Source: Candidatus Beckwithbacteria bacterium
GTDB lineage: Bacteria; Patescibacteriota; Microgenomatia; UBA1400; CG1-02-47-37
Direction of reading: 5' to 3'
DNA: 37,470 nucleotides
Assembly: GCA_026397255.1 (NCBI GenBank)
Contig: JAPLVF010000013.1
Location: 214,062 to 251,531, forward strand
Shown: positions 1 to 37,470 of the stretch, in pieces
How the letters are laid out: each line of letters starts with the position of its first letter
Position numbering within the stretch: the first letter of the stretch is position 1
The notes under the pieces: generated by a model
What the model saw: the letters and a program-made list of their open reading frames with translations, nothing else
Database searches by the model: none
Told to the model about the DNA's origin: nothing
Made by a program: the position numbers and the translations under genes

Positions 1-1023
1 GACGTGCGGATCAGATTGAATCTTAAAAGCCAGGCCGCAGAAAGGCGCTTCGCTGTTACAAGCACGGATTTCTTCGACTTTGGTTTTAGGATTAGTGCCT
101 TTAACTTGCCTAAGATCAACCGGGCTGGGCAAATACTCAACCACGGCATCCAAAAGCGACTGAACGCCTTTATTTCTTAAAGAAGAGCCGCAAAAAACCG
201 GGACTAATTTATAAGCAATAACCGCTTTTCTTAAAGCGGCTTTTAACTCGACCATGGTTGGTTCTTCCGCGTTTAAGAATTTTTCTAAAAGTTTGTCGTC
301 GTGTTCGGAAATCTGCTCAATTAATTTAGTCCGGTATTTTTTAACTTCAGTTTTCATGTCCGCCGGGATATCGACAATATCATATTTGGCGCCGGTTTCG
401 TCGCCTTTCCAAATCAAGGCTTTTTGGTCCAAAAGCAAACAAATGCCTTTAAAGGTGTTTTCGGCGCCGATCGGCAAAGCCATGATGACGGGGTTGGCGC
501 CTAAACGATCGCGGATGTCCTGCACCGTAGCCTGAAAATCCGCACCCAGTTTATCCATTTTATTAACAAAGCAAAGACGCGGGACTTTATATTTGTCGGC
601 CTGATGCCAGACGGTTTCGGACTGACTTTGGACACCTTCTTCGGCATCCAAAACCGTAATGCCGCCATCAAGGACGCGTAAAGACCTTTCGACTTCGGCG
701 GTAAAGTCGACGTGGCCAGGAGTATCAATAATGTTGATGCGGTATTCTTCCTGAGGGATAGCGCCGGGAAGAATGGGGGTCCAAAAAGCAGTGGTAGCAG
801 CAGAAACAATGGTGATGCCGCGCTCGCGCTCCTGGGCCATCCAGTCCATTTGGGTAGTACCTTCATCAATGTCGCCGAGCTTGTAAGTCCGGCCGGTATA
901 AAACAGAATCCGTTCGGTGGTGGTGGTTTTGCCGGCATCAATATGGGCAATAATGCCGATGTTGCGGATTTTATCCAAAGGCACATGGCGCTTATTGGCG
1001 GTATCGGTTTGCGTTAAAGTCAT
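1..1023 (-). CDS. fusA: Elongation factor G, N-terminal half (runs off window)
   Basis: Translation elongation factor G, the GTPase that drives ribosomal translocation and, with RRF, ribosome recycling in the cytoplasm. The visible 341 residues, about half of a typical ~700-aa protein, start at the ATG at 1021-1023 and stay open to base 1. The G domain is clear: P-loop AHIDAGKT at about residues 26-33, DTPGHVDF switch II, and NKMDK for guanine specificity. In most bacteria fusA directly follows rpsL-rpsG; here 3.4 kb of accessory DNA intervenes and fusA has its own promoter (-35 TCGACA at 1112-1117, -10 TATAAT at 1089-1094). A terminator-shaped hairpin abuts the start codon and no Shine-Dalgarno is visible, so expression may be controlled in the leader. 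The family call is certain; the regulation is inferred. Confidence 0.97.
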   Translation of the reverse strand, partial: MTLTQTDTANKRHVPLDKIRNIGIIAHIDAGKTTTTERILFYTGRTYKLGDIDEGTTQMDWMAQERERGITIVSAATTAFWTPILPGAIPQEEYRINIIDTPGHVDFTAEVERSLRVLDGGITVLDAEEGVQSQSETVWHQADKYKVPRLCFVNKMDKLGADFQATVQDIRDRLGANPVIMALPIGAENTFKGICLLLDQKALIWKGDETGAKYDIVDIPADMKTEVKKYRTKLIEQISEHDDKLLEKFLNAEEPTMVELKAALRKAVIAYKLVPVFCGSSLRNKGVQSLLDAVVEYLPSPVDLRQVKGTNPKTKVEEIRACNSEAPFCGLAFKIQSDPHV

Positions 1024-1050
1024 AAAAAATCGCTTCTTCTCAAAGCGATT
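1024..1050 (-). terminator. Terminator-like leader hairpin abutting the fusA start codon
   Basis: On the minus strand AATCGCTT pairs perfectly with AAGCGATT over a 7-nt loop, and the stem is followed by T residues that run straight into ATG. It lies downstream of the predicted fusA promoter, so it is in the fusA leader. It has the shape of an intrinsic terminator and may act as an attenuator or a stability hairpin. Confidence 0.6.
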
Positions 1051-1088
1051 AGCTTTCAAGAAAACTTGGTAAATTTATTAGTAAGGGA

Positions 1089-1117
1089 ATTATATAAGAA
1101 AAAAGGGGGGTTGTCGA
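1089..1117 (-). promoter_or_regulatory. Predicted fusA promoter
   Basis: The minus strand carries TCGACA (1112-1117), a 17-bp spacer and a perfect TATAAT (1089-1094). The transcription start would fall near 1082, giving a leader of about 58 nt that contains the hairpin at 1024-1050. Its -35 lies 9 bp from the -35 of the divergent RNA promoter at 1127. Confidence 0.65.
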
Positions 1118-1126
1118 GTTGAGGAC

Positions 1127-1156
1127 TTGACAATACCTTTACTGTCACATAATAAT
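1127..1156 (+). promoter_or_regulatory. Predicted promoter of the candidate structured RNA
   Basis: Plus strand: perfect -35 TTGACA (1127-1132), 18-bp spacer, -10 AATAAT (1151-1156; five of six match). The expected start, about 7 nt past the -10, falls at 1163-1164, exactly where the closing helix of the candidate RNA begins. Confidence 0.6.
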
Positions 1157-1163
1157 GAACTTT

Positions 1164-1400
1164 GTGCGGGGCAGCAATTTTCAAAGATGCGGCCAATCAA
1201 CATCATGCTGGGATATAAAATCCTAGCGGATGAAGAATAAATCTTCGCCCTTGGTAAAACACTATTACCGGGGCGATTTTTATTATCACCACCATAATAT
1301 CCTTTCTTACGGCCTTTAATTAACAAAAAGGTTGACCGTAAGTCCAAGACCGGCCTTAACCGTAAAAAGGATTGGGCAACGTTGGTCTGCTGCCCCGCAT
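1164..1400 (+). ncRNA. Candidate structured non-coding RNA, unassigned class
   Basis: A perfect 12-bp closing helix pairs TGCGGGGCAGCA (1165-1176) with TGCTGCCCCGCA (1388-1399). Inside it, GCCAATC (1192-1198) can pair with GATTGGGC (1370-1377). Local hairpins follow: GCTGGGAT/ATCCTAGC (1207-1227) extended by CATC/GATG, GAAGA/TCTTC (1232-1246), CGCCC-GGTAA/TTACC-GGGCG (1246-1275), and CTTACGG/CCGTAAG (1306-1342). The last competes with a longer helix, 1299-1312 with 1360-1372. A promoter ends just upstream. I looked for the hallmarks of RNase P RNA, tmRNA, SRP RNA and a tRNA-like end and found none. No convincing gene overlaps. It could be a divergent known RNA, a retron-like RNA without its reverse transcriptase, or something new. 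Plus-strand sense is favoured because the promoter start coincides with the helix. Confidence 0.5.
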
Positions 1401-1683
1401 TAAATTCACTTTTTAAAGAACGTAGATTTTCTGGTTTTGCCAGATTTAGCAATAACACTACCTACAGTGCCAAAAAACATTATCCCCCCAAGGATAGTAC
1501 CGTCAACTACCAATTTCTACTACAAACTATATCAGTTTATTTTTCCCTCAAGAAAAAGTGGGTTTTGAGGTTAAACAACAATGTTTTTTGCGTAATTTCT
1601 CTAGAGTTGAATACATTTTTTATTCAACCAGCATAAAAAGAAGAAATAATCCCCCTACAAGGATAGTCCTTGAAGGCTAAAAA
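1401..1683. other. Intergenic stretch with small hairpins and a repeated motif, no gene seen
   Basis: No convincing coding region. Small inverted repeats are present: TCTGG/CCAGA at about 1429-1445, CACT/AGTG near 1456-1469, CCTCAA/TTGAGG at about 1546-1569, TTGAATA/TATTCAA near 1607-1627, and CAAGGA/TCCTTG near 1658-1672. A motif of the form ATCCCCC..CAAGGATAGT occurs twice, near 1482-1499 and 1649-1667. These may be remnants of a mobile or decayed element. Confidence 0.4.
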
Positions 1684-1956
1684 TTAAATATTAATTACTA
1701 CTGGTTTGCCGCTTAATATTACGTCCATTGTTTCTCGTTTAATAATGGCGGCCATGTTTCCGTCTGGAGTTTGCACAAAAAAACCATCTCCGTCTCCAGC
1801 AAATCTAATATTTACACCGATCATTGATTCCCCTTGAGCTCTTTGCATTGTCACATTTTCAAAAAGAATGGGGGTGGGCTTTTTAGCTTGTTCCGGATTG
1901 GCGACTCCTATGGCTACTTGTTGATCACTAAGAGTTAGTTTCGGTTTTTCTGACAT
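1684..1956 (-). CDS. Small hypothetical protein (90 aa)
   Basis: I do not recognise this family. The 90-residue product has no signal peptide, membrane segment or cysteine motif. Residues ~1-30 are polar. Residues ~45-90 alternate hydrophobic and polar residues (IGVNIRFAGDGDGFFVQTPDGN, shown here in part as VNIRFAGDGDGFFVQ; then MDVILSGKPVVINI at the C-terminus), suggesting a small beta domain. The ATG at 1954-1956 is favoured because a promoter (-35 TTGCTT 1990-1995, 17 bp, -10 TAATAT 1967-1972) ends 10 bp upstream, which predicts a nearly leaderless mRNA. It is transcribed divergently from the tandem paralog genes and shares the palindrome at 2009-2025 with them, so it is probably co-regulated with them. 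Its function is unknown. Confidence 0.72.
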   Translation of the reverse strand: MSEKPKLTLSDQQVAIGVANPEQAKKPTPILFENVTMQRAQGESMIGVNIRFAGDGDGFFVQTPDGNMAAIIKRETMDVILSGKPVVINI

Positions 1957-1966
1957 ATTGGCCTGA

Positions 1967-1995
1967 ATATTACTCGCTCATTCTGAAAAAAGCAA
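1967..1995 (-). promoter_or_regulatory. Promoter of the 90-aa gene
   Basis: Minus strand: TTGCTT (1990-1995), 17-bp spacer, TAATAT (1967-1972). The -10 ends 10 bp before the ATG at 1956. The palindrome at 2009-2025 starts 13 bp upstream of the -35. Confidence 0.6.
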
Positions 1996-2008
1996 GCTCT
2001 CACCAATG

Positions 2009-2025
2009 TAAGGTACCGTACCTTA
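2009..2025. promoter_or_regulatory. Palindromic operator candidate, copy 1
   Basis: TAAGGTACCGTACCTTA is a perfect 8-1-8 palindrome. It sits exactly 13 bp from the -35 of the leftward promoter (edge 1995) and 13 bp from the -35 of the rightward promoter (edge 2039). Its centre, 2017, is about -57 from both predicted starts. That suits an activator or shared regulator of the divergent genes. A second copy lies at 3829-3845. Confidence 0.65.
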
Positions 2026-2038
2026 TATGTATCCAATC

Positions 2039-2066
2039 TTGACATTTGTCGAGAAGAGAATACAAT
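2039..2066 (+). promoter_or_regulatory. Promoter of the tandem paralog genes
   Basis: Plus strand: perfect -35 TTGACA (2039-2044), 16-bp spacer, -10 TACAAT (2061-2066), predicted start near 2073. This rules out an upstream in-frame start at 2046, which would lie inside the promoter. Confidence 0.65.
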
Positions 2067-2073
2067 CTTTTAT

Positions 2074-2099
2074 ATCTCTGCCCGAAGCAGAGATTTTTT
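2074..2099 (+). terminator. Terminator-like leader hairpin directly before the first paralog gene
   Basis: ATCTCTGC (2074-2081) pairs perfectly with GCAGAGAT (2087-2094) around the loop CCGAA, then T residues run into the ATG at 2100. The predicted transcript begins almost at the first base of this stem. It is a possible attenuator or 5'-end protecting hairpin. Confidence 0.6.
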
Positions 2100-2576
2100 A
2101 TGACAGATCAATGGCATGGTTTTACAGTTTCAGTAAGAACCCCAACTAGTGGCCAGGAACGGGAAAGCCACTCTTCGTGGCAAGAACAACCAACGGCTCG
2201 CTTTGGACATTACGAAGAAACGCTTTGGGAGCCAACTAAACCACAAGAGTTCTTAAAACCTCCGAAGGACACCGATTTTAGAGAAAGAGTTTTTGTTGTC
2301 TTTCTTAGTTCACAAGAACAACAGGAGAGGGGAAGTAAAGGAATAGCGATTGTCAGTCGCGGCCTGGCAGAAGTTTATTGCGGAGACGTAAAATTACTCT
2401 CTAGAGAAGAACCAATTATGAGAAAAGACGGGATAATTTTAATTCCCGGTCAAGCCTTCTATCCAAGCGTAAGAGCAGAAATACTTTTTGATAAACCGGG
2501 ACAAGCAGTGGAGTTACAGATTAAAATCGGAGAGCAAACAGTAAAAGAAGTTAAGATTGTTAACAAATTTGTTTAG
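2100..2576 (+). CDS. Hypothetical protein, tandem paralog A (158 aa)
   Basis: Unrecognised family. The start is set at the ATG at 2100 because the only longer reading begins inside the promoter. There is no Shine-Dalgarno; a hairpin and T-tract touch the start codon. No signal peptide or membrane segment. It is clearly homologous to the next gene: FTVSV at the N-terminus, WEPTKPQEFL (residues 43-52), VFVVFL (64-69), AIVSRGLAEV (83-92), and a beta-rich C-terminus with a GQAVELQIKIG stretch (134-144). The N-terminal ~40 residues are polar and probably flexible; the rest looks like an all-beta domain. It is among the few plus-strand genes in the window and uses many AGA and GAA codons, unlike its core-gene neighbours, which fits acquired DNA. 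Its function is unknown. Confidence 0.75.
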   Translation: MTDQWHGFTVSVRTPTSGQERESHSSWQEQPTARFGHYEETLWEPTKPQEFLKPPKDTDFRERVFVVFLSSQEQQERGSKGIAIVSRGLAEVYCGDVKLLSREEPIMRKDGIILIPGQAFYPSVRAEILFDKPGQAVELQIKIGEQTVKEVKIVNKFV

Positions 2577-2584
2577 ATTAGAAT

Positions 2585-3091
2585 ATGATATCTTTTCAAG
2601 TTTCTATAAAACAAGCGGCTGGGCAGGGAAGTGAAAGAGAAACAGTACCAGAGCCAATTTGGCAACCAGCAGAAATAGCTAAAAATAAAGGTAGAATTTG
2701 GAAACCAACGCAAAAAGGCGAATTTTTAGCTGACATCGGCCACCCAGAAGAAAGACAAGAAGAGGGAGTTTTTATTTTCCTCACTCCTCCTTATCAAGAT
2801 CCAAGACTCAAAGGAATAAAAACAGCTCAAATTATCAGTCGTGGCAAAGCTGAAGTCTTTATCAGACAAGGCATGGGTCCAGATGGCAAATACACTAGCG
2901 AGCTATGCTTGATTGAACGTGATAGGCCAAAAGCAGTAAGCCCGGGAATAACAGTTGTCACAGACAGGGGTTTAGAATTTGAAAAACGGGCGCTAATCAT
3001 CTTCCATAAATTAGGAGAAACGGCAGATATATTTCTTCGAGTGGACGGCAAGCTTACCGGAGAAACAAGAATAGAGTGTCAGGAAAAATAA
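2585..3091 (+). CDS. Hypothetical protein, tandem paralog B (168 aa)
   Basis: Second copy of the unrecognised family, 8 bp after paralog A and evidently in the same transcript. Matching blocks are FQVSI (residues 4-8), WKPTQKGEFL (39-48), VFIFL (62-66), AQIISRGKAEV (81-91) and a beta-rich C-terminal stretch, GETADIFLRVDGKLTGET (about 144-161). It has an extra loop of about 10 residues after the SRG-AEV block (GMGPDGKYTSE). No signal peptide, membrane span or catalytic motif is visible. The conserved KG-x(3)-A-x-I-x-SRG-x-AEV core is probably the structural heart of the fold. A pair of diverged tandem copies suggests a heterodimer or two related ligands. That is inference only. It converges on the minus-strand gene ending at 3105, with no clear terminator between. 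Confidence 0.75.
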   Translation: MISFQVSIKQAAGQGSERETVPEPIWQPAEIAKNKGRIWKPTQKGEFLADIGHPEERQEEGVFIFLTPPYQDPRLKGIKTAQIISRGKAEVFIRQGMGPDGKYTSELCLIERDRPKAVSPGITVVTDRGLEFEKRALIIFHKLGETADIFLRVDGKLTGETRIECQEK

Positions 3092-3104
3092 AGAAGAAGT
3101 GAAT

Positions 3105-3776
3105 TTAATCGGCAAATTGGAAAGTCCCGAGAATTTGATCGAAGGTAGCTAAGTTGGCTTTATAGTTATCACTTCCCTTGTCAGCTAACGGATAAACCAG
3201 ATTAATTTCGTAAGTTTTATCTTGGTATTCAAAAGTCGGGCTGGAGTCACTGGCGCTAATTTCCCAAGAACCGGTGTTGGAATAAAGATTGTCACCGATA
3301 TCTCTTTTATACAAATCCAGTCCGCTAACTTTAATCGGAGTGGAGGGGAATTGTTGTCCCCCGCCACTGACACCTTGAATATTGGCATAAATAGTAATAA
3401 GGTAATTATTTTCCGTGAGAGTCAGTTTGTTATTAATATCCACCGTGGCGGCGCTGTCATTAATTTGCCAAGCGCTGGGATATTTCAAAGAATAGCCCTG
3501 AGCCGGATTGGTGTAGGTTTGCCAGTCGGCAGTAATGTCCGGACTAGGACTAGCTAAGGCTGGGGCTGGACTGGGTGAAGATTTTAATTGAGTAATTTTT
3601 TGTTTAAGAGTTAAGTTTTGGTTGGCCAAAAAGGCGGTAACTCCAAACAGTAAAAAGACTAAAATAACCAAAAACCCGGAGGAAGATTTCTTAGGCGGTT
3701 CAGGAGTGAAAATAGGAAAATTGTCAGCCAAAGGCTGATGAGTCATTGGTTCAGAAGGAGGCAGTGTTTCTTCCAT
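3105..3776 (-). CDS. Membrane-anchored PsbP-like protein (223 aa)
   Basis: Probably a surface protein tethered by one membrane segment. A proline-rich cytoplasmic tail (residues 1-33) precedes a hydrophobic span (~34-52, GFLVILVFLLFGVTAFLA), then a short helix and a Ser/Pro/Ala linker (~65-82). The exported domain opens with the block YTNPAQGYSLKYPSAWQI, typical of PsbP-like or related beta-sandwich domains, and ends DQILGTFQF, also typical of that family (the last strand often reads as IL-x-TF-x-F). Similar small anchored PsbP-like proteins are common in Patescibacteria; their role is not known. A second copy of the island palindrome lies 53 bp upstream of the start, so the gene may belong to the same regulon as the divergent pair. 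The start codon is the first ATG of an open frame, without a Shine-Dalgarno. Confidence 0.75.
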   Translation of the reverse strand: MEETLPPSEPMTHQPLADNFPIFTPEPPKKSSSGFLVILVFLLFGVTAFLANQNLTLKQKITQLKSSPSPAPALASPSPDITADWQTYTNPAQGYSLKYPSAWQINDSAATVDINNKLTLTENNYLITIYANIQGVSGGGQQFPSTPIKVSGLDLYKRDIGDNLYSNTGSWEISASDSSPTFEYQDKTYEINLVYPLADKGSDNYKANLATFDQILGTFQFAD

Positions 3777-3828
3777 AATTTAGTTTAAAACATTTTAAAG
3801 TAGTCTACTAGTAGTAGGATTTAATATG

Positions 3829-3845
3829 TAAGGTACGGTACCTTA
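3829..3845. promoter_or_regulatory. Palindromic operator candidate, copy 2
   Basis: TAAGGTACGGTACCTTA is the same 8-1-8 palindrome as at 2009-2025 with only the central base changed. Here symmetry extends to 11-1-11 (3826-3848). It lies upstream of the gene starting at 3776, centre 61 bp from the ATG, and touches the stop codon of the VTT-protein gene. A possible -10, TAAAAT, is at 3792-3797, but I see no good -35, as expected for an activator-dependent promoter. Confidence 0.6.
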
Positions 3846-3847
3846 CA

Positions 3848-4363
3848 TTAGTACGCTACAGGTCGTGCTTTGCCCCAGATAGCAACGATGCCGGAACCTA
3901 AAAGCAAGAAGCGGATAAAACGACCGAGAAACATGGGAATGAAAAAACGTAAAAAAGGAACTTCGAGGTAGCCGGCAATGACGGCAATTAAATCAAACGG
4001 GAAAGGAATTAAGGCCCAGAAAAATATCGCCCAAGGGCCAAAACGGCGAATTTTGGCTTCAATTTTTTTAATTCTGGGGCCTCTTTTGATAACAATGTCA
4101 CCGTTTTTACCAGCCAGCCAACTAAAACAATCATTAATCCCCATGCCCAAGGCGGTAAAGAAAGCCACCCAAAAAACATTAAAATGCCTCGAGAGAACGG
4201 GAATTAAAAAGATGCCGGGGCCAAAAAGATTATAAACAAAAATACCGGGATAGCCGAATTTAATAAACGGCCGGGGGTCGAAAACAACCACAAAGGCTAA
4301 AATAATAAAAATTACGCCTAAAATGAGGGTGAAGATTTTGAAAGGCTTGGATTGGAGAATCAT
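3848..4363 (-). CDS. DedA/VTT-domain family membrane protein (171 aa)
   Basis: Integral membrane protein of the VTT (SNARE-associated/DedA/YqaA-like) type. Members act in lipid or small-molecule transport and envelope homeostasis; the substrate here cannot be told. Hydrophobic spans occur at about residues 9-28, 36-56, 64-85, 113-132 and 136-160. The stretch FGPWAIFFWALIPFPFDLIAVIAG is cut short here to its key part, WALIPFPFDLIAVIAGY: it has the Pro-rich re-entrant loop followed by Gly that is typical of the family's core. The basic loop KRGPRIKKIEAKIRRFG (about 92-108) faces the cytoplasm. A perfect TATAAT lies 8 bp before the ATG, so the message is probably leaderless. The gene lies at the left end of the rpoB-rpsG block but has its own promoter. 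Confidence 0.82.
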   Translation of the reverse strand: MILQSKPFKIFTLILGVIFIILAFVVVFDPRPFIKFGYPGIFVYNLFGPGIFLIPVLSRHFNVFWVAFFTALGMGINDCFSWLAGKNGDIVIKRGPRIKKIEAKIRRFGPWAIFFWALIPFPFDLIAVIAGYLEVPFLRFFIPMFLGRFIRFLLLGSGIVAIWGKARPVAY

Positions 4364-4371
4364 TAATAACG

Positions 4372-4377
4372 ATTATA
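4372..4377 (-). promoter_or_regulatory. -10 element of the VTT-protein gene
   Basis: A perfect TATAAT on the minus strand, 8 bp upstream of the ATG; the -35 is poor. It predicts a leaderless mRNA. Confidence 0.5.
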
Positions 4378-4420
4378 ACGGTTATAAAAATCATAACCAC
4401 TATAAGGGGAGTCGCAATAC

Positions 4421-4900
4421 TTACCAGCGAAAGTGAGAAAAAGCTTTGTTGGCTTCGGCCATTTTGGTCATCTGATTTTTCTTTTCCATGGCGCCGCCTT
4501 GGTTGTTGAGGGCATCTAAAAGTTCCGCGGCGAGCTTTTCACTAAAGTGATGAAATTCACGGTTGGAACGAGCGCGGGCGGCATTAACCACCCAACGAAT
4601 AGACAGAGATTCGCGGCGTTCTCCCCGAACCGGAGTCGGCACCTGGTAGGCGGCGCCGCCGATACGCCGGGAACGAACTTCCATGGACGGTTTAACGTTA
4701 TCCAACGCCTGGCGTAAAACCGTTAAAGCGTCTTGTTTGGTTTTTTGGCCAATAATCTCCAGAGTTTGGTAAATGTGTTTTTGAGCGATAGATTTTTTAC
4801 CATCCCGCATAATCACGTTAATTAGTTTGCCAATCAAGCGATTCCCGTAAAGCGAGTCGGGAGCGTTAACACGTTTGGTAATTTTTCCTGATCGGCTCAT
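4421..4900 (-). CDS. rpsG: 30S ribosomal protein S7
   Basis: Primary-binding protein of the 30S head; it nucleates assembly on the 3' domain of 16S rRNA and touches the E-site tRNA. The length of 159 aa is normal. Family blocks are visible: the N-terminal basic segment, NRLIGKLINVIMRDGKKSIAQ, here shortened to LINVIMRDGKKS (about residues 26-37), the conserved VKPSMEVRSRRIGGAAYQVP region (68-87) and the RWVVNAARARSNREFHHFSEKL helix region (102-123; key residues RW, R-R and F-x-EKL). It starts 5 bp downstream of rpsL in the rpoB-rpoC-rpsL-rpsG order. fusA, its usual next gene, is displaced by the island. Confidence 0.97.
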   Translation of the reverse strand: MSRSGKITKRVNAPDSLYGNRLIGKLINVIMRDGKKSIAQKHIYQTLEIIGQKTKQDALTVLRQALDNVKPSMEVRSRRIGGAAYQVPTPVRGERRESLSIRWVVNAARARSNREFHHFSEKLAAELLDALNNQGGAMEKKNQMTKMAEANKAFSHFRW

Positions 4901-4905
4901 ATAAT

Positions 4906-5406
4906 TTAAGCGGCTGGCGCTGGGGCCGCCGTCGCTGAAGCTTTGGCGGCCGAAGCAGGTTTAGCTCCGGCGGTGGCAGCAGCAGTACTGGTAGTAGCGC
5001 CGGATTTTTTAGTCCCGTATTTGGACCGGGAACTTTTACGGTTTTCGACGCCGGAGGTATCATACTTCCCTCTGATAATGTGGTATTTAACACCCGGCAA
5101 GTCTTTAACACGGCCGGCCCGAACCAGAACAATTGAGTGTTCGGCCAAATCATGACCGATGCCGGGAATGTAGGCAGTCACTTCCTGCTTATTACTCAAA
5201 CGAACCCGAGCAACTTTTCGTAAAGCCGAGTTGGGTTTTTTCGGGGTCATGGTTTTAACCAATAAGCAAACTCCCCGTTTTTGGGGATTGACGGTGGCCA
5301 CCATGCGCCTATCTTTAAGATTAAAGGTTTTGCGTAAAGCCGTCGCTTTAATCTTTTTAGCTAAAGGCCGGCGCGGTTTCCGGATAAGTTGATTAGTTGT
5401 TGGCAT
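4906..5406 (-). CDS. rpsL: 30S ribosomal protein S12 with Ala-rich C-terminal tail
   Basis: Decoding-centre protein of the 30S subunit. The S12 core is well kept: [15 protein letters not shown] start, [26 protein letters not shown] (with the lysine tied to streptomycin response), [31 protein letters not shown] and RSKYGTKK. The product is 166 aa against about 124-137 in most bacteria. The excess is a low-complexity tail of about 34 residues after RSKYGTKKS, made almost only of Ala, Thr, Ser, Lys and Pro. The start codon lies inside the 3' end of rpoC (14-nt overlap), so translational coupling is likely. The tail is on the solvent side of S12 in known structures and may be unstructured. Confidence 0.97.
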
Positions 5407-8400
5407 CTAATTTTGCCCTTTCTTCACTGGTAGGAATCAAGCGACCAATGATAACATTTTCTTTAAGACCTAAAAGTTTGTCAATTTTACCAGCGGCAGC
5501 AGCGTTAGTCAAAATACTACTGGTGTTTTGGAAAGAAGCGGCAGAAAGCCAAGACTCGGTGTGCAGCGAAGACCGGGTAATGCCTAAAACGACTTGCCGG
5601 GCGGTTGCCTCTTTGCCTTTATTGGTTTTAGCCTGTCCATTTTCCTCGGTAAGCCGAACTTTCTCGACATACTCGCCGATTAAAAGACCGGTGTCGCCGA
5701 CAGTTTCCACCTGAACTTTGTCAGACATCTTGCGGATAATTACCTCAAAATGTTTGTCGTGAATCGGAATTCCCTGAGATTCATAAACACCCTGAATTTC
5801 TTCAATTAAATATTCCTGGGCACCGAGCAGGCCGCGGGTTTTTAATAAATCTTTGATATTTAAAGCACCGGAAGCTAAAGATTCGCCCACGCCAACTAAG
5901 TCATTATTTTTAACTTTTAAAACAGCGGTGAGAGGGACAAGATAAGTTTTGTCGGCCACGGTGACTTCATAACCATGACTGGTCTCTTTAATACTTACCT
6001 TGCCGCTAACTTCGGTAATGGGAGAAGCGGCTTTGGGATTGCGGGCTTCAAATAGTTCCTCCACGCGGGGCAACCCTTGAGTGACGTCGGAAACAACAAT
6101 GCCGCCAAAGTGCTTAACGCGCATCGTCAATTGAGTGCCGGGTTCGCCGATGGACTGAGCAGCAATGACGCCAACAGGAGCACCGATAGTAACCGGTTTT
6201 TTGGTGGAAAAATCCCAACCGTAACATTGAGCACACATCCCGTATTTTGACTGGCAAGTTAAAGGGGAACGGATAATAACAGAGTCTACCTTGGCTTTAG
6301 TAATGGCTTCGGCCAACTCCTCATCAATTAGTGTCCCTTTTTTGGCAATAATTTTTTTAGTTTTGGGGTTAACGACGGGTTCTGCCAAAAAGCGACTGGT
6401 AATTCGGGTCGTAAAATATTGACTGCGGCGGCTACTGTTTTTAATGAGCAGGCCTGTTTTAGTACCACAGTCTTCCTGGCGGATAATCACATCATGGGCC
6501 ACATCAACCAAGCGGCGGGTTAAGTAGCCGGCATCGGCGGTTTTGATGGCTGAGTCGGTTAAACCTTTACGGGAACCGCGCGAGGAGGTGACGTATTCAA
6601 AAATAGACAGGCCTTCGCGGAAGTTAGATTTGGTGGGCAATTCGACAATTTTACCTAAAGGGTCAACCACCAGTCCCCGCATGGCCGCCAATTGTTTAAC
6701 CTGATCTTTAGAAGCCCGGGTGCCGCCGGAGTCAATGATTAATTTGACGGAGTTTTCAGCGGCAAAATTATTCCAGGTTTTGACGGCAATTTCGTCAGTA
6801 GTATCCATCCACAATTGATTGCTTAAACGGCGTTTTTCTTCCCGGGTAATCAAGCCGTTTTTATAATTTTCTTCAATTAACAGGGCTTTTTTGTTAGCCT
6901 CGGCAATCAATTTATCTTTTTCCGGGACAATATGACAGTCACTGACGGCGACCGATAAGCTAGAGGTCGTGGCAGCAGAAAAACCAAAATTTTTCAAGTC
7001 GTCAATTAATTTAACCATCTCTTCCGGTGTACACAAACCAATCGCTTTTTTTACCAAGGCCTTAATTTCGGCAGAGCGAATCGGCTGATTAAGGAAACGT
7101 AAAGTTTCCGGCAGAGCCTCATTGAAAAGAATCCGGCCGACGGTCGTATCAATGATTTTTTTATCCAGCCTTACTTTAATCGGTTGGCGGGGATTAAGCG
7201 AACCTGTCTGGTAGGCAAAAATGGCTTCCCGGCTAGAAGTATAAATCGTGGTGTTGACCGGCAATTGAGCGTCAATCGAAGTGAAATAATAAATACCCAA
7301 AGCCATTTCTTTATTAGGGAGGGTAATCGGCGATCCGTCGGCCGGTTTTAACAGATTGTTTTTAGGCATCATGTAGTCAATCGCCTCTTTCATGGCGTCT
7401 TTGGCTAAAGGCACATGAACGGCCATTTGGTCACCGTCGAAGTCGGCGTTGTAACCGGCACAAACGCAGGGATGCAGATGTATAGCATTGCCCTCAACCA
7501 AAACCGGGAAAAATGCCTGAATACCTAATTTATGCAAGGTCGGGGCGCGGTTTAAGAAAATCGGGTGATCTTTGATGACGTCTTCCAGGATGTCAAAAAC
7601 TTCCGGCGGGCGGCGGTCTAAAACATTTTTGGCAGATTTAACGTTTGGGGCTAAGCCGCGATTAATCAGTTCGCGCAAAACATAGGGTTTAAAAATTTCC
7701 AAAGCCATAGTTTTGGGAATACCGGCCTGATTTAAAGTTAATTCCGGACCGACCACAATCACGGAACGACCGGAATAATCAACTCGTTTACCTAAAAGAT
7801 TTTGCCGAAAACGGCCTTGTTTGCCGCGGAGCATATCCGCTAAAGAACGCAATTCTTTGATGCCGCGGCGGCGGGTGGCCCGAGCCTGAGAACTGTCAAT
7901 AAGCGTGTCTACCGCCTCCTGAAGCATCCGTTTTTCATTACGTAAAATAATCTCCGGAGCGCCTAAATTAATTAAATGCTTTAAGCGATTGTTGCGGTTA
8001 ATCACCCGGCGGTAAAGATCGTTGATATCCGAAGAGGCAAAATGACCACCGGAAAGCTGGACCATCGGCCGCAAATCCGGCGGCAAAACCGGCAAGGTGG
8101 TAGTAATCATCCAGGCGGGATCGATCGCGACTTTCTTAAACCCTTCCAAAATCCTTAAAACCTTAATGGCTTTAATTTGCCGCTGGCCGGAATAAGTTTG
8201 AATTTCTTCGCGATATTTGATTAAAAGTTTGTCAAAATCAATTTTTTTAATCAGAGATAAAATGGCTTCGGCGCCCATGCCAATCGTCATAAATTCCGCT
8301 GCCTGGTAATCGGCCAGCTTAAGATATTCTTCTTCGGTCAAAACCGTCTGCGGTTTAATTCTTTTAACTAAATCTTTAACGGCGTTAAAAACTTCTTTAG

Positions 8401-9067
8401 CGGTGTCTTTTTCGCCGGCAACGGTTTCGCGAATTGAAGCGATTTCCCGCTTGGTTTTTAAGTTAGCTTCATTAATTGCCAGTTCGCTTTGTTCTTTTGA
8501 TTTAATTTTGGCCTTGACGGTTTTAACAGCTTCAACACCAATGGTCTGAGCGGCTTTAATATCACTAGTGGCTTTGGTGTCCAGTTCTTTAATTTTGGCG
8601 TCAAATTGTTTATCAAGATCGATAAAAACGGCTTTTTTGGCGTCTTTATCAACATCAATAACCAGGTATTTAGAAAAATAAATCACCCCGGCTAGATTAC
8701 GTGGAGAAATGTTTAAAAGCAGAGAGAGGTGAGAAGGAGCGCCTTTGAAAAACCAGATATGGGCAACCGGACAGGCCAAATTAATATGACCCATGCGTTC
8801 GCGGCGAACACGGCTTTGGGTGACTTCGACACCACATTTATCGCAGATAATGCCGCGGTAGCGGATGCGTTTATATTTGCCGCAGTAACATTCCCAATCT
8901 TTGGTAGGCCCAAAAATACGCTCACAAAATAAACCATCTTTTTCCGGCTTCAGGGTACGATAGTTGATGGTTTCCGGTTTTAAAACTTCACCGTGTGACC
9001 AAGACCGGATCACTTCGGGCGAAGCCAGCTTAATTTGAAGGGTGGAAAAGTCAGTTAATTTACTCAT
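5393..9067 (-). CDS. rpoC: RNA polymerase beta' subunit
   Basis: Catalytic beta' subunit of RNA polymerase, 1224 aa. The N-terminal zinc ribbon has C60, C62, C75 and C78. The catalytic loop NADFDGD, which holds the Mg2+ triad, is near residues 539-545, and the second zinc site (CGTKTG ... [11 protein letters not shown]) is near 866-948. Between about residues 145 and 250 there is a charged insertion rich in Lys, Glu and Ala, likely coiled coil, that interrupts the conserved N-terminal region. Trigger-loop and bridge-helix segments are present ([25 protein letters not shown] onwards; [12 protein letters not shown]). The start overlaps the rpoB stop by 8 bp (ATGAGTAA), and the stop overlaps the start of rpsL, so the operon is tightly coupled. 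Confidence 0.99.
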
Positions 9068-12000
9068 TTTTGGCAGCCTCTTCTTTTTCTTTAATTTCTT
9101 CTTTGGTCTCTTCTAAGTCTTCGTCTTTAACTTCTTCGACTAACCCGCCGGGAATAATATTTAAGCTTAAACTTTGCAGTTCTTTAACTAAAACGCGGAA
9201 AGATTCCGGAATCATGGCTTCGGGAATATCCAGGCTTTTGACAATCGCCTCAAAGGCCTTGGCTCGGCCAACAACATCGTCGGATTTAATCGTTAACATT
9301 TCCTGAAGGGTGTGAGCCGCCCGGTGGGCCTCCAAAGCCCAAACTTCCATTTCCCCCAGACGCTGACCACCCATTTGGGCTTTACCACCGAGAGGCTGTT
9401 GGGTGACTAGAGAATACGGCCCGGTGGAGCGAGCGTGAGTTTTATCCTCCACCATGTGGATTAACTTAAGAATATAAGCGACACCAACAGCTGTTTGATT
9501 AGAGAAAGCTTCGCCGGTGCGGCCGTCAAAAAGTTGAATTTTACCGTTAACCGGCAAGTTGGCTTTTTTCAATTGTGCGGTAATCAAGGCTTCATTAATC
9601 GGTTCAAAAACCGGCAAGGCGACTTTATAGCCGAGTTTTTTGGCAGCCCAACCCAACTGTGCTTCCAAAAGCTGACCTAAATTCATACGGGCAAGCACTG
9701 ATAAAGGAGAAATAATAATATCGACCGGGCTCCCATCGGAAAAATAAGGCATGTCGGCAGCGGGAACAATTTTAGAAATAACGCCTTTATTACCATGACG
9801 GCCGGCCAGTTTGTCACCAACGACAATTTTACGCATTTGAGCGACCTGAACAACTACTTTTTTAATCACGCCTGGGTCAAGTTCGTCTCCTTTATCGCGA
9901 TCAAAAATTTTAACTTCGATAACTGTGCCGCCTTCACCGTGGGGTACGCGCAGAGAAGTATCACGGACTTCACGGGCTTTTTCGCCAAAAATTGCCCGTA
10001 ACAACCTTTCTTCGGCAGTTAACTCCGTTTCTCCCTTGGGCGCAATTTTACCAACTAAAATATCATTGGGTTCCACCTGACTGCCAATGACCACAATGCC
10101 ATCTTCCCCCAAATTAGCTAATTCAGTTTCGCCGACATTAGGAATATCCCGGGTTAATTCTTCTGGGCCAAGCTTAGTGTCCATGATTTTAGCTTCATAT
10201 TCGTTAATCATGACTGAGGTTAAAATGTCTTCTTTCACCAAACGGTCGGAAATAATGACGGCGTCTTCATAACCCAAACCCTCATAACTCATATAAGCGA
10301 TGGTGAGGTTTTGTCCGAGCGCCAACTCGCCGTGATCAGAGGCGGGAGCGTCAATAATCAAATCGCCGGCTTTTACTTTATCGCCAACCGCCACTAAGGG
10401 TTTTTGAGAGTAGCAGGTAGATTGGGTAGTGCGACTAAATTTAACAACCTGATATTCAATTTCGTTACCAGAAATAATAATACTTTCCGGTAAATTATTT
10501 TTGAGGTTTTTCAGTTTAACCACATCTTTGGGCGCGGTTTTAACACAAACTTTTTCACTATCGACGTAAGTGACGGTCCCGGAAACCAAAACAGTAACAT
10601 TACGCTTCATGGCGGCGACTACGGCGGTTTCCATGCCCGTGCCGACGATCGGCGCTTCGGGATTAACTAAAGGCACTGCCTGACATTGCATGTGTGTCCC
10701 CATCAGGGCACGGTTCGCTTCATCATGAGCAATAAAGGGAATTAAGGAAGCGGAGGTGCCGACCACTTGACGGGGAACAACATCAATGTATTCAATTTGT
10801 AAAGCAGGCGCCTCAATAAATTCGGTTTGGTAACGGACGGCAACCCAATCTTCAAGAATGTAACCCTTATTGTCAATTTTGATACCGGCGTGAGTAATAT
10901 AGTGATTTTCCTCTTCGTCCGAGGCCAAATAAACAATTTCATTACTTACCCGCCGATTGGTAACTTTGCGGTAAGGAGTTTCCAAAAAGCCGTATTGATT
11001 CACCCGGGCATAAAGGGCCAAATAAGTAACCAAGCCAATGTTCGGACCCTCGGGAGAGCGAACCGGACAAATGCGGCCGTATTGACTGCTATTAATATCC
11101 CGCATAGAAAAAGAGGCACGTTCGCGGGTAACACCACCCGGGCCCATAACCGACAGGCGGCGCAAGTTGTCAATTTCTGATAAAGGATTGGTTTGATCTA
11201 AAATAGTCGAAAGGCGGTTGCGGCGGAAAAAATCAGAAACAGCGGCAATCACCGGCCGAGGGTTAACTAAAGTGCTGGGAGTAACTTCTACGTCGGCCTT
11301 AGACAAACTCATTTTTTCCCTAATGGACCGTTCCAGGCGTAAAAGCCCCACGCGAAAAGCGCTGGTAACGACCAGCTCGCCGACGCGGCGAACCCGGCGG
11401 TTCGATAAACTATCAATGTCATCAACCCGGCCGACGCCGTTTTGCAAACTAATTAAATATTTAATCGTGGCAATAATATCTTCGGGGGTTAAGACTCGAG
11501 TATTCAGGTCAACATTAAGTTTTAAGCGGCGATTCATTTTGTAGCGGCCAACATCGCCGAGGTCATAACGTTTAGGATCAAAAAACATTCGGCGCAAAAG
11601 CTCTTTGGCGTTGTCCAAAACTGCCGGTTCACCTGGGCGCATTTTTTGATAAATTTCAATTAAGGCCTCTTCGTGAGTTTTGGCAGAATCTTTTTCCAGG
11701 GTCGACAAAATATAAGAGTGTTTTTGGTCGGTGTCCACGTCGCTAAAAAGTTTTAATAATTCTTCATCATCAAATGACTTGCAGGCGCGCAGTAAGGTGG
11801 TAGCAGGCAATTTACGATGACGGTCGATTTTAACAGAAACGGTATTGTAGCGGGAAATGTTAACTTCCAGCCAAGAACCGCGCAAGGGTCTTAATTCAGC
11901 CTGATAAAGATTCCGGCCGGTAGATAAATCGACTATGCCTGAAAAGAAAACGCCCGGAGACCGAACCAATTGGCTAACAACAGAGCGTTCGATGCCATTA

Positions 12001-12362
12001 ATAATAAAAGTGCCGATATCCGTCATCTGAGGAATATCGCCCATGAAAACTTCCTGCTTGGTGACTTCGCCGGTTTGGAGGTTGGTTAACCTAGCTTTAA
12101 CTTTTAAAGGGACTTCATAGGTTAGGCCTTTTTTAATTGTCTGGCTGGCCGAATATTTAGGCTGGCCGATGGAATGTTCACCGAATTCCAAGCGCCAATT
12201 TTTACCGGTAAAATCATCAATGGGCGAAGCGCTTTCCAGGGCTTCTTTAATTCCCTGATTTAAAAACCAATTATAAGAATCTTTTTGGACGTCCAACAAA
12301 TTTAACTGAGGCAAATTGGTGGGCTGAGTTTTCCAAAATTGTCGTTGGTTGGGTTTAATCAT
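9060..12362 (-). CDS. rpoB: RNA polymerase beta subunit
   Basis: Beta subunit of RNA polymerase, 1100 aa, shorter than the E. coli protein (1342), mainly from missing lineage-specific insertions. The fork-loop region NPLSEIDNLRRLSVMGPGG, the block RERASF, YGRICPVRSPEGPNIGL, the lysine-bearing GDKLAGRHGNKG and the C-terminal ARSTGPYSLVTQQPLGGKAQ region are all present. The last ~25 residues are an acidic Glu/Lys tail. In the rifampicin pocket, positions equivalent to E. coli Q513, F514 and H526 are T386, I387 and N399, so the drug probably binds poorly. rpoB leads rpoC, rpsL and rpsG. Two promoters are predicted upstream, and no Shine-Dalgarno precedes the ATG. Confidence 0.99.
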   Translation of the reverse strand: MIKPNQRQFWKTQPTNLPQLNLLDVQKDSYNWFLNQGIKEALESASPIDDFTGKNWRLEFGEHSIGQPKYSASQTIKKGLTYEVPLKVKARLTNLQTGEVTKQEVFMGDIPQMTDIGTFIINGIERSVVSQLVRSPGVFFSGIVDLSTGRNLYQAELRPLRGSWLEVNISRYNTVSVKIDRHRKLPATTLLRACKSFDDEELLKLFSDVDTDQKHSYILSTLEKDSAKTHEEALIEIYQKMRPGEPAVLDNAKELLRRMFFDPKRYDLGDVGRYKMNRRLKLNVDLNTRVLTPEDIIATIKYLISLQNGVGRVDDIDSLSNRRVRRVGELVVTSAFRVGLLRLERSIREKMSLSKADVEVTPSTLVNPRPVIAAVSDFFRRNRLSTILDQTNPLSEIDNLRRLSVMGPGGVTRERASFSMRDINSSQYGRICPVRSPEGPNIGLVTYLALYARVNQYGFLETPYRKVTNRRVSNEIVYLASDEEENHYITHAGIKIDNKGYILEDWVAVRYQTEFIEAPALQIEYIDVVPRQVVGTSASLIPFIAHDEANRALMGTHMQCQAVPLVNPEAPIVGTGMETAVVAAMKRNVTVLVSGTVTYVDSEKVCVKTAPKDVVKLKNLKNNLPESIIISGNEIEYQVVKFSRTTQSTCYSQKPLVAVGDKVKAGDLIIDAPASDHGELALGQNLTIAYMSYEGLGYEDAVIISDRLVKEDILTSVMINEYEAKIMDTKLGPEELTRDIPNVGETELANLGEDGIVVIGSQVEPNDILVGKIAPKGETELTAEERLLRAIFGEKAREVRDTSLRVPHGEGGTVIEVKIFDRDKGDELDPGVIKKVVVQVAQMRKIVVGDKLAGRHGNKGVISKIVPAADMPYFSDGSPVDIIISPLSVLARMNLGQLLEAQLGWAAKKLGYKVALPVFEPINEALITAQLKKANLPVNGKIQLFDGRTGEAFSNQTAVGVAYILKLIHMVEDKTHARSTGPYSLVTQQPLGGKAQMGGQRLGEMEVWALEAHRAAHTLQEMLTIKSDDVVGRAKAFEAIVKSLDIPEAMIPESFRVLVKELQSLSLNIIPGGLVEEVKDEDLEETKEEIKEKEEAAKNE

Positions 12363-12379
12363 GGCAAAAATTTAAACAC

Positions 12380-12404
12380 AAAAAACGGGCGGCAAACCCG
12401 TTTT
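12380..12404 (-). terminator. Terminator-like hairpin upstream of rpoB, overlapping its proximal promoter
   Basis: On the minus strand AAAACGGG pairs with CCCGTTTT (12382-12389 with 12397-12404) over a 7-nt loop and is followed by a run of T. Transcripts coming from mltG or the distal promoter would carry the whole hairpin and could stop here. The proximal -10 (12402-12407) places its start inside the loop, so its transcripts would lack the left arm. Confidence 0.65.
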
Positions 12405-12430
12405 ATCTTGAAAAAATAATTAATTGTCAA
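12402..12430 (-). promoter_or_regulatory. Proximal rpoB promoter (P2)
   Basis: Minus strand: perfect TTGACA (12425-12430), 17-bp spacer, GATAAA (12402-12407). Predicted start near 12395, leader of about 33 nt. Confidence 0.6.
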
Positions 12431-12501
12431 TGTTAAGACTAGAAAAAAGCACTTGGTTTCCTTGTTTAAGGCGTAACTTGGAAATTGACGAACGAAAACC
12501 C

Positions 12502-12520
12502 GCCTGATACCTTAACAGGC
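12502..12520 (-). terminator. Weak hairpin after mltG
   Basis: GCCTG (minus strand) pairs with CAGGC over a 9-nt loop and is followed by GGGTTTT. The stem is only 5 bp. It may be a weak terminator for the alaS-mltG operon or a leader structure of the distal rpoB transcript. Confidence 0.35.
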
Positions 12521-12532
12521 TAGGATAAGGGT

Positions 12533-12560
12533 AATATAGCAAATAATTAAGGATTGTCAA
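12533..12560 (-). promoter_or_regulatory. Distal rpoB promoter (P1)
   Basis: Minus strand: perfect TTGACA (12555-12560, inside the last codons of mltG), 16-bp spacer, TATATT (12533-12538). It would give a leader of about 160 nt that includes both hairpins between mltG and rpoB. Confidence 0.5.
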
Positions 12561-13485
12561 CAAGCAAATACTTAGCAATGTTGACGTTGTGCTCGGACAG
12601 AGTGGCGGCGTAGTGATTATAACCGGAAGAATCAGAAACGTAATATAAGTAGTTCGTTTGGGCTGGATTAAGGGCGGCTTGAAGACTGGACAGACCGGGG
12701 TTGCAGATGGGCCGCGGGGGTAAACCAGGATTTAAATAAGTGTTATAAGGCGAGGCAATTTTTAGATTATCATGAGTTAAATCTTTCGGCCACCAATTAC
12801 CGGTTTTGCCTAAAACATATTGTACGGTGGCATCAACCTGCAGGGCCAGATTAATTTTTAAACGATTGTGGAAAACGCTACTAACTAAGATTCTGTCTGC
12901 TTCGTGTTTGGCTTCCCGCTCGATTAAGGAGGCTAAAATAATCATTTGTTTGTCCTGAGTGGAACTTTTTGATTTAAAAGTGTCCACTAAAAGATTAACA
13001 ATGTCTTCGACAGAGGCAGATTGAGGAATTAAATAAGTATCAGGGAAAAGTTGGCCTTCATAGGGTTTGGCGGCCAAGATAAAATCCTGCGGGATAAGTG
13101 AAGATTTGGCGGCTAAACGTTCGGCATACTCCTCGACCCGCAAGCCCTCGGGAAAAGTAATCCAGTAGTCCAAACTGCCGTGAGTTAAAGATTCAATAAT
13201 CTGCTCTAAGTTCATTGAGGGCGATAAACGAAAGTCGCCGGCTTGGAGTTTGGCGCTTAAATTTTTCTGGTCAACCAACAACCGAAACACCAGCTCATTT
13301 TTAATAAAACCGGATTGCTTTAAACGACTGGCAATAATTTTAGCCGACTGGCCCTGAGGCACCACAAAAACTTGCGGAGTATTATTTTTTGGATTAACCG
13401 GCTGACTGGCCCAAGACCAATAAATAAAAACTAGTAGGGAGCCAAGAATTAGCGCTAAGATAACGCTAAAAAATCTCTTAATCAT
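12547..13485 (-). CDS. mltG: Endolytic peptidoglycan transglycosylase, YceG-like
   Basis: Membrane-bound lytic transglycosylase that cuts nascent glycan strands and helps set glycan length. The 312-aa protein has an N-terminal membrane anchor (about residues 5-23), a LysM-like segment (VFVVPQGQSAKIIASRL, 39-55), then the YceG catalytic domain. The catalytic glutamate is E189 in ASLIEREA; EGQLFPDTY (143-151) and the NPGLPPRPICNPGL block (252-265) are family signatures. It follows ruvX and a zinc-ribbon gene, as ruvX and mltG often cluster with alaS in bacteria. It starts 2 bp after the previous stop and is the last gene of the alaS transcript. Confidence 0.95.
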   Translation of the reverse strand: MIKRFFSVILALILGSLLVFIYWSWASQPVNPKNNTPQVFVVPQGQSAKIIASRLKQSGFIKNELVFRLLVDQKNLSAKLQAGDFRLSPSMNLEQIIESLTHGSLDYWITFPEGLRVEEYAERLAAKSSLIPQDFILAAKPYEGQLFPDTYLIPQSASVEDIVNLLVDTFKSKSSTQDKQMIILASLIEREAKHEADRILVSSVFHNRLKINLALQVDATVQYVLGKTGNWWPKDLTHDNLKIASPYNTYLNPGLPPRPICNPGLSSLQAALNPAQTNYLYYVSDSSGYNHYAATLSEHNVNIAKYLLVDNP

Positions 13486-13487
13486 GG

Positions 13488-13688
13488 CTAGACTTCTTCG
13501 AACAAAGCGCGGCGGTATTTATTGCTGGCAGTATCTTTAATAAAAATCCGGCCGCATTTGCAGCTAATTTTTTCCTGACCGGGTTTAAAAGAACTAACTT
13601 TAGCTTTAGTTAAGGGCATGCCACAACCAACGCATTGGCCGCGGGATAATAACCAAGCCTGAACCGGAGCAATGACATTTTTAAACAT
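13488..13688 (-). CDS. Small zinc-ribbon protein (66 aa)
   Basis: A short protein with two cysteine pairs, CVGC (19-22) and CKC (43-45), 20 residues apart, which fits a single zinc ribbon. The N-terminal half, FKNVIAPVQAWLLSRGQ, may be a helix that packs against it. Function is unknown; small proteins of this layout can act in RNA binding, transcription or as partners of larger complexes. One of the few genes with a textbook Shine-Dalgarno (AGGAGGG, 8 nt before ATG). It overlaps the 3' end of ruvX by 8 bp and lies between ruvX and mltG in the same operon. Confidence 0.8.
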   Translation of the reverse strand: MFKNVIAPVQAWLLSRGQCVGCGMPLTKAKVSSFKPGQEKISCKCGRIFIKDTASNKYRRALFEEV

Positions 13689-14091
13689 TTTCTTTCCCTC
13701 CTTTATTTAACTCAATCGTATCAAGATAATCCTGCAAAATCAAGGCGGCGGCGGCGCTATGGTCCCGGCGGCGCTTGAATTGAGGCACATGAGCGGCAAT
13801 AAGTTTTTGTTTGGCTTCAACCGAGGAGAGGCTTTCATCCTGGAAGAAAATCGGCAAATTGACAAGAGTTTTTAATTTTTCAACAAAGGTTTTAGTGGTT
13901 TCGGCCATCTTGCCCTCGGATAAACCAAAAATTATCTGGTTAATCGCCTGTTCCTCACATAAACGGGCAATAAATTGAAGGGCTTGAGATTCTTCATCAT
14001 ACTTTTTTTCACCAAAAGTTTCTGCCAATGGACCATCAGCAATCGCCAGCCCTAAATGTTTCAAACCAAAATCAATACACAAATATTTCAT
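13681..14091 (-). CDS. ruvX: Putative pre-16S rRNA nuclease, YqgF/RuvX family
   Basis: RNase H-fold protein of the YqgF family, involved in 16S rRNA 5'-end maturation (older annotation: Holliday junction resolvase). The 136-aa length is standard. It opens with the RNase H strand LCIDFGLKHLGLAIAD (residues 4-19), holding the first catalytic Asp (D7) and the G-x-K-x-x-G-x-A motif. Then come IIFGLSEGKM, the second acidic site in FFQDESLSSVEAK (E86 region), and a C-terminal D-HSAAAALILQDYLD block with the third Asp. It starts 4 bp inside the end of the upstream methyltransferase gene (ATGA-type overlap). Confidence 0.94.
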   Translation of the reverse strand: MKYLCIDFGLKHLGLAIADGPLAETFGEKKYDEESQALQFIARLCEEQAINQIIFGLSEGKMAETTKTFVEKLKTLVNLPIFFQDESLSSVEAKQKLIAAHVPQFKRRRDHSAAAALILQDYLDTIELNKGGKENV

Positions 14092-14837
14092 AATTTTTGC
14101 GCCAAAATTACAATTCGGTGACGGGGCAAATTAATTCCTTGTTCCAGGTTGAATTTTCTAACATACTCATCTAACAATTTTTTATCTTTGTGGGAATCAT
14201 AATCTTCAAAAATCGGTACACCCTGTAAAAAAAGATCTAAATCCGTCCTGGAAAGATAGTATTCGTTATACAAAAAATTACCGCAATAAATTATTTTAAA
14301 CCCGACTTTGCTAAGCTGTGTTTTTTTTGCTTCTAAAAAAGACTTGTGCCATTTCCCAAAATTTTGTCCCCTGTTAAAAACTTCTTTAATCGCTTGGGTG
14401 TCTTTTTCGCCAATATCAATTGCCAGATAATACCCGCCTGATTTTAAAATCTTATAAAACAACGGAAAATCTTCAGGGCCGCGGCGATTATAGATAATAT
14501 CAAAAGAGTTGGCGGGAAAACTTATTTTATGAATATTTTGCTGGACAAAATTAACATTGGTAATTTGACTGGTTTGTTGATATTTTCTGGCTGCTTGAAG
14601 CATTCCTTTAGAATTATCAATGGCAACTATTTTCTTAAAATAAGAGGCTATGGAAAGGGTAAAAACACCATCAGCGCAACCGGAGTCTAAGGCAGTTTTA
14701 TTTTTACTGCTAATAGCTAATAATTTTTGTTTAAAAATCGCTTCCGGATTACCTTGAGGAAATTCATTAAGGATGTTGATTTTGCTTTGATAGTTTCCAA
14801 ATTTTTTAGCAACTTTATCATAGAAGTTCTTAGCCAT
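14088..14837 (-). CDS. SAM-dependent class I methyltransferase (249 aa)
   Basis: Class I methyltransferase of unknown substrate. The SAM-binding motif I is TALDSGCADGVFTLSIA (residues 48-64), followed by an acidic residue in VAIDNSKGML (71-80) and a motif IV-like stretch SFDIIYNRRGPEDFP. In typical family members that position helps place the acceptor; the NRRGPEDFP version is unusual and gives no clue to the substrate. Sampled stretches of this gene are about 27-30 percent GC, while neighbours are around 45, so recent gain is likely. It sits between the sortase and ruvX, interrupting an otherwise conserved cluster, and is coupled to ruvX by a 4-bp overlap. It could modify a surface component made by the operon, or be unrelated. 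Confidence 0.85.
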   Translation of the reverse strand: MAKNFYDKVAKKFGNYQSKINILNEFPQGNPEAIFKQKLLAISSKNKTALDSGCADGVFTLSIASYFKKIVAIDNSKGMLQAARKYQQTSQITNVNFVQQNIHKISFPANSFDIIYNRRGPEDFPLFYKILKSGGYYLAIDIGEKDTQAIKEVFNRGQNFGKWHKSFLEAKKTQLSKVGFKIIYCGNFLYNEYYLSRTDLDLFLQGVPIFEDYDSHKDKKLLDEYVRKFNLEQGINLPRHRIVILAQKL

Positions 14838-14841
14838 AAAT

Positions 14842-15552
14842 TTAAATTTCCACGAGCTTAGCTTTGACGATGCCGCGGCGGAGCATAGTGCCGGGGGGAA
14901 CGCAGGTGACCAAAGTTAAATCACGATGATCATACTGCTGCTCCAAAACATCAATTTCCCCCGGGGCGACTTCAAAATAATCGTAGACAATGTATTTATA
15001 AATAATCCCGTCAAAGCTGATCAAGATTTCATCGCCGGATTTTAGGGTAGGAATAAGGGAGAAAATCGCCCGGTAAGAGCTAGGATTATAAAACTGTTGC
15101 AAAATGGAGTGGCCAAAAATTACCACACTGCCGGCTTCGCCAGGATTGGCGGTGCCGCCATATTGAATTAAACTTGTCCATAGATTGTCGCCACCGATGG
15201 TAACCAAGGCATCTTTAATCCGCAATTTAGGAATACTAAGAGTGTAATGAGTAATATTTGACGGGGTTAAAAATGTCTGCTTTTGGGAAAAATTAAACCA
15301 AGAAGAAACTTGATTATAATCAGTTTGAGCTAAGACCGGGGCGGTTTGAGCCAGACTTTCCCGGGGCACTGGACTAATAACATTCTGGCGTTGAGATTTT
15401 AAGCCGATGGTCAACTCGTAAGAAAGAATCGGATAACCGACAGAAATTAACAGGCTGGCACCAACCACCATCATAACTGTCGGCATTAATGATTTAAGCC
15501 GGGGCCAAAAAGATGAAATTTTAACTGGGGCAGTTTTGTAATAAACAATCAT
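14842..15552 (-). CDS. Sortase (class D/E-like transpeptidase)
   Basis: Membrane-anchored cysteine transpeptidase that links surface proteins to the envelope. An N-terminal transmembrane anchor (about residues 22-46) is followed by a linker and the sortase barrel from ~100. Catalytic residues are visible: H148 in IFGHS, C217 in LVTCVPPG, and arginines R225/R226 in MLRRG. The LVTC-PPGT--RR block is a hallmark of class D/E-like enzymes. It starts right after the stop of the actin-like/membrane fusion gene (no gap) and probably acts on a protein of that system, whose C-terminal half is outside the membrane. No LPxTG-type substrate is encoded in this window. A second sortase lies at the right edge. 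Confidence 0.93.
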   Translation of the reverse strand: MIVYYKTAPVKISSFWPRLKSLMPTVMMVVGASLLISVGYPILSYELTIGLKSQRQNVISPVPRESLAQTAPVLAQTDYNQVSSWFNFSQKQTFLTPSNITHYTLSIPKLRIKDALVTIGGDNLWTSLIQYGGTANPGEAGSVVIFGHSILQQFYNPSSYRAIFSLIPTLKSGDEILISFDGIIYKYIVYDYFEVAPGEIDVLEQQYDHRDLTLVTCVPPGTMLRRGIVKAKLVEI

Positions 15553-17652
15553 TTAGTTTTTAATTTCCAGGGTAATATTTTTGGCCACGTGCGGCAGAGT
15601 TTTTAAGGCTTTAGGCAGGCTGGGTTTGATAATAATATCGGCTTTCAAGAAACTCGGCAAAGAAGTTAAAAAGGGTTGAATGGCTTGAGGGTAACGGCCT
15701 TTAATTTTAGCTTTAATGGCCGGCAGGTCCAGCTTGGGAAGAAGCTGAATTTGAAAATCAACGGAAGCGGTTGCGGTATTCTTAACCATTTTAACGGCGG
15801 TTAATTCGGCGTCGTTGGTAGAACCAATAATAAAATCTGCCGGGATTTTATCCTGAACGAAGGCACTTAAAAGTGTCAGTAAATCTTTTTGACTATAACT
15901 TAAAGTCTGATAATCAAGCTTGGCTTCCAACGTTAAGTTGTCAGCCTGTTCGCCAACATTATGGTTAAAATTTTTGGAAGTCAACTTATCCTGACCCTTA
16001 ATCGTCATGGACCGTTTATCATTGCCGAGGCGGCTTTGTAAATCTGTTTGGGCCTGATTAATTAATTGGTTGGTTAAATTAGTTAATAACTGGTCTTGGT
16101 CCGCTTGAGAGACGGCCTTAACTTCCTGACTGGAGCCGTTGGAAAGACCGCTGGTTTTAGCATAAAAATCAGCTTCACTAAACTGCTTAAAAACCAGGCG
16201 GGTATCGTTGGCGAGATTCCCCTCGGCGCCGATACTTTTGGCGGTAATTTTGGCATTGGCCTTACCGGGGGTAATGGTAATGACGCCCTCACTACTTTCC
16301 TGACTGGAACTGGAGGCAATGGTCGTATCTTCATCCAGAGTAAAGGTTAAGTTGCTGGGGTCGATGAGAACGGTAGCTTGAGTAAATGTTTTTGCTTGGC
16401 TGGTTTTATTATAAATAGTAATGTCACCGGCCGCCGGATTACCAATTAATTTTGTCCCTGTCGTAGGCAGAGATTGACTGCCAGAGACAGAAATATCGAC
16501 CGTTTCTGCTGGCAGAGTGGCCTTGGCCACGTCAATAATTTTGGCATCAGTGGAAGCGGTAATAGTGAAAGCTTGGTCAATATTTTTTGGTTCAAAATAA
16601 AGAGTCACCTGGGCTTTGGGCAAATACCAGTAAGCGTAAAAAACCAAGATTAATAAAATAACAAAGCCAGGGATAATTAAATTTAAGCGGGGAAATTTTA
16701 GCTTAAAATGAGGCAATTTAAGAGAAAAAAGTTTGACTTTAATCAATTGAATTAGATTAATTTTTGTTTCAGTCTTAGGTTCGATTTTTGGTTCTGGTTT
16801 GGGTTCAGGTTGAACTAAAGCGATATCTTGATTGGTAAAACCAAGGGTTTCTTTAACTTCTTCTTTTCCCGGTTCTTTTTCCTTAATTTCAAAACCCAAG
16901 GATTTGGCAACTTCACTGCCACCGGCCAGGCTTACAGCCTTAATTGAAGCTTCTAAGGGAAGAACTTCAACTTTAGGAAAGTGAATAAAGGGTAGTTTTT
17001 CTTCCCAATCATAAGAAGTCAACTGTTGCTTATCCTCTTCAAAATCATTTTTGCCGTCATAAAGAATCATCCGGCTAGGCAAAGTGTCAATATCTTTAAA
17101 GCGGGATAGTCCCTCTTCTACGTCCGCCCCCAAATCGCCGCTCCGGCCAACCACTTCGCTACCAATAACTTTTCCCAATTTAACCAAAGACAAATTAATT
17201 TCGGTAGAATTTAACTGCAAAAAAATCGCGCTAACCGGACTGCCTTCTTCAATTTTTAAATACTGGACAACGGCGGTATTGGTAATGACAAAACCTAACG
17301 GCTTTAATTCCAAAGATTCACATAGAGGTTTTAAGTAGGCTTTTTTTTCCGGATTAATATTATCTTTATCCACCCAGGAATCGGGCAGGCCAAAAATTAC
17401 GCCGGAAGGCTGAGGAGAAAGATTTTGGGAAGCGAGAGAAACAGATTCGTCAACGCCGGCCAGAAGTTTTTCCTGGTTTTGACCATCCCAGTTTTTAACC
17501 GGGCCAGTTTTAACAACTTCGGTATGGCCGTTAACAACCGTCCAAACAGAGCTTTTAATTATGTCTTCAGTAATCTCAACGGCAAAAAAATATTCGGTTT
17601 TTGTCTCTTCTTTTTTATTGGTTAGTCTGGTGAGCAGGTTGGTTAGTTTCAT
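15553..17652 (-). CDS. PilM/FtsA-like actin fold fused to a membrane span and a large exported domain (699 aa)
   Basis: A three-part protein. Residues ~20-250 resemble an actin-like ATPase of the PilM/FtsA type (YFFAVEITEDIIKSSVW opening, FGLPDSWV, a G-SGDLGADVEEGLSR stretch similar to family phosphate/adenosine loops, and a C-terminal LAGGSEVAKSLGF). Then follow a Pro/Glu/Lys-rich linker (~255-300), a transmembrane span (~324-345) and an exported region of about 350 residues rich in beta strands, with Thr/Ser-rich segments that resemble baseplate-J-like or adhesin modules. The ATPase would be cytoplasmic, the rest outside. Similar fusions occur widely in Patescibacteria, where type IV pili are common; a pilus or cell-surface role is plausible. 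It overlaps the 3' end of alaS by 38 bp and abuts the sortase gene. Confidence 0.72.
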   Translation of the reverse strand: MKLTNLLTRLTNKKEETKTEYFFAVEITEDIIKSSVWTVVNGHTEVVKTGPVKNWDGQNQEKLLAGVDESVSLASQNLSPQPSGVIFGLPDSWVDKDNINPEKKAYLKPLCESLELKPLGFVITNTAVVQYLKIEEGSPVSAIFLQLNSTEINLSLVKLGKVIGSEVVGRSGDLGADVEEGLSRFKDIDTLPSRMILYDGKNDFEEDKQQLTSYDWEEKLPFIHFPKVEVLPLEASIKAVSLAGGSEVAKSLGFEIKEKEPGKEEVKETLGFTNQDIALVQPEPKPEPKIEPKTETKINLIQLIKVKLFSLKLPHFKLKFPRLNLIIPGFVILLILVFYAYWYLPKAQVTLYFEPKNIDQAFTITASTDAKIIDVAKATLPAETVDISVSGSQSLPTTGTKLIGNPAAGDITIYNKTSQAKTFTQATVLIDPSNLTFTLDEDTTIASSSSQESSEGVITITPGKANAKITAKSIGAEGNLANDTRLVFKQFSEADFYAKTSGLSNGSSQEVKAVSQADQDQLLTNLTNQLINQAQTDLQSRLGNDKRSMTIKGQDKLTSKNFNHNVGEQADNLTLEAKLDYQTLSYSQKDLLTLLSAFVQDKIPADFIIGSTNDAELTAVKMVKNTATASVDFQIQLLPKLDLPAIKAKIKGRYPQAIQPFLTSLPSFLKADIIIKPSLPKALKTLPHVAKNITLEIKN

Positions 17653-19342
17653 GATTAATCACAACGTAAACTCGGCGCTTACCGGCACCGATTGATTCCT
17701 CTTTAACAATCTTAACACCGCCAATTTCCCCTGTCGAGCTAACATGAGGGCCAGAGCAAATTTCTTTGGAAAAATTGCCGATGGAATAGACGGAAACTTT
17801 ATCTGGGTAAGTTTCTTTAAATAAAGCCAAAGCCCCGGATTTTAAGGCTTCGGCTTTATCCTGAATAGTTTTAGTGACCGGTAAATTAGCTTTTATTTTT
17901 TCGTTAATTAATGTTTCCACTTTAGTAATTTCCTCTTTAGATAAAGCCTGAGGATGCGAGAAATCAAAACGCAAGCGCTCGCTGGTAATATTGCTACCTT
18001 CCTGATGAATGTGATTGCCCAAAACTTTTCTTAAAGCGGCGTGAAGCAGATGAGTGACAGTGTGAAATTTAATCACTGTTTCGGAATGGTCGGCCAAGCC
18101 GGCTTTAAACATGCCGGCCGAAGCAGTGCGGGATTTTTGACTATGTTGTTCCACTAAAGCATCGAATTTGGTTTTATTTAATTTCACTTTCACCACTGCA
18201 CCAATCACTTCCAAAGGTAAGCCATAAGATTGAAACAAGTTAAAAGCTAAGGCCTCGTCAATAATTTTGGCTTTGTTTAAAATTTTTAAGCCTTCTTTTA
18301 AACTTTGGGAAAATTTATTAATTTCGTTGCTCAAAATTATTCGGGCCTCTTCTCCGGTGGTTAATAAACCAAGATAATCAGCTAAGGTTTGAGGTTTAGC
18401 GAGTTTAATGGCCGCACGGCGGATTAAACGGCGCAAGACGTAACCTTGTTTTTTATTGGAAGGTAATATCCCTTCATTAAGCATGGCGGAGGCGGCGCGA
18501 AGGTGGTCGGCAATTAGGCGGCTGTCGGCTAAAGACTGGGTGTTAATCGACTGCATTAAGGCTCTAAAAATATCAATTTGAAAAATGTCCGGCGTGTTTT
18601 GGCAGGCGGCCGCTAAACGTTCGAGGCCGCCGCCAAAATCCACGTTTTGTTTAGGCAAAGGTTTAAAAGAACTGTCAGCCTGCTTTTCAAATTGTATAAA
18701 AACCGAGTTGCCGATTTCCATAAAATGACCACAATCGCAGTTGGGGTGGCATTTAGCGCCAAATTTCTGGCGGTGTTTTATTTCCGTAAATTCATAAAAA
18801 ACTTCCGAGTCCGGGCCACCGATTTCACCAGCAGGCATTTTGTCCGGTGTGCCGGAACGGGACCACCAGTTTTTGGCAGCCGGGTAGTAAAAAATGTGAT
18901 CCGGAGAAACGCCCAGTTTTTGCCAAATTGAGTAAGTTTCTTCGTCTTTAGGAACACCGTTGCCACCCTCAAAAACCGTGACGTAAAGTTTGTCCTTCGA
19001 CAAGCTCAGGATTTTCGTTAAGAATTCCCAAAACCAGGCCAGCTGCTCTTCCTTAAAATAGTCACCTAAACTCCAGTTGCCGAGCATTTCAAAAAAAGTG
19101 GTGTGGCGGTTGTCGCCGACTTCGTCAATGTCTTCAGCGCGAAAACAGGGCTGGGAGTCGACCAATCTCGTCCCCATCGGGTGCGGCTCGCCTTTTAAAT
19201 ACGGCACTAACTGTTGCATGCCGGAAGAGGTAAAAAGCGTGGTTGGGTCGTTGGGCGGCACCAAGGGCGCCGGCGGAATAAGCTTATGGCCTTTATCCTG
19301 GAAAAATCTTAAATACGCCGAACGGATTTCATTGGTAGTCAT
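17615..19342 (-). CDS. alaS: Alanyl-tRNA synthetase, short form (575 aa)
   Basis: Charges tRNA-Ala. It has the class II catalytic domain (motif 2 region FRAEDIDEVGDNRHTTFFEMLGNWSLGDYF, quoted only in part: RHTTFFEMLGNWSLGDYF), the tRNA-recognition domain and the editing domain (HTVTHLLHAAL near 428-438, CSGPH near 528-532, both zinc ligands). The C-terminal C-Ala domain of usual ~870-aa enzymes is absent, as in several Patescibacteria; editing may then depend less on it. Residues 111-117 (ILSLSKD) are encoded by the widespread repeat motif at 18992-19012. The promoter ends 6 bp before ATG, giving a leaderless message. First gene of a seven-gene operon ending with mltG. Confidence 0.97.
   Translation of the reverse strand: MTTNEIRSAYLRFFQDKGHKLIPPAPLVPPNDPTTLFTSSGMQQLVPYLKGEPHPMGTRLVDSQPCFRAEDIDEVGDNRHTTFFEMLGNWSLGDYFKEEQLAWFWEFLTKILSLSKDKLYVTVFEGGNGVPKDEETYSIWQKLGVSPDHIFYYPAAKNWWSRSGTPDKMPAGEIGGPDSEVFYEFTEIKHRQKFGAKCHPNCDCGHFMEIGNSVFIQFEKQADSSFKPLPKQNVDFGGGLERLAAACQNTPDIFQIDIFRALMQSINTQSLADSRLIADHLRAASAMLNEGILPSNKKQGYVLRRLIRRAAIKLAKPQTLADYLGLLTTGEEARIILSNEINKFSQSLKEGLKILNKAKIIDEALAFNLFQSYGLPLEVIGAVVKVKLNKTKFDALVEQHSQKSRTASAGMFKAGLADHSETVIKFHTVTHLLHAALRKVLGNHIHQEGSNITSERLRFDFSHPQALSKEEITKVETLINEKIKANLPVTKTIQDKAEALKSGALALFKETYPDKVSVYSIGNFSKEICSGPHVSSTGEIGGVKIVKEESIGAGKRRVYVVINHETNQPAHQTNQ
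18992..19012. repeat. CTGAGCTTGTCGAAGGA-type dispersed repeat inside alaS
   Basis: TCCTTCGACAAGCTCAGGA (minus strand reads the mirror) is an imperfect palindrome that I recall as a very common dispersed motif in many bacterial and metagenomic genomes, often in coding regions where it adds the peptide LSLSKD. Here it encodes ILSLSKD in AlaRS between a helix and the strand YVTVFEGG, with no frame change. It is the only copy I found in the window. Confidence 0.6.
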
Positions 19343-19348
19343 GAAGCA

Positions 19349-19377
19349 ATTGTAGCAAGATAGATCTACTTTACCAA
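19349..19377 (-). promoter_or_regulatory. Promoter of alaS
   Basis: Minus strand: TTGGTA (19372-19377), 17-bp spacer with an extended-TG, then TACAAT (19349-19354), which ends 6 bp before ATG. It predicts a leaderless mRNA for the alaS operon. Confidence 0.6.
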
Positions 19378-19686
19378 CGGCCGGCCGGATTTGGAGAAAA
19401 CTTTCTTTTTAATGGCTTTAATTTTTTTCTTAGCGGCCTTGACTTCTTTTTGAGCAATTTTCTCTACCGCCTGGGGTAACGTTTTGGTTTTGGTGTCTTT
19501 TTTAACCTCTTTAATCACTTCATCTAGGTGTTCTTTGGCTTCGCGGTAATAACCGCTGAGAACTTTTTTAACTTTTTGGCCTGATTTAGTTTTGTATAAA
19601 AAAGTGGCGCCGGCGGCGACAGCGGCACCAACCAGTAAACCGGAGGCAAAAGGCAGAGATTTATTCTTGGTCTCGTTCGGGCTCAT
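19366..19686 (-). CDS. YtxH-like small membrane protein (106 aa)
   Basis: Small protein with one N-terminal hydrophobic segment (residues ~12-30, LPFASGLLVGAAVAAGATFLY) followed by KTKSGQKVKK and a long, highly charged Lys/Glu helix. This is the layout of YtxH-like proteins: membrane anchor plus coiled cytoplasmic or cell-surface tail. The basic C-terminus (KKKIKAIKKKVF) could touch nucleic acid or phospholipid. It overlaps the previous gene by 26 bp, so the two are co-translated and may form a complex. Function unknown. Confidence 0.78.
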   Translation of the reverse strand: MSPNETKNKSLPFASGLLVGAAVAAGATFLYKTKSGQKVKKVLSGYYREAKEHLDEVIKEVKKDTKTKTLPQAVEKIAQKEVKAAKKKIKAIKKKVFSKSGRPLVK

Positions 19687-19945
19687 CTTTTTTATGGATT
19701 AACTCACCGGCTAGTTCAACAATTTTCGCGCCTTTTTTCAAACCGGAAATAAATTCAGAGGCGTGCTCGATCGGATCAGCGACGGACTTGGTGATGCGCT
19801 TGACGTCATCCAGCATGGAGTTAGTTTTTTTGAGGGAGATTTTAACTTCTTCCAAAATCTTAAAAACGTAAATCGAGAAAATAATTAACAGAATACAAAG
19901 AATGGCAACGACGATAACTAAAATAATTTGAGATAAAGTCAACAT
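19661..19945 (-). CDS. DUF948-like small membrane protein (94 aa)
   Basis: One strongly hydrophobic N-terminal span (residues ~4-30) and a helical tail with KKTNSMLDDVKRITKSVADPI, the pattern of DUF948-type proteins that in some bacteria accompany YtxH-like proteins. That pairing is repeated here by the overlapping next gene. It has its own promoter (TTGACA 19975-19980, 17 bp, GATACT 19952-19957) ending 6 bp before ATG, so the message is leaderless. The role is not known; envelope stress has been suggested for related pairs. Confidence 0.8.
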   Translation of the reverse strand: MLTLSQIILVIVVAILCILLIIFSIYVFKILEEVKISLKKTNSMLDDVKRITKSVADPIEHASEFISGLKKGAKIVELAGELIHKKDEPERDQE

Positions 19946-19951
19946 GAATTA

Positions 19952-19980
19952 AGTATCAATTAAGACCAGGGGTTTGTCAA
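19952..19980 (-). promoter_or_regulatory. Promoter of the DUF948-like/YtxH-like pair
   Basis: Minus strand: perfect TTGACA (19975-19980), 17-bp spacer, GATACT (19952-19957), 6 bp from the ATG. The -35 lies just past the end of surE. Confidence 0.65.
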
Positions 19981-19984
19981 ATTT

Positions 19985-20779
19985 TTATAAATTTATTACT
20001 TGGCCTTTGAGTTTCTGGAAGGCGGCGAAATCGAGGAGGTCAGGCTGACAGAGAGTGACGGAAATATAACCGGAGCGGAGAGCGTCGGCATCGGTGTTAA
20101 TAAACCCTTTTAAGCCCTCATGAAAACCGGTCGGGTAAGAATAATGTTTAGTGGTTTTATCCAATTTCACCTGAGAATAAAAGTCATCAAAATAGTAGGC
20201 AAAACGGGTAAATTTAATTTTTTTAGTCGGCTGGTCAGGAAAGTTAATGTTTAATAAAGTTGTTTCCCAAAATTCGTTTTTTATTGCCAAGTCCATTAAT
20301 TGCAAAGCGGCGGAGCCAGGAAATTCATAATAGTCACGCAAGTCTTCATCACCCTGGTGGTCATGGTACCAAAAATCGGCCGGGGCATTCCAGGAAAAAG
20401 CAATGGCCTTGGAGGCCAATCTTAACTTAATGGCCCGAACCGCGGCAGTCATGGTACCGGAAGCCAATTCACCGACCAAGTTAGGACCAAGATTAATGCC
20501 GGAAATCACCAAGTCAAAATTGGTTTTAAAATAGGCTTTAGCTAATTCCATGGCATCACCCGGGGTGCCACTCACCCACAAGGCTTTAACGCCGTCAACT
20601 TTGGCTTCTCCCCAAGTGCCGCCGTTTTTAATGATTAGTTTGCCGCCCACACCCGACTGCTGAACTTTACTGGCGGCCACAGCCAATTCGTATTTATCTT
20701 TTAACAAATGAATTAAAAGCCGGGTGCCGATGGAATTGTAACCATCGTCGCCGGTTAATAAAATCCGTTTAATTTTCAT
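19985..20779 (-). CDS. surE: 5'/3'-nucleotidase SurE
   Basis: Metal-dependent nucleoside monophosphate phosphatase. The SurE fold signature is present: ILLTGDDGYNSIG at residues 6-18 with metal ligands D11 and D12, S42 in QQSGVGG, and SGINLGPNL with N96 for metal/substrate. The conserved Asn before the Asp pair (normally TNDDG) is Gly here, a small change next to the metal site. The length, 264 aa, is normal. It starts with a 4-bp overlap (ATGA) after the RodZ-like gene and closes the operon of the Lon-like AAA+ gene, RNase J, FtsK and RodZ-like. The context does not point to a specific substrate. Confidence 0.92.
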   Translation of the reverse strand: MKIKRILLTGDDGYNSIGTRLLIHLLKDKYELAVAASKVQQSGVGGKLIIKNGGTWGEAKVDGVKALWVSGTPGDAMELAKAYFKTNFDLVISGINLGPNLVGELASGTMTAAVRAIKLRLASKAIAFSWNAPADFWYHDHQGDEDLRDYYEFPGSAALQLMDLAIKNEFWETTLLNINFPDQPTKKIKFTRFAYYFDDFYSQVKLDKTTKHYSYPTGFHEGLKGFINTDADALRSGYISVTLCQPDLLDFAAFQKLKGQVINL

Positions 20780-21381
20780 TGAACAATGATAACATACCGA
20801 ACAAGCGTGGTGGTTTTATTACGCCGGGAGGTGGCTTTAAAGTTCAGCTCGGAGGTGGTACCCGTGGTGATAAAAGAGCCGTCGGGTTGGAGATTGACGG
20901 TTCTGTCGTTTAAAGTCAAGGTGACATCACGATTAGTTTTACCTTTAATTAAAAACGGTGATTTAACTTCCTCGCCTGATTGAGGTTGGTCCAAAATTAG
21001 TTGCGGCGGAGAAAAAATTTTATAAATCGTAAGGAAAAGATAGGCGAGAATTATTAGGCCCACGAAAAGCCACACAAAGTAACGACGGTTAACCGAAGGA
21101 TTAAGCGGCTTAATTAGACCGTCGGGAATAAGTTTCTTTTGCCGGCGATGGGTAAAATCGCGCTTAAAAGCAGCAATCGCCAGATCAGGATTAAGATGAA
21201 CGATCTTCGCGTAATTTTGAATAAACCCTTGGATATAAGGCGTAGGGGGAAGCGCATTAAACTGATTTTTTTCCAAAGCTAACAGGGTTTTAAGAGGAAT
21301 GCGTGTCAAATGACTAACGCCGGTAAGGGTGAGTTTGGCTTTAATCCGACTAGACTTAAGCAGACTACCGGCTGTTTGCAT
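20776..21381 (-). CDS. RodZ-like HTH/transmembrane protein (201 aa)
   Basis: Cytoplasmic helix-turn-helix of the RodZ type (residues ~3-75; GSLLKSSRIKAKLTLTGVSHLTRIP and the LEKNQFNALPPTPYIQGFIQNYAKIV region, of which the key part is FNALPPTPYIQGFIQNYAK), a basic juxtamembrane segment, one transmembrane span (~101-121), and an exported beta domain (~126-201) that resembles an Ig-like fold (PSGEEVKSPFLIKGKTN). In rod-shaped cells RodZ links MreB to the wall. No mreB is in view, so the call stays at family level. It overlaps ftsK by 17 bp and surE by 4 bp. Confidence 0.82.
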   Translation of the reverse strand: MQTAGSLLKSSRIKAKLTLTGVSHLTRIPLKTLLALEKNQFNALPPTPYIQGFIQNYAKIVHLNPDLAIAAFKRDFTHRRQKKLIPDGLIKPLNPSVNRRYFVWLFVGLIILAYLFLTIYKIFSPPQLILDQPQSGEEVKSPFLIKGKTNRDVTLTLNDRTVNLQPDGSFITTGTTSELNFKATSRRNKTTTLVRYVIIVQ

Positions 21382-23473
21382 TACTGCCTCGCTGACTTAA
21401 AAAACTGTCGGCATTGGTAATGAAGACCTCCCGGGCTTTGGCGCCTTCTGAGGGACCAACAGCGCCGGCAAGCTGCAACTGGTCTAAAATCCGGGCTGCC
21501 CGGGCATAACCAATGGATAACCGACGTTGCAACAGCGAGGCGGAGGCTCGGTCATATTGACAAATAACCCGTGAGGCTTCTTCAAATAATTCATCGATTT
21601 CTTGGTCTTGCGGGAGCCCTGGTTGGCCGGGAAGCTTGGCTTTAAATTTCTGAGTGACTTCTTCCGTATATTCCACTTTAACGGCATTCTTTTTAATAAA
21701 GTCAACCAAGGCAGTCGTGTCTTTCACTGAGATAAAGGTGCCTTGAATCCGGGTTGGCTTAGCCTGATCAGGCGGAATATAGAGCATGTCGCCACGCCCT
21801 AAAAGCTTTTCGGCACCGGGAGAATCAATAATCACCCGGGAATCAACCATAGAATTAACGTTAAAAGAAATCCGGAAGTTAATGTTGGCTTTAATCAAAC
21901 CGGTCAGGACATCAACCGAAGGCCGTTGGGTGGCTAAAACCAAATGAATCCCGGTCGCCCGGGCCATTTGGGCCAAGCGGGTAATGGCATCTTCCACGTC
22001 AGACGGGGCATAAAGAATAATATCGGCCAACTCGTCAATGACGATTAAAATATAGGGTAAGGCCTGAAAGCCGGAAAGTTCGTTGTAGCCGGCAATATTG
22101 CGTACCCCGACTTCAGCAAAAATTTTATAGCGCCGGTCCATTTCGGAAATCGCCCATTTTAAGGCAGAGACAACTTTTTCCGGCTCAACAATAACCGGGG
22201 TTAATAAATGAGGTACGTCGTTGTAAAGCGTCAACTCCACCCGCTTGGGATCAACGAGAATGAGCTTAACCTCTTCGGGGCTGCAGCGGAAAAGAATAGT
22301 AGAGATAATGGAGTTAATACAGACGGATTTACCGGAACCGGTGGCACCGGCGATTAAAACATGAGGCATTTTATCAATGTCCGAAGTGACGAGTTCGCCG
22401 GAAACATCCAGCCCCAAAGGAAAGGCCAATTTGCTTTTCTCTTCTTTTAGGGCTTTTTTAGCTAACATTTCTTTAAGGGGAACAATTTCCAAAGAACGGT
22501 TGGGAAGTTCCAAACCGACATAGGACCGGCCGGGAATCGGTGCTTCAATCCGGATTTGTCCTTGGGGAGCGGCCAAAGCCAAGGCTAAATCGTTTTGCAG
22601 GCTGGTAATTTTGCTTAATTTTGTCCCTTTGGCAATTTCAATACAATATTGGGTCACGGCCGGGCCGTAATTAACTTCTTTAATGCTGGCCTTAATCCCA
22701 AAACTATCTAAAGTCCGCTCAATGGTGTCGGCATTAGCCTTAACATCGCCCCGATCAGCTTTAGTGCCGGAAAAGTCTGACAGAAGGGAAAGCGGTGGAT
22801 AATGCCACATTTGTGCCTGACCGCCGATTTTGTTGGCAATTACCGGGGCAGGAGTTTCCGGCACAGGCCGGGAACGCGGCTGAGGCTTAGAGGACATTTC
22901 TTCAGCGCCTAGACCTTTAACAGTAAACCCGGTGGCTTTTGGCCTAAATAAAGGTTCCTGATGTTTGGCCTTTAAGAAAGCGGCTAGAGATTTTATTTTA
23001 TTAAAAACCGCCTGCAGACCTAAAAGAATATCTTCCAGGCTGGTTTCGAAAATAACAACAATGCTGACAAAAACGGCGGCCAGTAAAACTAAAACCGCAC
23101 CCGGACGGTAAATTAAATCAACCAGGCTTTGCCAAATTTGGCCGCCGATCGCGCCGGCATGGGTCAGGCTGACAGCGGCAATTAATAAAATAACTGAACC
23201 GATAAAAACATTCGGCTTGGTCACCCGCCATTTAAGCCTGGTCAACATCAATCCGCTGGACAGGAAAATAAACGGCAACAATAAAATCCCCCAACCAAAC
23301 AAGGAATGAAAATAGTTAAAAATTAATTTTAAAAACGCGCCCTGGCGGGACAGAGACATCAAAGTAAGTCCGCCAATGAGAATGAGTCCGGTAGAAATTA
23401 AGGTATAAATTGTTTCTTTAGGCAGTTTTATTTTGAATGGTTGTTTTCGGCGACCGCGAAAATGTCTGGACAT
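21365..23473 (-). CDS. ftsK: DNA translocase FtsK/SpoIIIE
   Basis: Septal DNA pump that clears chromosome ends at division. The N-terminal ~150 residues hold about four transmembrane spans. A Pro-rich linker leads to the motor: the alpha domain (DRGDVKANADTIERTLDSFG), Walker A GATGSGKS (about 376-383), Walker B VIDELADII, and the sequence QMARATGIHLVLATQRPSVD, whose conserved key part is ATQRPSVD. The C-terminal gamma winged helix (ASASLLQRRLSIGYARAARILD) is complete, so orientation reading by short DNA motifs is plausible. The 702-aa length is on the short side because the linker is short. It starts 9 bp after the RNase J stop. Confidence 0.97.
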   Translation of the reverse strand: MSRHFRGRRKQPFKIKLPKETIYTLISTGLILIGGLTLMSLSRQGAFLKLIFNYFHSLFGWGILLLPFIFLSSGLMLTRLKWRVTKPNVFIGSVILLIAAVSLTHAGAIGGQIWQSLVDLIYRPGAVLVLLAAVFVSIVVIFETSLEDILLGLQAVFNKIKSLAAFLKAKHQEPLFRPKATGFTVKGLGAEEMSSKPQPRSRPVPETPAPVIANKIGGQAQMWHYPPLSLLSDFSGTKADRGDVKANADTIERTLDSFGIKASIKEVNYGPAVTQYCIEIAKGTKLSKITSLQNDLALALAAPQGQIRIEAPIPGRSYVGLELPNRSLEIVPLKEMLAKKALKEEKSKLAFPLGLDVSGELVTSDIDKMPHVLIAGATGSGKSVCINSIISTILFRCSPEEVKLILVDPKRVELTLYNDVPHLLTPVIVEPEKVVSALKWAISEMDRRYKIFAEVGVRNIAGYNELSGFQALPYILIVIDELADIILYAPSDVEDAITRLAQMARATGIHLVLATQRPSVDVLTGLIKANINFRISFNVNSMVDSRVIIDSPGAEKLLGRGDMLYIPPDQAKPTRIQGTFISVKDTTALVDFIKKNAVKVEYTEEVTQKFKAKLPGQPGLPQDQEIDELFEEASRVICQYDRASASLLQRRLSIGYARAARILDQLQLAGAVGPSEGAKAREVFITNADSFLSQRGSNANSR

Positions 23474-23482
23474 AAAATAATT

Positions 23483-24817
23483 TTAGCGATTTTTTTGGTG
23501 AATGCGAACCGGGTTTAATTTTAAAATCTCGGCTAAACGATAATGACCGGACGAGTCAAGCTCCACCACCTGACCATACTCAGGCAAAATCGTCTGTTCC
23601 GGCCGGAAACCTAACTCCATATTTAATTGCTGGTATTGGCGCATGTGGCGGAAACTGCCGCCGATAGGATAAAGATAATGGGGAGCGGTCAGCTGAATTA
23701 ACAGCTGTAGTTCGGCCGCGGCAGCATGGCCGGAAACATGAAGATCATCAGAAGTGTCTTGGTAAGCCACCCGGCAACCCGCCTGAGTTAGCTTATCAAC
23801 GACGCTATAAACCGCTTGTTCGTTGCCGGGAATAATATCGGTGGAATAAACAACACTATCGCTTCTCTTAATTTTTAATAATTTATGGGTGCCGGCGGCA
23901 TAGCGGGTTAAAGACGAGGTTTCCTGCCCCTGAGAACCGGAGACAATCAAACAAAGTTTCTGATCAGGTACGGCTTTGATTCGGCGTTTATTAATGATGT
24001 ATTTTTCCGGATATTTTAAATAACCCAAACGGCGGGCCGTCTGAGTATTTTTTTCCATAGAGCGGCCAATAAAACTAATTTTGCGGCCGTGGCTTAAAGC
24101 AATATCAATGGCCTGTTGAATCCGGTGAATTTGGGAAGACATGGTCGTAAAAATCAAACGGCCGGGGCAGTGGCGGATTTCCCGCTCCAAAGCAAAAGTC
24201 AGCGTGGTTTCCGAAGGAGTATAACCAGACCGTTCGCTTCTTAGGCAGTCGGATAAAAGACAGAAAACGCCGCGGCTGGCCACAGAAACAATTTTTTTAA
24301 AGTTAGGCGGCCAGTTATCCAGGGGCGTTAAATCAAACTTAAAATCACTCCCGTGATAAAACAAACCCAAGGGGGTGGTAATGGCATAATGAAAAGCGTC
24401 CGGCACAGAATGAGTCACATGAATCGGATCAATTTTAAAAGGGCCTAAATTTAAATGGTCAGATTCTTTAATCACAGTAATCCTGTGATTAATGTCAAAT
24501 TCACCCAGCTTGTCCTGAGCAAAACCGGCAGTTAAACGGGAAGCATAAATCGGCACATAACCGATTTTGGGCAACAGATGGGCCAGGGCGGCATGATGAT
24601 CATCATGGGCATGAGTTAATAAAATTGCATGAATTTTCAGTTGCTTGGTTTTAAGATAGGAAATATCCGGAATTAAGATATCATCGGAAACTTTATCCTC
24701 AGGAAAACCAATACCGCAATCAATAATAATAGCGTCATGACCGAATTCATACAGCCACATATTGTTAGTCACCATGCCCGGACCGCCGCCCAGTGGGACA
24801 ATACGCAAGTTATTCAT
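23483..24817 (-). CDS. rnj: RNase J, C-terminally shortened (444 aa)
   Basis: Metallo-beta-lactamase/beta-CASP ribonuclease with 5'-exonuclease and endonuclease activity in mRNA turnover and rRNA processing. The zinc motif is THAHDDH at residues 68-74 (usual HGHEDH), with later ligands in HSVPDAFHYA and HGSDFKFD. The beta-CASP motifs are visible, including DDLHVSGHA near the C-terminus. The product is about 110 residues shorter than typical RNase J (~555 aa), the lost part being the C-terminal domain that helps oligomerise. It lies between the Lon-like gene (gap 3 bp) and ftsK (gap 9 bp). Confidence 0.93.
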   Translation of the reverse strand: MNNLRIVPLGGGPGMVTNNMWLYEFGHDAIIIDCGIGFPEDKVSDDILIPDISYLKTKQLKIHAILLTHAHDDHHAALAHLLPKIGYVPIYASRLTAGFAQDKLGEFDINHRITVIKESDHLNLGPFKIDPIHVTHSVPDAFHYAITTPLGLFYHGSDFKFDLTPLDNWPPNFKKIVSVASRGVFCLLSDCLRSERSGYTPSETTLTFALEREIRHCPGRLIFTTMSSQIHRIQQAIDIALSHGRKISFIGRSMEKNTQTARRLGYLKYPEKYIINKRRIKAVPDQKLCLIVSGSQGQETSSLTRYAAGTHKLLKIKRSDSVVYSTDIIPGNEQAVYSVVDKLTQAGCRVAYQDTSDDLHVSGHAAAAELQLLIQLTAPHYLYPIGGSFRHMRQYQQLNMELGFRPEQTILPEYGQVVELDSSGHYRLAEILKLNPVRIHQKNR

Positions 24818-24820
24818 AAG

Positions 24821-25789
24821 TTAATAATTGGGTAAATAGTTAGTAATATTGGCATCGGTCAAATGGAAATGTTTAGCCTTATTTTCAACAATCGAACGGG
24901 CTAATTTATGACAAATGGCTTCAATCGTTCTTTCCAGGGTTCTTAGGCCGGCGTCAAAACCCAAAGGCCGGACTATTTTTGGCCAAACAGAATCATCAAT
25001 GGTTAAATTGTCGATTGATAAACCAGACTGGAGCAAAACTTTTGACAAAATAAAGTCTTTAGCAATAGTAATTTTTTCCTCGTCAGTATAAGAGGGCATT
25101 TGAATAAGTTCCAGGCGGTCTAAAACAGCCGTGGCAATATTGCGGGTATTGTTGGCGGTGGCCACAAACAAAACATCGGACAAATTAAACGGGAAGTCGA
25201 GATAATGGTCGGTAAATTGCGCGTTTTGCTCCGGATCCAGAAGCTCGACTAAAACTCCCATAATATCCATCCGGCTGGCATCAGTAACTCGATCGATTTC
25301 ATCCAAAAGAATAACCGGATTTCTGGTGCCAGCCCGTTTTAAGGCTTTAATAATTAAACCGGGTTCGGCGTCGGGGTGAAGCCGGCTTTGACCTCTTAAA
25401 TCCAAAGCAGAACCCAGGCCGCCGAAGGGAATCCGGACGAATTGACGGCCCAAGGTCTCGGCTAAAGATTGGCCAAAAGTGGTTTTGCCGGTGCCGACCA
25501 AACCAACCAAACATAAAATCGGGGCGCGTAATCTGCCAACTGGCGGCTTGTCCCGTGTTAACACCATCACTGATAAATATTCCAAAATTTTATCTTTAAT
25601 TTCCTTCATGCCGTAGTGGTGCTGGTCCATAATGGCTTTGGCTTTAACCAAATCCAAGCGATCATCGCTTAATTTATCCCAGGGTAAAGTATTAACTAAA
25701 GCCAGATACTGCTTCATCTGCTCCGGTTTGGTGTAGGTCTGCATTTCCTCGATTTTTTTGACTAAATCCGCAGGCAGAGTTGATTTCAT
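24821..25789 (-). CDS. Stand-alone Lon-type AAA+ ATPase without protease domain (322 aa)
   Basis: Matches the ATPase module of Lon: the LPWDKLSDDRLDLVKAKAIMD and HHYGMKEIKDKILEYLSV regions before Walker A GLVGTGKT (96-103), Walker B VILLDEID (159-166), sensor 1 ATANNT and sensor 2 GLRTLERTI. Both the N-terminal Lon substrate domain and the C-terminal Ser-Lys protease domain are missing. The stop is followed 3 bp later by RNase J, so no split-off protease follows. It may act as an unfoldase or as the motor for a protease elsewhere. A promoter with extended -10 (TGTTAGAAT) ends 6 bp before ATG. First gene of the operon that runs to surE. Confidence 0.88.
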   Translation of the reverse strand: MKSTLPADLVKKIEEMQTYTKPEQMKQYLALVNTLPWDKLSDDRLDLVKAKAIMDQHHYGMKEIKDKILEYLSVMVLTRDKPPVGRLRAPILCLVGLVGTGKTTFGQSLAETLGRQFVRIPFGGLGSALDLRGQSRLHPDAEPGLIIKALKRAGTRNPVILLDEIDRVTDASRMDIMGVLVELLDPEQNAQFTDHYLDFPFNLSDVLFVATANNTRNIATAVLDRLELIQMPSYTDEEKITIAKDFILSKVLLQSGLSIDNLTIDDSVWPKIVRPLGFDAGLRTLERTIEAICHKLARSIVENKAKHFHLTDANITNYLPNY

Positions 25790-25795
25790 AACCTC

Positions 25796-25804
25796 ATTCT
25801 AACA
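25796..25804 (-). promoter_or_regulatory. Extended -10 promoter of the Lon-like gene
   Basis: Minus strand TGTTAGAAT; the hexamer TAGAAT (25796-25801) ends 6 bp before ATG. The same TTTGTGTTAGAAT context precedes the ICMT-like gene at 27417. The -35 is weak. Confidence 0.5.
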
Positions 25805-25819
25805 CAAAGACGAAATCCG

Positions 25820-26893
25820 TTATCCGTTAGAAAGCATGGGGCCATAAGCGAGAGTCGATAAAAGCATGACATCTGTTTCACTCAATATTGTTTCTGTAAA
25901 ATCTTTGAGAATAAGCTTGCCGTTTTCTTGCCTCATGGAAATGCGCGGATTCCACGAATCATGAAACCATGACAATGTCTGCATTTCATTCACCTGCCAT
26001 TCAAAGTCTCGGCTACGAAACCAGGCGTCAGAGTCCTGCTTCACGTCTTTAAAGTCAGGAAATCCCAAAAGCTCCCGAATATAGCCGCTAGAAAATCTCT
26101 GTTCTAAAAGAAGGCTGGTGAATTGTTGTTGTTGAGCGGGTTTTAATTTAAACATTTTAAAAAATGGTTGGAGAAGCACTGGAGTTATCTGTTCTCGCCC
26201 CTCCTGAATCTCCTGGTATACAGAAAGATGCTTAACCGCAATATCATAGCGATAATCTGACTCACTCCAGGTTTGATACTCATGATCTATCGGCAGTCCC
26301 CAATCAAAAGATAGATAAGCACCCGGTATCCAATAGGCTCCTAACTTCTGCTGAAAGATGTTCAATTCTGCTGCTCCTTCAAGAAAAACTTGCTGATAGG
26401 AAAAGCCTTCGTCTTCAACAACAGTTCGGGAGTCATAACCGGCAAAAGTCTTCCATTGGCGTTGACCAATCCGCACTTTAATGGCTTCAAACGCAGTATT
26501 TAACTGCACCATTTTTTCATGAGCCGTTCCCCGGATAGCTTCTAAAATTCGCCCTCTTTCTTTCAAATCTGCCTCGGTGGTCTGTTCTATCTGTAATATC
26601 GCCGCCTCTAGGTTCTCTGTAGGTTCTTCTGAGTGAGAGTCCGGCTGACAATGGAGAACGGTTTCAATCTCCTCCTGACTATACCGCCGAGCCAGTGTTT
26701 TTATATCAGAACCGGGGTTAACCATATCCGGATGATAAAGCCTGACTTTGGCAAGATATACCCTTCTCACTTCTGTAAAACCAACATTGTCCGGAAGCCC
26801 CAAAAATAGATAAGGGTTTTTCAGAATTTCTGCATGCAATTCTGAGGCAATATCCGAAAATTCTAATCGCCGACTTTCTTCCTGCTTACTCAT
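25820..26893 (-). CDS. Divergent J-domain protein with a long insert and novel C-terminal region (357 aa)
   Basis: The N-terminal NPYLFLGLPDNVGFTEVRRVYLAKVRLYHPD segment (residues 26-56; key part VYLAKVRLYHPD) matches helices I-II and the HPD loop of a J domain (H54-P55-D56), which normally stimulates DnaK. Helices III and IV seem to be separated by an insert of about 65 residues, and resume at KMVQLNTAFEAIK (128-139). The remaining ~210 residues are unlike DnaJ types I-III: no Gly/Phe region, no zinc finger, many Trp and aromatic residues (SWFHDSWNPRISM). I do not recognise this part. Extended -10 (TGCTATAAT, 26905-26913) lies 11 bp before ATG. It may be a specialised DnaK partner. Confidence 0.75.
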   Translation of the reverse strand: MSKQEESRRLEFSDIASELHAEILKNPYLFLGLPDNVGFTEVRRVYLAKVRLYHPDMVNPGSDIKTLARRYSQEEIETVLHCQPDSHSEEPTENLEAAILQIEQTTEADLKERGRILEAIRGTAHEKMVQLNTAFEAIKVRIGQRQWKTFAGYDSRTVVEDEGFSYQQVFLEGAAELNIFQQKLGAYWIPGAYLSFDWGLPIDHEYQTWSESDYRYDIAVKHLSVYQEIQEGREQITPVLLQPFFKMFKLKPAQQQQFTSLLLEQRFSSGYIRELLGFPDFKDVKQDSDAWFRSRDFEWQVNEMQTLSWFHDSWNPRISMRQENGKLILKDFTETILSETDVMLLSTLAYGPMLSNG

Positions 26894-26904
26894 AGAATCG
26901 GCTG

Positions 26905-26913
26905 ATTATAGCA
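26905..26913 (-). promoter_or_regulatory. Extended -10 promoter of the J-domain gene
   Basis: Minus strand TGCTATAAT with a perfect hexamer (26905-26910), 11 bp before ATG; -35 weak. Confidence 0.55.
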
Positions 26914-26941
26914 GAATAGCAGAATTCTTCCACCTCGAGAG

Positions 26942-27409
26942 CTAAAACCAACGCGGGACTTTTTGACAATAATCTAAATACTCTTTACCAAAGCGTTTGG
27001 TTAAACCCGGCTCTTCCCAAAGAACAACAATTAAGTTTACCTTCACCCAAAATAAAACTAAATAGACAAGCAATAAAACGCTGCCGAAAACCAGAAATTC
27101 GCCTAAGAAAATAATTAAATGGCAAAGATACATCGGGTTGCGGGTGCGCTGATACAGGCTGGCAAGGACAAATTTCTGGGGCGGTTCGGTGGGCATGGGT
27201 GTCCCCTCGCCGAAGATTTTAAACATTAAAGTCAGGTGAGCATAAATGGTGATACCGCAAATAATTAAAAAAACGCCGCCAATTTGCAACGGCCAAAATT
27301 GCCAGGCCGGCAAGCCGAAATATTGATTTAACTTAATCACCAAATAAGGGAAAATTATCCAAATACACGAGCCGGAAAATAAGGCCAACAAAATAGTTTT
27401 TAGTTTCAT
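26942..27409 (-). CDS. ICMT/PEMT-like membrane methyltransferase (155 aa)
   Basis: Integral membrane methyltransferase of the isoprenylcysteine carboxyl methyltransferase / phospholipid methyltransferase type. Hydrophobic spans lie at about residues 5-25, 38-60, 93-110 and 112-131. The SAM-site signature is LYQRTRNPMYLCHL (about 86-99), followed by the C-terminal block EEPGLTKRFGKEYLDYCQKVPRWF, quoted in part as LTKRFGKEYLDYCQ. It has no mark that fixes the substrate, which could be a lipid or a modified protein. It ends 48 bp before the J-domain gene. An extended -10 (TGTTAGAAT, 27417-27425) lies 7 bp before ATG, so the message is probably leaderless. Confidence 0.85.
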   Translation of the reverse strand: MKLKTILLALFSGSCIWIIFPYLVIKLNQYFGLPAWQFWPLQIGGVFLIICGITIYAHLTLMFKIFGEGTPMPTEPPQKFVLASLYQRTRNPMYLCHLIIFLGEFLVFGSVLLLVYLVLFWVKVNLIVVLWEEPGLTKRFGKEYLDYCQKVPRWF

Positions 27410-27416
27410 TTATTTA

Positions 27417-27425
27417 ATTCTAACA
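27417..27425 (-). promoter_or_regulatory. Extended -10 promoter of the ICMT-like gene
   Basis: Minus strand TGTTAGAAT; hexamer TAGAAT (27417-27422), 7 bp before ATG. Same context as the promoter at 25796. Confidence 0.5.
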
Positions 27426-27437
27426 CAAAAGGGTTAT

Positions 27438-29582
27438 TTATCTTCTGCCGGAGAAACGCTGACCGCCACCGGGACGACGGAAAGGAGGTCGGCCACCCGA
27501 AAAACCTCCAGGGCGAAAGCCGCCGGAAGGACGTTGAGGCACTTGCTGTTCCTGTTCAGGAGTTAAAGTGGTCAAGCTGACCCGATTTTGCTCATCGATT
27601 TCGCGGACACGGACATGAAGAATCTGGCCTAGTTTAACAATCGTGTTGGGATCGGCCACGTAACTGGTAGAAAGGCGGGAAACGTGAACTAAACCGTCAC
27701 GGCCGGGAACCATTTCCACAAAAGCGCCGTAGGCTTCCACCCGGACAACCTTACCGTCAAATTCTTCGCCAACTTTAAATTCACGGGTTAAACCGTCAAC
27801 TTGTTTTAGGGCCTGCTCTAGTTTCTCGGCATCGGTGCCGGTAATGACTACCCGACCGTCATCGTCGACATCCACCTGACATTCAGTCTCTTTAATAATT
27901 TTTTTGATAATCCGGCCACCGGGACCGATTAACTCACCGATTTTTTCGACCGGGATATTTAAAGTTTTAATCTTGGGGGCATATTGAGACATTTGTTTTT
28001 TGGGTTCGGCTAAGGTCTTATTCATAATTTTCATGATCGACAAACGGGCAATTTTTGCCTTATCTAAAGCTTTTTCTAAAATCTCAGTAGTAACACCGGC
28101 AATTTTTATATCCATTTGCAAGGCGGTAATGCCGTCGGCAGTGCCGGCGACCTTAAAGTCCATATCGCCTAAATGATCTTCAGCTCCCTGAATGTCGGTT
28201 AAAACCACGTAATCTTTACCCTCGACCATCAGGCCCATGGCAATCCCGGCAACGGGTTTAATTAAAGGCACCCCGGCATCCATTAAAGACAAAGTGGAAC
28301 CGCAAACCGAGGCCATGGAAGTGGAACCATTGGAAGACATAATTTCGGAAACGACACGAATGGCGTAAGGAAAAACGTTTTCGTCAGGAATCATCGGCTC
28401 TAAGGCCCGTTCGGCTAAAGCGCCGTGACCAATTTCCCGGCGGGAAGGAAAACCGACCCGGCCGCACTCGCCGACGGAAAACGGCGGAAATTCGTAGTGA
28501 TGAATATAACGCTTCTCGGTTTCGCCATCTAAATCTTCAATTAATTGACCTAAACGGGGCGAGCCCAAGGTGGTAACGGTCACCGCCTGGGTGGCACCAC
28601 GCTTAAACATGGCCGAGCCATGAGTCCGGGGTAAAACACTAACTTCACAGGAAATCGGCCGGATTTCATCGGGTTTGCGACCATCAGGCCGGATTTTTTT
28701 AGTAAAAACTGTGTGTCTTAAGGTAGTTTTTAAGTAGTCTTCAGTCACGTTATTAATAATTTTCGGATCGATTTCCACTAAATCTACTTTGGCGGCGGCT
28801 TGAATTTCACCTAAGTCCATGGCTTTTTCGTGGGTGGCGGTTTTTAATCTAACAATTAAGTCGTCAATTGAAGATTTAGTTTTAGCTAAAATCTGTTTTT
28901 TAACGTCAGCGTCTCCGCCGGCTGGCGGATTGGCAATAAATTCTTCTTTCTTTTGGCCAACTTCTTTGACTAATTCATTAATGGTTTTAATGACTTTTTT
29001 AATCTCCTGGTGAGCTTCTCCCATGGTTTGCAAAACTTCCGTTTCGGAAACTTCTTTGGCGCCGGCTTCCACCATCACAATGGCCTCTTCTGACCCGGAA
29101 ACAATCAGGTCTAATTTGTCATTTTTAATCCTAGCGGCAGCAATCGGTCCAGCCCAAGGAATCGGAGAAATGGCTAAAGCAGCCGAGGCGGCACAAAGAG
29201 CTAAAATTTCCGGATTAGTTTTGGGATCATAAGATAAAACCGTGGCAATGACCTGAACTTCTTTTAGGTAATCTTTGGGGAATAAGGGCCGGATGGAACG
29301 ATCAATCAACCGGGCCTTTAAGATGGCTTCGTCGGTCGGGCGGCCTTCGCGTTTAACCCAGCGGGAACCTTTAATAATGCCGGAAGCAAACAGTTTTTCC
29401 TGATACTCAACGGTTAAAGGAAAGTAGTCCAAGCCGGGATTTTCCCGGCCGGAAACCACACTGACTAAAACGACAGTGTCGCCGCATTTAGCCAAAACAG
29501 CGGCGGTGGCTTGTTCGGCATAACGACCGACTTCCAGGGTAATTTCTTGATTATTAATGGTAACAGTTTTAGACAACAGCAT
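27438..29582 (-). CDS. pnp: Polyribonucleotide nucleotidyltransferase (PNPase)
   Basis: Phosphorolytic 3'-5' exoribonuclease and polymerase, 714 aa, normal length. Two RNase PH-like domains are present: the first contains GRENPGLDYFPLTVEYQEK, quoted in part as LDYFPLTVEYQEK, and the second the catalytic GRPDEIRPI..PRTHGSAMFKRG area (residues ~320-350) and DFKVAGT near the active site. Then the KH domain (GELIGPGGRIIKKI) and the S1 domain (FDGKVVRVEAYGAFVEMVPG). The C-terminal ~30 residues are a Gly/Arg/Phe-rich RGG-type tail (FRPGGFSGGRPPFRRPGG) that may bind RNA. It starts one base into the rpsO stop (TAATG), the classical rpsO-pnp pairing. Confidence 0.98.
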   Translation of the reverse strand: MLLSKTVTINNQEITLEVGRYAEQATAAVLAKCGDTVVLVSVVSGRENPGLDYFPLTVEYQEKLFASGIIKGSRWVKREGRPTDEAILKARLIDRSIRPLFPKDYLKEVQVIATVLSYDPKTNPEILALCAASAALAISPIPWAGPIAAARIKNDKLDLIVSGSEEAIVMVEAGAKEVSETEVLQTMGEAHQEIKKVIKTINELVKEVGQKKEEFIANPPAGGDADVKKQILAKTKSSIDDLIVRLKTATHEKAMDLGEIQAAAKVDLVEIDPKIINNVTEDYLKTTLRHTVFTKKIRPDGRKPDEIRPISCEVSVLPRTHGSAMFKRGATQAVTVTTLGSPRLGQLIEDLDGETEKRYIHHYEFPPFSVGECGRVGFPSRREIGHGALAERALEPMIPDENVFPYAIRVVSEIMSSNGSTSMASVCGSTLSLMDAGVPLIKPVAGIAMGLMVEGKDYVVLTDIQGAEDHLGDMDFKVAGTADGITALQMDIKIAGVTTEILEKALDKAKIARLSIMKIMNKTLAEPKKQMSQYAPKIKTLNIPVEKIGELIGPGGRIIKKIIKETECQVDVDDDGRVVITGTDAEKLEQALKQVDGLTREFKVGEEFDGKVVRVEAYGAFVEMVPGRDGLVHVSRLSTSYVADPNTIVKLGQILHVRVREIDEQNRVSLTTLTPEQEQQVPQRPSGGFRPGGFSGGRPPFRRPGGGQRFSGRR

Positions 29583-29851
29583 TATTTTCCTAATTTCAGC
29601 TTTACCACGATCTCCTGATGGCGTTTTTTATCTTTGCGGGATAAATAGTTTAATAGCCGGCGGCGTTTGGAAACCATCGCTAAGAGGCCGCGGCGGGAAT
29701 GATTATCTTTAAGGTTCGCTTTTAGATGTTTGGTAAGATCGTTAATCCGCTCGGTCAATAGGGCAATCTGAACCTCCGGTGAACCGGTGTCGCCTTTTTG
29801 AGTGGCGAATTTTTTAATAATAGTTTGTTTTTTATCAGTAGGTAAGACCAT
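29582..29851 (-). CDS. rpsO: 30S ribosomal protein S15
   Basis: Binds 16S rRNA central domain early in 30S assembly. I set the start at ATG 29849-29851 (MVLPTDKK...), giving 89 aa, the family's exact usual length. An upstream in-frame TTG at 29867-29869 would add six residues and lacks any ribosome-binding site. The rRNA-binding block [16 protein letters not shown], the helix-turn [21 protein letters not shown], quoted in part as [17 protein letters not shown], and the basic C-terminus are present. The gene is followed at once by pnp (TAATG junction), so the two are translationally coupled; in other bacteria S15 also represses its own mRNA. Confidence 0.97.
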
Positions 29852-29875
29852 TGGTGTGTATTCTAGCAAAAGTTA

Positions 29876-30763
29876 TCAAATCTGGCTAGAAGAAGTTAAA
29901 ACTTTGGGCTTTAACCAGTCTGGAGGGGTAGCTGCTTTAACTGGGTTGTTGGGTAAGGCCCAAGGGTTGGCGGCCGGACGGGTAAGGGGGTTCAGGGGGC
30001 GAGAAAAGGGAGTGGTCATTTGGCCTTTTTTGGCACCAAAGCGCAATAGTTGAGCGACCATTTCAAAGGTGTCGGCCGTAGTTTGGGGGCTGGTAAAGTT
30101 AGCGGTTTTGGCTTCAATACCGGCCAGCAAATTGGTGGCAATATCGCTTTCCAGGGCTAAGCCTAAATCATTGATAACGGTAAAAACAATTTCGCAAGTG
30201 GCGCTGACGGTCGGATCGTAAAGGTTAACCGTGCCAAACTGGGCGTTTCTATCTAAACTCGACAGGTTGACCAAGATTTTGGTTTTATCATCTAAAAGCT
30301 TTTGTTCGCTCTTGTACAAATCGCCTAGATCTTCCAACTGCCGGGCGCCGATGACAAAGATAATGTCGGCCGATGAGCCGGTGTAGGAATACTCAACCGA
30401 GGTCGTATCCAAGGGCTGCATACCGGCTTTGGGTTCAATGGTTAAGTTGAATCTTTGGTTGGCCGGATCTTTGTCGTAGGAAACTTTTTCCAGAGAATCT
30501 TCGGGATACTGAAAGGAAATCACTAAGTTTTGGTTGCCGATACGGGGCTTGATTTTATCCACGCCGAACAAGCGGTTAAACTGGACAGTCATCGGAGTCG
30601 GGCAACCAATAGACACGTTAACTTGTTTTTTGGTTAAAGCTAAATAAAGGGATAAACCGGCGGCAACCGCGTCTAAATCCGGGTTTTGGGGCAATAAAAT
30701 CAGGGTTTGCTTGGCGGTGGAAAAGGCCTGCCTGACTGGCTCAATATTGTAGGTTTTGGGCAT
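29876..30763 (-). CDS. Degenerate DHH-family phosphoesterase-like protein (295 aa)
   Basis: Related to nanoRNase/pAp phosphatase (DHH/DHHA1) proteins that often follow infB. The N-terminal motif NPDLDAVAAG (residues 27-36) keeps D29 and D31. The second metal segment, usually IDHHxxNxxFG, reads NLSSLDRNAQFG, with Ser-Ser-Leu in place of Asp-His-His, and the intermediate Asp site reads VIGARQLEDLG. The metal site thus appears lost and hydrolysis unlikely. The downstream DPTVSATCEIV block and overall layout are otherwise kept, so this may be a repurposed binding or scaffold protein. The last ~50 residues are Pro/Asn/Ala-rich and unlike the family. Extended -10 (TGGTATAAT) ends 10 bp before ATG. 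Confidence 0.82.
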   Translation of the reverse strand: MPKTYNIEPVRQAFSTAKQTLILLPQNPDLDAVAAGLSLYLALTKKQVNVSIGCPTPMTVQFNRLFGVDKIKPRIGNQNLVISFQYPEDSLEKVSYDKDPANQRFNLTIEPKAGMQPLDTTSVEYSYTGSSADIIFVIGARQLEDLGDLYKSEQKLLDDKTKILVNLSSLDRNAQFGTVNLYDPTVSATCEIVFTVINDLGLALESDIATNLLAGIEAKTANFTSPQTTADTFEMVAQLLRFGAKKGQMTTPFSRPLNPLTRPAANPWALPNNPVKAATPPDWLKPKVLTSSSQI

Positions 30764-30773
30764 AGTTGTCGCG

Positions 30774-30782
30774 ATTATACCA
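30774..30782 (-). promoter_or_regulatory. Extended -10 promoter of the DHH-like gene
   Basis: Minus strand TGGTATAAT with a perfect hexamer (30774-30779), 10 bp before ATG; the -35 is weak. It sits in the 54-bp gap after infB and would also drive rpsO-pnp. Confidence 0.6.
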
Positions 30783-30817
30783 AAAAAGTATGAGAAAGTA
30801 AAGCTATAGGATAGTGT

Positions 30818-32239
30818 TTAAACTTTCTTGTAAGCCACAAGTTTGTCTTTGGGCTGAAAGGAAAGAACGCCGGTAAAAGAAAGACCGTACTGCTCCCTGG
30901 CTTTGGCTTTATCAACTTCTTCTTTGCCCTGACGAATGGACTTGATTTTGCTTTCGGCGACGGTAACTTTATTGCGGATAAGGTGGACCAAATCGCCTTT
31001 ACTTAATTTGCCGGACAAAACTTCCACGCCGGCGATAGATTCGCCTTTGGCAGAAAATTCCTGTAAAACTTTGGCTTGGCCTAGAATTTCTTCGTCAATC
31101 GTCGGCTCTAAGAGTTTTAAAATCTGGGCCTGTAAATCATCCAGAAGCTCATGAATCAGGGAGTAATTTTTAATTAAAATCGACTCAATTTCCGCCAGTT
31201 TAATGGCCGTGGCGGTGGTTTTTACCCGGAAACCGATAATTTTGGCCCCGGTTGATTGGGCTAAAGCGACATCGGATTCATTGACTTCGCCAATGCCGGC
31301 AGAAATTAAAGCGACATCCGGGCCAAGATTTTGAGTAATGGCCTCCAAGGTGCCGGAAACATCGGCCTTAAGAATAATTTTTAATTTAGTCACTAAGCCG
31401 CTATCACTAACCGCGTTAGTAATAGTGTTGGCGCCGACAGGCGGCACAGTGGAAAAACCTAAAACCTGGGCCGGGCAACCGGGAAAAACGGCAGTCAGAC
31501 TTTCCCCTTTTTCGTTAAATAAAGCCTTAACTTTACCGGTAGTCCCGGCCAAATCTAAGTTATCCCCTAGTTTAAGAGTGCCTTTTTTAACAACAACGGT
31601 GGCGACAGGACCGCGTTGTTTGTCCAAAGAAGATTCAATAACCACGGCTTCAAGAAGAGTATTCGGTTCATTTTTCAAACTCTGCATATCTGTTAAAAGC
31701 AAGACCATTTCCAAAAGTTGATCTAAGCCCTGGCCGGTTTTAGCAGAAATTTCGCAACAAACAACATCGCCGCCATAACCTTCAACCATAACACCGTTAT
31801 CGGCTAAGTCTTTTTTAACAACGGCTACGGAAGCGCCGGGTAAATCCATTTTGTTGATGGCGACTAAAAAGGGAGTTTGGCTGGCTTTGATTAATTGAAG
31901 GCATTCTTTGGTCTGCGGTTTAACTGATTCGACGGCGTCAATAACTAAAATTACCAAGTCGGTGGCGGAAACGCCCCGCGAACGCATGGCGGAAAAAGCG
32001 GCATGGCCAGGAGTATCAATAAAGGTTAATTTCCGACCCGCAAACTCTACCTGATAAGCGCCAATGTGCTGGGTAATGCCGCCGGACTCGTGTTCGGCAA
32101 CGTGAGATTTTCTTAAGGTGTCTAAGAGGGTGGTTTTGCCATGGTCAATATGGCCCATGACGGTAATTACCGGCGGCCGAGGAACAAGGTTAATCTTTTT
32201 TGGTTTTTTTAGTCTTGGTTTTTTTTGGTCTGTCATCAT
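30818..32239 (-). CDS. infB: Translation initiation factor IF2, short form (473 aa)
   Basis: Initiation GTPase that brings fMet-tRNA to the 30S subunit and joins the subunits. The G domain starts almost at the N-terminus: G1 GHIDHGKT (29-36), DTPGHAAF, NKMD. Domains II, III and C2 follow (C-terminal ending FQPKDKLVAYKKV). The N-terminal domains of larger IF2 are absent; only a 20-residue Lys-rich leader is left. At 473 aa it is among the smallest IF2 forms. The start overlaps nusA by 50 bp, so it is read in a different frame over the Lys-rich nusA tail; the ATG-ATG at 32239/32236 leaves a choice of start. Confidence 0.97.
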   Translation of the reverse strand: MMTDQKKPRLKKPKKINLVPRPPVITVMGHIDHGKTTLLDTLRKSHVAEHESGGITQHIGAYQVEFAGRKLTFIDTPGHAAFSAMRSRGVSATDLVILVIDAVESVKPQTKECLQLIKASQTPFLVAINKMDLPGASVAVVKKDLADNGVMVEGYGGDVVCCEISAKTGQGLDQLLEMVLLLTDMQSLKNEPNTLLEAVVIESSLDKQRGPVATVVVKKGTLKLGDNLDLAGTTGKVKALFNEKGESLTAVFPGCPAQVLGFSTVPPVGANTITNAVSDSGLVTKLKIILKADVSGTLEAITQNLGPDVALISAGIGEVNESDVALAQSTGAKIIGFRVKTTATAIKLAEIESILIKNYSLIHELLDDLQAQILKLLEPTIDEEILGQAKVLQEFSAKGESIAGVEVLSGKLSKGDLVHLIRNKVTVAESKIKSIRQGKEEVDKAKAREQYGLSFTGVLSFQPKDKLVAYKKV

Positions 32240-33209
32240 TTAAATTAATTTTATAACCGGTTAGTTTGGCGGCCAGACGAACATTTTGACCGTCGCGGCC
32301 GATGGCTAAAGACAGCTGGTCTTCAGGCACAGTAATATTGGCTTCTTTTTTCTTGGCATTAAGCTTGATTTCCAAATGTTCCGCTGGCTGCAAGGCGGCA
32401 GTAATAAATTTATCCAAGTCTTCCGAATACTCAATAATGTCCAGTTTTTCGCCGCCCAGTTCGTTAATGACAGCTTGGACCCGGACGCCTTTTTGACCGA
32501 CACAGGAACCGACCGGGTCAACGCCGGCTTGAGTCGAGGCAACAGCCACTTTACTGCGGCTGCCGGCTTCGCGGGCAATGATTTTAATAGCGACGGCGCC
32601 GGAATTAACCTCGGGCACCTCGCGTTTAAAAAGCTCAATCACCAACTGGGGATCGGCGCGGGAAACAACAATTTGTTTGCCTTTAGGTGTGTCGCCAATA
32701 TTTTTAATATATAAAGTCAGGCGCTGATTAAGATGATAGTGTTCATTCGGACTTTGCTCTTCCGGCGGCATCAGGGCTTGGCCACGACCAATATCACAGA
32801 TAATAAATTGGCCATCGAAACGTAAAACCATGCCGCTCACCAGGCTACCGATTTTGTCAGAGTATTCGGTAATAATGGCGTCTTTTTCGGCTTCGCGGAT
32901 TTTTTGCAAAATTACCTGCTTGGCAGTCTGGGCGGCGATGCGGCCAAAACCCGGAGGAGTAACTTCTTTCTTTTTGTCCGGCTTAGCTGTGGCGAACTCA
33001 AAAATCTTGGCCGAACCGGTAATCTCGTCAACAATCACTTCGTAGTCCAAGTCTTCATTAGCGCCAAAGTCTTTGCGGTAAGCGGCCACGAGGGCAGCCT
33101 TTAAGGTTTCTAAAATAGTCTGAGGAGAAATACCCCGCTCGGCGCAGATTTGGTTAAGGGCCGAGGTAAATTCGGTCCGGGCAGATTTAGGTAAATTGGT
33201 TAAGTCCAT
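32190..33209 (-). CDS. nusA: Transcription termination/antitermination protein NusA
   Basis: RNA polymerase-binding factor that affects pausing, termination and antitermination. The N-terminal RNAP-binding domain (residues 1-~120), the S1 domain (SLVSGMVLRFDGQFIICDIG) and the two KH domains ([41 protein letters not shown]) are present in order. The acidic AR repeats of proteobacteria are absent; it ends in a Lys/Thr tail (KKTKTKKTKKD). Its own promoter (extended -10 at 33271) and a terminator-shaped hairpin lie just upstream, which would permit feedback control by NusA on termination in its leader (inference). It overlaps infB by 50 bp. Confidence 0.98.
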   Translation of the reverse strand: MDLTNLPKSARTEFTSALNQICAERGISPQTILETLKAALVAAYRKDFGANEDLDYEVIVDEITGSAKIFEFATAKPDKKKEVTPPGFGRIAAQTAKQVILQKIREAEKDAIITEYSDKIGSLVSGMVLRFDGQFIICDIGRGQALMPPEEQSPNEHYHLNQRLTLYIKNIGDTPKGKQIVVSRADPQLVIELFKREVPEVNSGAVAIKIIAREAGSRSKVAVASTQAGVDPVGSCVGQKGVRVQAVINELGGEKLDIIEYSEDLDKFITAALQPAEHLEIKLNAKKKEANITVPEDQLSLAIGRDGQNVRLAAKLTGYKINLNDDRPKKTKTKKTKKD

Positions 33210-33218
33210 ATTTTAATT

Positions 33219-33243
33219 AAAAAGGCGGGTCTTAATGCCGCCT
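33219..33243 (-). terminator. Terminator-like hairpin in the nusA leader
   Basis: Minus strand: AGGCGG pairs with CCGCCT (33238-33243 with 33223-33228) over a 9-nt loop, then five U. It ends 10 bp before the nusA ATG and is downstream of the predicted nusA promoter, so it is a candidate attenuator as well as a stop for dnaJ read-through. Confidence 0.65.
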
Positions 33244-33270
33244 CTTGCCTAAATTTCTTAATAACAGTCT

Positions 33271-33299
33271 ATTTTAGCACATTTGGTTTAATCTTTAAA
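33271..33299 (-). promoter_or_regulatory. Predicted nusA-infB promoter
   Basis: Minus strand: TTTAAA (33294-33299), 17-bp spacer, extended TGCTAAAAT (hexamer TAAAAT at 33271-33276). Start near 33264; leader about 54 nt, containing the hairpin at 33219-33243. Confidence 0.5.
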
Positions 33300-33365
33300 G
33301 ACTAACATTAATAATCTACCCGACACTGACACCATTGGGAACGGGTTTTTCGGGCAGGGATAAAT

Positions 33366-33388
33366 TATCACACCTCGCAGATGTGATA
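33366..33388 (-). terminator. Strong hairpin 9 bp after dnaJ
   Basis: TATCACATC pairs with GGTGTGATA (9 bp with one wobble pair) around the loop TGCGA, then AATTTAT. It is placed as a terminator or 3'-end protecting hairpin of the hrcA-grpE-dnaK-dnaJ transcript; the U-tract is weak. Confidence 0.5.
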
Positions 33389-33396
33389 GAGATGAT

Positions 33397-34266
33397 TTAG
33401 CTTTCACTTTCAAATTCTTCTAACAGTTGGCGCTGGCGGCGGGAAAGACGATCGGGGACACGGATAATCAGGCGGACATACTGGTCGCCGCGGCCGCGGC
33501 CGCGAAGGATCGGCATACCCTGGCCGCGAAGACGAATTAAAGTGCCGGATTGGGTGCCGGGCTGAACTTTTAATTTCAGGTCGCCGTCAATCGTCGGCAC
33601 CTCAACCACTCCACCTAAGGCAGCCTGGGAAAAACTGATAATTTCATCAATAAAAACATCGTTAACTTCGCGCTTAAAATGCTTGTCCGGTCGGACTTCG
33701 ATGGTCACATAAAATTTTTCAAAGCGGATACGGGTACCGTCATCGCTACCGGCGGGAATTTTAATGGTGTATTCTTTGCCCTGATGAACCAGGGTTCTGG
33801 TTGTACCCTTGGCCGCTTCCATAAAATCGATGGCCAGGCCATAACGAGGGATTCTTTGCTGCTGATGAAAAGGCGAACCGCCACCGAAAAAGCTTTCAAA
33901 AATTTCAAACGGGTCACTAAAGCCGCCGAAGTCAAAGCCACCACCGCCACCAGCGGTAGTGTAAGTGTAAGTGAATGGGCCCTGACGGTAAGACTGAGTG
34001 CCACTGCCAAACGGACCGCCGGCGCCAAAACCCTGGCTGGGGTCGAAAGCAGCGTGACCATATTGGTCATAGGTAGAGCGTTTTTCCGGGTTAGATAAAA
34101 CTTCGTAGGCTTCGGAAATTTCCTTGAATTTTTCCGTGGCATCGGCGGATTTGTTACGATCAGGATGATATTTTAAGGCTAACTGACGGTAGGCTTTTTT
34201 CAGTTCCGCCGCGCTGGCGGTTTTGGAAACGCCTAAAACTTCATAAAAGTCGCGCTTGGTGGTCAT
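33397..34266 (-). CDS. dnaJ: DnaJ co-chaperone, type II (no zinc finger)
   Basis: Hsp40 co-chaperone for DnaK. The J domain (residues 4-70, HPD in KYHPDRNKS) is followed by a Gly/Phe-rich stretch (~80-130) and two beta domains. The CxxCxGxG zinc-finger repeats of type I DnaJ are missing, so it is a CbpA-like type II protein, 289 aa. The C-terminal peptide-binding blocks are clear ([23 protein letters not shown], quoted in part as [19 protein letters not shown]). It starts 9 bp after dnaK and ends the hrcA operon. Confidence 0.95.
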
Positions 34267-34275
34267 TTATTTATT

Positions 34276-36165
34276 TTACTCCACCACTTCGCCTTCTTGG
34301 ACTTTATCCTTATCGGATTTTTTGTCGTCGGGTTTTTTTTCACCGTCGGCCTTAGGCTCGGACTTCTGCGATTCGTACATCGCGGCACCGACTTTTTGGA
34401 TGGTTTCGGAGAGGTCTTTAGTCTTGGCCTCCAGCTCGTCTTTGCTGCCGGATTCTAAGATGTCTTTTAAGGCCTTAACCTTCTTTTCGACATCGGCTTT
34501 ATCCTCTTTTTTAACTTTATCGCCAGCATCCTTTAAAGTTTTTTCGCTGGTGAAAATAAGCGTATCGGCTTGGTTGCGGGCGTCGATGCGCTCTTTCTTT
34601 ATTTTGTCCTCTTCGGCGTGTTTTTCCGCCTCTTGGGTCATGCGCTTAATTTCGTCATCAGACAAACCAGTCGAGCCTTTAATGGTAATCTTCTGCTCTT
34701 TATTGGTGGCCTTGTCTTTGGCGGTAACATTTAAAATGCCGTTGGCGTCGATATCAAAAGTGACTTCGATCTGCGGCACGCCGCGCGGACTCGGAGGAAT
34801 CCCATCCAGAATAAACCGGCCTAGGGATTTGTTGTCGTTGGCCATTGGCCGTTCTCCTTGCAAGACATTAATTTCCACCGAAGTTTGATTGTCCGCGGCG
34901 GTCGAGAAAATCTGCGATTTGCTGGTCGGCACCGTGGTGTTGCGGTTGATTAAAGGCGTGGCGACACTGCCTAAAGTTTCAATGCCTAGGGTCAGCGGGG
35001 TAACGTCCAAGAGTAGAACATCAGTGACGTCGCCGGTCAAAACACCAGCCTGAACGGCCGCACCAATGGCCACGACTTCATCCGGATTAACAGATTTATT
35101 CGGCTCTTTGCCAAAAAGTTCTTTGACGGTTTGGTAAACCTTGGGCATGCGGGTCATACCGCCAACCAAGACGACTTCATCAATATCTTTCACGGTTTTC
35201 TTGGCGTCTTTAAGACAGGCCTTAACCGGAGGAATGGTTTTTTGAATTAAGTCATCCACCAGATTTTCCAGTTTGGCCCGGGTCAACTTCATGGTCAGAT
35301 GCAAGGGACCATTTTTGCCTTGGGTAATAAACGGTTGGTTAATTTCTGTTTCCGTGGAGGAAGACAACTCCATTTTGGCTTTTTCGGCAGCGTCTTTAAT
35401 CCGCTGTAAAGCTTGTTTATCAGCCTTAAGGTCAACGCCGTTTTCTTTTTTAAATTCAGCGGTAATATAGTCAATAATTTTTTGGTCAAAGTCGTCGCCG
35501 CCTAGATGGGTATCGCCGTTGGTGGCTTTAACTTCATAAACATTATCTCCTAGTTCCAAGACGGAAATATCAAAGGTGCCGCCGCCCAAATCATAAACGC
35601 AGATGGTTTGGGCTTTTTTCTTTTCTAGGCCGTAGGCCAAAGCGGCCGCGGTCGGCTCGTTTAAAATCCGCTCGACTTTAAGACCGGCAATTTCGCCGGC
35701 CTGCTTGGTTGCCTGACGCTGAGCGTCATTGAAATAGGCCGGACAGGTAATGACGGCTTTGTCAACGGATTCGCCTAAATAAGCCTCGGCATCGGCTTTG
35801 GCTTTTTGTAAAATTTTGGCAGAAATTTCCTGGGGAGTGTAAGTTTTCCCGTCAACTTCCACCATCGCCATATCCCCTTTACCACCGACAATTTTGTAGG
35901 CAACCATGCCTTGAGTTTTCTTGACTTCGGCATCACCCATTTTGCGGCCCATTAACCGTTTAATGGAATAAATCGTGTTGCCGGGATTAAGAACCATTTG
36001 ACGTTTAGCAATATCACCAACCAAATTTTTAGTCGGCTCAACTATTGAAGGAATCAAGTTGCGGCCTTCGGCAGTCGGAATCACTTTGGGACTACCGCCT
36101 TCCATCACGGCGACCACCGAATTAGTGGTGCCTAAATCAATACCAATAATTTTATTGGATGCCAT
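34276..36165 (-). CDS. dnaK: Chaperone DnaK (Hsp70)
   Basis: ATP-dependent chaperone, 629 aa. The nucleotide-binding domain has [32 protein letters not shown] (active-site region), the phosphate loop [15 protein letters not shown] and [13 protein letters not shown]. The linker [15 protein letters not shown] and the substrate-binding domain ([21 protein letters not shown]) follow, then a helical lid. The C-terminus ends KVQEGEVVE rather than the EEVKD of many bacteria; a Lys/Asp-rich run precedes it. It lies 1 bp after grpE in the hrcA-grpE-dnaK-dnaJ operon and should be heat-induced through the CIRCE-like site. Confidence 0.99.
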
Positions 36166-36166
36166 A

Positions 36167-36610
36167 TTATTTATCCCCGATCTTGCTTCGGGAATCCTCC
36201 TTAATTATATTAATATTATCCTTACCAACCTTAACCCGGGCCGGCCGTAAAACCCGATCATGAAGGTAAAAACCTGGTTGAACCACGGCCAAAATTAAGT
36301 TTGGTTGACCCGCCACCAACTCACTACACTCGGCGGTTTTGGGGTCAAAAACAGTGTTTAAAAGTTTAATTTCACTAACCCCTTCAGCTTGCAGAACTGA
36401 TTTAAATTTATCAATGGTCAATTGCAGACCGGCATTTTTCAGGTGTTCCTGGGCCCGCTCCAAATCATCTAAGATCGGCAAAAGCTTGGCAATTAAAGAA
36501 GCGGAAACAAATTTAACAAATTCTTGTTTGTCGGCTTCAACCCGCTTGGTTAAATTTTGATAGTCAGCCAAAGTTCGTTTCAACTGATTTTCTAAAGTTT
36601 TTTTGGACAT
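36167..36610 (-). CDS. grpE: Nucleotide exchange factor GrpE, short form
   Basis: Exchanges ADP for ATP on DnaK. The 147-aa form lacks much of the long N-terminal helix. It retains the [16 protein letters not shown] helix, the [11 protein letters not shown] motif and the beta-wing that binds DnaK ([36 protein letters not shown], quoted in part as [17 protein letters not shown]). It is 6 bp after hrcA and 1 bp before dnaK, so it is part of the same stress operon. Confidence 0.95.
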
Positions 36611-36616
36611 AAATTT

Positions 36617-37342
36617 TTACCAGCCTTTGGCAATTTCATTAATTAAATTGCCGAAATAGCGAACCGTGGGAATTATTCGCTGATATGGCAGGCGGTTGGG
36701 ACCGATAATCCCCAAAGAACCGGAAAGATTAGGGGTAGAAAAGTCGGCAAAGACCATGCTTAAGGGCTCAAAAATAACGTTGTCAAAATCGTCGCCGACT
36801 AAAATATGCACCGGTTCTTCGGTGCTAACTTTGGCAAAAATTGAGTGCATCAGATTAAATTCGTCGATTAAAGACAAAACTTCGCGGCAAACATCAATGT
36901 CGTAAAATTCCGGGTTGTCCAAAAGGTGAGCTTCGCCGGAATGAAACAGGTCGCCACCGGAAGTGCAGGCAACCGCCAAGGCTTTGGTTTTATCGGCTAA
37001 GGCCTTAGTAATGCTTTTCAAAAATTTACCTGATTCAAAGCGGTTATCCCAAACTTTTTCTTTAACAGCCACTTCTTCGGCGACGGACATTTCATCTTCT
37101 TTTAGAAGTTCATGAACGTAGTATTTTAGAGCCATGGGTGTCGGAGTCCGGCCGGCAGAGGTATGTGGCTGTTTTAAAAATCCGGCTTTGGTTAAGGCCA
37201 TCATTTCGTTGCGGATGGTCGCCGGAGAAACACCGAGATTATATTTTTTCTCAAGCGTGACACTGCCAACCGGTTCGGCCGTAGTGGTAAATTCTTCAAT
37301 TACCGCTTTTAAAAGTTGGGCCTGGCGATCAGTTAAATTCAT
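36617..37342 (-). CDS. hrcA: Heat-inducible transcription repressor HrcA, short form
   Basis: Repressor of the heat-shock operon that binds CIRCE and is folded by chaperones. At 241 aa it is about 100 residues shorter than usual HrcA. The N-terminal winged helix (VGSVTLEKKYNLGVSPATIRNEM, quoted in part as GVSPATIRNEMMALTKAG) and the QPHTSAGRTPT motif are present, as is the C-terminal LGIIGPNRLPYQRIIP block. The shortening lies in the middle, where the GroE-like dimerisation part sits. The operator overlaps the predicted promoter and ends at the ATG, so the gene represses itself. Confidence 0.95.
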   Translation of the reverse strand: MNLTDRQAQLLKAVIEEFTTTAEPVGSVTLEKKYNLGVSPATIRNEMMALTKAGFLKQPHTSAGRTPTPMALKYYVHELLKEDEMSVAEEVAVKEKVWDNRFESGKFLKSITKALADKTKALAVACTSGGDLFHSGEAHLLDNPEFYDIDVCREVLSLIDEFNLMHSIFAKVSTEEPVHILVGDDFDNVIFEPLSMVFADFSTPNLSGSLGIIGPNRLPYQRIIPTVRYFGNLINEIAKGW

Positions 37343-37343
37343 A

Positions 37344-37370
37344 TTAGCAGTAGAGTAGCACGACTGCTAA
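37344..37370. promoter_or_regulatory. CIRCE-like HrcA operator
   Basis: On the plus strand the arms read TTAGCAGTA and GACTGCTAA with a spacer of exactly nine bases; eight of the nine arm positions pair. The classical CIRCE is TTAGCACTC-N9-GAGTGCTAA, so spacing and outer TTAGCA match and the inner bases differ. It ends 1 bp before the hrcA ATG. Confidence 0.8.
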
Positions 37371-37381
37371 TAGGTTGTCAA
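37352..37381 (-). promoter_or_regulatory. hrcA operon promoter
   Basis: Minus strand: perfect TTGACA (37376-37381), 18-bp spacer, TACTCT (37352-37357). The -10 lies in the CIRCE spacer, so HrcA binding would block it. It ends 9 bp before ATG. Confidence 0.55.
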
Positions 37382-37386
37382 GGGGG

Positions 37387-37470
37387 CTATTTTTGTTCCG
37401 GCTGAGCAATAATCAACAATCTTTTCCAAGTGGTTCCCGGCGGCCAGCAAGTCTGTAATACCAACCGTTC
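37387..37470 (-). CDS. Sortase, C-terminal fragment (cut by window edge)
   Basis: The last 27 residues of a protein whose 5' part is outside the window. They contain LVLQTCWPPGTTWKRLLIIA: the catalytic Cys in TC-PPGT followed by the K-R pair is the sortase active-site block, as in the sortase at 14842-15552 (LVTCVPPGTMLRR). It ends with a TAG stop at 37387-37389, six bases before the hrcA -35 box, with no visible terminator. It therefore suggests a second sortase in this genome, upstream of the heat-shock operon. Confidence 0.8.
   Translation of the reverse strand, partial: ERLVLQTCWPPGTTWKRLLIIAQPEQK

Follow-up and report, generated by a model that had tools for sequence, protein, structure and literature searches.

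Organization of the Locus Upstream of fusA

The window analyzed here is a stretch of 37,470 nt, C13:214062-251531 of genome G000 (895 kb, 19 contigs). Its gene order comprises fusA on the minus strand, a 237-nt element on the plus strand, an orphan ORF on the minus strand (1684-1956) and two orphan ORFs on the plus strand (2046-2576 and 2585-3091), followed by two minus-strand ORFs and then by rpsG, rpsL, rpoC and rpoB. The features of the element, together with those found at other loci, are listed in Table 1. The two plus-strand ORFs are distant paralogs with about 30% identity, and neither Pfam nor PADLOC returned a match for them (window 2046-3091). ORF 1684-1956 yielded no further loci when used as a query. 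When GTDB contigs were searched with a fragment of FusA, no close relative came up; the nearest named ones are Microgenomates/Patescibacteria MAGs, the best of them with 70% identity. A 27-nt direct repeat (74%), ATTATCCCCC...AAGGATAGT, at 1472-1498 and 1641-1667 brackets the interval that separates the element from ORF 1684-1956. Terminator-like hairpins with a T-run abut the start codons of fusA (1021-1050, minus strand), of the plus-strand ORF starting at 2100 (2074-2099) and of another gene at C13:292960, and a similar hairpin is present before fusA in G003 and G001; these hairpins are possible attenuators.

Table 1. Coordinates of the element, its predicted parts and the features compared with it. 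Plain numbers are window positions; C and L prefixes denote contigs and extracted loci.
Feature	Position	Strand	Basis or remark
-35 box, TTGACA	1127..1132	+	consensus scan; about 9 nt from the -35 box of the divergent fusA promoter
-10 box, AATAAT	1151..1156	+	consensus scan; predicted start about 1163-1164
Structured element, candidate stand-alone non-coding RNA, about 237 nt	1164..1400	+	MFE and window ranking
Closing helix, 5' arm, TGCGGGGCAGCA	1165..1176	+	exact reverse complement of 1388-1399
Hairpin 1, 8 bp, 5-nt loop	1207..1227	+	MFE and centroid
Hairpin 2, long, interrupted	1228..1290	+	core present in MFE and centroid
Hairpin 3, 7 bp / UUGA bulge / 5 bp, GGCCUUU...AAAAAGGUUGACC	1306..1342	+	MFE and centroid
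Hairpin 4, stacked on closing helix, letters resembling hairpin 3	1347..1388	+	MFE; not in centroid, less certain
Closing helix, 3' arm, TGCTGCCCCGCA	1388..1399	+	exact reverse complement of 1165-1176
U-run, ACTTTTT, possible 3' end	1408..1413	+	sequence; shortly past closing helix
Imperfect 26-nt terminal inverted repeats (81%), possible insertion ends	1151-1176/1388-1413 (span 1151..1413)	.	repeat comparison
Diversity-generating retroelement region, G002	L011:2577-3976 and L186:7882-8436
Second palindromic family, G000	C13:355100-355244 (L196), C6:38289-38431 (L199), C6:42079-42225 (L200)
Second palindromic family, G002	C1:154526-154667 (L197:1501-1642)
Second palindromic family, other loci	L198, L202-L212

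Predicted Fold of the Element

The initial annotation had described a 237-nt element closed by a perfect 12-bp helix and containing at least four local hairpins. The helix was confirmed: it is GC-rich, it is lengthened by a G-U pair between 1164 and 1400, and its pairs reach probabilities of 0.94-1.0 in the partition function. All four hairpins were predicted in the MFE structure, the last with the reservation given in Table 1. The MFE of -89.4 kcal/mol is far below the mean of dinucleotide shuffles (-57.1, sd 4.2; z -7.7), none of 200 shuffles folding as well, and the inner 211 nt without the arms still reached z -5.0 on the plus and -3.6 on the minus strand (base shuffles). The minus strand of the entire element folds almost as well (z -6.4), as is expected for any set of hairpins, so that folding carries weak information on the strand. 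Moreover, the GC content of the element is 44% as compared to 32-33% in both flanks.

To avoid favoring the boundaries given in the initial annotation, C13 (359 kb) was scanned on both strands with composition-corrected 300-nt windows at a step of 75 and in arbitrary phase. The element ranked first of 4782 plus-strand windows and second of 4782 minus-strand windows, with RNase P RNA ranking fifth on the plus strand. Two other strongly folding regions are located at or between genes, namely C13:31218-31592, with repeated AAGGTC[AG]GACCTT palindromes, and C13:348918-349217. Since the contig holds 28 perfect 12-bp inverted repeats with arms 100-400 nt apart, the closing helix counts mainly for its GC-richness and for the structure that it encloses.

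Predicted Promoter and Transcript Ends

The promoter proposed to place the transcription start at the closing helix was recovered by sequence matching: TTGACA-18-AATAAT agrees with the consensus in 11 of 12 positions. Matches of this class number 17 over both strands of C13, i.e., 0.024 per kb per strand or about one per 42 kb of strand, and the chance of finding one on the plus strand at the right distance is about 2e-4 if a shift of ±3 nt is allowed and about 1.4e-3 if the whole of the 60 nt upstream is. Despite the fact that the promoter was picked after the fact by the initial annotation, the coincidence of promoter and helix is, on these frequencies, not likely to have arisen by chance. 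A canonical terminator was not called on the plus strand in the scan. The downstream plus-strand gene has its own promoter (2039-2066), similar to that preceding the homologous gene of G003, and a leader role for the element is therefore disfavored.

A cis-acting role was considered as well, in which the element would belong either to the 3' end of the convergent minus-strand gene 1684-1956, as a structure there, or to a regulatory region of the fusA promoter. The element does lie downstream of that gene and adjoins the fusA promoter, and its minus strand also gives a closed fold; however, the stop codon of 1684-1956 is about 285 nt away and the plus-strand promoter would be left unexplained, which makes such a role improbable.

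Search for Known Families and Relatives

No Rfam family matched the window at the gathering cut-off, and at E up to 10 the matches were sub-threshold only, the best being C0719 with 18.4 bits (cut-off 50) and His_leader with 22.8 bits (cut-off 49), neither of which is credible. The initial annotation had found no match to RNase P RNA, tmRNA or 6S RNA, and we come to the same result: the genome carries its own RNase P RNA at C13:179552-179919 and its own tmRNA at C13:355715-356089, and RF00013 (6S RNA) gave no match at E up to 10. Elsewhere on the contig, a DUF3800-IX RNA scored above the gathering cut-off at C13:26724-26795 (L047:6724-6795).

The element is single-copy in its own genome (one full match). 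DNA searches (blastn) detected no homolog in 53 relatives, then in 88 genomes of the order (all from outside the genus), in a 374-genome sample of the class, or among phages and plasmids, and viral contigs matched neither the end-to-end pattern nor an internal 18-mer. Two weak DNA matches from the order (G045 and G071, E 0.004-0.007) and one from the class (G160, E 0.001) are at chance level and lie in, or resemble, coding sequence of unrelated genes. A covariance model built from the single element sequence and its MFE structure had no match in the 88 genomes of the order and nothing convincing in C13, part of C7, the G002 chromosome and the fusA loci; with default filters, it returned nothing from the complete G002 chromosome. 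As a control, RNase P RNA was sought by the same DNA search and turned up in 17 of 29 genomes overall, own genome included, among them all three genomes of the same family (E 1e-36 to 1e-24). This indicates that the element is absent from these genomes or changes much faster than RNase P RNA. Conservation of the helices in relatives, whose failure the initial annotation had held to speak against its proposal, was thus found neither by DNA search nor by covariance model in the genomes to which the comparison applies.

A 122-aa ORF on the minus strand (1090-1458) is open across the whole element, and the region might accordingly be a decayed or orphan protein gene whose DNA folds by happenstance. 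Two weak matches in relatives, falling in coding sequence, would fit this explanation, but they are no better than expected by chance for the genomes searched and point to unrelated genes. The codon log-odds of the ORF (-0.03) is under the 5th percentile of real genes; a low score is, however, also obtained for the genuine neighbor 2585-3091, the paralog of 2046-2576, so that the codon score alone is not decisive. Pfam gave no match for the ORF either, and the fold is far beyond that of shuffled sequences. Hence, the element is probably not coding, and a protein gene is a very unlikely explanation of the locus.

Variability Upstream of fusA and a Second Palindromic Family

In G003, a member of the same family, a homolog of ORF 2046-2576 (32% protein identity) is located directly upstream of fusA, and neither the element nor ORF 1684-1956 is present at this slot. 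In G002, also of the same family, a reverse transcriptase gene and a divergent bAvd-like gene occupy the slot directly upstream of fusA. They lie next to a 123-nt repeat pair in which 20 of the 22 differences affect T residues of one copy (A when read on the opposite strand). Differences biased in this way are the mark of a diversity-generating retroelement, which is what the G002 slot holds. Taken together, G003 and G002 indicate that the place upstream of fusA is a variable slot in the family and, judging from these gene neighborhoods, the element is gained or lost in it.

A second structured palindromic family, of about 145 nt and present in nine genomes of the order with one to five copies each, came to light through a control, its first pair being the stretch C13:355023-355262 and C6:38296-38423 with 72% identity. 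A two-sequence model identified a third G000 copy, between trxA-like and trxB-like genes on C6, plus one copy in G002 and one in G055, and a five-sequence model added copies from other members of the order. The copies are mostly packed closely between genes, and Rfam gave no match for the family. In the first two-sequence alignment (MAFFT), 12 pairs had changed on both sides and none was broken. In the final alignment, which comprises 16 distinct rows, was fitted to the structure and leans towards it, 34 of 37 pairs have changed on both sides and 94% of cells pair; none of 500 shuffles reached this covariation, and partners slid by 1-3 columns pair at 36-46%. The G002 copy is situated in frame inside mnmA and adds about 44 residues (about 135-178) that are missing from solved MnmA proteins. 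This recalls Rickettsia palindromic elements, which insert in frame. The second family appears to be mobile; it shows copies and covariation, both of which are lacking for the element upstream of fusA.

The fact that G000 carries this second family makes a lone palindromic mobile element plausible at the fusA locus, too. Such an insertion between fusA and the next gene, MITE-like or similar to Rickettsia palindromic elements, is the main alternative to an RNA gene and a genuine possibility: the fold would then represent terminal inverted repeats and internal DNA palindromes, and any transcript would be incidental. Much of what speaks for an RNA gene is explained by it as well. The 26-nt terminal inverted repeats, 12 bp of them perfect, reach into the -10 box, the two strands fold nearly equally, the element's opposite strand scores 27.5 bits with the covariance model, and the slot is empty of the element in G003 and taken by the retroelement in G002. 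The covariation of the second family and its in-frame copy in mnmA add to this. Contrarily, the element has one copy in its genome and none in relatives, the longest flanking direct repeat is 5 nt (the chance of at least 5 nt being 0.46), within the own genome no other site matches the element ends and no related insertion sequence was seen, and the symmetry inside the arms is within chance (score 7.0 as compared to 8.7 ± 8.3 for shuffles).

Proposed Interpretation of the Element as an RNA Gene

We favor, with a probability of roughly 0.45, the interpretation that the element is a stand-alone structured RNA gene, orphan and specific to its lineage. It is supported by a fold that surpasses shuffled sequences by a wide margin and ranks with the strongest of the contig, by a promoter that is rightly placed and stranded and rare in the genome, by the more extreme fold of the inner part on the plus strand, by the U-run after the helix and the higher GC content than in the flanks, by the low codon score of the overlapping ORF and by the separate promoter of the downstream plus-strand gene. 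On the other hand, both strands fold well, the inverted repeat extends beyond the predicted start, and the genomes searched gave no homolog and hence no covariation. The proposal of a new structured RNA in the initial annotation therefore stands as regards structure above chance, a well-placed promoter and the negative Rfam and Pfam searches, and falls short as regards homologs and compensatory changes.

If the element is such an RNA gene, we propose that transcription begins at about 1164 from a sigma-70-type promoter arranged back to back with that of fusA, and that the transcript ends near the U-run, before the convergent gene 1684-1956. According to the computed fold, the 12-bp helix would join the ends of the RNA, with three to four hairpins radiating from a multiloop. 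Being closed and GC-rich, the folded RNA should be resistant to exonucleases, and this would most likely suit a stable RNA acting in trans on a protein or another RNA, with contacts possibly made via the unpaired segments at about 1176-1206 and 1291-1305. The more specific scenario of a large stand-alone structured RNA gene without known relatives, confined to one Microgenomates-type lineage and of recent origin in the variable slot beside fusA, possibly from a palindromic insertion, is a fair possibility, although less likely than not. RNA gene and palindromic insertion are not exclusive, as a captured insertion could be transcribed. If expressed, the element would be a large structured RNA without detectable relatives in a reduced genome and hence a test case for the origin of such RNAs; if it is a palindromic insertion, it would be further evidence for mobile structured palindromes in these small genomes.

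Comparison With Known Systems

The literature searched, with incomplete coverage, contained no direct description of non-coding or palindromic elements in this bacterial group. Like the element, RNase P RNA and tmRNA are large RNAs with paired ends, but both are encoded elsewhere in the genome. 6S RNA is similar in its helix-closed ends and its size of 180-250 nt; however, 6S RNA is a rod that opens into a central bubble, as opposed to the multiloop predicted for the plus strand of the element. MITEs and other prokaryotic palindromic elements, among which Rickettsia palindromic elements are listed, measure a few hundred bp, have terminal inverted repeats, lack a transposase and are intergenic (PMC10969869). 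The element shares its size, terminal inverted repeats, lack of a transposase and intergenic place with MITEs, but it differs from them in being single-copy, in having no convincing target duplication and in that no parent IS was seen. Rickettsia palindromic elements are, like the element, palindromic and structured and occur in a reduced genome; the element, however, has no copies and sits between genes, whereas it is the second family of G000 that behaves like them. Finally, raiA, OLE and ROOL are large structured bacterial non-coding RNAs with many homologs and covariation. Despite the fact that the element has neither of these and no Rfam match, it resembles orphan non-coding RNA candidates of this type in being stand-alone and intergenic, in having its own promoter and in having no assigned role.
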